A stretch of 64,000 nt of DNA from Gammaproteobacteria bacterium (GTDB taxonomy: Bacteria; Pseudomonadota; Gammaproteobacteria; Burkholderiales; Burkholderiaceae_C). Position numbers and translations under genes: made by a program. Positions 1 to 64,000 of the stretch are shown here, piece by piece. A model generated the notes under the pieces. It was not told the origin of the DNA. It saw only the letters and a program-made list of their open reading frames with translations, and searched no databases. The stretch is from positions 1-64,000 of the forward strand of contig JAHJOG010000263.1 in the NCBI GenBank assembly GCA_018820395.1, given 5' to 3'. The first letter of the stretch is position 1. Every line of letters begins with the position of its first letter.

Positions 1-374
1 CCGCGGGGCTCGCGGCGCTGCTGCGCCATCCGGAGCGTTTTCGCGGCAAGCGCGTCGGCCTCGTGCTGTCGGGCGGCAACATCGACCCGCTGCTGCTGGC
101 GGCCATCATCGAGCGCGGTATGGTGCGCGCAGGCCGGCTGGCGCGGGTGCGGATCAGTGCGCGCGACGTGCCGGGTTCGCTGGCGCAGATCACGGCGACC
201 GTCGCCGAAGCGGGGGCCAACGTCGACGAGGTGCACCACCAGCGCGCCTTCACCATGCTGGCCGCGCAGAACGTCGAAGTCGAGCTGGTGCTGCAGACGC
301 GGGGCCGCGCGCATCTGTCCGCCGTACTCGACGCGCTGCGCAACGCGGGCTTCGAAGCTGCCGAGCAGCGGTGA
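1..374 (+). CDS. ilvA: Threonine ammonia-lyase (threonine dehydratase), C-terminal part with ACT domain; truncated by window start
   Basis: Frame open from nt 3 (AGLAALLRHPERFRGKRVGLVLSGGNIDPLLLAAIIERGMVRAGRLARVRISARDVPGSLAQI...): PLP-fold C-terminus followed by an ACT-like segment. Confidence 0.85.
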   Translation, partial: AGLAALLRHPERFRGKRVGLVLSGGNIDPLLLAAIIERGMVRAGRLARVRISARDVPGSLAQITATVAEAGANVDEVHHQRAFTMLAAQNVEVELVLQTRGRAHLSAVLDALRNAGFEAAEQR

Positions 375-473
375 TAAGAAGAAAGAATTAACGGAACTAT
401 GGGAAGCCCCGGGTCGACCGCCGAGCGGGCCTGGGGAAAATCGTTGTAATCATTCGCTACCGAGGACCCCTGG

Positions 474-626
474 ATGGCCGACCCCACACCCGTTGAACCC
501 GCCGAGAGCGCCGCCGTCGAAACCGACGCGGTCGAATCGATCGTCCACATGATGCCGCTGATCCTGCCCTTGGCGGGCGGGGTGCTGATGCTGCTGCTCG
601 CGTCCATCGCCGTCTACATGGCCTGA
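474..626 (+). CDS. Small (50 aa) single-pass membrane protein, hypothetical
   Basis: ATG 474 to TGA 626: MADPTPVEPAESAAVETDAVESIVHMMPLILPLAGGVLMLLLASIAVYMA; acidic N-terminus and one hydrophobic helix; not in the supplied ORF list. Confidence 0.5.
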   Translation: MADPTPVEPAESAAVETDAVESIVHMMPLILPLAGGVLMLLLASIAVYMA

Positions 627-807
627 CATCCATCCGCGCCCTGGGCGGACACCCTTCATCGCCGGGCCGCGTGATGTTCGGGTGTGGGTTCCATTGACGC
701 TGGAGCCGAGTGCGCACCCACTATCCCAGGTGTCTTCTCCAACGGACCTTGCCGTCTCGCCGTGGCAGTCCCGTTCGACAAGACGAATTTCAACTTAGGA
801 GATATCG

Positions 808-2655
808 ATGAACGCACCCCTCAAGGGTCTGTCGGTGAATGCGCCGCCGCACGTCAAAAATGAAAAGCTCATTGCCTGGGTGAGCGACATGGCCGCCCTG
901 TGCAAGCCCGACTCGGTGGTCTGGTGCGACGGCAGCAACGAAGAATACGACCGGTTGTGCCAACAAATGGTCGACGCCGGAACGCTGCAACGCCTCAATC
1001 CTGCCAAGCGCCCCAATTCCTATCTGGCCACTTCCGACGTCAACGACGTGGCGCGCGTCGAAGACCGTACCTACATCTGTTCCGAGAAGAAGGAAGACGC
1101 CGGCCCGACCAACAACTGGATGGCGCCTGCCGAGATGCGCGCGACGCTGCAGCCGCTCTTCGACGGCTGCATGAAGGGCCGCACGATGTACGTCGTGCCT
1201 TTCAGCATGGGTCCGCTCGGTTCTCCGATTGCCCACATCGGCATCGAGCTGTCCGACAGCCCCTATGTCGTCGTCAACATGAAGATCATGACGCGCATGG
1301 GCAAGGCGGTTTACGACGTGCTCGGCGCGGACGGCGAGTTCGTTCCCTGCATGCACACCGTGGGCGCCCCGCTGGAGCCGGGTCAAAAAGACGTGTCCTG
1401 GCCCTGCAACACGACCAAGTACATCGTCCACTATCCCGAGACGCGCGAAATCTGGAGCTACGGTTCCGGCTACGGCGGCAATGCACTCTTGGGCAAGAAG
1501 TGCTTCGCACTGCGGATCGCGTCCAACATGGGCCGCGACGAGGGCTGGCTGGCCGAGCACATGCTGATCCTGGGCGTAACCAACCCCCAGGGCAAGAAAT
1601 ACCACGTCGCCGCTGCGTTCCCCAGTGCGTGCGGCAAAACCAACTTCGCGATGCTGATCCCGCCGGCCGGCTTCGAAGGCTGGAAAGTGACGACCATCGG
1701 CGACGACATCGCCTGGATCAAACCTGCCGCCGACGGCAAGCTGCGCGCCATCAACCCCGAAGCCGGCTATTTCGGCGTGGCGCCGGGCACCAACACGCAG
1801 ACCAACCCCAACTGCATGGCCAGCCTGGATCGCGACGTGATCTTCACCAACGTTGCGCTGACGGACGACGGCGACGTCTGGTGGGAAGGCATGAGCGAGC
1901 CCCCGGCGCACGCGATCGACTGGCAAGGCAACGACTGGACGCCCGCCATCGCCAAGGAAACCGGCGCCAAGGCCGCACATCCCAATGCCCGCTTCACGGT
2001 CGGCGCGATCAACAATCCGGCGCTGGACGACGCCTGGGACGACCCGAAGGGTGTCGCCATCGACGCATTCATCTTCGGCGGTCGGCGCTCGACCACGGTG
2101 CCCCTGGTCACCGAGGCGCGCAACTGGGTCGAAGGCGTCTATATGGCGGCGACCATGGGCTCGGAAACCACGGCGGCCGCCGCCGGCAAGCAAGGGGTGG
2201 TTCGGCGCGATCCTTTCGCCATGCTGCCCTTCGCCGGCTACAACATGAGCGATTACTTCCAGCATTGGTTGGACCTGGGCACGCGTCTGGCTGCTTCGGG
2301 CGCGCGGCTGCCGAAGATCTACACCACCAACTGGTTCCGCAAGGGTGCAGACGGCAAGTTCGTCTGGCCGGGCTACGGCGAAAACATGCGCGTCCTGAAG
2401 TGGATGATCGATCGCATCGAGGGCCAAGCCGAGGGGACGGAGCACGTCTTCGGCGTGAGCCCGCGCTACGAAGACCTGAACTGGAAGGGCCTGGCGTTCA
2501 GTGCGGAGCAGTTCGACACCGTGACGCACATCGACAAGGCCGCCTGGCAGGCCGAACTCAAGCTCCATGCCGAGCTATTCCAGCAACTGTCGCATCACCT
2601 GCCCAAGGAATTGCCGGAGACCAAGGCGGCCATCGAGCAGCGTCTTGCTGCCTGA
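808..2655 (+). CDS. pckG: Phosphoenolpyruvate carboxykinase (GTP)
   Basis: 615 aa; [16 protein letters not shown]-loop and GTP-PEPCK-like sequence throughout; RBS-like aggag upstream. Confidence 0.95.
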
Positions 2656-2692
2656 ATGAACGGAAGCGGCGTCCGCCGCGACCATGAAAAAA

Positions 2693-2715
2693 GCCGCCCG
2701 AAAGGGCGGCTTTTT
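2693..2715 (+). terminator. Rho-independent terminator, probably bidirectional
   Basis: GCCGCCC-GAAA-GGGCGGC followed by TTTTT, with an A-run before the stem, between convergent genes. Confidence 0.9.
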
Positions 2716-2737
2716 CGTTCAGGGGCTGGAAGGCGAA

Positions 2738-3280
2738 TCAGTAGTACCGCGCGAGATTGGCTTTGCGAACGGTGTCGTAGACCATCGGGATCGCGCCCTG
2801 CGCTTCGCCTGCAGTTGCGTTCAAAGGCGCAGTAGCGGCGACGCGGGCCATCGACGGCTCCTCGACTTCATGCCGCGAAGCGATGGCCTGGATGTCACGC
2901 AGCATGCGGCCGTCCTGCATGGCATACGCCAGGAATTGCGCGTCGGCGCGGGCGGCATCCCGCTTGCGTGCGGCGTGGCGGACGCTGGCGACCACCCGAG
3001 CCGCCATCGAACGCGTCGCCCCGGCGAAGAAGGCGATGGCCGAGAAAGCCACCAGCCACAGCACGAACCAGGCGACGAGCAGACCGCCCTCGGTCCAGGT
3101 CGACATCAGCTTGTCGGCCACGACCAGCAGAGACGACACGATGGCCGAAAGCAAAAGGAGAGCCAGGCCGCGCGCGCCGTCCAACCGATGCTTGGCGCGA
3201 CGGATTTGCGCCATCAGCGCCTCGGCGCGGACAACGCCCGGATGAGAGGCTGGCTGCTCTACGTGAACGAAACTTGTCAT
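2738..3280 (-). CDS. Hypothetical membrane protein
   Basis: ORF start trimmed to MTSFVHVEQPASHPG...; two hydrophobic segments; divergent from the LysR gene. Confidence 0.7.
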   Translation of the reverse strand: MTSFVHVEQPASHPGVVRAEALMAQIRRAKHRLDGARGLALLLLSAIVSSLLVVADKLMSTWTEGGLLVAWFVLWLVAFSAIAFFAGATRSMAARVVASVRHAARKRDAARADAQFLAYAMQDGRMLRDIQAIASRHEVEEPSMARVAATAPLNATAGEAQGAIPMVYDTVRKANLARYY

Positions 3281-3384
3281 GATGATCCTCCAGAAAAATG
3301 CGATGGGCTTGTGGCCCGATGGCTTGATATTAGGGGATACCCTGATGTCATTCCAATTTATTTTGATGATGTCTATCATTCCGG

Positions 3385-4416
3385 ATGATGATGGACGTTA
3401 ACTTTCGCACACTCGACCTGAATCTCCTGCGCGTCTTCGACGAGGTCATGTCGGAACGCAACCTCACGCGCGCGGCTCGGAACCTCTCCGTCACCCAACC
3501 GGCAGTGAGCAATGCGCTCAGGCGCCTGCGCGAGGTGGTGGGCGACGAACTGGTGCAACGCTCGGGCGCCGGCGTGGAGCCCACACCGCGCGCCCTGGCG
3601 CTGTGGCCGACGGTGCGCGACGCGCTGCAGCAGTTGCAGCACACCTTGGCGCCGGGTGAGTTCGACGCGTCGGTCGCCGACACGACCTTCCTGCTGGCCA
3701 TGGCCGATGCCACGGCCGCCGAACTGATGCCGGGTCTGGTCCGGATCCTGGAAACCGAAGCCCCTGCGGTCGCCGTACGGGTGTCACCGCTGACCACGCG
3801 CGATCCGCGCCGCATGCTCGAACATGAGGAGGTCGACATGGCCGTCGGCTACTTCCCGGCCCTGGTGGCGAGCCTGGCAGCGCGCGGACAGTCAGGAGAT
3901 TCCGTGCTGGCCTTCGAAACCCAGCGCCTCTACGTGGGGGAGTATGTCTGCGTGATGCGACGCGACCATCCGCTGGCCGCTGCGCCACTCACGCTCGACG
4001 CCTTCTGCGCGGCGCGGCACATGTTGGTGAGCTTTTCGGGGCGACCCTACGGTTTCATCGATCAGACGCTCGGCGCGCTGGGCCGGCGCAGGCACATTGT
4101 CATCACCGTCAATCAGTTCTTCACGGCCGAAAGGGTGGTGGCCAACTCGGATCTGCTCACCGTGCTGCCGCGTCACTTCGTCAGCGAGGCCGGCGTCGGC
4201 ACTCAGCTCGTGCTGCGCGACCTGCCCTTCGATCAGCCGATGGTTCATGTCGATGCCGTCTGGCACCGGCGCGCCCAGCGCAGTCGCGCGAACGAATGGC
4301 TTCGATCGGCGTTGCTGCGGTCGGCAGAGGAAGCGTTTTCAAGCGCAAGAACCGGGCGAACGCCGGACCGCGATCCGCCCCGGGGTTCGGGGAGTGACTT
4401 CAGCGAACGACGCTGA
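3385..4416 (+). CDS. LysR-family transcriptional regulator
   Basis: N-terminal HTH: LNLLRVFDEVMSERNLTRAARNLSVTQPAVSNALRRLREVVGDELVQR. Confidence 0.93.
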   Translation: MMMDVNFRTLDLNLLRVFDEVMSERNLTRAARNLSVTQPAVSNALRRLREVVGDELVQRSGAGVEPTPRALALWPTVRDALQQLQHTLAPGEFDASVADTTFLLAMADATAAELMPGLVRILETEAPAVAVRVSPLTTRDPRRMLEHEEVDMAVGYFPALVASLAARGQSGDSVLAFETQRLYVGEYVCVMRRDHPLAAAPLTLDAFCAARHMLVSFSGRPYGFIDQTLGALGRRRHIVITVNQFFTAERVVANSDLLTVLPRHFVSEAGVGTQLVLRDLPFDQPMVHVDAVWHRRAQRSRANEWLRSALLRSAEEAFSSARTGRTPDRDPPRGSGSDFSERR

Positions 4417-4573
4417 GCCAGGCGCTGGCGGCGGCGCGGAGCTCTTGCGCCCGGTGCAGGTCGGTGCCGGCGAGGTGATCGGCGCTTTCCATCAGCGCAT
4501 GCGCGGGGCTTGAAGGAACGAGAACGGGAGAGGATTGAAAAACACGTGCCGCAAGGGCGAGGAGGGTGTACAT
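4400..4573 (-). CDS. Small hypothetical protein (57 aa)
   Basis: MYTLLALAARVFQSSPVLVPSSPAHALMESADHLAGTDLHRAQELRAAASAWLSVVR, using an internal start in ORF 4400..4768. Confidence 0.4.
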   Translation of the reverse strand: MYTLLALAARVFQSSPVLVPSSPAHALMESADHLAGTDLHRAQELRAAASAWLSVVR

Positions 4574-4701
4574 GACTTCAAGCGGGTATGGAGCGCTTCT
4601 GGGGTTGGTTGCAATGGAACTCAGTTTAAGGGTTTTCCCTATACTTCCAGGGCCAAGGTTATGCGGTTTGAACATGAGAGCATTCACCTTAGACTGCATC
4701 G

Positions 4702-5529
4702 ATGAAGATCCAGTTGCTCTCGGATCTCCATCTGGAGATTCATCCGCGCTTGACGGTCCCGCCTGCACCTGGCGCTGACCTGCTGGTGTTGGCTGGCGAC
4801 ATCGGCTCCTATCAGAGGGGCTCGATGCTCGATGCGCCAGACTACGGATTGACCCGCTTTTCTCCGCGCCACGGATGGCCGACCCCGGTGGTCTTCATTC
4901 CCGGCAATCACGAGTACGACCATGCCGACTTCGACGCCGTGCACACTCGGCTGCGCGAACTGTGTGACGCGCTCGGCATCGTCTGGCTGGAGCGGGAATC
5001 GATCCTTCTCGACGGCGTCCGCTTGGTCGGCACCACGCTCTGGGCCGATTTCGATGCCTTGTCCGAGCCTGGAGAGGCGCTGACCAGCGTGCTGCGAAAG
5101 CGCGGCAAGGCCATGCGCGCGGCAGACTTCTATCTGGCAAAGGCCGCCACCGAGCGGGCCGGGCAACCGTTCATGGCAGACGCGCTGAGAGAGCACTCAC
5201 TTGCATGCCAGGCATGGTTGGAAAAGGCCTTGCGAACCGCGCATGACGGTCCGACAGTGGTGATCACGCACTTTGCGCCGACCTTGGCCAGTGCAGATCC
5301 GCGCTACGGCTTGAGTCCGGGAACCGCCGGTTTCTGCAATTCACTGGACCATCTGCTGCCGCACGCCGACCTGTGGTTGCACGGCCACCTGCATTGTCAT
5401 TTCGACTATGTGAAGGACGGCTGTCGCGTGGTCGCCAACCCGCTGGGCTATCTGGCCAAGGGCGAGCAGGAGGGTTTCTTGCCGGACAAGCTCATCGACA
5501 CGGACCACCGCCGGCAGGGCCGCGCCTGA
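4702..5529 (+). CDS. Metallophosphoesterase (calcineurin-like)
   Basis: LSDLHLE, LAGDIGSY, GNHEYD, HGHLHCHFDY motifs. Confidence 0.9.
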   Translation: MKIQLLSDLHLEIHPRLTVPPAPGADLLVLAGDIGSYQRGSMLDAPDYGLTRFSPRHGWPTPVVFIPGNHEYDHADFDAVHTRLRELCDALGIVWLERESILLDGVRLVGTTLWADFDALSEPGEALTSVLRKRGKAMRAADFYLAKAATERAGQPFMADALREHSLACQAWLEKALRTAHDGPTVVITHFAPTLASADPRYGLSPGTAGFCNSLDHLLPHADLWLHGHLHCHFDYVKDGCRVVANPLGYLAKGEQEGFLPDKLIDTDHRRQGRA

Positions 5530-5539
5530 GAGGGGCGTC

Positions 5540-6157
5540 TCAGCGCGCCGAGAGCCCGTCGAAGCAGGTGGACAACACCATCTCGACGATCTGCGCATCG
5601 GTGTGCTGCCCGCCAGCTTTCAGGAATTCGAGCACTGGGTCGCAGGCGCGAGCGAAGAGCGTGTAGAGCACCGCGATGGCTGGCAGCTTGGCGCTCAACG
5701 AACCGTCTGCCTGCGCCGCCTCGATCCAGCCGCCCAGCGTGTCGCTGACGGCGACCAGTCGATCGAGGTAATCGCGGTTGTTCATCAAGGTCGCTCGCAG
5801 CGTGGAGCTCTGATGCGGGAGCGAGGGCATTTCGCCGGCCAGCTGCACCTCCATGGTCCAGCGCGCGACGGCCCGGAGCTTGTCCAGCGGCTTGTCGTTC
5901 GCCGGCACCGAAGCCAGGAAATCCTTGGCACGCTGCATGATGCGGACCATCGCGGCAGCGGCCAGATCTTCCTTGCTCGGAAAATGCTTATAGAGGCTTG
6001 CCTTTGCAATGCCCACCGACGCTGCGACCTCGTCCACGGTCATGGCCTCGAAGCCTTTTTCGGCCAGGAGCCGGTTGACGGTCTGGACGATGGCCTCTTC
6101 GCGTGCCACCAACATCTGCTGTTTGAACGAGGGCTTGAGCGAGACAGCGGTATTCAT
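5540..6157 (-). CDS. TetR/AcrR-family regulator
   Basis: HTH: AIVQTVNRLLAEKGFEAMTVDEVAASVGIAKASLYKHFPSKEDL. Confidence 0.92.
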   Translation of the reverse strand: MNTAVSLKPSFKQQMLVAREEAIVQTVNRLLAEKGFEAMTVDEVAASVGIAKASLYKHFPSKEDLAAAAMVRIMQRAKDFLASVPANDKPLDKLRAVARWTMEVQLAGEMPSLPHQSSTLRATLMNNRDYLDRLVAVSDTLGGWIEAAQADGSLSAKLPAIAVLYTLFARACDPVLEFLKAGGQHTDAQIVEMVLSTCFDGLSAR

Positions 6158-6260
6158 CCCTCAATTCTAGCCGCTTTCGTCAAAAAATAGTCGATGGCAT
6201 CAAATTGCGACCAATCGGTTCAAACGGCGTCACGCGGCTTGACCGATCGACCGTGGAAGC

Positions 6261-7238
6261 CTAATAAAGCCCCAACTGCCTCGCGTGTAAACGCGCCAAT
6301 CCGAGCAGGGCATCGGTGAAGGGGGTCGCCACCTTCGTCAGTTGTCCGAGTTCCCGCACCACGGCGACGAGCGCGTCGAGTTCCACGGGCCGGCCAGCTT
6401 CCACGTCCTGCAGCATCGAGGTCTTGAACGCGCCCAGCTTGCGGGTCACGGCGTGACGGTCGTCGGGACTTTCGGCGATCGGGATGCCGATGCGGGCGCC
6501 GATGTCCCTGGCTTCGAGCATGACGGCCGAGACGAAGCCTCGCACCAGGTCGTCGCCCAGGATCAGGTCGGTCGTGGCGCCGGTGAGCGCACTGATCGGG
6601 TTGACCGTCATGTTGCCCCAGAGCTTGTACCAGACGTCCTTCTGGATCTGCGGCGACACGCGCGCCTCGATGCCCGCAGACACCATCAACTCGCACAGCG
6701 CCTTGACGCGCGGCGTGGCCTCGCCCGACGGCTCGCCCACGATCAGTCCGTTGCCGAAGTGGTGCCGCACCACGCCGGGCGCATCGAGCGAACAACTTGC
6801 ATGCACCACGCCGCCAATGACGTTCGCGCTGGGAATGGCGCGTGCAATGGCGCCGTCGGGGTCGATGGTCGCCAGCCGGCTGCCGGCCAACGGGCCGCCG
6901 AAGCCCCCCTCGAGGAACCACCAGGGCACACCGTTCATGGCCGTGAGCACCACGGTGTCGGGGCCGATCAGCGGCGCGATGCGCGCCGCCACGCCCGGCA
7001 ACGCCGGTGCCTTGACGGCGATCACGACCAGATCCTGCACGCCGAGCTCGGCGGGGTCGGCCACCGCATGGACCGGCGCACGCAGGCGTTGGTCGCCGCG
7101 CACGATGGAAAGGCCGTCGCGCTGCAAGGTCGCCAGCGTCTCCCCTCGGGCCACCACGTTGAGACGCGAGCCGGCCTGCGCCAGGCCCATGCCGATCCAG
7201 CCGCCGATGGCGCCGGCGCCATAAATGCAGACTTTCAT
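6261..7238 (-). CDS. 2-dehydropantoate 2-reductase family (ketopantoate reductase-like)
   Basis: MKVCIYGAGAIGGWIGMGLAQAGSRLNVVARG N-terminal Rossmann motif; AMNGVPWW, KLWGNMTVNPISALTGA. Confidence 0.88.
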   Translation of the reverse strand: MKVCIYGAGAIGGWIGMGLAQAGSRLNVVARGETLATLQRDGLSIVRGDQRLRAPVHAVADPAELGVQDLVVIAVKAPALPGVAARIAPLIGPDTVVLTAMNGVPWWFLEGGFGGPLAGSRLATIDPDGAIARAIPSANVIGGVVHASCSLDAPGVVRHHFGNGLIVGEPSGEATPRVKALCELMVSAGIEARVSPQIQKDVWYKLWGNMTVNPISALTGATTDLILGDDLVRGFVSAVMLEARDIGARIGIPIAESPDDRHAVTRKLGAFKTSMLQDVEAGRPVELDALVAVVRELGQLTKVATPFTDALLGLARLHARQLGLY

Positions 7239-7258
7239 GTTCGACGCGATGCCTTCCA

Positions 7259-8089
7259 TCAGTTCCGGTAGCTTCCGTCGATGCGGTCGACCTGCCGAAC
7301 CAGGGCGTCGAACACGTCCTGGCCGGCGCCGTGTTCGGGGCTGAACTGAAGGGCGTCGCGCGTGCAGCGGGCGGCGATCGCTTCCGACACCGGAATCGGC
7401 GCGCCCATCGACAAGGTCGCCATCTGGATCTCGCAGGCGCGCTGCAGCGTCCACAGGATGGCAAAGGTCTGCGGCAGGGTCTGGCCCCAGGCCAGAAGCC
7501 CGTGATTGCGCAGGATCACGGCATGCCGGTCGCCGATGCTCTTCAAGAGCCGCGGACCCTCGTCGGCGTGGATGGTGATGCCCTCGAACTCGTGGTACGC
7601 GACCATGTCGTGCAACTGGGCCGTGTAGAAATTCGTCTGCTGCAGGCCGCCCTGCAGGCAGGCCACCGCGACGCCCGCCGTGGTGTGCGTGTGCATCACG
7701 CAGTGCGCAGCCGGCAGACCGTCGTGGATGGCGGCGTGCACCGTGAAGCCGGCCGGATTCACCCGATGCGGCGACCCGTCGAGCACCTTGCCCTTCAGGT
7801 CGACCTTCACCAGGTTGCTGGCCGTTACTTCGGTGTAGTGCAGACCGAACGGATTGATCAGGAACTGCTTTTCACCGCCCGAAACGCTGTCGGGCAAGCG
7901 CACCGTGATGTGGTTGTAGATCATCTCGGTCCAGCCCAGCATCGCGAAGACGCGGTAGCAGGCCGCGAGTTGCAGGCGAGCCTCCTGCTCGTCCGGGTGC
8001 ATGGAGGCCAATGCCGAAGCCGGCGTCGCCACGGGTGCCGGGTTCGATGCCGGAGCCGATGCCGCGGGGAAAGTCGCCAAGGTGTTCAT
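7259..8089 (-). CDS. Class II aldolase/adducin family protein
   Basis: MNTLATF...; YNHITVRLPD, NPFGLHYTEVTASNLVKVDL, HTHTTAGVAV, LRNHGLLAWG. Confidence 0.88.
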   Translation of the reverse strand: MNTLATFPAASAPASNPAPVATPASALASMHPDEQEARLQLAACYRVFAMLGWTEMIYNHITVRLPDSVSGGEKQFLINPFGLHYTEVTASNLVKVDLKGKVLDGSPHRVNPAGFTVHAAIHDGLPAAHCVMHTHTTAGVAVACLQGGLQQTNFYTAQLHDMVAYHEFEGITIHADEGPRLLKSIGDRHAVILRNHGLLAWGQTLPQTFAILWTLQRACEIQMATLSMGAPIPVSEAIAARCTRDALQFSPEHGAGQDVFDALVRQVDRIDGSYRN

Positions 8090-8118
8090 CGCAGTTCCTG
8101 TTCGATCCGAGAAGCCGT

Positions 8119-9105
8119 TCAACCCTCCGCCGTGAAGCCCACCTTCTTGACGATCGGTGCCCACTTGGCGGTGTCTTTCTTGATGAGGTCTCCGAGCTCG
8201 GCGGGCGTGGACGACATGGCTTCCAGGCCGAAGGTGCCGAGCCCGTCGATCACTTCCTTGTTCGCGAGCGCCGTCTTCAGCGCGGCGTTGAGCTTGGCCA
8301 CCGTTTCCGGCGAGGCCTTTGCCGGCAGGAAGTAGGCGAACCACTCGCTGTGCGCCATGTCCTTGATGCCCTGTTCGGCGAAGGTCGGCACGTCGGGCGT
8401 GAAGCGGCTGCGCTTCTCGCCGGACACGCCGAGGATTCGCACCTTGCCGGTCGCGAGATGCTGCGTGATGTCGCCGATCGGGCCGGAGACGGCGGAGATG
8501 TTGCTGCCGAGCAGGTCGAGCATCGCAGGCTGGGTGCCGCGATAGGCCGCGTGCTTCAGTTCGACGCCGGCGCTCTTGCCCAGCAGCGCGCCGATGAAGT
8601 GGGGCGTGGAGCCTGCCGCTGGCGAACCGAAGTTGGCGCCCGTCGGGTTGGCCTTGGCCCACTCGAGGAATTCGGGCACCGTCTTGACGCTGGCCGGCAC
8701 GGCCGGACCGACGGCAAAGCCGAAGTCGAACACGCAGGCGATCGACACGGGCGTGAGGTCGGCCACGGGGTCGTAGGGCAGCTTCTTGTAGATGTGCGGA
8801 TAGATGGTGAGGATCGATGTCGGCGTCTGCAGGATCGTGGTGCCGTCGGCCGGCTGGGCCTTGACGTAGCTCACGGCGATCTGTCCGCCGGCGCCGGTGC
8901 GGTTCTCGACCACGGCGGCGGCCGCATAACCCGGCGAGAGCTTGGTGGCCACGCGGCGTGCGCAGGTGTCCGAGGTGCCGCCGGCGGCAAAACCCACGGC
9001 CAGCTTGGCTGTCTCGATGTTCTGCGCGAAAGCCTGTTGGCCGATGCCGGCGAGCAGGGCGGAAGCCCCGGCGGTTTGAATCACTTGGCGGCGTGTGAAG
9101 GTCAT
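8119..9105 (-). CDS. Bug-family tripartite tricarboxylate transporter substrate-binding protein
   Basis: MTFTRRQVIQTAGASALLAGIGQQAFA signal peptide; Bug-type GFAAGGTSDTCAR, VVENRTGAGGQIAVSYV. Confidence 0.9.
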   Translation of the reverse strand: MTFTRRQVIQTAGASALLAGIGQQAFAQNIETAKLAVGFAAGGTSDTCARRVATKLSPGYAAAAVVENRTGAGGQIAVSYVKAQPADGTTILQTPTSILTIYPHIYKKLPYDPVADLTPVSIACVFDFGFAVGPAVPASVKTVPEFLEWAKANPTGANFGSPAAGSTPHFIGALLGKSAGVELKHAAYRGTQPAMLDLLGSNISAVSGPIGDITQHLATGKVRILGVSGEKRSRFTPDVPTFAEQGIKDMAHSEWFAYFLPAKASPETVAKLNAALKTALANKEVIDGLGTFGLEAMSSTPAELGDLIKKDTAKWAPIVKKVGFTAEG

Positions 9106-9130
9106 GGTGCGGTGTCTCCTCGACATGGTT

Positions 9131-10867
9131 TCAGGATTCGTCGCGCAGCCAGGTGACTGCGCCCGAGTGGGTCACGGCGCCTTGGTGGCCAGGACGCACG
9201 GTGAGCGCGTATTTTTCCAGCAAGCCGCCCAGATGGGTCCTCACGTTTACCTCACGTTCGGCGAGCCGCGCCGCAATTTCGTCGGTCGACAGCTCGACCG
9301 TGATGCTGCGCGCGTCGGCGCGGGCGTCGATGGCGATGATGTCGCCGTCGACCAGGGCTGCGATCGGACCGCCCTCGGCGGCTTCCGGGCCGGCATAGCC
9401 GATGCACAGGCCCCGCGTGGCGCCGGAAAAGCGCCCGTCGGTGAGCAGCGCCACCTTGTCGCCCATGCCCTGGCCATAGAGCAGGGCGGTGATGCCGAGC
9501 ATCTCGCGCATGCCCGGACTGCCCTTGGGGCCTTCGTTGCGGATCACGATCACGTCGCCGGGGGCATACCGGCGGTTCTGCACGGCCGCCTGCGCTTCTT
9601 CTTCGGAATCGAACACGCGCGCCGGCCCGCGATGCACCAGGGACTTCAATCCCGCAGTCTTCAGCAGCGCGCCGTCGGGGCACAGGTTGCCCTTGAGCAC
9701 GGCCAGGCCGCCGTCCTGCGAGAGCGGGTCGCCGGCCCTGCGCACCACGCGGCCGTCGGGCTCCGCCACGCCGGACAGTTCGTCGGCCAGCGTGCGACCG
9801 GTGAAAGTCAGCGCGTCGCCATGCAGCCAGCCCTGCGCCAGCATCGTGCGCAGGATCACCCCGGCGCCGCCGATGTAGTAAACGTCCCGCGCCAGGTATT
9901 TGCCGCCCGGGCGCAGATCGGCGATGAGCGGCGTCCGCGCGAACACTTCCGCCACGTCGTCGAGATGAAAACGAATGCCCGCCTCGTGCGCGATGGCCGG
10001 CAGGTGCAACGCGGCGTTGGTCGATCCGCCGGTGGCCGACACCAGCGCGCAGGCGTTCTCCAGCGCTTTGCGCGTGACGATGTCGCGCGGCAGCGGGCCA
10101 TCGCCCATGACGGCCTTCATAAGCGTCTTCGCGGCGCGGCGCATCAGCGGCGCACGCTCGCTGAACACGGCCGGCACCATGCTCGAACCGATCGGTGCGA
10201 GGCCCAGCGCTTCGGACACCATGCCCATGGTGTTGGCCGTGAACTGCCCCGCGCAGGCCCCGGCCGTCGGCAGGCAGGCGCGGCTCATGGCTTCGAGTTC
10301 GTCGGGCGTGGCGTCGCCCGCGAGCACCTTGCCGATGGTTTCATAGGTGTCGACCACGTTCAGGTCGGCGCCGTCCGGGCCCGGCATCTGTCCGGGCAAC
10401 GCCGAGCCACCGTGCACGAAGACGCTCGGGACGTTGCAGCGCACCATCCCCATCATCAGGCCCGGCAGGTTCTTGTCGCAGGCGCCGATGGCGAAGATGC
10501 CGTCCCACTGGTGGCCGCGCGTGGACGCTTCCACGCTGTCGGCGATGAGTTCGCGCGAGATGAGCGAAAAGCGCATGCCCGAATGCGCCATCGTGAGCCC
10601 GTCGCTGATCGACACCACCGGGCATTCGTGCGGCGTGCCGCCACCCGCGTAGATGCCGGTCTTGGCGTGCTGGGCCTGCTCGCGCAAATTGAGATTGCAC
10701 GGGCTCATTTCGCCGCCCGTGTGGAACACGCCGACGTGCGGCCGGAGGATGTCTTCGTCGTCCTGGCCCAGCGCATGCAGAAAGCTGCGCGTGGTGGCGC
10801 GGATCACGCCGTCGCGGATGGTGGCCGAGCGGAATCGCTGGGTCGGCTTGCGGGGCTCGTCGGTCAT
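9131..10867 (-). CDS. IlvD/Edd-family dehydratase (dihydroxy-acid or sugar-acid dehydratase)
   Basis: [73 protein letters not shown]. Confidence 0.88.
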
Positions 10868-10871
10868 CGGC

Positions 10872-11681
10872 TCAGTAGCTCCCACCGGCGGCTTGCGCCT
10901 TGACGCCGTCCTTGAAGCGCGCGGCCAGCGCACTGGTGCCTCGCGCGAGCAGGTTGGTGTCGAGCCCGACTGCGACGAAGAGTGCGCCCAGTTGCAGGTA
11001 CTCGCGCGACAGCGCCTCGTCGGTCGTCAAAATGCCCGCGGCCTTGCCGGCGCGATTGATGCGCTCGATCGCATCGCGAATGGCGGTCTGCACCTCGGCG
11101 TGCCCGGGATTGCCCACGTGCCCCATCGATGCCGACAGGTCCGCGGGCCCGATGAAGACGCCGTCCACGCCCTCGACGGCGGCAATCGCATCGAGGTTCG
11201 CGAGCGCCTCGCGCGTCTCGGCCTGCACCAGCAGGCAGACCTGATCGTTGGCTTCGCGCGGGTACGCCGGGTAGCGACCCCAGCGCGACGCGCGGGCGCC
11301 GCCCATGCCGCGAACGCCCGTCGGCGGGTAGCGCATGGCGCGCACGATGTCGCGCGCCTGTTCGGCCGTGTCGACCATCGGCACCAGTAGCGTTTCGACG
11401 CCCAGGTCCAGGTACTGCTTGATCAGCGCCGTGCCGACGTGGCCGTGTCCGACCGGCACGCGCGCGATGGCGTGGGAGCCAGGATAGGCGGCGATCGCCT
11501 GCGCCTGCTGCAACACGCTGCGCAGGCCATTGGGCGAATGCTCGCCGTCGATCAGCAGCCAGTCGAAGCCGGCGCCCGCGCAGATCTCGGCGCTGTAGCT
11601 GTCGGCGAGGCCGAGCCAGAGCCCGATCTGCGCGCGCCGCTCGACCAGCGCCTTCTTGAATGCATTGATGGGAGTATTCAT
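10872..11681 (-). CDS. hpaI: HpcH/HpaI aldolase (4-hydroxy-2-oxoheptanedioate aldolase-like)
   Basis: [68 protein letters not shown]. Confidence 0.88.
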
Positions 11682-11691
11682 GCCGGGTCTT

Positions 11692-12495
11692 TCAGGTGAG
11701 GCGGAAGGCGATCGAGCCGAGCGGGCCGTAGTCTGCGTGGAAGCTGTCTCCGGGCAGCGCGGTGGTCGGGCGGGTGAACGAGCCGCCCAGCACCACTTCG
11801 CCGGCGTCGAGGTATTCGTCCCACGGCGCGAGCTTGTTGGCGAGCCAGGCCACGCCGGTCGCGGGATGGTTGAGCACCGCGGCGGCGACGCCCGATTCCT
11901 CGATGACGCCGTTCTTGTAGAGCAGTGCGCTGACCCAGCGCAGGTCGACCGCGTCGGGCTTCACCGGCCGTCCGCCAGTCACGATGCCTGCATTGGCGGC
12001 GTTGTCGGAGATGGTGTCGAACACGCGGCGCGGGGCCCTGGTGTGCCGGTCGAACTGTTCGATGCGCGCGTCGATGATCTCGATGGCGGGCACCACGTAG
12101 TCGGTGGCGGCCAGCACGTCGAAAATCGTCGCCTTCGGTCCGCGCAGCTTGCGGCCCAGCACGAAGGCCAGCTCGACCTCGATGCGCGGCGCGATGAAGC
12201 GCTCGAACGGGATGTCGCTTCCCTGGTCGAAGAACATGTCGTCGAAGAGCGTGCCGTAGTCCGGTTCGGTGATCTGGCTCGCCTGCTGCATGGCACGCGA
12301 GGTGAGGCCGATCTTGTGGCCCTTGACCGTGCGGCCCTCGGCCAGCTTGATGCGCGTCCATTCGCGCGAGATCGCGTAGCCGTCCTCGACGGTCATCTCG
12401 GGATGGCGCTTGGAGAAATGCTCGACCTGCACGCGCGACTTCTCGCTCTGGTGGAGTTCTTTCGCGAGCTGCTCGACGATGGGGGTGGCCAGCAT
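11692..12495 (-). CDS. hpaH: 2-oxo-hept-4-ene-1,7-dioate hydratase
   Basis: Start [46 protein letters not shown]; adjacent to hpaI/hpaF. Confidence 0.88.
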
Positions 12496-12502
12496 GGGCG
12501 TC

Positions 12503-12907
12503 CTAGGCGTTGAAGAGAGGATGCAGGTTGCCGCACTTGCCATCGTAGACCTGGCCCGGCGCCTCGTCGATCTGCAAGGTGATGCCGACGTGGCGGCGCG
12601 CGAGGAGCGGCTCGAAGTGGCGCTTGGCGCTCGCCACCAGCGCATCGCCGATGCGCTTCTTGACCGCATCGGAGCGGCCCGCGGCCATGCGCACGTTGAG
12701 ATAGACGAAACCATGGTCGCCGCTGCCGTCGGCCACCGCGTGGTGCGCCGCCGGATAGGCCAACACCCGCGTGCCGCCCGTCGGGTAGACCTGCGCGCCA
12801 TGCTCGTCGTGCTGCGCCAGCATGGTGTCGGCCATGGTTCGGCAGAGGGCCGACATGTCGGTGTCGGCTTCGATGTTCGGCGTGTAGAGGATGACCATGT
12901 GCGGCAT
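12503..12907 (-). CDS. hpaF: 5-carboxymethyl-2-hydroxymuconate isomerase
   Basis: [31 protein letters not shown]...; CHMI-like length and sequence; operon context. Confidence 0.82.
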
Positions 12908-12923
12908 CGTGGGTTCCTTGCGT

Positions 12924-13751
12924 TCAGACGACCGACATGGTCGCCGCGGTGCATGTCACCGCGAAGATCGGAATGGCTTTCATGTGCAGGATCTCACCCT
13001 TGCCGCGCGCCGCGGCGGCGACCGACAGAAAGGTCCGCACTTCGAAGCCGCCCTGGCCGGCTTCGCGATAGGTGGCTTCATCGCCGTAGGTGTCGAGCGA
13101 CAGCAGCGCCTCGCGGTCGTTGGCGCACCAGCGGTCCATGAACTCGCGGTCCCAGGCTTCGTTGACCTTGCCCGAATCCGGCGTGGCCGGCCAGTGCGAG
13201 ATGCCGCCGGTGCCGACCAGCGCGATGCGCTCGGGCGCCTTGTCGCACGCCCGCCGCAGCGCTTCGCCGAAGGCCCAGGCGCGGTGCAGCGGCGTCAGCG
13301 GCGGCCCCTGGCAGTTGATGTTGACCGGAACGACCGTCGTGTCGAAGCCCGGCGTCAGGAAGTTGAGCGGCACGATGATGCCGTGGTCGAACTTCCATTC
13401 TTCGGCGTAGGCGACGTCGACCGTCTGCATCACCTCGCGGATCAGCCGCTGCGACAGCGCCGCGTCGCCCGGCACGCGGGTCTTTTCGATGCCGAGCCAT
13501 TTCGGGTCTTCGATCGGGCCTTCGTAGCTGTCGGCCATGCCCATCGCGTAGGCGGGCATGTTGTTCATGAAGAAGTTGGCGAAGTGCTCCGCGGCCACCA
13601 CGATCAGCGCGTCGGGCTTCGACGCGCGCAGCAGCTCGCCCATGCGATGGAACTGCGCGTGGAATTCGTCCTTGACGGCCGCATCGGCGAGGTGCGCCCG
13701 GCCGGTGATTCCCGGGGCATGGCTGCACACACCGGCGAAGACAAGGCTCAT
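12924..13751 (-). CDS. Class III (LigB-superfamily) extradiol ring-cleavage dioxygenase, catalytic subunit
   Basis: [74 protein letters not shown]. Confidence 0.83.
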
Positions 13752-13789
13752 GTCGATCTCCCGAGGCTGGCTGGAATACGGGGCGCCAT

Positions 13790-14125
13790 CTAGACCCCCG
13801 CGACTTTCTCGTCGTGCCCGGTCGTCATCGCATAGATGCCGGCGCGCACCGGGCCGTACTTGCGCACGCCCTCGCGCATCGCGGCGATGTAGTCGGCCCA
13901 GGGCATGCCGAGCAGGGGCGCGAAATGCATCAGCAGCTGGCCGTTGCAGCCCAGCACGTAGAGCTTGCCGATGTCGCCGGCGTCGATCGCCTCGCGCTCT
14001 TCGGGTTCGAGCTCGTAGCCGTCGAGGAGCGCCGCGCGGGCGGCGCCGCCTTCGGTATAGCGCCGCTGCACCTCGGCGTCGCGGTTGAGCGAGAACAGAA
14101 ACTTCTGCATGGCGTAGAGGCTCAT
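13790..14125 (-). CDS. LigA-like extradiol dioxygenase small subunit
   Basis: 111 aa; MSLYAMQKFLFSLNRDAEVQRRYTEG...AIDAGDIGKLYVLGCNGQLLMHFAPLLG resembles the LigA alpha-subunit pattern; just upstream of the LigB-like gene. Confidence 0.72.
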   Translation of the reverse strand: MSLYAMQKFLFSLNRDAEVQRRYTEGGAARAALLDGYELEPEEREAIDAGDIGKLYVLGCNGQLLMHFAPLLGMPWADYIAAMREGVRKYGPVRAGIYAMTTGHDEKVAGV

Positions 14126-14136
14126 GGCCGTCTCCT

Positions 14137-15594
14137 TCAGACGCCCCAATGCGGGATGTGGTGCGAGCCGAGCGACACGGCCACGTTCTTCGGCTCGCAG
14201 AAGACCTCGTAGCTCCAGGTGCCGCCCTCGCGGCCGGTGCCCGAGGCCTTGGTGCCGCCGAAGGGCTGGCGCAGGTCGCGCACGTTCTGGCTGTTGACGA
14301 AGCACATGCCGGCCTCGACGGCGGCCGCGACGCGGTGCGCGCGGCCCAGGTTCTCGGTCCACACGTAGCTCGAGAGGCCGTAGTCGATGTCGTTGGCCAG
14401 CCGAATCGCCTCGGCCTCGTCCTTGAACGGAATCAGGCACGCCACGGGGCCGAAGATTTCTTCCTGCGCGATGCGCATGCGGTTGTCGACGTCGGCGAAG
14501 ACGGTCGGCACCACGTAGTTGCCCTTCTTGACGCGGTCCGCGAGCTCAGGCGCGCCCAGTCCGCCGCACAGGAGCGTGGCCCCTTCCTTCGGGCCGAGCT
14601 CGATGTAGCTGCGCACCTTGGCCAGGTGTGCCTGCGAGATCATCGGGCCGACGATGGTCTTCTCGTCCAGCGGGTCGCCGACCAGGATGCGTTTGGCGCG
14701 CTCGGCGAACTTGGCGGCGAAGTCCGCGTAGATCGACTGCTGCACGAGGATGCGCGACCCGGCGGTGCAGCGCTCGCCGTTGTTGCTGAAGATCATGAAC
14801 ACGGCCGCGTCGAGCGCGCGCGCCAGGTCGGCGTCGTCGAACACCACGAAGGGGCTCTTGCCTCCGAGCTCCATGCTGAACTTCTTCAGGCCCGCGCTCT
14901 TCACGATGCGATCGCCCGTGGCCGTCGAACCGGTGAACGAGATCGCACGCACGCCGCGGTGCGACACCAGTGGCTCGCCCGCTTCCTTGCCGGTGCCGTG
15001 CACGAGGTTCAGCACGCCGGGCGGGATGCCGGCCTCGAGCGCGAGCTCGCCCAGGCGCGCTGCGGTGAGCGGCGAGAGCTCGCTCATTTTCAGCACTGCC
15101 GTGTTGCCGAAGGCGAGGCAGGGCGCGACTTTCCAGGTCGCCGTCATGAAAGGCACGTTCCACGGGGAGATCAGCGCGCACACGCCGACCGGGTGGAACA
15201 GCGTGTAGTTGAGGTGCGTCGGCGTCGGGTAGGTGTGGCCGTCGACGCGCGTGCACATCTCCGCGAAATAGTAGAAGTTGTCGGCCGCGCGCGGCACCAG
15301 TTGCTTGCCGGTTTGCGCGATCACCTGGCCGCAGTCGTTGGTTTCGGTCTGCGCGATTTCCGGCACGTGCGCGGCGATCAGGTCGCCGAGCTTGCGGATC
15401 AGCGCGGCGCGCTGCGGGGCGGGCAGGCCGGCCCACTTCGGAAAGGCGTCCTTGGCGGCGGCCACGGCGGCGTCGACTTCGGCCTTGCCGCCCGACGCGA
15501 CTTCGGCCAGCACCTCTTGCGTGGCGGGGTTGACGGTCTGGAAATAGTCGGTGCCGGCGACCGGCTTGCCGTTGATGAGGTGGTCGACTCTCAT
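14137..15594 (-). CDS. hpaE: 5-carboxymethyl-2-hydroxymuconate semialdehyde dehydrogenase
   Basis: MRVDHLINGKPVAGTDYFQTVNPATQEVLAEVASGGKAEV; ALDH motifs MELGGKSPFVVFDDAD, NNGERCTAGSRI. Confidence 0.9.
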   Translation of the reverse strand: MRVDHLINGKPVAGTDYFQTVNPATQEVLAEVASGGKAEVDAAVAAAKDAFPKWAGLPAPQRAALIRKLGDLIAAHVPEIAQTETNDCGQVIAQTGKQLVPRAADNFYYFAEMCTRVDGHTYPTPTHLNYTLFHPVGVCALISPWNVPFMTATWKVAPCLAFGNTAVLKMSELSPLTAARLGELALEAGIPPGVLNLVHGTGKEAGEPLVSHRGVRAISFTGSTATGDRIVKSAGLKKFSMELGGKSPFVVFDDADLARALDAAVFMIFSNNGERCTAGSRILVQQSIYADFAAKFAERAKRILVGDPLDEKTIVGPMISQAHLAKVRSYIELGPKEGATLLCGGLGAPELADRVKKGNYVVPTVFADVDNRMRIAQEEIFGPVACLIPFKDEAEAIRLANDIDYGLSSYVWTENLGRAHRVAAAVEAGMCFVNSQNVRDLRQPFGGTKASGTGREGGTWSYEVFCEPKNVAVSLGSHHIPHWGV

Positions 15595-16346
15595 GGGATT
15601 CCTCGAATGGTGTTGACGAGCGCACCGATGCGCTCGATCTCGGTGACGATCACGTCGCCGGGCTGACAGTCGACCACGCCATCGGGCGTGCCGGTGAGGA
15701 TCAGGTCGCCGGGCGACAGGGTCATGAAGCTGCTGAAGTACTCGATCAGGAAGGGCGCGTCGAAGATCATGTCCCTCGTGTTGCCGGACTGGGTGACTTT
15801 GCCGTTGACGGTGGTCTGCAGCGCCAGCGACATCGGGTCGTCGATGTCCGCCGCATCGACGAGCCAGGGGCCGATCGGCGTGCAGGTGTCGCGGTTCTTC
15901 ACGCGCAGGTTGGGGCGATACCAGTTTTCCAGGTAGTCGCGAATCGCGTAGTCGTTGGCCACGGTGTAGCCGCCGATGAAGTCGTAGGCGTCGTCGCGTC
16001 GCACCTTGCGCGCGGTCTTGCCGACGACGATCACCAACTCGCACTCGTAGTGCATGAACTTCACCTCGGCCGGGCGATCGGTCATCTGTCGATGGCCGGT
16101 GAGCGTGCTCTCGCCCTTGACGAAGACAAGCGGCTCTTCGGGCGCCTTGAACTCCAGCTCCTTGGCATGGTCGGCGTAGTTGAGCCCGAGCGCGAGGATG
16201 GTGCGTGGGCGGGGCGTGGGCGCGAGCGGCGGCAGCCACGACACGGATCCCGGGGCGACGCGGCGGCCGTCGGCCAGCAGCAGCTGATCGTCGGCGGCGG
16301 TGGCGTCGTGCTCTGCGCCTTCGAAGACAACGCGGGCGTGTTTCAA
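15591..16346 (-). CDS. FAH-family isomerase/decarboxylase, HpaG2-like
   Basis: ILALGLNYADHAKELEFKAPEEPLVFVKGEST, YECELVIVVGKTARKV, GDLILTGTPDGV; overlaps the hpaE start. Confidence 0.85.
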   Translation of the reverse strand: MKHARVVFEGAEHDATAADDQLLLADGRRVAPGSVSWLPPLAPTPRPRTILALGLNYADHAKELEFKAPEEPLVFVKGESTLTGHRQMTDRPAEVKFMHYECELVIVVGKTARKVRRDDAYDFIGGYTVANDYAIRDYLENWYRPNLRVKNRDTCTPIGPWLVDAADIDDPMSLALQTTVNGKVTQSGNTRDMIFDAPFLIEYFSSFMTLSPGDLILTGTPDGVVDCQPGDVIVTEIERIGALVNTIRGIP

Positions 16347-16966
16347 GCGGGTTCTCCGGTCAGGGTCTGGCTAAGCGGCTCGAAGCCCGGCGCGCTGATG
16401 CGGATGCTGTCGCCCGCACGCGCGAGCGGCCGCCCGGCATCGCAACCGAGCATCAACACATCGCCTTGCGCGAGGGTCATGAAGGCGCCGACCTCGGCGA
16501 GCAACTGCGATGCGCTTCGGACGAGGTGCGCGAAGTCGATCGACTGGCACGTCTGCCCGTTGATTTCCACGGTCAGATGGAAGGTGGCGGGGTCGTCCAC
16601 TTCCTCGGCATCGCGCAGCGCGGGCCCGACGCCCAGAAAGCCGTCCAGGCACTTGAACTTGACCGGCGGACGAAAGAAGCTCGCGTGGGGGATCGACAGG
16701 TCGTTCATGAGCACGAAGCCGACCACGTCGCCGTCCGCGCCGATCACCATGCCGACCGTCGCGCCCACTTCGACTTGGGGCACGTTCGCAGGCACCGCGA
16801 CGGCGCTGCCGGACGCGCTCCAGGTGTTGGCGGTCTTGATGTAGAGCACGGGCGCCTTGGGCGGCGCCTTGTAGGGCGGCTGACTCATCTGCGCTGCCAT
16901 CTGCTCGACTTCCGCCTGGAAGTTCAGCAGCACGCCGTAGACGGTGCCGGTGGGCATGAAGGTCAT
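16343..16966 (-). CDS. FAH-family isomerase/decarboxylase, HpaG1-like
   Basis: MTFMPTGTVYGVLLNFQAEVEQMAAQM...; KAPVLYIKTANTW, VGATVGMVIGADGDVVGFVLMNDLSIPH; overlaps the next gene by 4 nt. Confidence 0.83.
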   Translation of the reverse strand: MTFMPTGTVYGVLLNFQAEVEQMAAQMSQPPYKAPPKAPVLYIKTANTWSASGSAVAVPANVPQVEVGATVGMVIGADGDVVGFVLMNDLSIPHASFFRPPVKFKCLDGFLGVGPALRDAEEVDDPATFHLTVEINGQTCQSIDFAHLVRSASQLLAEVGAFMTLAQGDVLMLGCDAGRPLARAGDSIRISAPGFEPLSQTLTGEPA

Positions 16967-17394
16967 GGTTGTTCCAGTTCGATCACCTGGTCGAGCAGTT
17001 GGTAGAGCTGCATCAGCTTCTGCCGGCCCAGGGACTTTTCCATCCAGTCGTAATGCGATTCGATCGTGCACGACAGGTTGTTGACGAGCCGCATTCCCTT
17101 GGCGGTGGCTTCGACCACGCTGCGGCGCTGGTCTTCGGGGTCGCGCGCGCGGCGGATCAGGCCGTCGCGCTCCATGCGCGCGAGAACGCCCGTGAGGCTC
17201 GGGCCCAGGATGAAGGCCTCGCGCGCCACGCGTCCGGTGTCGACCACGCCATGTTCGCCAAGCACGCGCAGCACGCGCCATTGCTGATCGCTCAGGCCAT
17301 GCTCCCGCAGGCTCGGGCGCGTGTGTGCCATGACGGCTTCGCGCGCCTGCAGCAGCAGGCGAGGGAGGTTGCGGTGGGTGAAAGCAGTGGCCAT
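16963..17394 (-). CDS. hpaR: MarR-family regulator, HpaR-like repressor of the homoprotocatechuate operon
   Basis: MATAFTHRNLPRLLLQAREAVMAHTRPSLREHGLSDQQWRVLRVLGEHG; MarR winged helix; alternative start at 17412. Confidence 0.85.
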   Translation of the reverse strand: MATAFTHRNLPRLLLQAREAVMAHTRPSLREHGLSDQQWRVLRVLGEHGVVDTGRVAREAFILGPSLTGVLARMERDGLIRRARDPEDQRRSVVEATAKGMRLVNNLSCTIESHYDWMEKSLGRQKLMQLYQLLDQVIELEQP

Positions 17395-17403
17395 GGTCGA
17401 TTT

Positions 17404-17419
17404 ATTTAACATGTTAAAT
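17404..17419. promoter_or_regulatory. Candidate HpaR operator: perfect 16-bp palindrome
   Basis: ATTTAACATGTTAAAT is its own reverse complement, immediately upstream of the MarR gene. Confidence 0.65.
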
Positions 17420-17538
17420 GAATTGGCTTTCACGCGTCGTCCGGGATAACCCTCGGCCTTCTTCAGGATGGCATGTGCCGCGGTGCCGGGACGGCGCCCG
17501 GCAACTCCGGCCGGCTTTGCGCTCTCTACACTCCCGCC

Positions 17539-18930
17539 ATGGCCAAGGAAAAAACCAACTACGTCTGCGCCGAATGCGGCGGCACCAGCCCACGCTGGCT
17601 GGGCAAGTGCCCGCACTGCGGCGCCTGGAACTCGCTCGTCGAGCAGGTGACTGCCGGCGCGGAGGTCTCGGCCAACAACCGCTTCAACACCCGGTTCGCC
17701 GCGCTGGCCGGGTCGGCCGATCTCGCCGTGCTCTCGGAAATCGAGGCGTCGGATTTCGCCCGCACGCCGACCGGCATCGACGAACTCGACCGGGTGCTGG
17801 GCGGCGGCATCGTCGACGGCGGGGTCACGCTCATCGGCGGCGATCCGGGCATCGGCAAGTCGACGCTGCTGCTGCAGGCCGTCGATGCGCTGCAGCGTGC
17901 CGGGCGCAATGCCATCTATGTCACCGGCGAGGAAAGCGGGGCGCAGGTGGCGCTGCGCTCGCGGCGGCTCGGGCTGGAGCACTCGCAGGTGCAGGTGCTG
18001 GCCGAAATCCAGCTCGAGAAGATCCTGGCCACGCTCGACGCGACCCGGCCGGCGATCGCGGTCATCGACTCGATCCAGACCGTGTATTCCGACCAGCTCA
18101 CTTCCGCTCCCGGGTCGGTCGCACAGGTGCGCGAATGCGCCGCGCACCTCACCCGCTTCGCCAAGGCCAGCGGCACGGCCGTGGTGCTGGTCGGCCACGT
18201 CACGAAGGAAGGTGCGCTGGCCGGCCCGCGCGTGCTCGAGCACATGGTCGACACGGTGCTCTATTTCGAAGGCGACACGCATTCGAGCTTTCGCCTCGTG
18301 CGCGCCATCAAGAACCGCTTCGGCGCGGTGAACGAGATCGGCGTGTTCGCCATGACCGAGCGCGGGCTCAAGGGCGTGGCCAACCCGAGCGCGATCTTCC
18401 TGAGCCAGCACACCGAGCCCGTGCCCGGCAGCGTGGTGCTGGTCACGCTCGAGGGCACGCGGCCGATGCTGGTCGAGATCCAGGCGCTGGTCGACAACGG
18501 CGGCCCGAGTCCGCGCCGGCTGTCGGTGGGCCTGGACCGCGACCGGCTGGCGATGCTGTTGGCGGTGCTGCACCGGCACGCGGGCGTGGCCTGCATGGAT
18601 CAGGACGTGTTCGTGAACGCCGTGGGCGGGGTGCGCATCAGCGAGCCTGCAGCCGACCTCGCGGTGATGCTGGCCATCAGTTCGAGCCTGCGCGGCAAGG
18701 CGTTGCCCAAGGGCTTCATCGCCTTCGGCGAAGTCGGCCTGGCGGGCGAGGTGCGGCCCGCGCCGCGCGGCCAGGAACGGCTGCGCGAAGCGGCCAAGCT
18801 CGGGTTCAGCGTGGCGGTGGTGCCCAAGGCCAACGCGCCGCGCAAGGGAAGCAAGGACATCGAAGGGCTCACGATCCACGTCGTGGAGCGGATCGAGCAG
18901 ACCATGGACGTCGTTCGCGGCCTGAGCTGA
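17539..18930 (+). CDS. radA: DNA repair protein RadA
   Basis: MAKEKTNYVCAECGGTSPRWLGKCPHCGAWNS zinc finger; GGDPGIGKSTLLLQ; KNRFGAVNEIGVF. Confidence 0.95.
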   Translation: MAKEKTNYVCAECGGTSPRWLGKCPHCGAWNSLVEQVTAGAEVSANNRFNTRFAALAGSADLAVLSEIEASDFARTPTGIDELDRVLGGGIVDGGVTLIGGDPGIGKSTLLLQAVDALQRAGRNAIYVTGEESGAQVALRSRRLGLEHSQVQVLAEIQLEKILATLDATRPAIAVIDSIQTVYSDQLTSAPGSVAQVRECAAHLTRFAKASGTAVVLVGHVTKEGALAGPRVLEHMVDTVLYFEGDTHSSFRLVRAIKNRFGAVNEIGVFAMTERGLKGVANPSAIFLSQHTEPVPGSVVLVTLEGTRPMLVEIQALVDNGGPSPRRLSVGLDRDRLAMLLAVLHRHAGVACMDQDVFVNAVGGVRISEPAADLAVMLAISSSLRGKALPKGFIAFGEVGLAGEVRPAPRGQERLREAAKLGFSVAVVPKANAPRKGSKDIEGLTIHVVERIEQTMDVVRGLS

Positions 18931-18971
18931 AGCGTCGGCCGCGCCGAAGTCATCGAGCGACAATTGTCGGC

Positions 18972-19493
18972 ATGAAGTTCGCCAAGATTCTGTTCCCGCT
19001 GGCCGCCCTGCTGTTCCTGGGCGTGGCCTATCGAAGCTACGGTTGGGGCGGTGTCGCCGTCGCCTTCGGCGCGCTCGTGATGTACCTGCTGCTGCACTTC
19101 ACGCGCGCGATGCAGGTGCTCAAGCGGGCCGCCGACCGGCCGATCGGCTACGTGGGCAGCGCCGTCATGCTCAACGCCAAGCTCAAGCCCAAGGTCTCGC
19201 TGCTGCACGTGGTCGCCATGACGCGCGCCTTGGGCGAGCAGCGCACGCCCAAGGACGAGCAGCCCGAGGTTTTTCGCTGGACAGATGCCGGCGGATCGTG
19301 GGTCGATGCGACCTTCGTGAACGGCAAGCTCAGCGAATGGCACCTGGTGCGGCCCGATCCGTCGGACGCGAACGACGGCACCCAAGTGGCCGATGCGACA
19401 TCCGCAGGCGATGACGTCGTGTCGGCAGCCGGCACACCCAGCGCCGACGCGGTGCGACCCGGCGCGGCCGACGCGCTGCGCCCGCCGGTCTGA
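18972..19493 (+). CDS. Hypothetical membrane-anchored protein
   Basis: MKFAKILFPLAALLFLGVAYRSYGWGGVAVAFGALVMYLLLHF...; two N-terminal hydrophobic segments. Confidence 0.75.
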   Translation: MKFAKILFPLAALLFLGVAYRSYGWGGVAVAFGALVMYLLLHFTRAMQVLKRAADRPIGYVGSAVMLNAKLKPKVSLLHVVAMTRALGEQRTPKDEQPEVFRWTDAGGSWVDATFVNGKLSEWHLVRPDPSDANDGTQVADATSAGDDVVSAAGTPSADAVRPGAADALRPPV

Positions 19494-19549
19494 GGCGCGG
19501 GCCCGCGCCCCGACGTGCGGCCCGGCCCTCGACGCGGGCGGAGCGGGCC

Positions 19550-20512
19550 TTAGAAGGGCGCCGACTCGTCGGCTGTTTCCTCCGTCGCGGGCTGCACCGC
19601 TGGCGCGGCAGCGGCCGTCCCGAGCTTCATCTCGCCCCCGAGCGCTTCGAGCAGTTCGGGCATGAGCTGGCCGAGCTCGCCGGTCGCGATGGCTGCGTCG
19701 GCATCGAAGTTGTCCTCGCTCGATGCCGGCGCGTCGTCCAGCGTGCCTTCGAGGAATACGATCTTGCGCAACTGCATGCCTTCGGTGAGTTCGAAGGACA
19801 CGCGGTCGTCCCAGGTCATGGCCAGGCGCGTGGGCCGCTTGCCTTCGGCGATGTGCTGCCGGATCTCTTCGATGTCCAGCGGATGCTTGGCGTAGCGCAC
19901 CACCGCCTTCGATTCGTCCGTGGCCTTGAGCTCGCATTCGCGGTCGATGCTGAAGCCGGCCGGCGGCTCCTGCGTGGCGAGCCAGTCGGCCATGGCCGCT
20001 GCCGGTTCCATCTGGGTGTTGATCTGCGCCAGCGCGAAGCCGTCGAGCGCCTTCACCAGGCTGGTCACGACCTCGTCCGCGCGCGCGACGTTGCTCGCAT
20101 TGACCACCAGGCGGCGTTCGGTGGGGTCGATCCACACGGCAATGCGCGCATGGCGCGTGAACGCCAGCGGCAGCAGCTCGTGCGTCACGTCTTCCTTCAG
20201 CGCCTTCTTTTCCTTCTTGCCGGGCTTGCGGCCGGTGGTGGCTTCGATCTGGGCCGCGCGCTCGTCGACCTTGCGGCGCACCACCGACGCCGGCAGCGTC
20301 TTGCTTTCGATCATGAACTCCAGCAACCACTGGCCGCCCACCGATTCGACCAGCGGGCCGTGCGCCTGGCCGCGCGGCTCGGTCCAGCCGGACGACTTCT
20401 CTTGCGATGGGCTGCAGGGCGCGAAGCGAAACTTGTCGAGACTCTGCTCGGCGGCTTCGAGCGTGGACGACCAGGAAGGCTCGATGCGATAGGCAATGAC
20501 ATTCTTGAACAC
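19550..20512 (-). CDS. rdgC: Recombination-associated protein RdgC
   Basis: GTG start: VFKNVIAYRIEPSWSS; RdgC-like length and sequence (SGWTEPRG, VRRKVDERAAQIEATTGRKPGKKEKKALKEDV). Confidence 0.9.
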   Translation of the reverse strand: MFKNVIAYRIEPSWSSTLEAAEQSLDKFRFAPCSPSQEKSSGWTEPRGQAHGPLVESVGGQWLLEFMIESKTLPASVVRRKVDERAAQIEATTGRKPGKKEKKALKEDVTHELLPLAFTRHARIAVWIDPTERRLVVNASNVARADEVVTSLVKALDGFALAQINTQMEPAAAMADWLATQEPPAGFSIDRECELKATDESKAVVRYAKHPLDIEEIRQHIAEGKRPTRLAMTWDDRVSFELTEGMQLRKIVFLEGTLDDAPASSEDNFDADAAIATGELGQLMPELLEALGGEMKLGTAAAAPAVQPATEETADESAPF

Positions 20513-20646
20513 GAAGACGGGATCCTTTTCAGAGGTGTTGGCAAAGCCGGCCATTGTCGGCCCGACCGGTGGCCCGACGGACTCTCGGCCCGGTCGTAAA
20601 ATGCCGGGCTTCGCGGCATTTCCCGTCGCCCCCAAGGACCCAACAC

Positions 20647-21585
20647 ATGAGCGCGCTTCCCCCCGCACTGGACGATCGTGACGGCAAGATCTGGATGAAC
20701 GGCGACCTGGTGGAATGGCGCGACGCCAAGATCCACGTGCTGAGCCACACGCTGCACTATGGTTGCGGGGCGTTCGAAGGCGTGCGTGCCTACAACACGC
20801 AGGACGGCACGGCCATCTTCCGGCTGGCCGAGCATACCGAGCGGCTCTTCAACAGCGCCAAGATCCTGCGCATGAAGATCCCGTTTTCGCCCGAACAACT
20901 CATCGAGGCACAGAAGCAGGTGGTGCGCGCGAATCAGCTCGACAGCTGCTACCTGCGTCCGCTCGTGTGGATCGGCTCCGAAAAACTCGGCGTCAACCCG
21001 CGCGGCAACCGGATCCACGCCATGGTCGCGGCCTGGTCGTGGGGCGCCTACCTCGGCGACGAGGGCATGAAGCGCGGCATCCGCGTGAAGACCTCGAGCT
21101 ACACGCGCCACCACGTCAACATCACCATGACGCAGGCCAAGGCGGTGAGCAACTACAGCAACTCGATCCTCGCCAACATGGAAGCCGTCGACGACGGCTA
21201 CGACGAGGCGCTCCTGCTCGACGCGAGCGGCTTCGTGTCCGAAGGCGCGGGCGAGAACATCTTCGTGGTCAAGGGCGGCGTGGTCTACACGCCCGACCTG
21301 TCGGCCGGCGCGCTCAACGGCATCACCCGCAACACCGTGCTGCACATCTGCAAGGACCTCGGCCTCGAGCTGGTGCAAAAGCGCATCACTCGCGACGAGG
21401 TCTACATCGCCGAAGAAGCCTTCTTCACCGGCACCGCGGCCGAAGTCACGCCCATCCGCGAACTCGACCGCATCGAGATCGGCGCGGGCTCGCGCGGCCC
21501 CATCACCGAGAAGATCCAGAGCGCGTTCTTCGACATCGTGAACGGCCGCAATCCCAAGTACGCCCACTGGCTCACGAAAGTCTGA
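20647..21585 (+). CDS. ilvE: Branched-chain amino acid aminotransferase
   Basis: IWMNGDLVEWRDAKIHVLSHTLHYGCGAFEGVRAY; EGAGENIFVVKGG. Confidence 0.95.
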   Translation: MSALPPALDDRDGKIWMNGDLVEWRDAKIHVLSHTLHYGCGAFEGVRAYNTQDGTAIFRLAEHTERLFNSAKILRMKIPFSPEQLIEAQKQVVRANQLDSCYLRPLVWIGSEKLGVNPRGNRIHAMVAAWSWGAYLGDEGMKRGIRVKTSSYTRHHVNITMTQAKAVSNYSNSILANMEAVDDGYDEALLLDASGFVSEGAGENIFVVKGGVVYTPDLSAGALNGITRNTVLHICKDLGLELVQKRITRDEVYIAEEAFFTGTAAEVTPIRELDRIEIGAGSRGPITEKIQSAFFDIVNGRNPKYAHWLTKV

Positions 21586-21587
21586 CC

Positions 21588-21797
21588 ATGTCTGCCAACG
21601 CTGCGATCGAACTGCTCGCCAAGGACCTGAACGCGCAAGGCGGCGTGTTCTGCCCGAGCCCCAAGGCCGACATGAAGCTGTGGAGCGCGCACCCCAAGGT
21701 GTACCTCGACATCGCCCGCACCGGCGAAGCCAAGTGCCCGTATTGCGGCACCGTGTACCGGCTCAAGGCGGGCGAATCGGTGGGGCACTCGCACTAG
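21588..21797 (+). CDS. Zinc-finger domain-containing protein (69 aa)
   Basis: ...FCPSPKADMKLWSAHPKVYLDIARTGEAKCPYCGTVYRLKAGE; CPYC-type knuckle. Confidence 0.85.
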   Translation: MSANAAIELLAKDLNAQGGVFCPSPKADMKLWSAHPKVYLDIARTGEAKCPYCGTVYRLKAGESVGHSH

Positions 21798-21826
21798 CTA
21801 GGCCTGTTCGCCGCGCCTCGTGACTT

Positions 21827-23110
21827 TCATCGCGAGGGGGTCGAGGCCGGCCGGCCGGCGCCGTTTTGCAGCGGACGCCACGATGGCCTCGGCCGCCCCG
21901 ATATCAATCCGCGCCACGAATCCTCCGGCTCCTGCGCGAGCCGCAGGTAGATCATCGCCACGAACAGCAGGCTGAGCCCGATCTGGGCGTCGCGCAGCGC
22001 CGAGTTGGCGTTGATCGCGATGAGCAGGATGAGCATGGCCACGAAGGCCAGGCGGCCGACCAGGTCGTCGCGGCGCCAGGCCTGCCAGAGGCCGGTGAGC
22101 AGGATCGCCAGCAGGCTGAGCGCGCCGGGCAGGCCGGCCTGCGAACCCATCCAGAGCAGGTCGTTGTGCGGCATGTTGTAGTCGGCCAGCAGCTTGGGAC
22201 CGCGCAGGTGCCATTGCTCGGTCCAGCCGCCGATGCCCCAGCCCGCGAGCGGCCGGTCGGCGATCATGCGGGCGGTGTCGCGATACATGTAGTAGCGCAC
22301 GACCCAGCTGCCCTCGGAGACGGCACCGGCCTTGGCGGCCTCGACTTCCTGCACGCCGAGCTCGAACTTCTGCTGCACGGCCGGTGAACTCCAGAGGGCG
22401 CCCGCGATCACCGCGCCGCCCACCACCATCGCGGTGGCAAGCACCTTGAACTGCCGGCGCCACTGGTGCAGGCACGCGGCCGGGATCACGATCAGCAGGC
22501 CGAGCAGTGAAGTGCGCGACGGCAGCGTGATGCTGATGATGAGCGCCACGGCAACGATCACCGCCAGCGCCGGCGGCACGCGCCAGGCCCGCCGATGCGT
22601 GATCGCGTCCAGCGCGAACGTCACGGCGGTCGCGGCGAGGATGGTGAAGAGGAGCGCGTTGCTGATGGACTTGTTGCCCACCAGCACGATGACACCGCGC
22701 CAGGCGTCCCACACCAGGAAGTGCAGGTGGAACCCGTAATACACCGCGATGAGCGCGATGTTGAAGAGCGCCATCAGCAGGAAGCCGCGCAAGGCCCAGA
22801 TGGCTTCGTCGCGCGTGAGCGCCAGCGCCATCAGCACGGTGGCGACGATGCGCAGGCCGTGCACCAGATTGGAGGGCGTTTCGGGGTAGTGCGGCTCGAA
22901 GGCGAGCACCACCAGAGTCCACGCCAGGTAGGCCATCACCGGCCACCACAGCGGGTTGCTTCGCAGGCGTTGCGCCCTTTCGCGCCAATGGCCGGTGCAC
23001 AAGAGTGCGACGAGCATCAGCAGCGCGGCCGCGTACGGCACGCCGACCGGCATGAACACCGTGAGGCCCCAGAACAAGGCCGCCGGGCGTACCAAGACCG
23101 ATCTCTGCAT
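21827..23110 (-). CDS. O-antigen ligase/polymerase family (Wzy_C) membrane protein
   Basis: Multiple TM segments; DRPLAGWGIGGWTEQW...NMPHNDLLWMGSQAGLPGAL ligase loop. Confidence 0.82.
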   Translation of the reverse strand: MQRSVLVRPAALFWGLTVFMPVGVPYAAALLMLVALLCTGHWRERAQRLRSNPLWWPVMAYLAWTLVVLAFEPHYPETPSNLVHGLRIVATVLMALALTRDEAIWALRGFLLMALFNIALIAVYYGFHLHFLVWDAWRGVIVLVGNKSISNALLFTILAATAVTFALDAITHRRAWRVPPALAVIVAVALIISITLPSRTSLLGLLIVIPAACLHQWRRQFKVLATAMVVGGAVIAGALWSSPAVQQKFELGVQEVEAAKAGAVSEGSWVVRYYMYRDTARMIADRPLAGWGIGGWTEQWHLRGPKLLADYNMPHNDLLWMGSQAGLPGALSLLAILLTGLWQAWRRDDLVGRLAFVAMLILLIAINANSALRDAQIGLSLLFVAMIYLRLAQEPEDSWRGLISGRPRPSWRPLQNGAGRPASTPSR

Positions 23111-23238
23111 GGGGCAGGATTCTAGGTGTCGCCCCATTAGCCTTGCAGGGCGCGGGCTTGCGCTTCGAAGACCGGAGGCATCCGATGGCGCGGTCGCGCT
23201 GCACAGCGCCGGGCCGGACGCGTCCGGTCAGGCGGCGT

Positions 23239-24420
23239 TCAGGCCGGCAGTGCGATCACGAAGCTGGCGCCGCCGCCGGACCGCTCTTCGCAGCGCACGC
23301 TGCCGCCGTGCCGCTCGGCGATCGACTTGACCAGGGCAAGCCCCAGGCCGACCCCGCCGTTGCGCTCGCTCGCGCCCGGCAGGCGATAGAAGGGTTCGAA
23401 GATGCGCTCGCGCAGAGCGGCCGGCACGCCGGGCCCACGGTCGCTGACGCGAATCTGCGCTTGACCCGGGCGGCCATCGATCTGCACGCTGATCTCGCCG
23501 GCCCCGTAGCGGCGGGCGTTCTCCAGAAGGTTGCGGATGGCGCGGCGCAAGAGGCGCGGCACGCCCTGGACGGTGAGAGTGTCGCGGTCGACGCTGTCGG
23601 CCAGCTCGAGTTCGGCGTCGACGCGCGCGCATTCCTCGGCCGCGAGGCCGGCCAGGTCGACGGTCTCGACCGTGCCCATGTCGGCTTCCTTGGCGTCGAG
23701 CCGGCTTGCCAGCAGGATCTCGTCGATGAGCTGATCGAGTTCGCCGATGTTGCGCGCGATCTCGTCGCGCGCGGTCGGGGCGGGCTGGTCGCCCATCAGT
23801 TCGAGGCTCATGCGGATGCGGGTGAGCGGCGAACGCAGCTCGTGCGACGCATTGGCCAGCAAGGACTTGTGCGAGCGCACCAGTTGCTCGATGCGCTCGG
23901 CGGCGGCGTTGAACCGGTTGGCCAAATCGGCCACCTCGTCCTGGCCTTCGTCGGCGACCCGCACGGAGAGGTCGCCCTCGCCCCACTTCTGGACGCCGCG
24001 CTGCAGCACCTCGAGCCGCTTGGTGATCCGGCGAACGATCGGGTAGACGCCGAGCGCCACCGCGATGCCGACCAGCGCGATCATCCAGCCCAGGCCGAAG
24101 GGCGTGCGCCAGGGCGCCATTCCACCCGTGCCGTTGCGGCGCTCGCGCGGCGCCACCTGCAGCGTGAGTGCGCGGCCATCGTCCAGTTTCACGTCGAATT
24201 CCAGGCCCTTTCCGGGCACGCGAATCGCCTTGCCCGCGCCGATGGCGAGGTCCTGGTCGTTCAGCACCACCACGTCGCGCGGCAGGGGCGCCAGGCGCTC
24301 GCGCTCGCTCTGCGCGGCTTCGCGCACGATCCAGTTGGCGGTCAGGGTGAGGATGAACACGCCCGCCACCACCGCCAGCCAGACGCGGACGTAGAGGTGG
24401 CGCGTGTAGAGATTGCGCAT
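23239..24420 (-). CDS. Two-component sensor histidine kinase
   Basis: HAMP-like region, LANASHELRSPLTRIRMSLEL, VSDRGPGVPAALRERIFEPFYR; longer start at 24465 possible. Confidence 0.9.
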   Translation of the reverse strand: MRNLYTRHLYVRVWLAVVAGVFILTLTANWIVREAAQSERERLAPLPRDVVVLNDQDLAIGAGKAIRVPGKGLEFDVKLDDGRALTLQVAPRERRNGTGGMAPWRTPFGLGWMIALVGIAVALGVYPIVRRITKRLEVLQRGVQKWGEGDLSVRVADEGQDEVADLANRFNAAAERIEQLVRSHKSLLANASHELRSPLTRIRMSLELMGDQPAPTARDEIARNIGELDQLIDEILLASRLDAKEADMGTVETVDLAGLAAEECARVDAELELADSVDRDTLTVQGVPRLLRRAIRNLLENARRYGAGEISVQIDGRPGQAQIRVSDRGPGVPAALRERIFEPFYRLPGASERNGGVGLGLALVKSIAERHGGSVRCEERSGGGASFVIALPA

Positions 24421-24445
24421 GCGTTGGGCGGGCCCGTGGCGACGA

Positions 24446-25159
24446 TCAGTCTTGCTGTTTGGCAAACACGTAGCCGACGCCGCGCACGGTCAGGATGCGC
24501 TTCGGGTTCTTGGCGTCGATTTCGATGGCGGCGCGGATGCGGCCCATGTGCACGTCGATCGAGCGGTCGAAGGCTTCGAGCTCGCGGCCGCGCACCGCTT
24601 CCATGATCTGGTCGCGCGACAACACGCGGCCGGCGCGCTCGGCCATCGCGACGAGCAGGTCGAACTGGTAGGACGTGAGGTCGGCCGGCTGCCCGGCAAC
24701 GGTGACGCTGCGCGCGTTGCGATCGATTTCCAGCGAGCCGAAGCGCATGACGGTGGCGGCGGTGGACTCGTTCGCGCCTTCGCTGCGGCGGCGCAGCACC
24801 GCGCGGATGCGCGCCAGCAGCTCGCGCGGTTCGAACGGCTTGGGCAGGTAGTCGTCGGCGCCGATTTCCAGGCCGATGATCCGGTCCATCGGGTCGCCCT
24901 TGGCGGTCAGCATCAGCACCGACACCTTGGACAGGCCGTTGGGCAGCGCCCGGATGCGTCGGCACACCTCGAGGCCGTCGGTGTCCGGCAGCATCAGGTC
25001 GAGGATCACGAGGTCGGGCGAGCGCAACTGGAGCTGCTCGATGCCGCTCGCGCCGTCGCCGGCATGGTGAAAGCCGAAACCCGACTTCACAAGGTACTCG
25101 CCGACCATCTGCGCCAGTCGCTCGTCGTCTTCGATCATCAGGAGTTGGGGGGTGCTCAT
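24446..25159 (-). CDS. OmpR-family response regulator
   Basis: LLMIEDDERLAQMVGEYL, VILDLMLPDTDGLEVCRRIR, C-terminal winged helix DVHMGRIRAAIE. Confidence 0.93.
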   Translation of the reverse strand: MSTPQLLMIEDDERLAQMVGEYLVKSGFGFHHAGDGASGIEQLQLRSPDLVILDLMLPDTDGLEVCRRIRALPNGLSKVSVLMLTAKGDPMDRIIGLEIGADDYLPKPFEPRELLARIRAVLRRRSEGANESTAATVMRFGSLEIDRNARSVTVAGQPADLTSYQFDLLVAMAERAGRVLSRDQIMEAVRGRELEAFDRSIDVHMGRIRAAIEIDAKNPKRILTVRGVGYVFAKQQD

Positions 25160-25275
25160 CTCGGTCCTCGGCCGGTGGGTCCGGCTTTCATGTTCACAGC
25201 TTCGCGGGTGGACGACAAGAAGTCTTGAAGGCTCCGTAAAGTTCGCGTAAACCTCTCGCGCCGCAAGCGCCCAGG

Positions 25276-26901
25276 TCAGATCTCGAAGAGCAGTGTGCCC
25301 AGGGCGGCGCCCACCGGCTCGACCGTCATTTTCTCGGCCAGCACCGCGCGCAGGGCCGCGCCGTCGACGCCGGGGTATTCATCACTCACACGCACCAGGA
25401 TCTCGCCGGCCAGCACCCGCAGCTGTTCGACCGAGCCGCGCAGCCGGCTCCGGAACGCCGCGTCGTCGAGCTGGTCGTTCAGGCTGCGGTTGAGCTCGGC
25501 GAACCAGGGCAGGCTGGCCTGGTCGAGCATCACCGGCTTGTTCTGCTTTCGGCTCACGCCCGACCAGGCGCGCAGAAAAGGCTGCATGGCCAGGTTGAGC
25601 CGCTGGCAGTGCTGCAGCTCTTCGCGCAGGCTGCCGAGCACGGCGAGGTCGGTCAGGCGCTCGTGGAAGAAGATCTGCGAGAGCACGCCCCAGTAGTAGG
25701 TGTAGTCCCAGATCACCTTGGCGGGCAGCACTTCGGGGTCGCCGAAGAGCGCGTATTGATCGGTGTAGAGCGCCAGCGTGCTCTCGTAGAACGAGTGGTA
25801 GATCTGGTCGTAGAGCTGCGACCGCGCGTCGAGCGCATGGCCGGCGCGGTCGTGCCCGATCAGGTCGACGATGTAGGTGTTGCTCATCGCGATGAAGTCG
25901 CTGCCGGGCGAATAGAACGGGTCCAGGAAGAGCCCCGCCTCGCCGGTGAGCGCCCAGCGCTGGCTCGAAAACACCTGCTTGCAGCCGTAGGAGAAATTGC
26001 GGAAGAAGGCGAAGTCTTGCAATTGGTCGCGCTTGCCGTCGAGTTCGTCGTGCAGCATCGGCTGCCAGATGCGCAGCCAGTCCATCGCCTTGTCGAAGGT
26101 GTCGAAGGCTTCCAGCGGATGGTGTCTCGGGTCGGCCACGATGCCGATCGAATGCGAACCCGAGGCCAGCGGGATCAGCCAAACCCAGTAGCCCGTGCCG
26201 ACCAGGTGGTTGGTGGACATCCAGCGCGCACGGGGCTCGCAGCGCGCCCGCCAGGCGGGGTCGTCGCTCCATTCGTCGATCTCGATGCGGCCGCGCACGC
26301 GGAACCACACCGCATTGCAGGTGTGCGCATTGGTCTCGGCCAGGCCGAGCTTGCGCTTGAGGATGCCCGCGCGGCCGCAGGCGTCGATCACCCAGCGCGC
26401 CTCGATGTCGTGCGTCTGCTCGCCTTGCACCCAGGCCAGGCGATGTGGCTGGACTTCGTCTGCAGCCAGCTCGATCCGCACGACCCGCGCGTCGTCGACG
26501 AAGCGCACCCCGGCGCGCGTCGCCTCTTCGGCCAGGTAGTTTTCGAAGATGCCACGGTCGATCTGGTAGCTGGGCACCGACAGCGGACGGCTCGCGCCGA
26601 TCTCGGTCACCTCGGCGATGTCGCGCCGGCCTTCGCTGAAGAAGAAGCGAAAGCCGAACTTGCGCAACTGCCGGTCGTCGAGGTGCGGCTTGAGGCCCAG
26701 CACCGTGTCGAAATAGTGCGCGCCGATTTCCACCGACGATTCGCCGACCTTGTGCGTCGCGTGCGGCACCGGGTGCGACCGCCGCTCCAGCACCACCACG
26801 TCGATGTCGGCGAAGCGCTGGCGCAGCTGCAGCGCGAGCGTGAGACCCGCGAGCCCGCCCCCCATGATCACGACGTCGTGACGGCGGAGACCGGCGTTCA
26901 T
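25276..26901 (-). CDS. Flavin-dependent halogenase-like FAD oxidoreductase
   Basis: VVIMGGGLAGLTLALQL FAD motif; GTGYWVWLIPLASG (WxWxIP); FLDPFYSPGSDF (FxxPxxSxG); LRKFGFRF candidate lysine. Confidence 0.78.
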   Translation of the reverse strand: MNAGLRRHDVVIMGGGLAGLTLALQLRQRFADIDVVVLERRSHPVPHATHKVGESSVEIGAHYFDTVLGLKPHLDDRQLRKFGFRFFFSEGRRDIAEVTEIGASRPLSVPSYQIDRGIFENYLAEEATRAGVRFVDDARVVRIELAADEVQPHRLAWVQGEQTHDIEARWVIDACGRAGILKRKLGLAETNAHTCNAVWFRVRGRIEIDEWSDDPAWRARCEPRARWMSTNHLVGTGYWVWLIPLASGSHSIGIVADPRHHPLEAFDTFDKAMDWLRIWQPMLHDELDGKRDQLQDFAFFRNFSYGCKQVFSSQRWALTGEAGLFLDPFYSPGSDFIAMSNTYIVDLIGHDRAGHALDARSQLYDQIYHSFYESTLALYTDQYALFGDPEVLPAKVIWDYTYYWGVLSQIFFHERLTDLAVLGSLREELQHCQRLNLAMQPFLRAWSGVSRKQNKPVMLDQASLPWFAELNRSLNDQLDDAAFRSRLRGSVEQLRVLAGEILVRVSDEYPGVDGAALRAVLAEKMTVEPVGAALGTLLFEI

Positions 26902-26906
26902 GGCGT

Positions 26907-27725
26907 TCAAGCCTGCGGCGAAATCTGCAATTGAAGGTGCACGCCGCCGGCGAGCGGCAGGCCCAGCCGGGCGGCGTCGCCGCGCGCCAGCGCCTCGAAG
27001 AGCGGCAGCGCATCGGCCATGGCGTTGATCTGCAGCGCCCGTGCGGCGGGCGATGCCGGAGCGCCGGCCGGGGCCGCGCCGGGCGCCAGCGACCAATCGA
27101 ACTCGGCCACCGTCCGCTCGGTGCGTTCGGGCGCGATCACCAGGGCCACCGCCAGCAGGTCGCGGCTGGTCGTCACCGACGACAGGGCGCCGACCGACGG
27201 CATGTCGTAGCCGGCGAGCAGCACGGCCTGGTGGTCCGCGGCGCATTGGGCGGCGGCTTCGAGCAGGGCCGAGGCGAAAGTGCTTTCGTAGGCCGACACC
27301 GAGTTGCTCGCGGCCATGCAGCCGGTGCCGATGGTCCAGTAGCCCACCGCAGCGTTGTGCACCGAGTTGTGGAACTTGATGGGCGACAGCAGCTTGGGGT
27401 CGTTGGCCAGCGTGCTGCACATGTAGTCGTTGATGCCGAGGTCGCCATGGGCCGAGGCGAAAACGCAGGGCAGGTCGGCCGCCTGCCGGCCGGACGCAGC
27501 GATGGACGCCGCGGCCACCTCGAGGGCCAGGGCCACGGTGTCGGGCGCGCGGCGGCGCTCTGCCGGGGCCAGCACCTGCGGCGACGGCCGCTTGGCGGGC
27601 GGGTCGGCCGGCTCGGCTTCGCCGCGGAACACGGCGCGCGCCAGCTCCCAACCTGGCAGGCTCGGCGCCCACAGGGCCGGGCCTTCGATGTAGAGAGTCG
27701 GCGTCTTGGCTGGCGTGGCGCTCAT
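26907..27725 (-). CDS. Beta-ketoacyl synthase-like chain-length-factor-type protein
   Basis: MSATPAKTPTLYIEGPALWAPSLPGWELARAVFRGE...FASAHGDLGINDYMCSTLAND..KFHNSVHNAAVGYWTIGTGCMAASNSVSAYESTFASALLEAA. Confidence 0.8.
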   Translation of the reverse strand: MSATPAKTPTLYIEGPALWAPSLPGWELARAVFRGEAEPADPPAKRPSPQVLAPAERRRAPDTVALALEVAAASIAASGRQAADLPCVFASAHGDLGINDYMCSTLANDPKLLSPIKFHNSVHNAAVGYWTIGTGCMAASNSVSAYESTFASALLEAAAQCAADHQAVLLAGYDMPSVGALSSVTTSRDLLAVALVIAPERTERTVAEFDWSLAPGAAPAGAPASPAARALQINAMADALPLFEALARGDAARLGLPLAGGVHLQLQISPQA

Positions 27726-28915
27726 GCTGCGGCTCCCTTGCCGAACACGAGCGAGCAGTTGTTGCCGCCGAAGCCGAAGGAGTTGCTCAGCGCATGCCGC
27801 ACGTTGCCGCGCGCCGGCTCGAGCTTGATCTGAGGGCCGCACTCGGGGTCGAGTCGGCCGGTGTTGACCGTGCCCGGCATCAGCCCTGTTTCGAGCGCCA
27901 GCAGGCTGATGACGGCCTCGACGATGCCGGCCGCACCCAGCGTGTGTCCGGTGAAGCCCTTGGTGGAGCTGGCGTGCGTGCTTGCCGGAAACCGGCGTGT
28001 CACCAGCGCGCCTTCGACCTCGTCGTTCTTCATGCTGGCGGTGCCGTGCATGTTGATGTAGTCGATCGAGTCGGCCGCGATGCCGGCGCGGGCCAGCGCA
28101 TCGTCCAACGCTTTCTCGGCGCCCAGGCCCTGCGGATGCGGCGTGGACATGTGGTGCGCGTCGCTCGCCTCGCCGTAGCCCTGGAGCTCGAGCGCGCCGG
28201 GGCCGCGCTCGATCAGCGCGAAGCCGGCGGCCTCGCCGAGGCTGATGCCGTTGCGTCCGGCGTCGAAGGGACGGCAGGGTTCGGGCGACACGAGCTCCAG
28301 CGAGTTGAAGCCGAACAGCACGCTGCCGCAGAGCGTGTCGACGCCGCCCACCACGGCTGCGTCGACCAGCCCCAGGCGGATCAGCCGCTCGGCCGATGCG
28401 AAGGCCTTGGCGCTCGACGAGCAGGCGGTCGAAATGGTTTCGGACGGGCCTTCGAGACCGAGCGCCTCCTGCACGAACATCCCCAACGAATGCGGGGTGT
28501 GGACCCGCGGGCGGTGCTGGTCCGGCGGAAAGCTGCCGTCGGCCTGGAGCTGCGTGTACGACAGCTCGGTCTCGCCGATGCTGGACGTCGACGTGCCGAG
28601 GATCAGCGCGACGCGCGTCGGGCCGTAGCGTTCACGCGCCTGCGCCACCGCATCGATGAAGCCATCGGCCTGCAGACCGAGCCAGGCCAGCCGGTTGTTG
28701 CGGCAGTCCCAGGCGGCGAGGTGTTCAGGAAGGCGAAGCGCTTCGAGGCCTTCCACGCGCCCGATCCAGGTCGGAAGCGGCGCGTCGCCGAAGTCGTTGG
28801 CGCGCAGGCCGCTCCGGGATTGCTCCATGGCCTGGAGCAGCGCGGCCTTGCCGACGCCGACCGCCGATGTCGCCGTGTAGGCGCTGATCTTGAGGGGTTG
28901 AATGGGAGAGGGCAC
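27722..28915 (-). CDS. Beta-ketoacyl-ACP synthase (FabB/FabF-like)
   Basis: GTG start: VPSPIQPLKISAYTATSAVGVG; TACSSSAKAF, YINMHGTASMKNDEVE, SSTKGFTGHTLGAAG, NSFGFGGNN. Confidence 0.88.
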   Translation of the reverse strand: MPSPIQPLKISAYTATSAVGVGKAALLQAMEQSRSGLRANDFGDAPLPTWIGRVEGLEALRLPEHLAAWDCRNNRLAWLGLQADGFIDAVAQARERYGPTRVALILGTSTSSIGETELSYTQLQADGSFPPDQHRPRVHTPHSLGMFVQEALGLEGPSETISTACSSSAKAFASAERLIRLGLVDAAVVGGVDTLCGSVLFGFNSLELVSPEPCRPFDAGRNGISLGEAAGFALIERGPGALELQGYGEASDAHHMSTPHPQGLGAEKALDDALARAGIAADSIDYINMHGTASMKNDEVEGALVTRRFPASTHASSTKGFTGHTLGAAGIVEAVISLLALETGLMPGTVNTGRLDPECGPQIKLEPARGNVRHALSNSFGFGGNNCSLVFGKGAAA

Positions 28916-28994
28916 GGTGTGTGTCGAGAAGCGAAAAAAACACGACAGAGTACCAGTTAGCCGGTGCCCGAAGGCGCCCCGCGATGGTCGAGGG

Positions 28995-30383
28995 TTATTC
29001 GCCCGCTCGGCCCGCGTCGGGGGCGCCCGGCATGGCGCCCGCCGCACCGTTCGCCGACGAACGCCGGGCCCGTGCGGCCAGCACCACCAGCAGCAGCACC
29101 GGCACGCCCAGCAACGCCGTCCCGATGAAGAAGGGGCGGTAACCGTACCCGTCGACGAACACGCCCGAGTAGCCGGCGATGAATTTCGGCAGCAGCAGCA
29201 TCAGCGAACTGAAGAGCGCGTATTGCGTGGCCGAATAGCTGACGTTGGTCAGGCTCGACAGGTAGGCGATGAACGCGGCCGACGCGATGCCGCCCGCCAG
29301 GTTGTCCGCCGACACCACGAAGATGAGACCGTAGAGGTCGTGGCCGCGCGAGGCGAGCCACGCGAAGAGCAGGTTGCTCGCCGCGCTCAGCACGGCTCCC
29401 AGCATCAGCACGCGCATCACGCCCAGGCGCATCGACAGCACGCCGCCGACGAAGGCGCCCACCAGCGTCATCGCCACGCCGTAGATCTTGCTGACCGACG
29501 CCACCTCGTCCTTGGTGAAGCCCATGTCGACGTAGAAGGGGTTGGCCATGATGCCCATCACGACGTCGCTGATGCGGTAGATGGCGATCAGCGACAGGAT
29601 CAGCACCGCCTGCCACTTGTAGCGCCCGATGAAGTCGGCAAACGGTTCGATCAGCACGGCGTGCAGCCATTCGGCCGCGTTGCGCGTCGGCGGCAGCGCG
29701 ACGCGCGCGGGCTCCGGCGACAGCAGCACGGTGACCACGCCCACCGCCATCGACGCCGCCATCACCAGATAGGCCGTCTTCCAGCCGCCGTTCTGATAGC
29801 CCGAGGCGCCGCTGAGCTCGGAATAGGCGGCAATCCACAGCACGCCCGCGCCGGCCCAGATCATGGCGAGCCGGTAGCCGGTCTGGTAGGCCGCCGCCAG
29901 CGCCGCCTGCTTGCGGCTCGCTGCGGATTCGATGCGAAAGGCATCGAGCGCGATGTCCTGCGTGGCCGAACCGAAGGCCACCAGCAGCGCGGCCCAGATC
30001 AGCGGCTTCAGCCCGTCGCTCGGGTCGTTGAACGCCATGCCGATCAGGCCCGTCACCACGGCAGCTTGCGCCAGCAGCAGCCATCCGCGGCGCCGCCCGA
30101 GCAAGGTGGTGAGCGGCGGCACCGGAAGGCGGTCGACCAGCGGCGCCCACACCCACTTGAATCCGTAGGCGAGCCCGACCCAGCTCAGGTAGCCGATGGT
30201 GGTGCGGTCCACGCCGGCTTCGCGCAATCGAAAGCTCAACGTGCCCAGCACCAGCAGCAATGGCAGGCCCGCCGAGAAGCCCAGTGCCAGCATGCGCAGC
30301 GTCGCGGGTTCGAGATAGACCTTGAGCGCGTCGCGCCAGGGCAGGGGAGAAGGCGAGGCTTCGGCAGTCGAAGGTTCTGACAT
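28995..30383 (-). CDS. ampG: AmpG-family muropeptide MFS transporter
   Basis: 462 aa, ~12 TM; LGFSAGLPLLLVLGTLSFRLREAGVDRTTIGYLSWVGLAYGFKWVWAPLVDRL. Confidence 0.87.
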   Translation of the reverse strand: MSEPSTAEASPSPLPWRDALKVYLEPATLRMLALGFSAGLPLLLVLGTLSFRLREAGVDRTTIGYLSWVGLAYGFKWVWAPLVDRLPVPPLTTLLGRRRGWLLLAQAAVVTGLIGMAFNDPSDGLKPLIWAALLVAFGSATQDIALDAFRIESAASRKQAALAAAYQTGYRLAMIWAGAGVLWIAAYSELSGASGYQNGGWKTAYLVMAASMAVGVVTVLLSPEPARVALPPTRNAAEWLHAVLIEPFADFIGRYKWQAVLILSLIAIYRISDVVMGIMANPFYVDMGFTKDEVASVSKIYGVAMTLVGAFVGGVLSMRLGVMRVLMLGAVLSAASNLLFAWLASRGHDLYGLIFVVSADNLAGGIASAAFIAYLSSLTNVSYSATQYALFSSLMLLLPKFIAGYSGVFVDGYGYRPFFIGTALLGVPVLLLVVLAARARRSSANGAAGAMPGAPDAGRAGE

Positions 30384-30431
30384 GGAGGCGATCGGATGGA
30401 CCGTCCATTATTCCCGCTCGGCCGGCGTCGG

Positions 30432-31400
30432 TCAGTCGCGAGCCGGCGGGTCGGGCACGTAGCCCGGTTGAGGCGTCTTGGGAAACGGCCGCGGGCGGGT
30501 CGGTCGTTCGTCGCGCCCCGGAATGACGCCCTGCGCGATCAGGTTGGCGACGCTGTCGTAGCGCAACGCGATCACTTCGTCTGGCGCGCTCGACGCGCGC
30601 ACGAAGCTGGTGTGGTTGATGACAGAGGTTTCACGCTCTCCGTGGCCGGTGCCGAGCTTGTCGTCGCCCGACGGCGGGCGCTCGCGCCTCGCGATCGACG
30701 ACTTTGCCGCGGCGCCGTCGGCGGCCCGGCCGACGCTGGCGCGCGACTCTGATTCCATCGGCGACGCCGGCGCTGCCGATGTGGCCGGCGAAGGCTGCAA
30801 GGGCCGCTCGGCATACTGCGACGGCGCACCCTCTGGCGCCCGCGACACCGGCGCAGAAACATCGGCCGGCGGCGCCGGGCGCGGTTCGGGTCGGCGCTCG
30901 CGAAACACGGCCACGCCGATGACACCCACATCCCTGGGTCGGCCGGTCACTGCGGCATACGACTGAGACTGCGGGGTGAACTCGAATGCAGCGATCTCGC
31001 GGTCGCTTTTGCGCCAGCCGTCGATCTGGCCGACTTCGAGCGGGCCCAGGACGTAGCCGTTCTGCCCCGTGCCGGCAGTCTGGCCGGTCAACACATTGAC
31101 CCCGTCGACCGACATGACCACCAGCACGCGCTCCCGGCGCAGGTTGCGCAGCACCACGCCGTAGCGTGCACCCGGGCGACCGGCCACGTACCACTGTCCA
31201 TCGGCGCTGTAGACGGGCAGCATCTCGCCGCTGTCGCGGTCCTGGACTTCGAGCTGCAGCCAACGGCCGCCGGCCCGCGTGCGCGGCCAGGCAGGCAGGG
31301 TGCAGGCGGCGAGCAGGCCTGCCGAAAGGCCGAGCAGGAGCCGACGCTTCAGGCGATGCGGCGTGGCGGGTTCGAGATCGTGAACGGGTGAAGTGATCAT
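30432..31400 (-). CDS. Hypothetical lipoprotein
   Basis: RLLLGLSAGLLAAC lipobox-like signal; GGRWLQLEVQDRDSGEMLPVYSADGQWYVAGRPGARYGVVLRN. Confidence 0.7.
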   Translation of the reverse strand: MITSPVHDLEPATPHRLKRRLLLGLSAGLLAACTLPAWPRTRAGGRWLQLEVQDRDSGEMLPVYSADGQWYVAGRPGARYGVVLRNLRRERVLVVMSVDGVNVLTGQTAGTGQNGYVLGPLEVGQIDGWRKSDREIAAFEFTPQSQSYAAVTGRPRDVGVIGVAVFRERRPEPRPAPPADVSAPVSRAPEGAPSQYAERPLQPSPATSAAPASPMESESRASVGRAADGAAAKSSIARRERPPSGDDKLGTGHGERETSVINHTSFVRASSAPDEVIALRYDSVANLIAQGVIPGRDERPTRPRPFPKTPQPGYVPDPPARD

Positions 31401-31487
31401 GACGTTGTCCAGAAGCCGGTCAAAGTGGACCGTGCTTCCTTGTACGAAGGGCGAGCCCGAACGGGGTTAATCGGTACTCGAAATTTC

Positions 31488-31503
31488 TGGCACGCCCTTT
31501 GCA
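31488..31503 (+). promoter_or_regulatory. Sigma-54 (-24/-12) promoter for the atzF operon
   Basis: TGGCACG-CCCT-TTGCA: full match to TGGCACG-N4-TTGCW; GG and GC separated by 10 nt; 27 nt before the TTG start, 33 nt before the ATG. Confidence 0.82.
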
Positions 31504-31530
31504 TCTCATCTTGTACACAAGACAGGATGC

Positions 31531-33240
31531 TTGACGATGGTGCATGACAACCGCCCGCCCGACGGATTGGCGACAGAGGCTTGGATCGAAAGGTTCGCGC
31601 AGCCGCTCGTCGGCGCGGCCACGGGCCCGTTGAAAGGCCTCGTGTTTGCGGTCAAGGACAACATCGACGTGGCCGGCGTGGCGACCACCGCGGGCTGCGC
31701 AGCCTTCGCACGCACGCCGGCCCGCCATTCGTTCGTGGTGCAGCGGCTGCTCGATGCCGGTGCGAGCCTGCTGGGCAAGACCAACCTCGACCAGTTCGCC
31801 TGCGGCCTGAACGGCACGCGTTCGCCCTACGGCGCGGTGCCCAACAGCTTCGACGCGCGCTACGTCTCGGGCGGGTCCAGCTCGGGGTCGGCCTATGCGG
31901 TGGCGACGGGGCAGGTCGACTTCGCGCTCGGCACCGACACGGCCGGCTCGGGCCGCGTTCCAGCCGGGCTCAACAACATCGTCGGCATCAAGCCATCGCG
32001 CGGCTTGCTCAGCGCACGCGGCGTGGTGCCGGCGGCGCAGAGCATCGATTGCGTGTCGATCTTCGCGCCGACGGTGGCGCTGGCCGTGCAGGTGCTGGTG
32101 GCGGCGCTCGGCCCCGATCCGGCCGACCCCTATTCGCGCGCGCTCGAGCTCGACCCGACGCCATTGCCGGCGGGGTTTCGCTTCGGCTTGCCCGCCGAGC
32201 CCCGGTTCTTCGGCGACCGGCTGGCGCAGGTGGAATTCGAACGCGCCATCGTGCAGATGGAAGCGCTGGGCGGCGTGGCCGTGAAGATCGACTACACGCC
32301 GCTGGCCCAGGCCGCGTCGCTGCTCTACGACAGCGCGCTGGTCGCCGAGCGCTATGCGGCGGTGCGCGAGTTCTTCGACGCGAACGAAGCCGAAGTCATC
32401 GAGCCGGTGCGCAGCATCCTTGCGCAGGGCCGCGCTTACAGCGCTGCCGATTTCGTCGATGCTCGCACGCGCCTCCAGGCGCTGGCCGGCCAGGCCGACG
32501 CGCTCTGGAGCGACATCGACGTGCTGGTGGTGCCGACGGCGCCCACGCATTGCACGATCGAGGCGATGCAGGCCGAGCCGGTGGTGCGCAACCGCGAGCT
32601 CGGGGAATACACCAACTTCGTCAACCTGCTCGACTACGCCGCGATCTCGGTGCCCAGCAGCTTGCGGCCCGACGGGCTGCCTTTCGGCATCACGCTCATC
32701 GGCCGCTGCGGCAGCGATCTCCGGTTGGCCGAACTCGGCCAGCGCTATCACCACCGCACCGGGCTGGGTGTCGGCGCGACGGGCGCGCCCTTGCCGCCGC
32801 CCGCGCCGCTGCCGGGCATTCAGGTCGCCGCCACGCATGCCACCGTCCAGGTGGCCGTCGTCGGCGCTCACCTGTCGGGTATGCCGCTCAACAGCCAGCT
32901 CACCGAGCGCGGCGCGCGTCTCGTCGAAGCGACGCGCACCGCGCCCCTCTACCGTCTCTACGCTCTGCCCGGCACCGTGCCGCCCAAGCCCGGGCTGATC
33001 CGCGTCGGCGCGGGCGAAGGCGCGGCCGTCGAACTCGAAGTGTGGGAGATGCCGATGGCGGCCTACGGCAGCTTCGTGACGCTCATCCCCGCTCCCCTCG
33101 GCATCGGCAGCCTGAGCCTGGCCGACGGCCGCAGCGTGCAGGGCTTCGTGTGCGAACCCTGGGCGCTGGCCGGGGCCGAGGACATCACTCACCTCGGCGG
33201 CTGGCGGGCCTACATGGCTTTTCGCACGGCGGCTGCCTGA
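31531..33240 (+). CDS. atzF: Allophanate hydrolase
   Basis: TTG start (ATG at 31537 possible). Amidase-signature FAVKDNIDVAG, GGSSSGSAYAVATG, GTDTAGSGRVPAG, plus C-terminal allophanate hydrolase domain (QLTERGARLVEATRTAPLYRLYALPGTVPPKPGLIRV). Confidence 0.9.
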   Translation: MTMVHDNRPPDGLATEAWIERFAQPLVGAATGPLKGLVFAVKDNIDVAGVATTAGCAAFARTPARHSFVVQRLLDAGASLLGKTNLDQFACGLNGTRSPYGAVPNSFDARYVSGGSSSGSAYAVATGQVDFALGTDTAGSGRVPAGLNNIVGIKPSRGLLSARGVVPAAQSIDCVSIFAPTVALAVQVLVAALGPDPADPYSRALELDPTPLPAGFRFGLPAEPRFFGDRLAQVEFERAIVQMEALGGVAVKIDYTPLAQAASLLYDSALVAERYAAVREFFDANEAEVIEPVRSILAQGRAYSAADFVDARTRLQALAGQADALWSDIDVLVVPTAPTHCTIEAMQAEPVVRNRELGEYTNFVNLLDYAAISVPSSLRPDGLPFGITLIGRCGSDLRLAELGQRYHHRTGLGVGATGAPLPPPAPLPGIQVAATHATVQVAVVGAHLSGMPLNSQLTERGARLVEATRTAPLYRLYALPGTVPPKPGLIRVGAGEGAAVELEVWEMPMAAYGSFVTLIPAPLGIGSLSLADGRSVQGFVCEPWALAGAEDITHLGGWRAYMAFRTAAA

Positions 33241-33350
33241 GCGCCGCATCGCGGCAAACGAAGCACCGGCTCACCTCCAGCACCGGCCCTCCGCAACACC
33301 CGCACCACCCGACGCATTCCTTTCCACCCATCCACTTCCAGGAGCCCTTC

Positions 33351-34364
33351 ATGCCACCGATTCCACGCAAGACCCCGGACCTCGGCTCGCGATCGCGCCG
33401 CACCCTGCTGCAGGTGGGCGCGGCCGGCCTGGCCGCCATGGCCGCGCCAGCCGTGGTGCGGGCACAGGCGGGCCCGAAGATCCGCATCGGCTACTGGCCC
33501 ATCGCGGCCGGCCTGCCTTTCTATGCGGCGGTCGAACAGGGCTACTTCAAGAACGCGGGCCTGGATGTCGAAGTGCTTCGCTTCGCCGGCGCCCAGCAGA
33601 TCATGGAAGCCATGCTGTCCGAGCGCTGCGACGGCAGCGCCAACGGCACCGGCTCGGCCAACATCGCCATCGGCGAGATCGCCGCGCCGGGCAGCTTCAA
33701 GATCTTCTGCTCCAACCCGAGCAACGTGAAGAACGTGCTCGACGAAGTGCTGGTGCCGACGGCGAGCACCGCCAAGACCATGGCCGATCTCAAGGGCAAG
33801 CGCGTTGCGTCCGGCCCCGGCATCCAGAACGTCACACTCGCCAAGACCGTGCTGGAGCGCGGCGGCGCCACCGGCGCCACGGTGATCGAGTTGCCCATCG
33901 GCCAGCACGTCGCGGCGCTCGCTGCCGGCCAGGTCGACGGCTGCTACACGCTCGAACCCACCGGCACCATCGGCCGGCTCAACGAAAGCACCCGCGTGCT
34001 CGAGGCCGGCGTGATCGCCAAGTACGTGCTCGGCGACCCGATGGCTCCGTGGTTCGGCGGATCGGCGTCGCTCACCGGCGCGTTCATCAAGCAGAACCCC
34101 GAGGTCTCGAAGAAGTTCATCGCGGCCTACGGGCAGGGCGTCGCCTATGTCCGCAGCAAGCCGGCGGAAGCGCGGCAGTACCTGAAGGGCTACACCGCCA
34201 TCGAGGGCAAGCTCACCGGCGAAGTGCCGCTGGCCGCCTACACCATGTACAACGAGTTCACGCCGGCCGACGTGGCGCACTTCCAGAAGTTCTTCGACCT
34301 GTTCTCGGACAAGGGCATCTTCACGTCGCGCCTGATGGTCGACTCGATGCTCTACAAGGGATGA
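33351..34364 (+). CDS. ABC transporter substrate-binding protein (NMT1/SsuA-like)
   Basis: Signal RRTLLQVGAAGLAAMAAPAVVRAQ; KIRIGYWPIAAGLPFYAAVEQGYFKNAGLDVEVLRF. Confidence 0.9.
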   Translation: MPPIPRKTPDLGSRSRRTLLQVGAAGLAAMAAPAVVRAQAGPKIRIGYWPIAAGLPFYAAVEQGYFKNAGLDVEVLRFAGAQQIMEAMLSERCDGSANGTGSANIAIGEIAAPGSFKIFCSNPSNVKNVLDEVLVPTASTAKTMADLKGKRVASGPGIQNVTLAKTVLERGGATGATVIELPIGQHVAALAAGQVDGCYTLEPTGTIGRLNESTRVLEAGVIAKYVLGDPMAPWFGGSASLTGAFIKQNPEVSKKFIAAYGQGVAYVRSKPAEARQYLKGYTAIEGKLTGEVPLAAYTMYNEFTPADVAHFQKFFDLFSDKGIFTSRLMVDSMLYKG

Positions 34365-34368
34365 GGCC

Positions 34369-35199
34369 ATGAGCGCACCGGCCCATCCCGCGACCCGTCC
34401 CTGGTCGCCCCCTGCCGGCGGTGCGGCCAGCGCGCCGCCCCGTCCTTCGCCCTGGCTCAAGGCGCTGCCCTTCATCGGTCCGGTGGTGCTCTTCATCGTG
34501 TGGGACCTGGCCGTGCGGCTCGGCTTCATCAAGGCGATCCTGCTGCCGATGCCTGCCGACACCGTTGCCACGTTGATCACCGGCTTGGCCGGCGGCCCGC
34601 TGCTGGTGGATTTCGCGGTCACGGTGTGGCGCACGTTGCAGGCTTTCCTGGTGGCGGCCATCGTGGGCGTGCCTCTGGGCGTGCTGCTCGGCAGCAACGA
34701 GAAGGCCTATCGCAGCGTCGAATTCCTGATCGACTTCTTTCGCTCGACGCCGTCGTCCGCGCTGATCCCGCTGTTCCTCATGATCTTCGGCGTGTCCGAC
34801 GTGAACAAGGTCGCCATCGCGGCCTTCGGTGCCTTGCTGATCGTGGTGTTCAACAGCGCCTATGGGGTGATGAACGCGCGCAAGCAGCGCGTCATGGCCG
34901 CCAAGGTGATGGGCGCCTCGCGCTGGCAGATCTTCAAGGACGTGCTGCTGTGGGAAAGCCTGCAGCCGAGCTTCGTCGGGCTGCGTTCGGCGGTGTCGAT
35001 GGCGCTGGTGATCGTGATCGTGGCGGAGATGTTCATCGGCTCGGACAGCGGGCTGGGCCACCGCATCATCAACTCGCAGCAGGTCATGAACGTGCGTGAC
35101 ATGTACGCCTCGATCCTTGCGGCCGGCGCACTGGGCTATCTGCTGAACATCCTGTTTCTGGTCGCCGAGCGCCGCATCGTCCACTGGAGCGGCCGATGA
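34369..35199 (+). CDS. ABC transporter permease (SsuC/TauC-like)
   Basis: RTLQAFLVAAIVGVPLGVLLGSN...VMGASRWQIFKDVLLWESLQPSFVGLRSAVSMALVIVIVAEMF. Confidence 0.9.
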   Translation: MSAPAHPATRPWSPPAGGAASAPPRPSPWLKALPFIGPVVLFIVWDLAVRLGFIKAILLPMPADTVATLITGLAGGPLLVDFAVTVWRTLQAFLVAAIVGVPLGVLLGSNEKAYRSVEFLIDFFRSTPSSALIPLFLMIFGVSDVNKVAIAAFGALLIVVFNSAYGVMNARKQRVMAAKVMGASRWQIFKDVLLWESLQPSFVGLRSAVSMALVIVIVAEMFIGSDSGLGHRIINSQQVMNVRDMYASILAAGALGYLLNILFLVAERRIVHWSGR

Positions 35200-36029
35200 G
35201 AGCCCCGACCGACGTCGTTGTCGCAGGCCCCGTGTTCGCGGACGTCCCGCGCCCCGCTTTTCGGCCCGGCCCGGCCGGCACGCACATCACCATCCGCGGG
35301 CTTACGAAGTACTTCGCGGGCTGGCCGCTGTACGAGCACTTCGACCTGGACATTCCCAAGCACAAGATCGTGTCGGTGTTCGGGCCCAACGGGTGCGGCA
35401 AGTCGACGCTGATCAACATGATCGCCGGCCTGATCCCCATCGATTCGGGCGAGATCCTGTTCGACGGCAAGTCGCTGGCAGACACCAAGATCGGCTACGT
35501 GTTCCAGAACTACCGCGAGGCGATGTTCCCGTGGATGCGCACCATCGACAACATCGCGTACCCGCTCAAGCTCGAAGGCCGTTCCAAGGCAGAAGTCGAC
35601 CGGCGCATGGCCGAACTGGTGGCGTCCTTCGACGTGAAGTTCGACCTGCACCGCTATCCGTACGAGCTCTCGGGCGGCCAACAGCAGACTGCGTCGATCA
35701 TGCGGGCGCTCGCGCCCAACCCCGAAGTGCTGTTCCTCGACGAGCCCTTTTCCGCGCTCGACTTCGAGATGACGCTCTTCATCCGCGAAAAGCTGCAGGA
35801 AGTGTTCATGCAGACCGGCACCACCATGCTGCTGGTCTCGCACGACCTGGAGGAGGCGGTGTATCTCGCCGACCAGGTGCTGTTGCTGACCAAGCGACCT
35901 ACCGGCGTGGCCGAGATCCTCGACTACGCCGACGCCCGCCCGCGCACGCTCGAGACGCTCAGTGCGCCGAGCTTCATCGCAACGAAAAAGCGCAGCCTGG
36001 AGATCTTCCAGCGCGAGGTTCGCCGCTGA
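35196..36029 (+). CDS. ABC transporter ATP-binding protein (SsuB/TauB-like)
   Basis: FGPNGCGKSTLINMIAG Walker A; ELSGGQQQTASIMRAL; VLFLDEPFSALDF. Confidence 0.93.
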   Translation: MRAPTDVVVAGPVFADVPRPAFRPGPAGTHITIRGLTKYFAGWPLYEHFDLDIPKHKIVSVFGPNGCGKSTLINMIAGLIPIDSGEILFDGKSLADTKIGYVFQNYREAMFPWMRTIDNIAYPLKLEGRSKAEVDRRMAELVASFDVKFDLHRYPYELSGGQQQTASIMRALAPNPEVLFLDEPFSALDFEMTLFIREKLQEVFMQTGTTMLLVSHDLEEAVYLADQVLLLTKRPTGVAEILDYADARPRTLETLSAPSFIATKKRSLEIFQREVRR

Positions 36030-36047
36030 GTCGGCGAGGAGCAAGGC

Positions 36048-36254
36048 ATGACGCCCGCACAGATCGAAACCTACGTCGACGCTGCCGCTGCCGCGCTCGA
36101 CCTCCGGCTGCGGCCGGAGCATCGCGCCGGCGTGCTCGGCTACTTCGCCATCGCCGCCGGAATGGCCGCCGTGGTGGACGCCGTTGCGCTCGATGCGCAC
36201 GACGAATCCGCGCTCTGCTTCACGCCTGTCGCGCCGCCGGAGTCCGGCGCATGA
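36048..36254 (+). CDS. atzG: AtzG-like small subunit (DUF4089-type), partner of AtzE
   Basis: 68 aa MTPAQIETYVDAAAAALDLRLRPEHRAGVLGYFAIAAGMAAVVDA...; overlaps the amidase start (ATGA). Confidence 0.78.
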   Translation: MTPAQIETYVDAAAAALDLRLRPEHRAGVLGYFAIAAGMAAVVDAVALDAHDESALCFTPVAPPESGA

Positions 36255-37681
36255 CGCCCGACGCATGGCTCGGCCAGGACGGTGCGGCCATCGCCGAGGC
36301 CGTGCGCAGCGGCGGCGTCGGCGCCGTCGAGCTGACGCAAGCCTGCCTCGGCCGCATCGACGCGACCAACGCGCGCGTGAATGCCTTCACCGCCGTCGTG
36401 CGCGAACGCGCGCTGCGGCGCGCGGCGCAGATCGACGCCTCGCTCGCTTCCGACGCGGGTGCACGCACGCGCGAGCTGCCACTGCTCGGCGTGCCCTTCG
36501 CGGTCAAGAACCTGTTCGACATCGCGGGCCTCACCACGCTGGCCGGCTCGAAGATCGAGCGCGACAGCACGCCCGCGCGCGCCGATGCCGAGCTGGTGCG
36601 ACGCCTCGAGCGCGCGGGCGCCGTGCTGGTCGGCGCGCTGAACATGGACGAGTACGCCTACGGCTTCACCACCGAGAACAGCCATGTCGGCCCGGTGCGC
36701 AACCCGCACGACCTGTCGCGCATCGCCGGCGGCTCGTCCGGCGGCTCGGGTGCAGCGGTGGCGGCGGGGCAGGTGCCGCTCACGCTCGGCTCCGACACCA
36801 ACGGCTCGATCCGCGTGCCCGCGTCGCTGTGCGGCGTGTTCGGGCTCAAGCCGACCTTCGGGCGGCTGCCGCGCACCGGCAGCTATCCGTTCGTCTCCAG
36901 CCTCGACCACCTCGGCCCGTTCGCGCGTTCGGCACGCGACCTGGCGCTGGCCTACGACGCGATGCAGGGTCCGGAAAGCCTGCACGGTGCGCACGACCCC
37001 GGCTGCGCACAGCGGCCCGTGGAGCCGGTGATGCCGGCCCTGGAGCGCAGCACGCTCGGCCTGCGCATCGGCGTGTTGGGCGGCTATTTTCGGCACCATG
37101 CGCAATCCGAGGCGCTGAATGCCGTCGACGCCGTGGCCGAAGCGCTGGGCGCGAGCCAGACGGTCGAACTGCCGATGGTCGACGCCGGTCGCGCGGCGGC
37201 TTTCCTCATCACCAATTCGGAAGGCGCAGCGCTGCATCTCGCCGAACTGCGCAGCCGGCCGCAGGACTTCGAGCCGCTGTCGCGCGACCGCTTCCTGGCC
37301 GGCACGCTGCTGCCGGCCGCGTGGGTGGCGCGCGCGCAGCGTGTGCGCCGCCGCTATGCCGAGGAAGTCGCCCGCGTGTTCGGCCGCTTCGACGTGCTGC
37401 TGGCGGCCGCCACGCCGTGCGCTGCGACGCCGATCGGGGCGGAGTGGTTCGAGATCAATGGCCACCGCATGCTGGTGCGCCCCAACATGGGTTTGCTGAC
37501 GCAACCCATCTCGTGCATCGGGCTGCCGGTGTGCACCGTGCCGGTCTGGGGCGTGCATGCGCAACTGCCGATCGGCGTGCAGGTCATCGCCGCGCCATGG
37601 CGCGAAGACATTGCGTTGCGCGTGGCGTTCGCCCTCGAGTCGGCCGGCAAGGCGCATGCGCCGGTGGCGACGCTCGGCTGA
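36251..37681 (+). CDS. atzE: AtzE-like amidase (1-carboxybiuret hydrolase candidate)
   Basis: Amidase-signature triad contexts FAVKNLFDIAG, GGSSGGSGAAVAAG, SDTNGSIRVPAS; coupled to atzG and in operon with atzF. Confidence 0.83.
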   Translation: MTPDAWLGQDGAAIAEAVRSGGVGAVELTQACLGRIDATNARVNAFTAVVRERALRRAAQIDASLASDAGARTRELPLLGVPFAVKNLFDIAGLTTLAGSKIERDSTPARADAELVRRLERAGAVLVGALNMDEYAYGFTTENSHVGPVRNPHDLSRIAGGSSGGSGAAVAAGQVPLTLGSDTNGSIRVPASLCGVFGLKPTFGRLPRTGSYPFVSSLDHLGPFARSARDLALAYDAMQGPESLHGAHDPGCAQRPVEPVMPALERSTLGLRIGVLGGYFRHHAQSEALNAVDAVAEALGASQTVELPMVDAGRAAAFLITNSEGAALHLAELRSRPQDFEPLSRDRFLAGTLLPAAWVARAQRVRRRYAEEVARVFGRFDVLLAAATPCAATPIGAEWFEINGHRMLVRPNMGLLTQPISCIGLPVCTVPVWGVHAQLPIGVQVIAAPWREDIALRVAFALESAGKAHAPVATLG

Positions 37682-37691
37682 GCGTGCCGCT

Positions 37692-37707
37692 TGGTACGGT
37701 TTATGCA
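37692..37707 (+). promoter_or_regulatory. Second sigma-54-like promoter, in front of the BMP transporter/hydrolase operon
   Basis: TGGTACG-GTTT-ATGCA: GG and GC separated by exactly 10 nt; 10/12 to consensus; downstream 23 nt closely resemble the atzF leader. Confidence 0.65.
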
Positions 37708-37761
37708 TCCCTTCTTGTATCCAAGATCGATATCCCGAGTCATTCACCCAGGAGCTTGCCC

Positions 37762-38880
37762 ATGACCCAGTTCAACCGCCGCGATTCGATCAAGTCGCTC
37801 GCCGCCATCGCCGCCACCGGCTCGCTCGCCGGCTGGTCGTCGCTCGCCGGCGCGCAGAAGCCGCTCACGGTCGGCGTGATCTACGTCGGCCCGCGCGAGG
37901 ACTACGGCTACAACCAGGCGCACGCGCAGGCGGCGGCCGAACTCAAGAAGATGCCCGGCGTCAAAGTGGTCGAAGAAGAGAACGTGCCGGAAACCGCGGC
38001 CGTGCAAAAGACCATGACCGGCATGATCGAACAGGACGGCGCCAAGCTGCTGTTCCCGACGTCGTTCGGCTACTTCGACCCGCACATCCTGGCCGTCGCA
38101 CCCAAGTACCCGGACGTGCGCTTCTCGCATTGCGGCGGGCTGTGGACCGAAGGCAAGCACCCGAAGAACGTCGGCAGCTTCTTCGGCTACATCGACGAGT
38201 GCCAGTACCTCAACGGTGTGGTGGCCGGCCACATGACCAAGAGCAAGAAGATCGCCTTCGTCGCCGCCAAGCCGATCCCGCAGGTGCTGCGCAACATCAA
38301 TGCGTACACGCTCGGCGCACGCTCTGTGGACCCGTCGATCACCTGCAGCGTGATCTTCACGGGCGACTGGTCGATGGCGGTGAAAGAGGCCGAGGCCACC
38401 AACAGCCTGGCCGACCAGGGCTGCGACGTGTTCACGATGCACGTCGACGGACCCAAGGTGGTGGTCGAGACGGCGGCCAAGCGCGGCAAGATGGTGTGCG
38501 GCTATCACGCGAGCCAGGCCAAGCTGGCGCCCGATGCCTATCTGACCGGAGCCGAATGGAACTGGATCACGGCGTACAAGACCTTCCTCGACGCTGCCCA
38601 GACGGGCAAGCCGCATCCGAACTTCCTGCGTGGCGGGCTCAAGGAGGGCTATGTGAAGACCTCCCCCTACGGCCCCAAGGTGACGGACACCGCCAAGAAG
38701 AACGCCGATGCGGTCAAGGCCAAGATGATGAGCGCCTCGGGCATGGACATCTTCACCGGCGGCCTGAAGGACAACAAGGGCACGGTGGTGGTCGCGGCCG
38801 GCAAGTCGCTGAAGCAGACCGACCTCGAACTTGAAAAGATGAACTACCTGGTCGAGGGAGTGATCGGAAGCATCGGCTGA
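37762..38880 (+). CDS. BMP-family ABC transporter substrate-binding protein
   Basis: MTQFNRRDSIKSLAAIAATGSL signal; LTVGVIYVGPREDYGYNQAHAQAAAELKKMPGVKVVEEENVPE. Confidence 0.9.
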   Translation: MTQFNRRDSIKSLAAIAATGSLAGWSSLAGAQKPLTVGVIYVGPREDYGYNQAHAQAAAELKKMPGVKVVEEENVPETAAVQKTMTGMIEQDGAKLLFPTSFGYFDPHILAVAPKYPDVRFSHCGGLWTEGKHPKNVGSFFGYIDECQYLNGVVAGHMTKSKKIAFVAAKPIPQVLRNINAYTLGARSVDPSITCSVIFTGDWSMAVKEAEATNSLADQGCDVFTMHVDGPKVVVETAAKRGKMVCGYHASQAKLAPDAYLTGAEWNWITAYKTFLDAAQTGKPHPNFLRGGLKEGYVKTSPYGPKVTDTAKKNADAVKAKMMSASGMDIFTGGLKDNKGTVVVAAGKSLKQTDLELEKMNYLVEGVIGSIG

Positions 38881-38890
38881 TCGCCTTCTC

Positions 38891-39973
38891 ATGCGCAGCA
38901 CGGCCAACGACATCGCACTGCCGGTGTTCGCCATCACGGCGGCGCTGCTGCTGTTCGGCGTGTTCGTGTGGTTTGCCGGGGTGGACCCGGTCGAGATGTG
39001 GGTGGTGCTCTTCAAGGGCGCGTTCGGCAGCTGGTTCTCCTGGCAGAACACGCTGCAGCGGGCGGCGCCGCTGATGCTGACGGCGCTGTGCGTGGCGATC
39101 CCGGCGCGCGCGGGGCTGGTGATCATCGGCGGCGAGGGCGCGCTGGTGCTGGGCGGTCTGGCGTGTGCGGCCTTGCCCTATGCGGTGCCGCTGCCGGCCA
39201 ACTTCGCGGGCACGGTGCTGCTGTGCGCAGCGGGCGCCGTGGCGGGCGGGCTGTGGATCATGCTCGCGGGCTGGCTGCGCCAGTACCGCGGCATCAACGA
39301 AACCATCAGCAGCCTGCTGCTGGCCTACATCGCGATCGGGCTCTTCAAGCACCTGGTCGAAGGCGTATTGCGCGACCCGGCGAGTCTCAACAAGCCGGCC
39401 ACGCGCTCGCTCGATCCTGGCCTGGGCATCGGCGGCATCGGAGGCTCGGACATCCACTGGGGCCTGGCGGTGGGCGTGCTGGCCTGCATCGCGCTGGGGC
39501 TCTGGCTGCGCGCCACGACGTCGGGCTTCTCGGTGCGCGTGGTCGGCGGCAATCCACGCACGGCGCAGATGGTCGGGCTGCCCGCCAACCGGCTGATTCT
39601 GGCGGCCTGCGCGATCGGCGGCGCCTGTGCCGGCACGGCCGGCGCGATCGAGGTAGCGGCGGTGCACACCAACGCCAACGCTTCGCTGATCGCGGGGTAC
39701 GGCTACGCGGGCATTCTGGTCGCCTTCATCGCGCGGCAGAACCCGTTGGCGATCATTCCGGTGGCGATCCTGTTCGGCGGCTTCGGCGCGGCAGGCAGCC
39801 TGCTGCAGCGTCGGCTGGGGCTGCCGGATGCCTCGGTGCTGGTGCTGCAGGGCATGGCTTTCGTGCTGATCCTCGCGAGCGAGGGGTTGCGCATGATCGA
39901 CTGGAGCCGGCTGAAGAACGTGCGCGTGCGGCGCCCCGCCGACGCGGGCTCGCGGGCCGAGGTGGCGCCATGA
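38891..39973 (+). CDS. ABC transporter permease (nucleoside/BMP-type)
   Basis: Polytopic; RAAPLMLTALCVAIPARAGLVIIGGEGALVLGG, RVVGGNPRTAQMVGLPANR. Confidence 0.9.
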   Translation: MRSTANDIALPVFAITAALLLFGVFVWFAGVDPVEMWVVLFKGAFGSWFSWQNTLQRAAPLMLTALCVAIPARAGLVIIGGEGALVLGGLACAALPYAVPLPANFAGTVLLCAAGAVAGGLWIMLAGWLRQYRGINETISSLLLAYIAIGLFKHLVEGVLRDPASLNKPATRSLDPGLGIGGIGGSDIHWGLAVGVLACIALGLWLRATTSGFSVRVVGGNPRTAQMVGLPANRLILAACAIGGACAGTAGAIEVAAVHTNANASLIAGYGYAGILVAFIARQNPLAIIPVAILFGGFGAAGSLLQRRLGLPDASVLVLQGMAFVLILASEGLRMIDWSRLKNVRVRRPADAGSRAEVAP

Positions 39974-40890
39974 CGCACGACCAGTGGATCGCGCTCGTGG
40001 CCGGCATCGTCGGCGGCGCGCTGCGTGTGGGCGCGCCCTTTCTGTTCGTGAGCCTCGGCGAATGCCTGACCGAGAAGTCCGGGCGCATCAACCTCGGGCT
40101 CGAAGGCGTGCTGGTGCTGTCGGCGATAGCGTCCTTCGGGGGAGCCTGGCTCACGGGCTCGGCATGGCTCGGTGCGTTGATCGGCGCCTGCGCCGGCGCA
40201 CTGCTGGCGCTGCTGCACGGGCTCTTGTGCTCGCTCGACCGCGTCAACGACGTGGCCACCGGCATCGCGCTGATGCTGTTCGGCACCGGGCTGGCCTTCT
40301 ATCTCGGCAAGCCGCTCATCCAGCCGCAGGCGCCGCAACTGCCGGCGATCCCGCTGGGCGCGTGGAGCGACAGCGCCGTGGTGCGTTCGGCGCTGCAGGT
40401 GAATGCGCTGGTGCCGGTCGGCATCGCGCTGGCGCTGCTGCTCTGGTGGGGCTTCGCGCGCACGCGCATCGGCCTCCTGGTGCGGATGGCGGGCGATTCG
40501 GCCAACGCCACGCGTGCGCTGGGCTATTCGGTGTCGGGTCTGCGCATCGCGGCGACCACGGCGGGCGGCTTCATCGCCGGACTCGGCGGTGCATCGCTCA
40601 CGTTGTTCTATCCCGGCAGCTGGAACGAGGGCATCTCGAGCGGACAGGGCCTGATCGCGGTGGCGCTGGTGATCTTCGCGCGCTGGAGCCCGCTGCGCTG
40701 CATCGGTGCGGCGCTGCTCTTCGGCGGCGCGGGCGCGATCGGGCCGGCGCTGCAGTCGATCGGGGTCGGCTGGGGCTATCACCTCTTCAACACGGTGCCC
40801 TATGTGCTCACGCTGGTGATCCTGGTGATCACCTGCAGGCCGGGCAGCGTCGCCGCCGGCAGCCCCGGCGAGCTTTCTTCCACGCGCTGA
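39970..40890 (+). CDS. ABC transporter permease (nucleoside/BMP-type)
   Basis: [32 protein letters not shown]...[32 protein letters not shown]. Confidence 0.9.
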
Positions 40891-40910
40891 CATTTTTCTG
40901 GAGTCTTTGC

Positions 40911-41954
40911 ATGAGTGGTCTGGGTGGTCTCAACAAATCGGAACATGGTGTCGTCGTCGGGCTGGTGCAGCTGCAACTGCCCAACGTGAAGACTCCGCAG
41001 GATCTGGCCGACCAGACGCAGCGCATCTGCGACATGGTCGGCAAGGCGCGGCGCAACCAGGGGACGATGGACCTGGTGGTGTTTCCGGAATACTCGCTGC
41101 ACGGCCTGTCGATGGACACCTCGCCCGAGATCATGTGCTCGCTCGACGGGCCCGAGGTGACGGCGTTCAAGCAAGCCTGCGTCGACAACTCGATCTGGGG
41201 CTGCTTCTCGATCATGGAAGCGAATCCCGGCGGCAACCCGTACAACAGCGGGCTGATCATCGACGACAAGGGCGCGATCCGGCTCTACTACCGCAAGATG
41301 CATCCGTGGGTGCCGGTCGAGCCCTGGGAGCCGGGCAACGTCGGCGTTCCGGTGTGCGACGGCCCCAACGGCAGCAAGCTGGCGCTGATCATCTGCCACG
41401 ACGGCATGCTGCCCGAAATGGCGCGCGAGGCCGCGTACAAGGGCGCCGAGATCATCCTGCGCACGGCCGGCTACACGGCGCCGATCCGCCATGCCTGGCG
41501 CATCACCAACCAGGCCAACGCCTTCTGCAACCTGGCCTACACCGCCAGCGTGTGCATGTGTGGCAGCGACGGCAGTTTCGACTCGATGGGCGAGGGCATG
41601 TTCTGCAACTTCGACGGCACCGTGCTGGTCGAAGGCGGCGGCCGGGTCGACGAGATCATCACCGCCGAGCTGCGCCCCGACCTGCTGCGCGAGGCGCGAA
41701 TCGGCTGGGGCGTGGAGAACAACATCTACCAGCTCTACCACCGCGGCTACGTGGCGGTGCGCGGCGGGGCGCAGGACTTCCCCTACACCTACATGCAGGA
41801 CATGGCGGGCGGCCGCTACGAACTGCCGTGGCACGACAAGGTGCAGGTGGTCGACGGCAGCGGCTTCGGCTTCGCGCCGCCGGTGCGCGCCTACAAGGGC
41901 CCCGAATCGCACCCGCTCGTTCCGCAGGTGCCCAAGAAGGTCCGACCGACATGA
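40911..41954 (+). CDS. Formamidase/aliphatic amidase-like nitrilase-superfamily enzyme
   Basis: E-K-E-C contexts [55 protein letters not shown]. Confidence 0.85.
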
Positions 41955-42664
41955 GCACGGCCGCGTCGCTCGAACGCTTCGTGCGGGCCGAGCCGTACGC
42001 CTGGCCCTACCACGGCGCGCTCCGGCCCGACAACACGGCGCTGATCGTGATCGACATGCAGACCGACTTCTGCGGCAAGGGCGGCTACGTCGACGTGATG
42101 GGCTACGACTTGTCGCTGGTGCAGGCGCCGATCCAGCCGATCGCGCGCACGCTGGCGCGCCTTCGGCCCCTCGGCTTTCACATCATCCACACGCGCGAAG
42201 GGCATCGGCCCGACCTGGCCGACCTGCCGGCCAACAAGCGCTGGCGCTCGCGGCAGATCGGCGCCGGCGGCGTGGGCATCGGCGACGACGGCCCCTGCGG
42301 GCGCATCCTGGTGCGCGGCGAGCCGGGCTGGGAGATCATCCCGGCGCTCGCTCCGATCGACGGCGAGGTGGTCATCGACAAGCCGGGCAAGGGCTCGTTC
42401 TACGCGACGGACCTCGAACTGGTGCTGCGCACGCGCGGCATCGAGAACCTCGTCCTCGCCGGCATCACCACCGACGTCTGCGTGCACACCACGATGCGCG
42501 ACGCCAACGACCGCGGCTTCGAATGCCTGCTGCTGTCGGACTGCACCGCCGCGACCGACCACGGCAACCACCTGGCCGCGCTCAAGATGATCACCATGCA
42601 GGGCGGTGTCTTCGGCGCGCATGCGAGCTCCGCGGCGCTGCTGGACGCGGTGGGCGACCTGTGA
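41951..42664 (+). CDS. biuH: Biuret amidohydrolase (BiuH-like cysteine hydrolase)
   Basis: [48 protein letters not shown]...[21 protein letters not shown]...[14 protein letters not shown]...[28 protein letters not shown]; close to recalled BiuH; D-K-C triad contexts present. Confidence 0.85.
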
Positions 42665-42676
42665 ACGGACGGGCCC

Positions 42677-44323
42677 ATGGCTGACGAAGCCCGTGTTCCC
42701 ATCGGCGCGCTGCCCGCAGGCAGCGGCGCGCTCGCGCTCGACACCTATCGCCTCACCAAGCGCTTCGGCACGTTCACCGCGATGGACAGCGTGACGCTGC
42801 AGGTGAAGCCCGGCACGGTGCACGCGCTCCTGGGCGAGAACGGCGCGGGCAAGAGCACGCTGGTCAAGTGCGTGGCGGGATTCCAGCGCGCGGAAGAGGG
42901 CAGCATCCTCATCGACGGTCGCGAGCAGAACATCGCCAACCCGATCGTGGCGCGCGCGCTGGGCATCGGCATGGTGTATCAGCACTTCACGCTCGCGCCC
43001 GGCATGACCGTGGCCGAGAATCTGCTTCTCGCGGGCGGCAAGACGCCGGCGCTCATCGACTGGACGCGCCAGCGCGCCGAGCTCAAGGATTTTCTGGCCA
43101 CCACGCCGTTTCGGCTCGACCTCGACGTGCGGCCCGCCGAACTCGCGGCCGGCGAGAAGCAGAAGCTCGAACTGCTCAAGCAGCTCTACCTCAAGCCGCG
43201 CCTGCTCATCCTCGACGAGCCGACCTCGGTGCTGACGCCGCAGGAGGCCGACGAGGTGCTGGGCCACGTGCGCGACTTCGCGCGCAGCGGGCTGTGCACG
43301 GTGCTCATCATCACGCACAAGTTCCGTGAGGTCATGGCCTATGCCGACGCGGTCACCGTGCTGCGCCGCGGCAAGGCGGTGCATCACTGCGAGGTGGCCG
43401 ACACGTCACCGTCGCGGCTCGCGGCCGCGATGATGGGCGCAGGCGAAAGCGCACCTCCCGAATCCGACACCGCACGGCCGGCGAGCCGGGCGTCGCATGG
43501 CATGCAGGACACGCCCGCCGACGCGCCTGTGGCGCTCCAGGTCGACCGGCTGCGCGCGCAGGGCGACCGCGGCACGCTGGCGGTGCACGACCTGAGTCTT
43601 GCGGTCCGGGCGGGCGAGATCCTCGGCGTGGCCGGCGTTTCGGGCAACGGCCAACGCGAGCTGGTCGAAGCGCTGGTCGGCCAGCGCACGCGGCAGGGAG
43701 GCAGCGTGACGGTCATGGGCGAGCCCTATCGGGGGCGGCGCGAGGAAAACCGGCGGCTCAAGGTGCGCAGCCTGCCCGAGGAGCCCTCGCGCAACGCCTG
43801 CGTCGGCGACCTGAGCGTCGCCGAGAACATGGCGCTGCGCGACTTCGACCAGCCGCCGCTGGCCTGGAAGGCGCTGGGCGCGGGCGTGCTCAACTTTGCC
43901 TACTGGCGCACGCGGGCTCGCGAATGGATCGCCGAATACGGCGTCAAGACGCAGGGCGAGGGTGCGCCGATCCGCAGTCTTTCGGGCGGCAACGTGCAGC
44001 GCGCGGTGCTGGCGCGCGAGCTGGCGGGTGACATCAACGTGCTGATCGCCGCCAACCCGGTGTTCGGACTCGACTTCGCTGCCGTGGCCGAGATCCACGG
44101 CCGCATCGCGCAGGTGCGCGCACGCGGCGGCGCCGTGCTGCTCGTCAGCGAAGACATCGACGAATTGCTCGAAATGGCCGATCGCATCGTCGTGATGAGC
44201 GAAGGACGCATCGTCTACGAAACCTCGGCCGCCAAGGCCGAGCGGCATGTGCTCGGGGCGCACATGGGCGGCGGCGACCATGGGCACGCACAGGCGCCGG
44301 CGCACGCGGGAGTGGCCGCATGA
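42677..44323 (+). CDS. Duplicated-domain ABC ATPase of the BMP/nucleoside importer
   Basis: Walker [19 protein letters not shown]; second nucleotide-binding domain with degenerate [14 protein letters not shown] and [15 protein letters not shown]. Confidence 0.92.
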
Positions 44324-44378
44324 AGCGGCAGGCCGCCACCGCTTTCGAGGCGCGCTCGACGCTCAAGGGAGATTGGCC

Positions 44379-45044
44379 ATGCAGATAGACGCCCAGCCCT
44401 TCGCCTTCGATTTCGAGATCGGCCGCACGGCCCTGGTGATCATCGACATGCAGCGCGACTTCGTGGAGCCCGGGGGCTTCGGCGAATCGCTGGGCAACGA
44501 CGTGTCGCTGCTGCAGGCCATCGTTCCGGCCGCACAGGCCGTGCTGGGCGCTTGGCGGCGTCACGGCGGCCTTGTGGTGCACACGCGCGAGGCCCACCGG
44601 CCCGACCTGGCCGACTGCCCGCCGGCCAAGCGCAATCGCGGCAATCCGCGCCTGCGCATCGGCGATGTGGGCCCGATGGGGCGCGTGCTGATTGCGGGCG
44701 AACCGGGCAACCAGATCATCGAGGCGCTCGCGCCGCTCGAGGGCGAGATCGCCATCGACAAGCCCGGCAAGGGCGCCTTCTACGCCACACCGCTTTCGGC
44801 CCTGCTGCAGGAGCGCGGCATCCGCCAGCTGGTGTTCATGGGCGTCACCACCGAAGTCTGCGTGCAGACCACGATGCGCGAAGCCAACGACCGCGGCTAC
44901 GACTGCCTGCTGCTCGAAGACTGCACCGAAAGCTACTTCCCGCACTTCAAGGCGGCCGCCATCGAGATGATCCGCGCGCAGGGCGCCATCGTCGGCTGGA
45001 CCGCGCCGAGCGCGGCGCTGTTGAAGGCGCTCGCCAGCGACTAA
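44379..45044 (+). CDS. Second isochorismatase-fold cysteine hydrolase (ureidase; candidate triuret hydrolase)
   Basis: [84 protein letters not shown]; BiuH paralog. Confidence 0.85.
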
Positions 45045-45053
45045 CATTTCGGG

Positions 45054-45797
45054 GTGAACACCGTCCGACCCGACCCCGCGCTCATGCCGACTCCGGCCGG
45101 TGGGCCGGCCGCGTTCCGCACGCGGGCCGACGAGGTCTACGCACAGCTCAAGCGCGACGTCGCCGAGTTCAGCCTGGTGCCGGGCGACCGCTTCACCGAA
45201 AGCGAGATCAGCGAGCGGCTCGGCGTGTCGCGCACGCCGGTGCGGCAGGCGCTGTTCCGGCTGCAGCAGGAGGGGTTCGTCGAGGTGCTGTTTCGCAGCG
45301 GTTGGCGCGTGCTGCCTTTCGACTTCGACCAGTTCGAGCAGCTGTACGACCTGCGCATGGTGCTCGAGACGACGGCGGCGCATCGCCTGTGCGAAGGCAT
45401 CCGGCCGGTCGACCGCCAATTGCTCGACGCCCTCGCGGGCATCTGGCTGGTGCCGGGCGCGCAGCGCAGCACCGACACGGCGCGCGTCGCGCAGTGGGAC
45501 GAAGACTTTCACTGTTCGCTGGTGGCTGCGGCCGGCAATGCCGAAATGGCGCGCGTGCACCGTGACGTGACCGACCGCATCCGCATCATCCGGCGCCTGG
45601 ACTTCACCAAGCAGCCGCGCATCGACGCGACCTACGACGAGCACGCCAAGATCCTCAAGGCCATCCGCGCCAATCGCGGCGACCAGGCGGCCATGCTGCT
45701 GCGCGCACACATCGAAACCAGCCAGGCCGAGGTGCGCAAGATCACGCTGCACCAGGTGCACCTGGCCCACGCGGCGCATCGCGCGGCGCGCACCTGA
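45054..45797 (+). CDS. GntR-family (FCD) transcriptional regulator
   Basis: GTG start; DEVYAQLKRDVAEFSLVPGDRFTESEISERLGVSRTPVRQALFRLQQEGFVEV; C-terminal FCD-like domain. Confidence 0.93.
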   Translation: MNTVRPDPALMPTPAGGPAAFRTRADEVYAQLKRDVAEFSLVPGDRFTESEISERLGVSRTPVRQALFRLQQEGFVEVLFRSGWRVLPFDFDQFEQLYDLRMVLETTAAHRLCEGIRPVDRQLLDALAGIWLVPGAQRSTDTARVAQWDEDFHCSLVAAAGNAEMARVHRDVTDRIRIIRRLDFTKQPRIDATYDEHAKILKAIRANRGDQAAMLLRAHIETSQAEVRKITLHQVHLAHAAHRAART

Positions 45798-45819
45798 AGT
45801 TGCCGAACCGGTACCGGGC

Positions 45820-47400
45820 ATGAGCGAGCGCGACGAGATCGACCACCGAGACGGGGACGCCGCGCGCGGTTCGCGCGGCGACCGCGGGGATTTCGTCGAC
45901 GGCATCGATTGCACCTGGCTGTTGGCCGACCCGGGCTCGGAGCCCGCGCTGGCGCAGACGCGCTTGACGATCCAGAACGGGCGCATCGCGACCGTCGCGC
46001 CGGAGGCCGCACCGTCCGGCGGCAAGTCGTGGTTGGCGCTGCCCGCGCTGTCCAACGCGCACGACCATGCGCGTACCTTCCGCACGGCCACGCTCGGCGC
46101 CTTCGGCCGGCCGCTCGAAAGCTGGCTGCCGTTCCAGGGATTGGTGGGCGGCCTGGACCCCTACCTGTGCGCGACCACCTCGTTCGCGCGTTCGGTGCGC
46201 CACGGCGTGGCGAACCTGATGGTGCACTACACGCGCGTGCAGGGCGGCATGCCCTTCGTCGACGAGGCGGCGGCCGTGGCGCGTGCCGCGCGCGACGTTG
46301 GCGTGCGCATCGGCTTCGCCGTCGCACTGCGCGACCGCAACGGCATCGGCTACTGCAACGACGCGACGATGCTGGCGGCGCTGCGGCCGGAGATCCGCGA
46401 TGCGGTGGCGGCGCGCCTGTCGGTGAAGCCGCTGCCGCTCGCCGAGCAGATCGCGCAAGTGGACGACGTGGCCCGCTGCATGCAGCAGAGCGGCTGCGCC
46501 GACCACGTCACCGTGCAGTACGGGCCGACCGCCGTGCAGTGGTGCAGCACGCCGCTGCTCGAAGCCATCGCGCAGGCCTCGGCGGACCGTGCGCGGCCCG
46601 TGCACATGCACCTGCTCGAAACGCGCTACCAACGTGCATGGGCCGACGCCGAGCACCCGCAGGGCATCGTGCGCTTTCTGGACGACATCGGCCTGCTCAC
46701 GCCGCGCCTCACTCTCGCCCACTGCGCCTGGGCTCGCCCCGACGAGCTGGCGCTGATCGCCGAACGCGGCGCGACCATCGCCGTCAACACCAGTTCCAAT
46801 CTCTGGCTGCAGTCCGGCATCGCACCCGTGGCCGAAATGCTCCGGCAAGGCTGCCGCGTGGCGATGGGCCTGGACGGCTCTGCCTTCGACGACGATGACG
46901 ACGCACTGCGCGAACTTCGCCTGGCCTACGCGCTGCACCGTGGCTGGGGCTTCGAGACCACCATGACGCGCCAGCAGCTCTGGGCGTTCTCCGCGCGGCA
47001 CGGACGGCGCGCCGTGCGGGGTGCCGCGGCCGTCGGCGATGGCCACATCGGCGGGAGCATCGGCGCGCGGCTCGCACCCGGCGAGCCGGCCGATCTGCTG
47101 CTGCTCGACTGGAGCGCGCTCGACGACGACAGCCTGTTCCCCGACGTCGACCCGCTCGACCTGCTGCTCGCGCGCGGCACCGGACAGCACATCGACCAGG
47201 TCGTCATCGGCGGACGCCGCGTGGTCGAAGGCGGCCGCGTGCTCGGCATCGACGAAGCGGCATTCAAGGCCGAACTGCTCGCGCAAGCGCGCTCGGTGCT
47301 GGCCAATGATGAGGACTCGAAAGATTGGCGCGAGACGCTGCGCGCGCTGGCCGACGATCTCGGTCCGTTCTATCGGAGCGCGGGATTCGGCTGCTGCTGA
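45820..47400 (+). CDS. Amidohydrolase-superfamily deaminase (cytosine deaminase/TrzA-like)
   Basis: LPALSNAHDHARTFRTA, RPVHMHLLETRYQ, TLAHCAWARPDELALIAERG, VAMGLDGSAFDDDDDALREL. Confidence 0.85.
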   Translation: MSERDEIDHRDGDAARGSRGDRGDFVDGIDCTWLLADPGSEPALAQTRLTIQNGRIATVAPEAAPSGGKSWLALPALSNAHDHARTFRTATLGAFGRPLESWLPFQGLVGGLDPYLCATTSFARSVRHGVANLMVHYTRVQGGMPFVDEAAAVARAARDVGVRIGFAVALRDRNGIGYCNDATMLAALRPEIRDAVAARLSVKPLPLAEQIAQVDDVARCMQQSGCADHVTVQYGPTAVQWCSTPLLEAIAQASADRARPVHMHLLETRYQRAWADAEHPQGIVRFLDDIGLLTPRLTLAHCAWARPDELALIAERGATIAVNTSSNLWLQSGIAPVAEMLRQGCRVAMGLDGSAFDDDDDALRELRLAYALHRGWGFETTMTRQQLWAFSARHGRRAVRGAAAVGDGHIGGSIGARLAPGEPADLLLLDWSALDDDSLFPDVDPLDLLLARGTGQHIDQVVIGGRRVVEGGRVLGIDEAAFKAELLAQARSVLANDEDSKDWRETLRALADDLGPFYRSAGFGCC

Positions 47401-47401
47401 A

Positions 47402-47441
47402 GTGCTCGCCTTGGTTCCGCCTCAAGATTTCTGGCGAGCAC
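47402..47441. repeat. 9-bp perfect inverted repeat downstream of the amidohydrolase
   Basis: GTGCTCGCC ... 22 nt ... GGCGAGCAC. Confidence 0.5.
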
Positions 47442-47482
47442 GGTGCCTTCGATCCGAAGCACGCGATCTGGCGGGGTGGTTT

Positions 47483-47494
47483 TTGTATATACAA
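47483..47494. promoter_or_regulatory. Candidate brnTA operator palindrome
   Basis: TTGTATATACAA, perfect 12-bp palindrome 6 nt before the brnT GTG. Confidence 0.55.
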
Positions 47495-47500
47495 TAAAGC

Positions 47501-47776
47501 GTGCGCATCTCCTACGATCCGGTAAAACGTCAGAAGACTCTCGACGATCGAGGCCTGGATTTTGAAGACGCTGTCGATGTGTTTGCAGGCCTGACGGTCG
47601 AAGTCGAGGATGTGCGCAAGGAATAAGGTGAACCTCGAATACTTTGCTACGGCCTGCTTGCTGGCAGGCTCGTGGTTGTCGGGTACACCCCGCGTGGCTC
47701 GGTCCGCCATGTCTTCAGTATGCGAAAGGCCAATGATCGTGAACAAACCCGTCTCGCGCCGTACCTCGAGCTCTGA
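47501..47776 (+). pseudogene. brnT: BrnT-family toxin interrupted by an in-frame stop
   Basis: GTG 47501: MRISYDPVKRQKTLDDRGLDFEDAVDVFAGLTVEVEDVRKE*GEPRILCYGLLAGRLVVVGYTPRGSVRHVFSMRKANDREQTRLAPYLEL; single TAA at 47624-47626, same frame open to TGA 47774-47776. Confidence 0.82.
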
Positions 47777-48032
47777 TCTGACACGCGTCGACGCGCATGT
47801 GATCAAGCCGTCCGAGTACAAGGAGCTCCCCGAACTCACCGAAGAAATGCTCTCCCGCGCGGTCGTCCGTCATGGTGGCCGCCCTCGCTCCGAGCATCCG
47901 CGCCAGCTCATCAGCTTGCGCTTGCCGGCCGAAGTCGTCGCGCGTTGGAGGGCAACAGGTCCAGGTTGGCAGACGCGCATGGCCGAGCGCCTGGCGCGAC
48001 CGCCGATGCCACGCGCGAAGAGTGAAGGCTGA
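47733..48032 (+). CDS. brnA: BrnA-family antitoxin
   Basis: MIVNKPVSRRTSSSDLTRVDAHVIKPSEYKELPELTEEMLSRAVVRHGGRPRSEHPRQLISLRLPAEVVARWRATGPGWQTRMAERL; overlaps the brnT 3' end. Confidence 0.82.
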   Translation: MIVNKPVSRRTSSSDLTRVDAHVIKPSEYKELPELTEEMLSRAVVRHGGRPRSEHPRQLISLRLPAEVVARWRATGPGWQTRMAERLARPPMPRAKSEG

Positions 48033-48095
48033 GCATGGAATCGAGTTGTATCGGCCGCTTGGCCCTTGTTTGGCGACTGGCATGCCGCGCTCACG

Positions 48096-48899
48096 TCAAA
48101 TCGTGAACTCGTAATCAATCGTGATCGGCGCGTGGTCGCTGAACTTCAGCGTCTTGAAGATCTGCTCGTTGCGCGCCAGCGCGGCCAGAGCTGGTGTGGC
48201 CAGGTGGTAGTCCAGCCGCCATCCCACGTTCTTGGCGTAGGCCTGCCCGCGATTGCTCCACCAGGTGTAGGCCTCGTCGGTGGTGTCGGGCTTGAGCAGG
48301 CGATAGACGTCGACCAGGCCGGCGCCCTCGGCGCCCGCATCGAGCAGGCGCGTCATCCAGGCGCGCTCGTCGGGCAGGAAGCCGCTGTTCTTCTGGTTGC
48401 CGCGCCAGTTCTTCAGGTCGATCTGCTGGTGGGCGATGTTGATGTCGCCGCACAGGACGAACTCGCGCTCCCGCTTGAGCGCGATGAGGTGGGGAAAGAA
48501 GCCCTTGAGGAACCGGTACTTCGCGGCCTGCCGCTCTTCGCCTGAGGATCCGCTCGGAAAATAGCAGCTGATGACCGAGAGCTTGCGCGCCGGCGTGTCG
48601 AAGCGCAGTTCGAGGTAGCGGCCTTCGGCATCGAACTCGGCATCGCCCCAGCCGATGATCACGTCGGTGGGCGCGTGGCGGGTGTAGATGGCGGTGCCGG
48701 CATAGCCTTTCTTCTGCGCGAAATGGAAGTGTCCTCTGAGGCCGGCCATCTCTTCGAAGCGGCCTTCTACGTCGCTTGCCTGCACTCGGATTTCCTGCAT
48801 GCAAATACAATCCGGCCGCAGTTGCTCCACCCAGTCGGCGACGCCTTTGGTCGCTGCAGAACGCAGGCCGTTGAGGTTGAGGCTTGTCAGTTTGAACAC
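48096..48899 (-). CDS. Exodeoxyribonuclease III (ExoA/XthA family)
   Basis: GTG start VFKLTSLNLNGLRSAATKGVADWVEQLRPDCICMQEIR; CGDINIAHQQIDLKNW; FSDHAPITIDY. Confidence 0.93.
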   Translation of the reverse strand: MFKLTSLNLNGLRSAATKGVADWVEQLRPDCICMQEIRVQASDVEGRFEEMAGLRGHFHFAQKKGYAGTAIYTRHAPTDVIIGWGDAEFDAEGRYLELRFDTPARKLSVISCYFPSGSSGEERQAAKYRFLKGFFPHLIALKREREFVLCGDINIAHQQIDLKNWRGNQKNSGFLPDERAWMTRLLDAGAEGAGLVDVYRLLKPDTTDEAYTWWSNRGQAYAKNVGWRLDYHLATPALAALARNEQIFKTLKFSDHAPITIDYEFTI

Positions 48900-48912
48900 G
48901 AAGGTATTTCCA

Positions 48913-49614
48913 ATGGCTGAAGAGACGAAACTGGGAAACGGGGCCGACGAGGCCGGTGCACTGGCGCAGGATTTCGTGGCGTTCGCGCTGGAATCCGGCG
49001 TCCTGCGCTTCGGCGAATTCAAGACCAAGGCCGGGCGCATCAGTCCGTATTTTTTCAACGCCGGCCTGTTCGACGACGGCGCCAAGATCCTGCGGCTCGC
49101 GGAATTCTATGCAGACCGTTTGATCGCGAGCGGTCTGCAGTTCGACATGATCTTCGGCCCGGCCTACAAGGGCATTCCGCTCGGCGCCACGCTGGCCGCC
49201 GAGCTGGCGCGGCGCGGACGCAGCGTGCCCTTCGCGTACAACCGCAAGGAAGCCAAGGACCACGGCGAAGGCGGCACGCTGGTCGGCGCGCCGCTCAAGG
49301 GCCGGGTGCTGATCGTCGACGACGTGATGTCGGCGGGCACCGCGGTGCGCGAGTCGATTGCGGCGATCGAGCGGGCCGGTGCCGTGCCCCATGCCGTGGC
49401 GATCGCACTCGACCGTCAGGAAAAAGCCACCGAGAACGGCGCCGATGTGCCACACAGTGCCGTGCAATATGTACGAAGCCAACTCGGGCTGCAGGTGGCC
49501 TGCATCGCCACGCTCGACGACTTGCTAAAGTACCTTTCTTCCACCGCTGATAACGCACTGAAGGCGCACCACGAGAAGGTGCTCGCCTACCGGGCCCGCT
49601 ACGGCGCAGCTTGA
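48913..49614 (+). CDS. pyrE: Orotate phosphoribosyltransferase
   Basis: GVLRFGEFKTKAGRISPYFFNAGLF, FGPAYKGIPLG, VLIVDDVMSAGTAVRE PRPP motif. Confidence 0.95.
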   Translation: MAEETKLGNGADEAGALAQDFVAFALESGVLRFGEFKTKAGRISPYFFNAGLFDDGAKILRLAEFYADRLIASGLQFDMIFGPAYKGIPLGATLAAELARRGRSVPFAYNRKEAKDHGEGGTLVGAPLKGRVLIVDDVMSAGTAVRESIAAIERAGAVPHAVAIALDRQEKATENGADVPHSAVQYVRSQLGLQVACIATLDDLLKYLSSTADNALKAHHEKVLAYRARYGAA

Positions 49615-49642
49615 TTTTTTCACCGGATTTCTGGAGTCATCG

Positions 49643-50296
49643 TTGACGCGCACCCGCACAGGTACGGCCCTGTTGGCCTTGTCGCTCACTTGGGCGGGAG
49701 GCAGCCTGGCGCAAGAGTCGCCGGCCGGCCGCGGCATCTACAGCTGCGTCGACGCGCGTGGCCGCACGATCACGTCCGACCGTCCGATTCCCGCCTGCAT
49801 CGACCGCGAGCAGCTCGAGCTGCGGCCGAGCGGCGGCATTCGGCGCACGATCGAGCCGACACGAACGGCCCGCGAGCAGGCCGAGCGCGAGGAAAAGGAA
49901 CGGCAGGAAGCGCTGGTGGCCGCGCGTGCCACCGAAGAGCGGCGCCGCGAGCGCGCCTTGCTCATTCGCTACCCCAATGCCGAGACGCACGATCGCGAAC
50001 GCACCGATGCCTTGGCGCAGATCGACGTGGTGATCCAGGCTGCCAAGAAGCGTCTCGACGAACTCGCTTCGGACCGCAAGCGGATCGATGAGGAACTCGA
50101 GTTCTACAAGGGCGACCCGGCCAAGGCGCCTCCGAGCCTGCGCCGCAGGATCGAGGACAACGCCCAGAGCATGGCCGTGCAGAAGCGCTTCATCGACGAT
50201 CAGGACGACGAGAAGCGGCGCGTCAACGCGCGCTTCGACGAAGAGCGTTCACGGCTCAAGGCGCTCTGGACGGCGCGTGGCCCTGCATCGCGCTGA
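49643..50296 (+). CDS. DUF4124-like secreted hypothetical protein
   Basis: TTG start; signal peptide, GIYSCVDARGRTITSDRPIPAC then coiled-coil. Confidence 0.7.
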   Translation: MTRTRTGTALLALSLTWAGGSLAQESPAGRGIYSCVDARGRTITSDRPIPACIDREQLELRPSGGIRRTIEPTRTAREQAEREEKERQEALVAARATEERRRERALLIRYPNAETHDRERTDALAQIDVVIQAAKKRLDELASDRKRIDEELEFYKGDPAKAPPSLRRRIEDNAQSMAVQKRFIDDQDDEKRRVNARFDEERSRLKALWTARGPASR

Positions 50297-50353
50297 CCCG
50301 GCGTCTACTTCGGCTGACTTCCGGCCCAACCGGATTCAACCGTCTCGATCGAA

Positions 50354-51853
50354 TCAGCCGAGTCGGGCCTTCAGCAGCGCATTGACCTGGCCAGGATTGG
50401 CCTTGCCCTGACTCGCCTTCATCACCTGGCCGACCAGTGCGTTGAAGGCCTTGTCTTTGCCGGCGCGGTACTCGTCGATGTTCTTCTGATTGCGTGACAG
50501 CACATCGTCCACGATGGCTTCGAGCGCGCCGCTGTCGCTCATCTGCTTCAGGCCTTTGGCCTCGATGAGTCGGTCGACGTCGGCGCCTTCGCCCGTCCAG
50601 AGCGCGTCGAACACCTGACGCGCCGCCGCGTTCGAGATGGTGCCGTCGGCAATGCGTGCGATCAGTGAAGCGAGTTGCGTCGCAGCCACCGGCGCCCGGT
50701 CGATCGGCAGGTCCTGCAGATTGAGGCGCCGCGCGATCTCGCCGGTGATCCAGTTGCTCGCGAGCTTCGGGGGCGCGCCTGCGGCGACGCTGTCCTGGAA
50801 GTAGGTCGCGAACGCAAAGCTCTGCGTGATCTGCGCAGCGTCGTAGTCGGACAGGCCATGGTCGCGCACGAAGCGTTCAGCCATCGAGCGCGGCAGCTCG
50901 GGCATGCCTTGTCGGACCTGCTCGATCCACTCCGCGGAAATGGCCAGCGGCGGCAGGTCGGGATCGGGAAAGTAGCGGTAGTCGGCGGCGTCTTCCTTGG
51001 TGCGCATCGACCGCGTTTCGCCCGTGGCGGGGTCGAAGAGCACGGTGGCCTGCTGGATCCGGCGGCCGTCTTCGAGCTCCTCGATCTGCCAGCGGATCTC
51101 GTAGTCGATCGCCTGCTGCATGAACTTGAAGCTGTTGAGGTTCTTGATCTCGCGGCGCGTGCCCAGCGACGAGCCCGGCTTGCGCACCGACACGTTGGCA
51201 TCGCAACGAAAACTGCCTTCCTGCATGTTGCCGTCGCAGATGCCGATCCAGGTGACGATCTTGTGCAGCTCGCGCGCATAGGCCACGGCCTCGGTGGTGG
51301 AGCGCATGTCGGGTTCGGTGACGATTTCCAGCAGCGGAGTGCCGGCACGATTGAGGTCGATGCCGGACTGGCCGACGAAGTCTTCGTGGAGCGACTTGCC
51401 GGCATCTTCCTCGAGGTGCGCGCGAACCAGACGCACGGTCTTCTTCTCGTCGCCCAGGAGGAAGCTCACCGTGCCGCCCTGCACCACGGGGATTTCGTAC
51501 TGGCTGATCTGGTAGCCCTTTGGCAGGTCTGGGTAGAAGTAGTTCTTGCGCGCGAAGACGCTGCGCGGCGCGATGTGCGAGCCGAGCGCCAGGCCGAGCT
51601 TGATGGCGCGCTCGACCGCGCCCTTGTTCATGACCGGCAGCGTGCCGGGCAGCGCCAGATCGACGGCGCAGGCCTGGGTGTTGGGCTCGGCGCCGAAGGC
51701 GGTCGATGCGCGGCTGAAGATCTTGCTGGTGGTGGACAGCTGGGCATGGGTTTCGAAGCCGATGATGACTTCGTAGCCCTGCACGAGCGGGCCGGTGGGC
51801 CGGCCCTCCTGCATCTGTTCGAAAGAGTTCATGGACGGCTCGGTGCTGCTCAT
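50354..51853 (-). CDS. gatB: Asp/Glu-tRNA amidotransferase subunit B
   Basis: [46 protein letters not shown]. Confidence 0.96.
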
Positions 51854-51854
51854 G

Positions 51855-53338
51855 TCAGGCGCCCTCCGGCAGGCGCAGGTGCCAGTCGGTGGCCTGCTGG
51901 AAACCGTGCGCCGCGTTGAGCAGGCGCCCCTCGTCGAGGTAGTTGCCGATCAGCTGCAGGCCGACCGGCAGGCCGTTGTCGAAGCCGGCCGGAACGCTCA
52001 TGCCGGGCAGGCCCGCCAGCGAAGCCGGCAGCGTGAAGATGTCCGCCAGGTAGTCGGCCACCGGATCGTTGCCGTGTTCGCCGATCTTCCAGGCAACGGT
52101 GGGTGCCGCCGGCCCGGCGATGAGGTCGCACTGCGCGAAGGCCTGGCGGAAATCGACGGCGATCATGCGGCGCACCTTCTGCGCCTGGAGGTAGTAAGCG
52201 TCGTAGTAGCCGTGCGAGAGCACGTAGGTGCCGATCATGATGCGGCGCTTGACCTCGTCGCCGAAGCCCTCTTCGCGCGTCTTGGCGTACATGTCGGCCA
52301 GGTCGCGATAGTGGCTGGCGCGATGGCCGAACTTGACGCCGTCGAAGCGGCTCAGGTTGCTCGACGCCTCGGCCGCCGCCAGCACGTAATAGACGGGGAT
52401 CGACAGCTCGGTGCGCGGCAGCGAGATCTCGACGCGGCGCGCGCCCAGCTTTTCGTATTCGGCCAGCGCGGCGTCGACGGCCGCGCGCACGCCAGGGGCC
52501 ACGCCGTCGCCGAGGAATTCGCGCGGGACGCCGATGCGCAAGCCTTTCAGCGATGCGCCGAGGCCGCGCGCGAAGTCTTCGGCAGGAACGTCCAGCGAGG
52601 TCGAATCGCGATCGGGGTCGGGTCCGCACATCGCGGAAAGGAGCAGCGCGCAGTCCTCGGCCGAGCGCGCCAGCGGGCCGGCCTGGTCGAGGCTCGAAGC
52701 GAAGGCGACCATGCCGTAGCGCGACGCACGGCCGTAGGTGGGCTTGATGCCGGTCACGCCGCAGAAGGAGGCGGGCTGGCGAATCGAGCCGCCGGTGTCG
52801 GTGCCGGTGGCGCCGGGCACCAGTCCGGCCGCCACCGCGGCAGCGCTGCCGCCGGACGAGCCGCCCGGGATGCGCGACGCGTCCCACGGGTTGCGCACCG
52901 GCACGGGCTTGTCGCTGCCCAGGGCGGGCACGGCGACGTTTTCGTTGCCCGAGCCCATGGCGAATTCATCGCAGCTCAACTTGCCGAGCGTGACGGCGCC
53001 GGCGTCGGCCAGCCTGCGCACCACGGTGGCGTCGAAAGGTGAGCGGTAGCCGGCCAGCATGCGCGAGCCGGCGGTGGTCGGAAAACCCTTGGTGACGAAG
53101 ATGTCCTTGTGCGCAATGGGCAGTCCGGCGAGCGCCGGTGCGTTTCTGTCGGAAATGCGCGCGTCTGCCGCGCGGGCCTCGGCCAGCGTGACCTCTTCGT
53201 CGATGGCGACGAAGGCGCCGATGTCCGGGTGGCGGGCGATCCGGTCGAGATGGTGTCGAGCCACTTCGACTGCGGAGACCTTGCGCTCGCGCAACGCAGC
53301 CGTGAGGGCCGCAACGCCCATGCGGTGAAGTTCGCCGC

Positions 53339-53342
<4 letters not shown>
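51855..53342 (-). CDS. gatA: Asp/Glu-tRNA amidotransferase subunit A
   Basis: [53 protein letters not shown]; between gatB and gatC. Confidence 0.96.
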
Positions 53343-54921
<1,579 letters not shown>

Positions 54922-54984
54922 CGCTCGCCCTCAGGCTGCGCGGCATCTCGCCAAAATCGAGGTGTTATGGCGTAAAACCGCACC

Positions 54985-56025
54985 ATGCCGCTCGGTACCC
55001 TCGACCGCACTGCGCCGCCCCTCTTCAACCAGGGGCCGTCCGCGCTGAGCAAGCTGATCTTCTTCAGTGCACTGGCGTTGTTCCTGATGGTGGCCGACGC
55101 GCGTTTCAATGTGGTTCAACCGGTTCGTGCAGCCATCGGAACGGTGCTCTATCCGATCCAGTTGCTGGCACTGAAGCCGGTGCAGCTCGCGATCGGCAGC
55201 GGACGCTATTTCGAAGAGCTGCAGTCGGCGCAGGCGCGCGAGGAGAGCGCGCGCCGGACGCTTGCGCTACAGGCCGAGCGCGCCAGCCAGGCCGACACGC
55301 TCGCCAAGGAAAACGCCCGCCTGCGTTCGGTGCTCGAACTGCGGCAGATCACGCCCACCCCCAGCAAGGCTGCCGAGGTGCTCTACGACGCAGCCGACCC
55401 GTACACCCGCAAGCTGATCATCGACCAGGGCATGGCCAGTGGCATCGCCGCCGGCTCTCCGGTGATCGATGAGCGCGGCGTGCTCGGGCAGGTGACCCAA
55501 GTGCTGCCCTTCACCAGCGAGATCACGCTGGTGACCGATCGCGATCTCGCGATTCCTGTGCAGAACGTGCGCACCGGCGTGCGCAACCTCGCGTTCGGCG
55601 ACGCCAGCGCGCACGGCGGCGGGCTCGAATTGCGCTTCGTCGCACCGAGCTCGGACGTTCAGGAAGGCGACGTCCTGACGACCAGCGGAGTCGACGGCGT
55701 CTACCCGCCGGGCCTGGCCGTGGCGAAGATCGATCGCATCGAGCGCAGGGCGGATTCGGCTTTTGCACGGATCTACTGCGTCCCGATGGCTCAGGTGACG
55801 GCCGCGCGTTTCGTGCTGGTGTTGTCGCCCGTGGGTGTCCAGAGTCCGAATCCACCCGCCGTGGCTGGCGATGGCACGCCGGCGGCTTCGGGCAAGACGG
55901 ACAAGCCCGCGAGCAAGCCGGCGAAGGCCGACAAGGCCTCGGTGAAAGATGACAAGGGCGCCGCCAAGGCGACGCCAAAGCCGGTGCGCAAGCCCGCAGC
56001 GCCGAAGGAAGAGCCCGCGCGATGA
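54985..56025 (+). CDS. mreC: Rod shape-determining protein MreC
   Basis: Follows mreB; TM + coiled-coil + beta domain; A/K/P-rich tail. Confidence 0.92.
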   Translation: MPLGTLDRTAPPLFNQGPSALSKLIFFSALALFLMVADARFNVVQPVRAAIGTVLYPIQLLALKPVQLAIGSGRYFEELQSAQAREESARRTLALQAERASQADTLAKENARLRSVLELRQITPTPSKAAEVLYDAADPYTRKLIIDQGMASGIAAGSPVIDERGVLGQVTQVLPFTSEITLVTDRDLAIPVQNVRTGVRNLAFGDASAHGGGLELRFVAPSSDVQEGDVLTTSGVDGVYPPGLAVAKIDRIERRADSAFARIYCVPMAQVTAARFVLVLSPVGVQSPNPPAVAGDGTPAASGKTDKPASKPAKADKASVKDDKGAAKATPKPVRKPAAPKEEPAR

Positions 56026-56543
56026 TCATGCGTCCCGGCCAGCAGCAGTTGCTGCTTCCGCTCAATCCGGTCTTCATGTGGGGCAGCCTGCTCGTCGCGC
56101 TGTTGCTCAGCATGGTGCCCGTCGGGCGCGGCGCTTGGACGCCCGACCTGCTGGCCCTGGTCATCGTCTTCTGGAGCGTGCACCAGCCGTCGCGCATCGG
56201 GATCGGCGCGGCCTTCGTCTTCGGGCTCTTGATGGACGTTCATCAGACGGCGTTGCTCGGGCAGCACGCCTTTTCATACACGACGCTGGTGTTCTTCGCG
56301 ATCGTGCTGCATCGCCGGCTGCTGTGGTTTCCGATGTTGTCGCAGGCGCTGCAGGTGTTGCCGCTCTTCGCGCTGTCGCACCTGATCGAGCTCGGCATCC
56401 GGATGCTCGGCGGTGGGATTTTTCCGGGCTGGTCGCTGCTGCTGTCACCGCTGATCGAGGCCATGCTCTGGCCGGTCGCGAGCCTGTTGTTGCTTGCACC
56501 GCAACGCCGCACCCCCGAGCCCGATGCCAATCGCCCCTTGTGA
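56022..56543 (+). CDS. mreD: Rod shape-determining protein MreD
   Basis: Polytopic 173 aa, overlaps mreC. Confidence 0.9.
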   Translation: MIMRPGQQQLLLPLNPVFMWGSLLVALLLSMVPVGRGAWTPDLLALVIVFWSVHQPSRIGIGAAFVFGLLMDVHQTALLGQHAFSYTTLVFFAIVLHRRLLWFPMLSQALQVLPLFALSHLIELGIRMLGGGIFPGWSLLLSPLIEAMLWPVASLLLLAPQRRTPEPDANRPL

Positions 56544-56591
56544 CGCATTCGGCTTGTCGCGCTGCCGATGCGCGATTAGGCTCGTGGCCTC

Positions 56592-58565
56592 ATGACCGAG
56601 ATCCGAAACGTTGCCGCCGACCTCGCGCGCTTCAAGCGCCGCGTGATCGTGATCGGGCTGGTGGTGATCGTGGCCTTCGGCCTGCTGTGTTCGCGGCTGT
56701 TCTTTCTGCAGGTGGTCCGGCACGAAGACCTGGCCGAGCAGGCCGAAAGCAACCGCACGGCGATCGTCCCCGTCACGCCGAACCGTGGGCTCATCCTCGA
56801 CCGCAACGGCATCGTGCTGGCGTCGAACTATTCGGCCTACACGCTCGAGATCACCCCGTCGAAGGTGGCCAACCTCGAACAGACGCTGGACGAGCTGAGC
56901 CAGATCGTCGAGATCTCGCACCGCGACCGGCGCCGCTTCAAGCGGCTGCGCGAAGACTCGCGCAGTTTCGATTCCACCCCGATCCGCACGCGCCTGAGCG
57001 ACGAGGAGGTGGCGCGATTCGCCGCGCAACGCTTTCGGTTCCCTGGCGTCGAGATCAAGGCGCGACTCTTTCGCAACTACCCGTACGGCGAGATGGCGAG
57101 CCACGTGCTGGGCTACATCGGCCGCATCAACCAGCGCGAGAAGACCGCGATGGAAGACTGGGACGAAGAAGACCAGTCGAACTACAAGGGCACCGACTAC
57201 ATCGGCAAGCTCGGCATCGAACAGAGCTACGAGAAGACGCTGCATGGGCAGACCGGCGTGGAAGAAATGGAAACCTCCGCCGGCGGACGGGCGGTGCGCA
57301 GGCTGGCGGCTCACCCGGCAACTCCAGGTGACAACGTCATGCTCTCGATCGACGTCAAGCTGCAGAAGCTGGTGGAAGACATGTACGGCGAGCGCCGCGG
57401 CGCCCTGGTGGCGCTCGACCCCAAGACGGGTGAGATCCTGGCACTGGTCAGCAAGCCCAACTTCGATCCCAATCTGTTCGTCGAAGGCATCGATTCCGAA
57501 AGCTGGAAGGAGTTGAGCGAGTCGATCGACAAGCCGCTCTTGAACCGCGCCCTGCGGGGCACGTACCCGCCCGGCTCGACCTACAAGCCCTTCATGGCGC
57601 TGGCGGCCCTCCAGACCGGCAAGCGCGGGCCCAACGTGGTGGTCAACGACCCGGGCTACTTCAACTTCGGCGGCCACCGATTCGGCAGCCCCGAAGGCAA
57701 TATCGGCGGCGTCGACATGCGGCGGTCGATCCAGCTGTCGAGCAACATCTACTACTACTCGCTCGCCAACGAAATGGGCGTGAATCTGATCCACGACTTC
57801 ATGAAGCCGCTGACCTTCGGCCAGGTCACGGGCATCGACCTGGGCGGCGAGGTTCGCGGCGTGCTGCCCAGCACCGAGTGGAAGCGCAATGCGTACCGCC
57901 GTCCCGAGCAGCAGAAGTGGTACGCCGGCGAAACCATTTCGCTGGGCATCGGGCAGGGCTACAACAGCTTCACCATGCTGCAGCTCGCGCAGGCCACCGC
58001 GATCGTCGCGGACGGCGGCATCAAGCACCGTCCGCACATCGGCCTGGCCACGCGCGACACCGTGACCCGGCAGGTGACACCCATCGAGCAGCCCCCCGCA
58101 GAGAACCTGGGCTTCTCGGCCGCGAACGTGGCCGTGGTGCGCGAAGGCCTGACGGCGGTGGTCACGGGCGGCACGGCCCGGGGCGTGTTCGCCGGGGCGG
58201 GCTACACGGCGGCGGGCAAGACCGGCACGGCACAGGCGGTGTCGCTCGCGCAGAACACCAAGTACAACGCCCGCGCCCTCGAAGAGCACAAGCGCGACCA
58301 TGCCTTGTTCATCGCCTTCGCGCCGGTCAACGACCCCAAGATCGCACTCGCGCTCGTCGTCGAGAACGCGGGCTGGGGCGCGGGCGCCGCCGCACCGATC
58401 GCTCGGCGCGTGTTCGACTACTGGCTGCTGAACCAGTACCCGAGCGAGGCGGACATGGCAGCAGTCAGGATCGGGAAGGCGACCGCCCCGATCGGCAAGC
58501 CGCGCGTCGCGAGCGAGATGCCCTGGCCGCCGGAATCGGCGGTTGTCGTGCCACCTGCGCCTTGA
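56592..58565 (+). CDS. mrdA: Penicillin-binding protein 2
   Basis: LQVVRHEDLAEQAESNRTAIVPVTPNRGLILDRNG, YPPGSTYKPFMAL (SxxK), YTAAGKTGTAQ. Confidence 0.95.
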   Translation: MTEIRNVAADLARFKRRVIVIGLVVIVAFGLLCSRLFFLQVVRHEDLAEQAESNRTAIVPVTPNRGLILDRNGIVLASNYSAYTLEITPSKVANLEQTLDELSQIVEISHRDRRRFKRLREDSRSFDSTPIRTRLSDEEVARFAAQRFRFPGVEIKARLFRNYPYGEMASHVLGYIGRINQREKTAMEDWDEEDQSNYKGTDYIGKLGIEQSYEKTLHGQTGVEEMETSAGGRAVRRLAAHPATPGDNVMLSIDVKLQKLVEDMYGERRGALVALDPKTGEILALVSKPNFDPNLFVEGIDSESWKELSESIDKPLLNRALRGTYPPGSTYKPFMALAALQTGKRGPNVVVNDPGYFNFGGHRFGSPEGNIGGVDMRRSIQLSSNIYYYSLANEMGVNLIHDFMKPLTFGQVTGIDLGGEVRGVLPSTEWKRNAYRRPEQQKWYAGETISLGIGQGYNSFTMLQLAQATAIVADGGIKHRPHIGLATRDTVTRQVTPIEQPPAENLGFSAANVAVVREGLTAVVTGGTARGVFAGAGYTAAGKTGTAQAVSLAQNTKYNARALEEHKRDHALFIAFAPVNDPKIALALVVENAGWGAGAAAPIARRVFDYWLLNQYPSEADMAAVRIGKATAPIGKPRVASEMPWPPESAVVVPPAP

Positions 58566-58582
58566 TTCGAGAAGTTGGGGGC

Positions 58583-58609
58583 AAAAAAAAGCGCCGACCA
58601 GCGGCGCTT
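58583..58609 (-). terminator. Rho-independent terminator for a minus-strand transcript
   Basis: Minus strand: AAGCGCCG-CTGGT-CGGCGCTT followed by an 8-T run. Confidence 0.8.
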
Positions 58610-58828
58610 GAGGGGTGAAACCGGCATCTCGTTGCGGATACCTTGAATCAACTGCTTTTGTTCTTGACGTGCGAAATTTGTCTCCTCGGCCCCCGCGCTA
58701 CGGGCGAGCCCGATTGCGAGTGCATGGACTCTAGGGCCTGCACCTAGTCAGTGCATCCGGGATTACCCCGCCAGATGGCAACGATGCGGTGCGTTGTTCG
58801 CAACCCCCGGCGGCCCTGGCGCTAGTGG

Positions 58829-60454
58829 TTACTCCCGCGCGCGGATCCAGCCAGCTGCCTTCTCGGCCATCATGAGTGTCGGGCTGTTGGTGTTGCCGCT
58901 GGTGATCGTGGGCATCGCGCCGGCGTCGACCACGCGCAGTCCGGCCACGCCGCGAACGCGCAGGTGGGCATCGAGCACCGCCATGGGGTCGTTGTCGTGC
59001 CCCATCTTCGTGGTGCCCACCGGATGGAAGATGGTGGTCGCGATGTCGCCGGCCAGGCGCGCCAGCTCTTCGTCGCTCTGGTATTGCACGCCGGGCTTCC
59101 ATTCTTCGGGCCGGTACCTTTCGAGCGCCGGCTGAGCGGCGATGCGGCGCGTGACGCGCAGCGAATCCGCCGCGACCTTGCGGTCTTCGTCGGTGCTGAG
59201 GTAGTTGGGTGCGATGGCGGGCGCGTCTTCGAAGCGAGGGCTTCGGATGCGCACGCTGCCCCGGCTGGTCGGGTTGAGGTTGCACACGCTGGCCGTGAAG
59301 GCGGGGAAGCTGTGCAGGGGGTCGCCGAAGGCTTCGAGCGACAGCGGCTGGACGTGGTATTGGAGATTTGGCCACTCGCGCTCGGGCGAACTCCGGGTGA
59401 AGGCGCCCAGCTGCGAGGGAGCCATGCTCATGGGGCCGGTGCGCCGAAGCAGGTATTCCATGCCGATGCGGGCCTTGCCGACCAGGGTCGATGCGAGCAC
59501 GTTGAGCGTCGGTGCGTCCTGGATCTTGTAGACGGCGCGGATCTGCAAATGGTCTTGCAGGTTGGCACCGACGCCGGGCGCATCGAGCAGCACGTCGATG
59601 CCGTGCTCGCGCAGCAGGTCGGCCGGGCCGATGCCGGAAAGCTGCAGGATCTGCGGCGAGCCGATGCTGCCGGCACAGAGAATGACTTCCTGTGTGGCCC
59701 GGGCGGTGACCATCTCGTGGCCGTCCCACACCTGGGCGCCGGTGCACCGCCTGCGGCCGTCGGGCATCGACTCGGTGATGAGCCGCGTGACCTGCGCCCC
59801 CGTCCACAACTCGAAATTGGGGCGGCCGTAGCAGGTGGGCCGCAGAAAGGCCTTGGCGGTGTTCCAGCGCCATCCGTTCTTTTGGTTGACCTGGAAGTAG
59901 CCCACGCCTTCGTTGCTGCCGCGATTGAAATCCGCCGAGGCCGGAATGCCCGCCTGCTGCGCCGCCAGCGCGAAGGCATCGAGGATGTCCCAGCGCAGCC
60001 TTTGCTTTTCGACGCGCCATTCGCCGCCGGCGCCGTGCATCTCGTCGGCACCGAGGTAGTGGTCTTCGTGTTTCTTGAAGGCGGGGAGCACCTCGCTCCA
60101 GCGCCAGGCGTCGTCGCCGGTGAGCTCGGCCCACTGGTCGTAGTCCCGAGACTGTCCGCGCATGTAGATCATGCCGTTGATCGACGACGAGCCGCCCAGG
60201 GTCTTGCCGCGCGGATAGCGCAGTGCCCGGCCGTTGAGGCCCGCGTCGGGCTCGGTCTGGTAGAGCCAGTCGGTGCGCGGGTTGCCGATGCAATAGAGAT
60301 AGCCGACCGGGATGTGGATCCAGTGGTAGTCGTCCCGGCGCCCGGCCTCGATGAGCAGCACCCGCACCGGCGTGTCGGCGCTGAGCCGGTTGGCCACCAG
60401 GGCGCCGGCCGTGCCTCCGCCGATGACGATGTAGTCGAAGGTCGTGTCGCTCAT
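58829..60454 (-). CDS. GMC-family FAD oxidoreductase (choline dehydrogenase-like)
   Basis: FDYIVIGGGTAGALVANRLS, RGKTLGGSSSINGMIYMRGQ, CAGSIGSPQILQLSGIG. Confidence 0.93.
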   Translation of the reverse strand: MSDTTFDYIVIGGGTAGALVANRLSADTPVRVLLIEAGRRDDYHWIHIPVGYLYCIGNPRTDWLYQTEPDAGLNGRALRYPRGKTLGGSSSINGMIYMRGQSRDYDQWAELTGDDAWRWSEVLPAFKKHEDHYLGADEMHGAGGEWRVEKQRLRWDILDAFALAAQQAGIPASADFNRGSNEGVGYFQVNQKNGWRWNTAKAFLRPTCYGRPNFELWTGAQVTRLITESMPDGRRRCTGAQVWDGHEMVTARATQEVILCAGSIGSPQILQLSGIGPADLLREHGIDVLLDAPGVGANLQDHLQIRAVYKIQDAPTLNVLASTLVGKARIGMEYLLRRTGPMSMAPSQLGAFTRSSPEREWPNLQYHVQPLSLEAFGDPLHSFPAFTASVCNLNPTSRGSVRIRSPRFEDAPAIAPNYLSTDEDRKVAADSLRVTRRIAAQPALERYRPEEWKPGVQYQSDEELARLAGDIATTIFHPVGTTKMGHDNDPMAVLDAHLRVRGVAGLRVVDAGAMPTITSGNTNSPTLMMAEKAAGWIRARE

Positions 60455-60468
60455 TGTGCTTCTCGCTT

Positions 60469-60496
60469 GTCTCGCGCTGCGTGTCTCGCGCTGCGT
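60469..60496. repeat. 14-bp tandem duplication upstream of the GMC oxidoreductase
   Basis: GTCTCGCGCTGCGT x2 followed by partial GTCTC. Confidence 0.75.
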
Positions 60497-60667
60497 GTCT
60501 CCTGGCCGCTGCCAGTCTACGCGGAACGATGGTGCGGAAGACAGGGTGGCGGGCCCCCGGCGGCCGCGCAGCGGTCCTACGCTCGAGCGGGCCGGCGGGT
60601 GGTCGATCATTCGCACCCGGCCGGTTAGGATGGGCAGCCATCTGTCCGTGTCAGATCATGCCCATCC

Positions 60668-61834
60668 ATGACCATTGCATCGCCGAACGCTGAAGCGCCA
60701 GGAGAACCGGCAACGGATCCGCGCGTCAGTGCGTGCGAGCGCGACGGCCGACGTTGGGCCCTCGCCGAAGGGCCATGGACTGCGATGTCGATGTCGACTC
60801 CGCGCGCCTGGCATGCGTTGGCAGCGAGCCTGCGCGGCGTGCCGGCGAGCGGGGATCTCGGCTGGGACCTGAGGCCGATCGAGAAGCTCGATCACATCGG
60901 CGCGCAGCTGCTCTGGAATCACTGGCAGCAGGCCTGGCCCAAAAACCTGGAGCTCGATCCGCAGCACAGGTCGGTGCTCGACCAGGTGGCTCGCTTCACC
61001 ACCGCGGCGCCGCCCGAGCCGACCAAGACCCTGGCCGAACGCTTGAAGGATTTCACGCAGTACGGACCGCGCATCATGTTCGTCGCGCGCGATTTCCTCC
61101 GGCTGATCGGCCAACTCACGCTCGACATCGGCACCTTGCTGCGCGCGCCCCACCGCGGCCCTTGGCGGGATTTTTCCGGCCACCTCTATCAGTTCGGTGC
61201 GACCGCATTGCCCATCACGGCCCTGGTCGGGCTGCTGATCGGCGTCGTGCTCGCCTACCTCACGTCGCAGCAGTTGCGGCAGTACGGCGGCGAGACCTTC
61301 ATCGTCAACATCCTGGGCCTGTCGCTGATCCGCGAACTCGGGCCGGTGCTGGGGGCCGTGCTGATCGCCGGGCGCTCGGGCTCCGCGATCACCGCGCAGA
61401 TCGGCGTGATGCGCGTCACCGAAGAACTCGACGCGATGCGCGTGATGGGCATCCCGCACGGCTTCCGGCTGGTGATGCCGCGCGTGCTGGCGCTGGCGAT
61501 CGCCATGCCGCTCATCAGCATGTGGACGTCGATGTCGGCGCTCTTCGGCGGCATGATCGCGGCCGATCTGGCACTTGACATCTCGCCGGCCTATTTCATG
61601 TCGGCTCTGCCGCGCGCCGTGCCGATGACCAATCTGTGGCTGGCGATGGCCAAGTCGGCGGTGTTCGGCATTCTGATCGCGCTCATCGGCTGCTACTTCG
61701 GAATGAAGGTCAAGCCCAACACCGAAAGCCTCGGTCGCGGCACCACCTCGTCGGTCGTGAGTTCGATCACGGTGGTCATCCTGGTCGACGCGATGTTCGC
61801 GGTGCTGTTCAGAGGCGTGGGGTTCCGGGCATGA
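60668..61834 (+). CDS. mlaE: MlaE-family ABC permease with N-terminal extension
   Basis: GQLTLDIGTLLRAPHRGPWRDFSGHLYQFGATALPITALVGLLIGVVLAYLTSQQLRQYGGETFIVNILGLSLIRELGPVLGAVLIAGRSGSAI. Confidence 0.9.
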   Translation: MTIASPNAEAPGEPATDPRVSACERDGRRWALAEGPWTAMSMSTPRAWHALAASLRGVPASGDLGWDLRPIEKLDHIGAQLLWNHWQQAWPKNLELDPQHRSVLDQVARFTTAAPPEPTKTLAERLKDFTQYGPRIMFVARDFLRLIGQLTLDIGTLLRAPHRGPWRDFSGHLYQFGATALPITALVGLLIGVVLAYLTSQQLRQYGGETFIVNILGLSLIRELGPVLGAVLIAGRSGSAITAQIGVMRVTEELDAMRVMGIPHGFRLVMPRVLALAIAMPLISMWTSMSALFGGMIAADLALDISPAYFMSALPRAVPMTNLWLAMAKSAVFGILIALIGCYFGMKVKPNTESLGRGTTSSVVSSITVVILVDAMFAVLFRGVGFRA

Positions 61835-62676
61835 GCGACGGCGAATCGATCGACCCCATCCAACCCGCCGAGCCGACAGACGTGGTCCGGATCCAGAAGC
61901 TCTGGACCGTGTTCGAAACGCCGGAGGGCGATCAGGTGGTGCACCGCGATCTCGACCTGACGATTCGCCAAGGCGAGCTGTTGTCGCTGGTGGGCGGATC
62001 GGGCACCGGCAAGACGGTGCTGCTGCGCCAGATCCTCGGGCTCGAGCATCCGGCCAAGGGCGAGATCAGCGTGCTTGGGCGGCCGCCGGGCCAACTGGGC
62101 GCGATGGGCGCGGCGAACGTGGGCATGCTGTTCCAGCACGGCGCGCTCTTCTCCGCGTTCAGCGTGCTGGAGAACATCGCCTTTCCGCTGCGCGAACTCA
62201 AGCTGATGCCCGATGACCTGATTCGCGATGCCGCGCTGGTCAAGCTGCAGATGGTGGGCCTCGAAGCGCACCATGCCACGCGGCGGCCGGCCGACTTGTC
62301 GGGCGGGATGATCAAGCGCGTGGCGCTCGCCAGGGCGCTGATCATGGACCCTCCGCTGCTGCTGCTGGACGAGCCCACCGCAGGGCTCGACCCAGAGGGC
62401 GCCGACGAATTCTGCGACCTGCTCGGGGGGCTGCATCGCGAGCTCGGGCTCACGGTCGTCATGGTCACGCACGACCTCGACACGTTGTTCGATCTGAGCA
62501 CGCGCATCGCCGTGCTGGCCGATCAGCGCGTGATCGTCGCCGGGACGGCGCGCGAGGTGATCGCCTACCCGCACCCCTTCATTCAAAACTACTTTCTCGG
62601 CGGACGCGGCCAGCGTGCCATGGAAGCGCTGCACGTTCCTCGCGCGCGCGACACCGCCTCATCGAAACAAGGGTAA
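61831..62676 (+). CDS. mlaF: MlaF-like ABC ATP-binding protein
   Basis: VGGSGTGKTVLLRQILGLEHPAKGEI, LSGGMIKRVALARAL, LLLLDEPTAGLDP. Confidence 0.92.
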   Translation: MSDGESIDPIQPAEPTDVVRIQKLWTVFETPEGDQVVHRDLDLTIRQGELLSLVGGSGTGKTVLLRQILGLEHPAKGEISVLGRPPGQLGAMGAANVGMLFQHGALFSAFSVLENIAFPLRELKLMPDDLIRDAALVKLQMVGLEAHHATRRPADLSGGMIKRVALARALIMDPPLLLLDEPTAGLDPEGADEFCDLLGGLHRELGLTVVMVTHDLDTLFDLSTRIAVLADQRVIVAGTAREVIAYPHPFIQNYFLGGRGQRAMEALHVPRARDTASSKQG

Positions 62677-62680
62677 CGCC

Positions 62681-63667
62681 ATGGAAAACAAAGCACATGC
62701 CATTGCCGCCGGCGCCTTCGTGCTCGGACTGATCGGCTTGCTGGTCGCGCTGGTGGTCTGGCTCACGCACGACAACACCGTCCGCAACACGTACGAGCTT
62801 TCAACCCGCGACGCGGTGAGCGGGCTGCAGCCGCAGGCGACGGTGCGCTACCGAGGCATCTCGGTCGGCCGCGTCACGTCGATCGACTTCGACCCAAAAG
62901 TCAAGGGCAACGTGCGGGTGCGCATTTCGGTCGACGAGCGGGTCCCGCTCACCACCTCGACCTTCGCCACGCTGAGCTACCAGGGCGTGACCGGGCTGGC
63001 CTTCATCGCGCTGGACGACAAGGGCGAATCGCAGGTGTCGCTCAAACCCGATGAAAACAACCCACCGCGCATTCCGCTGCGGCCGTCGCTCCTGGCGCAA
63101 CTGCAGGATCGGGGCGAGGTCATCATCGACCGCGTGGACGACGTGACGCGCCGCGCCAGCGTGCTGCTGGGGGACGACAACCAGAAGCGCATCGCCGACG
63201 CGCTGGAGAACATCGCGCAGGCGGCGGCCAGTGCCAATCACCTCACGAAGTCGCTCGAAGCCACGGTCAACACGGGGCTCAACCCGACGCTTGCCGCCCT
63301 GCCTCCGCTGGTGGACCGCACCAAGGACACCATGGCCTCGCTCAAGAAGGCCGCAAGCGATGTCTCGCGCGCAGCGAGCAACTTCAACACCACCGTCGCG
63401 AAACTCAATGCCAAGGACGGCGCGATCGATCGCCTGGGCGACGGCACCAAGGCGCTGTCGCAGGCGGTCGAGACCTTCAGCACGGCCACACTGCCGCGCG
63501 TGAATCAGGTCGCCGACGACACGTCGCGCGCGCTGCGCCGCGTGGGCCGCGCGGCCGACGGTTTGACCGATAACCCTCAGTCGTTGCTGTTCGGCTCCGG
63601 CGGCGTCAACGCAGGTCCGGGCGAGCCCGGCTTTTCGCCGCCCGCGGCGGCAGCGGCCCGTCCCTGA
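62681..63667 (+). CDS. mlaD: MlaD/MCE-family protein
   Basis: Single N-terminal TM then MCE domain: VSGLQPQATVRYRGISVGRVTSIDFDP. Confidence 0.9.
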   Translation: MENKAHAIAAGAFVLGLIGLLVALVVWLTHDNTVRNTYELSTRDAVSGLQPQATVRYRGISVGRVTSIDFDPKVKGNVRVRISVDERVPLTTSTFATLSYQGVTGLAFIALDDKGESQVSLKPDENNPPRIPLRPSLLAQLQDRGEVIIDRVDDVTRRASVLLGDDNQKRIADALENIAQAAASANHLTKSLEATVNTGLNPTLAALPPLVDRTKDTMASLKKAASDVSRAASNFNTTVAKLNAKDGAIDRLGDGTKALSQAVETFSTATLPRVNQVADDTSRALRRVGRAADGLTDNPQSLLFGSGGVNAGPGEPGFSPPAAAAARP

Positions 63668-63694
63668 ACTCCCTCGAAACCCCTGAAAGCACGC

Positions 63695-64000
63695 ATGAAC
63701 TCCCCACGCAAAGCCGCACTGGCTCGTGCAGCCATGCTGGCCGTGGCGCTGGTCGCCGGCTGCGGCGCGCTGCCGGACAAGCCGACCCGCGCCACGCTGT
63801 ACGACTTCGGGCCGGGTCCCAAGATCAGTTCGCCTTCAGCGACGAATGCGTCGCGCCTGCCGCCGATCGCTTTCGCCGAGATCGACGCGAGCCCACGCCT
63901 GGAAGGCACTCAGCTGCTGTATCGGCTCGGCTATGCCAATGCCAACGAACTGCGGCCTTACGGGCAGGCGCGCTGGAGTCTCGCGCCGGCGCAACTGCTG
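63695..64000 (+). CDS. ABC-type transport auxiliary lipoprotein (PqiC-like), truncated by window end
   Basis: MNSPRKAALARAAMLAVALVAGCGALPDKPTRATLYDFGP...; lipobox VAGC; follows mlaEFD. Confidence 0.78.
   Translation, partial: MNSPRKAALARAAMLAVALVAGCGALPDKPTRATLYDFGPGPKISSPSATNASRLPPIAFAEIDASPRLEGTQLLYRLGYANANELRPYGQARWSLAPAQLL

Follow-up and report, generated by a model that had tools for sequence, protein, structure and literature searches.

The three-gene unit and its flanks

Three tightly coupled open reading frames on the minus strand, encoding a ketosynthase (KS), a chain-length-factor-like protein (CLF) and an FAD enzyme (HAL), lie in a window of 64 kb, the whole stretch of DNA analysed, from a Variovorax genome available as a draft of 331 contigs. 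The KS and CLF genes overlap by 4 nt (ATGA, 27722-27725) and 5 nt separate the CLF stop codon from the ATG of HAL, an arrangement described in the earlier note and reproduced by the ORF coordinates. AmpG lies 79 nt upstream of the trio and a response regulator 116 nt downstream. The features are as follows:

28995-30383, minus strand: AmpG-like MFS permease, the conserved upstream neighbour (MFS_1, Acatn; synteny)
27722-28915, minus strand: aryl-polyene type ketosynthase, ApeO-like, 397 aa, GTG start, clade B (PRK09185, PDB matches, C165/H290/H324, trees)
26907-27725, minus strand: chain-length-factor-like protein, ApeC-like, 272 aa (PF13723, PDB matches, SVHN, Q160)
25276-26901, minus strand: FAD-dependent halogenase-like enzyme (HAL), 541 aa (PF04820, profile matches, motifs)
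25236-25251, minus strand: TTTAC-N6-TTTAC, a direct repeat ahead of the response regulator gene, conserved in relatives
24446-25159, minus strand: OmpR-type response regulator, the conserved downstream neighbour (PF00072, PF00486)
23239-24465, minus strand: histidine kinase that pairs with this regulator (HAMP, HisKA, HATPase_c)
21827-23137: O-antigen ligase-like protein (Wzy_C), adjoining the two-component system and kept in most Variovorax relatives

When 24 proteins of the pathway and of its neighbours were used as tblastn queries, no further pathway gene was found within the 64-kb window, so the pathway does not form a single physical cluster here; the earlier note had likewise placed ampG and a two-component system, and none of the other pathway genes, next to the trio. 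The TTTAC-N5/6-TTTAC repeat occurs between HAL and the regulator gene in 54/54 relatives, is present as a single copy in the window, and is absent from the other pathway loci examined. Judged from its position, it is likely the two-component system's own (autoregulatory) binding site and marks the end of the trio's unit. A role of the two-component system as pathway regulator is unsupported, since the repeat stands upstream of the system's own gene only and not at those other loci.

The KS belongs to the NCBIfam subfamily PRK09185 (511 bits), and its closest PDB chains are 6qsp_A (E 1.5e-71) and 7f28_B (E 1e-69). The Cys-His-His residues pointed out earlier are C165, H290 and H324, an intact catalytic set. 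The aryl-polyene resemblance claimed for the CLF was also borne out: it matches PF13723 (E 1.2e-25), and its closest PDB chains are 6qsp_B (E 1.6e-8) and 7f28_A (E 2.5e-5). It lacks the C-terminal half of a KS and keeps a conserved SVHN stretch and glutamine Q160, which may correspond to a CLF glutamine that was essential in Lysobacter (PMC3691225). Among solved structures, the window KS and CLF are thus closest to the ApeO-ApeC proteins of Xenorhabdus and Acinetobacter (6qsp, 7f28), which form a heterodimer that elongates aryl polyenes (PMC8358021). The window pair has the combination expected of an aryl-polyene (APE) synthase, an ApeO-type KS with a short PF13723 CLF-like partner. Because this CLF is the only PF13723 protein in a genome-wide search, the pair is the probable elongating KS-CLF of the APE pathway in this genome.

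The FAD enzyme

HAL matches PF04820 (Trp_halogenase; E 3.2e-15) as well as general FAD-oxidoreductase families. It contains GGGLAG as well as WVWLIP and FLDPFYSPGSDF, the two motifs reported in the earlier note, and the note's candidate catalytic lysine is K81. This residue does not vary in sets of 21 and of 39 homologues; nor, in the 39, do WxWxIP and FxDPxxSPG, which align with the halogenase motifs. In most alignments K81 falls on the active-site lysine of PltA, ChlB4 and CmlS. HAL has all the motifs of flavin-dependent halogenases, and shares with CmlS, PltA and ChlB4 the same i) GxGxxG, ii) WxWxIP, iii) FxxPxxSxG and iv) active-site lysine. In profile comparison the best PDB match is CmlS (E 3e-23), followed by PltA, a Cytophaga flavoprotein (3nix) and ChlB4; by this measure HAL is closest to halogenases that act on carrier-bound substrates. 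The 3nix protein, a "flavoprotein/dehydrogenase" of unproven activity, also has the lysine and WxWxIP, and the halogenase motifs are therefore necessary, not sufficient, evidence of halogenation.

HAL might instead hydroxylate or desaturate the aryl polyene as an FAD monooxygenase or reductase, a reading that is unlikely though it deserves some weight. The matches to general FAD-oxidoreductase families agree with it, as does the motif context of HAL, GEAG...YSPG versus GDA...FSSG in classical halogenases. In a tree that included no proven reductases, HAL is also separate from CmlS, PltA and ChlB4, in a deep clade of its own with Janthinobacterium and Gloeothece proteins and no characterised member. 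However, HAL has the lysine, WxWxIP and FxxPxxSxG, none of which varies, and CmlS, PltA and ChlB4 rank among its best profile matches. Furthermore, Xanthomonas clusters for brominated pigments carry a halogenase gene, whereas Lysobacter, without it, makes a non-brominated pigment (PMC3691225). HAL is probably a tailoring halogenase of an aryl polyene; that it halogenates, and at which site, is an inference.

A relative of HAL occurs outside APE clusters on a Janthinobacterium plasmid (L240, 11989-13587). This HAL-like enzyme (40%) is neighboured by a type I PKS, an antiporter, an aspartyl/asparaginyl hydroxylase-like protein and a PPTase.

A probable dispersed aryl-polyene pathway

The earlier note had suggested looking elsewhere in the genome for the remaining aryl-polyene genes, and these were found on other contigs. 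C49 carries an AMP ligase, a dehydratase (DH2), a LipA-type acyltransferase, LolA_3, MMPL, a deacetylase, a methyltransferase, a second dehydratase (DH1) and a ketoreductase (KR). The end of C248 carries HAL2 and the 5' part of a chorismatase of the XanB2/ArcB type, which is split by the contig break; its 3' part opens C157 and is accompanied by an acyltransferase and a glycosyltransferase. PAP2, an acyl carrier protein (ACP) and KS2 are on C211. Since another genome (G255, L110) has the same order in one piece, the contigs C248, C157 and C49 probably derive from a single locus that was fragmented in assembly. The genome as a whole therefore holds the ACP (C211), the KR and two DH (C49), an aryl starter supply (chorismatase on C248/C157, AMP ligase on C49) and, for export and attachment, an MMPL exporter, a LolA-like carrier, lipid acyltransferases and a glycosyltransferase. 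By the earlier note's own account, a complete APE cluster at another locus, equipped with a KS-CLF pair, would have counted against its proposal; a PF13723 and PF00109 search of this genome found none, and the one PF13723 protein is that of the window. A 224-aa ORF at 1520-2194 of C49, considered as a new gene, is a wrong frame of the SAM methyltransferase.

HAL2 (L140 10300-11619, on C248 of this genome) is a second FAD halogenase-like gene beside the chorismatase, in the ArcA/XanB1 position. It is present in 38 of the 44 APE genomes examined and forms a clade clearly separate from HAL.

A scan for relatives covered 84,980 species. The best matches are in Variovorax, followed by Xenophilus, Pseudacidovorax, Rhizobacter, Piscinibacter, Rubrivivax and Hydrogenophaga. 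Among the 80 best loci, the order KS-CLF-HAL recurs in 71 and the longer order AmpG-KS-CLF-HAL-RR-HK, with the response regulator and histidine kinase, in 52. The trio genes are under purifying selection (median dN/dS 0.18, 0.29 and 0.30). Given this selection and the recurrence in 71/80 loci, the trio is not a chance association. In Piscinibacter defluvii (L231), Rubrivivax (L234, L237), Inhella (L239) and one further locus (L227) the trio lies within one complete APE cluster, which also holds a second KS-CLF pair beside DH1-KR. It is likewise inside an APE cluster in Hydrogenophaga, and more distant trios from other families of the class are also found among APE genes. In a family sample, HAL was present in 24 of 299 genomes, all 24 of which have an APE-type MMPL exporter. 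The PAP2 marker was found in 21/24 HAL genomes versus 33/275 others (Fisher p 8e-15, uncorrected for relatedness).

Variovorax, Xenophilus, Pseudacidovorax and several further genera carry the trio on its own, physically apart from other pathway genes. In Variovorax it seems isolated because the rest of the pathway is kept at distant loci. Relatives with long contigs have the trio and the exporter far apart or on separate contigs. In strain WS11 the trio lies at about 2.96 Mb on a 4.2-Mb contig and the exporter at 36 kb of a contig; in J22R193 the positions are 1.70 Mb and 156 kb; and in J22R187 the coordinate of the exporter exceeds the length of the contig carrying the trio. Each such pair represents either one contig with the two genes at that distance or two contigs. 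For the Variovorax genomes compared with this one, the separation is thus about 1.5 Mb or more, unless the exporter is on another contig. In Piscinibacter the two are adjacent.

From gene content, protein families, motifs, synteny, phylogeny and selection, the trio is very probably the elongation core, linked to a halogenase, of an aryl-polyene pathway of the xanthomonadin type whose genes are scattered across several Variovorax loci. The class itself is a known one, the yellow membrane pigments of the xanthomonadin-like aryl polyenes. Of the two readings offered in the earlier note, a stripped-down APE-like locus relying on genes elsewhere stands, the missing genes being on other contigs of the same genome, and a distinct small halogenated lipid or polyketide pathway does not, the same trio being part of complete APE clusters in relatives.

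The latter would make a halogenated lipid or short polyketide independently of the APE, drawing its ACP, reductase and dehydratase from fatty-acid synthesis. The isolation of the trio in several genera speaks for it, and so do the genomes whose main cluster has another KS-CLF pair, since there the trio's pair could serve otherwise. Nevertheless, it is highly improbable and was rejected: with no second KS-CLF in Variovorax it would leave the APE cluster without an elongating enzyme, and it does not account for trios inside the APE clusters of Piscinibacter, Rubrivivax, Inhella and Hydrogenophaga or among the APE genes of other families. Decay of a former APE cluster, with the trio as what is left of it, is less probable still. 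It would fit the absence of most cluster genes from the trio's surroundings and of the halogenase from a congener (G122), but the dN/dS values of 0.18-0.30, the intact catalytic residues, and a position and operon structure kept in 52/80 relatives disfavour it.

What looks like a minimal set of three genes can thus turn out to be the core of a dispersed pathway, set apart from the rest, and cluster-finding software that relies on neighbouring genes could miss or mislabel such cores.

Known systems and two synthase lineages

A CLF-KS pair with a neighbouring halogenase was already drawn for V. paradoxus in 2013, with the nearby halogenase absent in Lysobacter and Xylella (PMC3691225, Fig. 5 legend), and xanthomonadin-like clusters have been reported in V. 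paradoxus (PMC3949708). The Xanthomonas pig/xan and L. enzymogenes clusters (PMC3691225, PMC3838355) resemble the dispersed pathway in having a KS beside a short CLF-like protein and, Lysobacter and Xylella apart, a halogenase near the pair. Also shared with xanthomonadin systems are a chorismatase (XanB2), an AMP ligase, an ACP, acyltransferases, an exporter and a LolA-type carrier. Unlike the xanthomonadin cluster, the genes here are spread over several loci, and the trio stands alone by ampG and the two-component system. Xanthomonas has two halogenase-like genes, H and XanB1, of which XanB1 adjoins XanB2 (PMC3838355), as this genome has HAL and HAL2; by gene position in the papers, HAL would match H, and HAL2 and ArcA would match XanB1.

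The arcuflavin pathway of Azoarcus sp. BH72 has the same gene set and is also split, its two unlinked loci both being required for pigment (PMC3949708); a single cluster is therefore not strictly defining for the class. Local orders are similar (KS-CLF-DH-KR and halogenase-chorismatase-MipA-acyltransferase-glycosyltransferase), but ArcK-ArcJ, beside a dehydratase and a reductase, occupy the position of pair A (see below), unlike the window pair. One halogenase is listed for Azoarcus, ArcA in the HAL2 position, and its pigment is non-brominated (PMC3949708), which by analogy would fit HAL as the brominating enzyme.

A sequence of reactions and a product can be proposed by reference to the characterised APE and xanthomonadin systems. 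The chorismatase (C248/C157) would produce hydroxybenzoate, and the AMP ligase (C49) would load it onto an ACP, probably that of C211. The window KS-CLF heterodimer would add malonyl units to the ACP-bound starter, and the ketoreductase and dehydratases of C49 would convert the chain to a conjugated polyene. HAL, with FADH2, O2 and halide, may halogenate the ACP-bound aryl or polyene chain. The acyltransferases, glycosyltransferase, LolA and MMPL exporter (C49, C157) would transfer the product onto a lipid and then to the outer membrane, where the pigment is predicted to shield the cell from light and oxidants.

A tree of 61 KS proteins splits the pair beside DH1-KR (A) from the pair beside HAL (B), each forming one group in 200/200 bootstrap trees (support 93 and 92). 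Clade B also takes in the KS of the distant trios. The ApeO proteins are placed outside B, with weak support; the window KS differs from ApeO in belonging to this separate, halogenase-linked clade. Both pairs occur in several genomes, and only B in Variovorax and some others. In B-only genomes the main cluster has no KS-CLF at the usual position of A. With only B in Variovorax and a main cluster without A, the window pair is the sole candidate for APE elongation here.

A congener, Variovorax G122, has an AmpG-KS-CLF-RR-HK locus without HAL (L141, 8044-9031), which represents either a natural deletion or the state before gain. Some other genomes have HAL with the A pair only. HAL is thus separable from KS-CLF B and looks like an optional tailoring enzyme. 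We tentatively suggest, as a possibility short of an even chance, that some APE clusters carry two paralogous KS-CLF synthases, canonical A and halogenase-linked B, with different chain lengths or substrates; that B with the halogenase is a transferable module leading to a halogenated polyene, which in Variovorax displaced A fully; and that the non-orthologous HAL and HAL2/ArcA/XanB1 act at different positions. The halogenase-less G122 and the genomes with two pairs offer natural experiments on the effects of halogenation and of a second synthase on APE pigments. The dispersed layout is of interest, and specialists may want to look at the paralogue swap and at the sister genome that lacks the halogenase.

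The CLF of clade B has a cysteine, C136 in the window protein (26907-27725), that aligns with the KS nucleophile C165, although this CLF still lacks the C-terminal histidines. Most B members and the distant trios have a cysteine at this position; in clade A and ApeC it is occupied by serine or other residues.

Follow-up and report, generated by a model that had tools for sequence, protein, structure and literature searches.

Gene content of the island

The window, which is the whole stretch of 64,000 nucleotides analysed here, contains an island of genes that all lie on the forward strand. The first is atzF, encoding allophanate hydrolase (31537..33240, ATG at 31537; TIGR02713, 746 bits for a cut-off of 511), and it is followed by genes for an NMT1/SsuA-type substrate-binding protein (33351..34364, PF09084), an ABC permease (34369..35199, PF00528), an ABC ATPase (35196..36029, PF00005), an atzG-like subunit (36048..36254, PF13318 AtzG-like) and an amidase of the atzE family, 1-carboxybiuret hydrolase-like (36251..37681; TIGR02715, 670 bits for a cut-off of 426). 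Next comes the gene for a BMP-family substrate-binding protein (bmp; 37762..38880, PF02608), then two BMP-system permeases, the first (38891-39973) recognised by PF02653 and an NCBIfam match and the second (39970-40890) by its reading frame and neighbourhood, a carbon-nitrogen hydrolase (40911..41954, PF00795), the biuret amidohydrolase gene biuH (41951..42664; NF050097, 415 bits for a cut-off of 370), a BMP-system ATPase (42677..44323; NF047930, 426 bits, below the cut-off of 670), the triuret hydrolase gene trtA (44379..45044) and a gene for an FCD-type GntR regulator (45054..45797; PF00392 and PF07729), whose orthologs are 81-91% identical within the same genus. The closest solved relatives of the biuH product are what we take to be BiuH structures. 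Those of the trtA product are 6xix and 6xj4 (E 1e-90), presumably the TrtA structures of PMC7948467. The last gene, for an amidohydrolase (45820..47400, PF01979), did not turn up in any other island fetched from the genus and could have joined the operon recently. Just past the island, at 47480-48030, short frames resemble by eye a BrnT/BrnA toxin-antitoxin pair with an interrupted toxin frame.

The presence of trtA, biuH and atzF together places the island among the triuret/biuret catabolic clusters, and by its predicted genes it is an island for triuret/biuret nitrogen scavenging through trtA, biuH, atzGE and atzF. TrtA converts triuret to carboxybiuret (PMC7948467), and carboxybiuret is the substrate of AtzE in Pseudomonas sp. 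ADP (PMC6219798), so that the two promoters described below connect enzymes with a common intermediate. The atzH gene (PF11533), which most relatives carry between atzE and bmp, is absent at 37682-37761. Elsewhere in the genome (contig C166, locus L316) there is a homolog with 69% identity to the AtzH of a relative.

Clusters of the type trtA-biuH-atzF-bmpA-nupABC-gntR have been described (PMC7948467, PMC12625717), and the parts of these papers covered here match the island in its enzymes, its BMP-type transporter and its gntR gene. The same passages contain no account of regulation, one of them labelling gntR, and the operators, promoters and activator-like box mapped here go beyond them. The cyanuric acid operon of Pseudomonas sp. 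ADP is atzDGEHF (PMC6219798). The island shares AtzG, AtzE and AtzF with it, and most relatives AtzH as well, but as mapped it lacks AtzD and has TrtA and BiuH instead. The atz operon of Pseudomonas sp. ADP is under the LysR regulator AtzR, whereas the island has GntR.

Two sigma-54 promoters with a putative operator at the predicted start

Upstream of atzF, a sigma-54 -24/-12 element (TGGCACGCCCTTTGCA, 31488..31503, forward strand) matches TGGCACG-N4-TTGCW with zero mismatches, bearing out the earlier note's description of it as a perfect consensus, and is the sole such match in the window. Upstream of bmp, a second element (TGGTACGGTTTATGCA, 37692..37707, forward strand) has the exact GG-N10-GC spacing that had been claimed for it, though with two mismatches to the consensus; this spacing is kept in 44 distinct bmp promoters. 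Both promoters consist of GG-N10-GC, a gap of 7 nt and a CTTGTNNNCAAG dyad near the predicted +1. Operator 1 (CTTGTACACAAG, 31510..31521), whose spacing is fixed in 98 atzF promoters, is a perfect CTTGT-NN-ACAAG, and operator 2 (CTTGTATCCAAG, 37714..37725), identical in 40 of 44 bmp promoters, carries one mismatch; the inverted repeat that the earlier note saw as shared is thus perfect at the first site only. All four sites had been placed exactly, and the two 23-mers containing the dyads agree, as reported, at 19 of 23 positions. A half-operator (CTTGTACGAAGG) also occurs near 31440, and again in a relative (L059) beside the same neighbour gene.

Transcription starts were placed by the -12/+1 rule, with downstream coordinates good to a base or two. 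The predicted +1 is 31514 at promoter 1 (from the position of the -12 element) and 37718 at promoter 2 (from consensus spacing), and both operators are centred at about +2.5. Since the dyad, at about -4 to +8, spans the predicted start, it would act as DNA; an RNA hairpin formed by the dyad was ruled out because the predicted +1 falls inside it.

Promoter 1 has TGGCAC-N5-TTGC with the invariant GG-N10-GC of sigma-54 promoters, and promoter 2 is assigned to this class by spacing and conservation alone. Taken by itself promoter 2 is not significant, since the window contains 13 matches with two mismatches and 14.0 are expected by chance. With up to 3 mismatches allowed, the degenerate form of the shared 23-mer has 3 matches in the window against 0.03 expected, and the composite GG-N10-GC-N7-CTTGTNNNCAAG has exactly 2 matches in the 5.28 Mb genome, both in this island. 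The significance of the two sites comes from their conservation at a common spacing, described below. The genome (G000) also contains rpoN, with matches at residues 108-434 (C237) and 2-143 (C266); the split over two contigs reflects a break in the assembly or the presence of two rpoN genes.

Conservation of the composite promoter

A GTDB-wide pattern scan and a scan of the order gave at least 131 matches, and with duplicates removed the composite was present, among the matches listed, in 142 distinct promoters, 98 of atzF and 44 of bmp. Its hosts are mostly Comamonadaceae (Variovorax, Acidovorax, Hydrogenophaga, Polaromonas), with a few other families. Among the matches listed, 114 of 131 lie directly upstream of atzF or bmp (at least 82 before atzF and at least 32 before bmp), one precedes another ATPase gene, and the remaining 16, which could not be assigned to a gene, have the appearance of chance matches or contig ends, except L281. 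The reversed pattern, used as a control in the order scan, had no match in 399 genomes. When 401 genomes of the family were scanned, the composite turned up in many more genera; of the sigma-54-like composites fetched, nearly all precede atzF or bmp.

All 98 distinct atzF promoters among the matches listed have TGGCAC or TGGCAT and TTGCA or TTGCG, and those of the same genus read TGGCAC/T-N5-TTGCA/G, 7 nt, then CTTGTACACAAG in nearly all, with CTTGTACACATG in place of the usual operator in three (L041, L049, L058). Promoter 1 is also retained in the laboratory strain V. paradoxus NBRC 15149 (L228). In L051 (G003) the atzF promoter is TGGCACGCGGCTTGTACACAAG, in which the -12 element and spacer are deleted and the operator and downstream box remain; judged by its sequence, it is a natural promoter mutant. 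From -70 to +50, clear conservation at atzF is limited to the sigma-54 element, the dyad and GgATGc..t.aa.aTGGTGCA, and at bmp to the sigma-54 element and the dyad. Conservation in orthologous islands had been chosen beforehand as the test by which the proposal could fail, and from Variovorax to other families the -24/-12 element and the dyad persist at the same spacing. The finding is real and conserved.

Some less regular cases were also seen. In a member of another family (L063, G041), CTTGTATCCAAG precedes atzF but the sigma-54-like site lies 16 nt from it and not 7, so that the spacing differs by about one helical turn. In L118 and L281 the composite, in its CTTGTGCACAAG form, is found in trtA/biuH or atz loci whose arrangement differs. 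A contig labelled as an Akkermansia muciniphila MAG (L202) carries the bmp promoter together with a bmp gene that shares 80% identity with that of the window, and its label is probably a binning error.

Where the activator may bind

We scored candidate NtrC sites against the 14-position consensus TGCACCAnnnTGGTGCA, the NtrC box of Escherichia coli (PMC8743547), with a threshold of 11 or more. Promoter 1 has an NtrC-like box (TGCTTGACGATGGTGCA, 31528..31544, forward strand; 11 of 14 positions) centred at about +23, over the atzF start codon, and none is recognisable on either side of the window's bmp promoter. In 91 atzF promoters with distinct upstream sequence, taken from the matches listed, the downstream region (+8 to +60) contains such a box in 70, all at about +23, against 0.4 in shuffles, which ignore common descent; the upstream region (-250 to -30) contains one in 7, against 1.2 in shuffles. 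Paired boxes at about -80 to -160, as in the NtrC regulon, show no conservation in Comamonadaceae and are absent from both window promoters. The upstream NtrC sites for which the earlier note had suggested looking did not appear, none at the window promoters being above chance. A de novo search for palindromic dyads upstream of atzF gave no count above the shuffle maximum; upstream of bmp some counts were above it, in a stretch that is mostly the coding end of atzH. In many Variovorax, a GC-rich interspersed repeat (CTCCCTCTCCCTCCGGGAGAGGG...) lies just upstream of the atzF promoter (L034, L041, L043, L054, L056 and others), which leaves little space there for conserved enhancers. As a positive control for NtrC sites, glnK-amtB gave no clear sigma-54/NtrC sites, and at urtA the few sequences with a clear sigma-54 site have NtrC-like boxes upstream, a result that serves as illustration only.

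The likely activator site of promoter 1, as far as these patterns can place it, sits past the transcription start and not before it. We put somewhat less than an even chance on a fuller reading, in which NtrC would act at a nitrogen-scavenging sigma-54 promoter from a site in the leader, to which it would have moved from an upstream pair. The box would then cover the first gene's start codon, the GntR operator would be wedged between polymerase and activator, the classical upstream pair would be retained in a related family, and the second codon of atzF would be fixed as a by-product. Paired upstream NtrC-like boxes do occur in a related family. In the clade of L201, L305 and L313, which has no downstream box, two lie at -115 and -83, separated by 32 bp (P 0.003-0.010 for each sequence, with no correction for how many lineages were examined). 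L306 and L302 have NtrC-like boxes upstream too, and L214 and L244, also without the downstream box, have no convincing upstream box. At bmp promoters outside Variovorax, a related half-box (GCACCGTTTTGATCC, GCACTATTTTGGT, GCACCAATTTGGGTG) is present at about +33 in 9 of 12, and is absent from the window's bmp promoter; on the 14-position score, a downstream box reaches 11 or more in 1 of 27 bmp promoters and 10 or more in 7 of 27. One NtrC box on its own is weaker than a pair, the usual arrangement.

It is quite possible, though short of probable, that the sigma-54 elements and GntR operators are rightly identified and that the activator, NtrC or another enhancer-binding protein, binds far upstream or at sites of unrecognised form, the +23 element being a translation-start feature or the site of a second regulator. 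The element overlaps the Shine-Dalgarno sequence and the start codon, so that part of its conservation (GGA, NTG) is otherwise caused. However, TGGTGC stays the same whether the start is ATG, GTG or TTG, in an AtzF N-terminus that otherwise varies, and it is kept out of the atzF frame in 7 sequences of one clade, which may represent few independent events; this persistence rules out coding (Met-Val-His/Gln) as the sole cause. A different activator would fit the fact that the bmp promoter of the window lacks the element, as do several other families, and the genome, which carries ntrC above the cut-off, encodes several other NtrC-family AAA+ regulators. A far-upstream site is at odds with the lack of a clear upstream excess of NtrC boxes in these genera and with the de novo dyad counts at atzF. 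The NtrC-type co-regulation of both promoters that the earlier note had proposed is plausible at promoter 1, through the +23 box, whereas the bmp promoter of the window has no such box.

Nitrogen-scavenging genes with sigma-54 promoters activated by NtrC are known, for example those for urea and nitrate in Burkholderia cenocepacia (PMC5491218). The island resembles these in its -24/-12 elements, in its nitrogen-source genes and in a genome that carries both rpoN and ntrC, but differs in having a repressor operator at +1 and no conserved upstream NtrC boxes in these genera. Downstream enhancers have been described for FleQ (Jyot et al. 2002, by its title as cited in PMC10723142). As far as that title goes, the likeness is an enhancer-binding-protein site, here putative, downstream of a sigma-54 promoter; FleQ, however, is a flagellar regulator, and the island's box, which fits the NtrC consensus, lies partly over a start codon. 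A keyword search of a limited literature found no description of a downstream enhancer for NtrC.

Retention and loss of promoter 2

The bmp composite is retained in about half of the same-genus islands. The sigma-54 element is kept without the operator in L034, L043 and L044, and both are missing in L048, L050 and L051. That the two can be lost separately argues that they are distinct elements. The earlier note had the two promoters driving the two halves of the island, and the gene order agrees with this, as does the absence of a terminator-like site at 37600-37760, between atzE and bmp, but read-through from promoter 1 is also possible, and three relatives have lost promoter 2 altogether. 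These losses, those of the operator alone and the absent terminator-like site would also suit a situation in which only promoter 1 matters, the bmp genes being transcribed mainly by read-through while promoter 2 decays in this lineage. We consider this unlikely, given that promoter 2 and its operator are retained in 44 distinct sequences.

GntR as the candidate ligand of both operators

The FCD-type GntR protein of the island is the likely repressor and the proposed ligand of both operators. The dyads resemble FCD GntR operators as short palindromes near a promoter, by palindrome and position, and the cognate regulator gene is linked to them and co-occurs with them, a co-occurrence confounded with presence of the island. 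An FCD GntR ortholog is found in nearly every island locus fetched far enough, with L105 an exception in the stretch fetched. Within the same genus the composite is present in 25 of 31 gntR-bearing genomes and in none of 5 without gntR (Fisher 0.001), a comparison that is confounded with the presence of the whole island and speaks for linkage and not for binding. Of the earlier proposal that GntR binds a shared operator near +1, linkage and co-occurrence stand, and GntR is the predicted ligand by linkage only.

There is a rather small chance that the dyads bind another repressor, since GntR binding is a prediction and, in the stretch fetched around more distant gntR homologs (53-62% identity; L062, L064), which extends some 9 kb or more to each side, no operator of this kind is present. 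Against this, the TTGT-N2-ACAA shape suits FCD GntR proteins, gntR is present even in the reduced loci L107 and L109, which have the atzF half only, and the composites of the window's genome are confined to this island. Some FCD regulators act as activators and a position near +1 is by itself no proof of repression, but GntR as an activator, or as a roadblock at the start relieved by NtrC or polymerase, is less probable still, as a protein covering -4 to +8 would be expected to interfere with the open complex.

Proposed mechanism and significance

From the sequences, spacing, conservation and gene content, and from the presence of rpoN and ntrC, we infer with fair assurance an AND gate, in which nitrogen limitation (NtrC/sigma-54) and release of GntR by an inducer would be combined in one composite promoter present in two copies. 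Sigma-54 RNA polymerase would occupy the -24/-12 elements of both promoters, and GntR, bound to CTTGTNNNCAAG when inducer is lacking, would block opening or escape. The inducer would probably be one of the compounds of the pathway, for example triuret, biuret or carboxybiuret. When nitrogen is limiting, phosphorylated NtrC would drive ATP-dependent opening, at atzF most likely from the box at about +23, downstream of the polymerase and GntR sites. Identifying the activator as NtrC and giving the downstream box an activating role belong to the inferred part of this scheme, as do GntR binding, repression and the inducer. The genes would be expressed only when nitrogen is short and substrate is present.

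A sigma-54 promoter with a local repressor is already known; what is new is the geometry, with a possible downstream NtrC box. The fixed order of sigma-54 element, +1 operator and activator-like box makes this a natural system in which to ask whether NtrC works from downstream, and the same geometry offers a test case for how a repressor at the start site stops enhancer-dependent opening. For the use of triuret and biuret, which are impurities of urea fertiliser, the island points to a regulator, a class of inducer and a regulon that can be tested in a large group of bacteria from soil and water.
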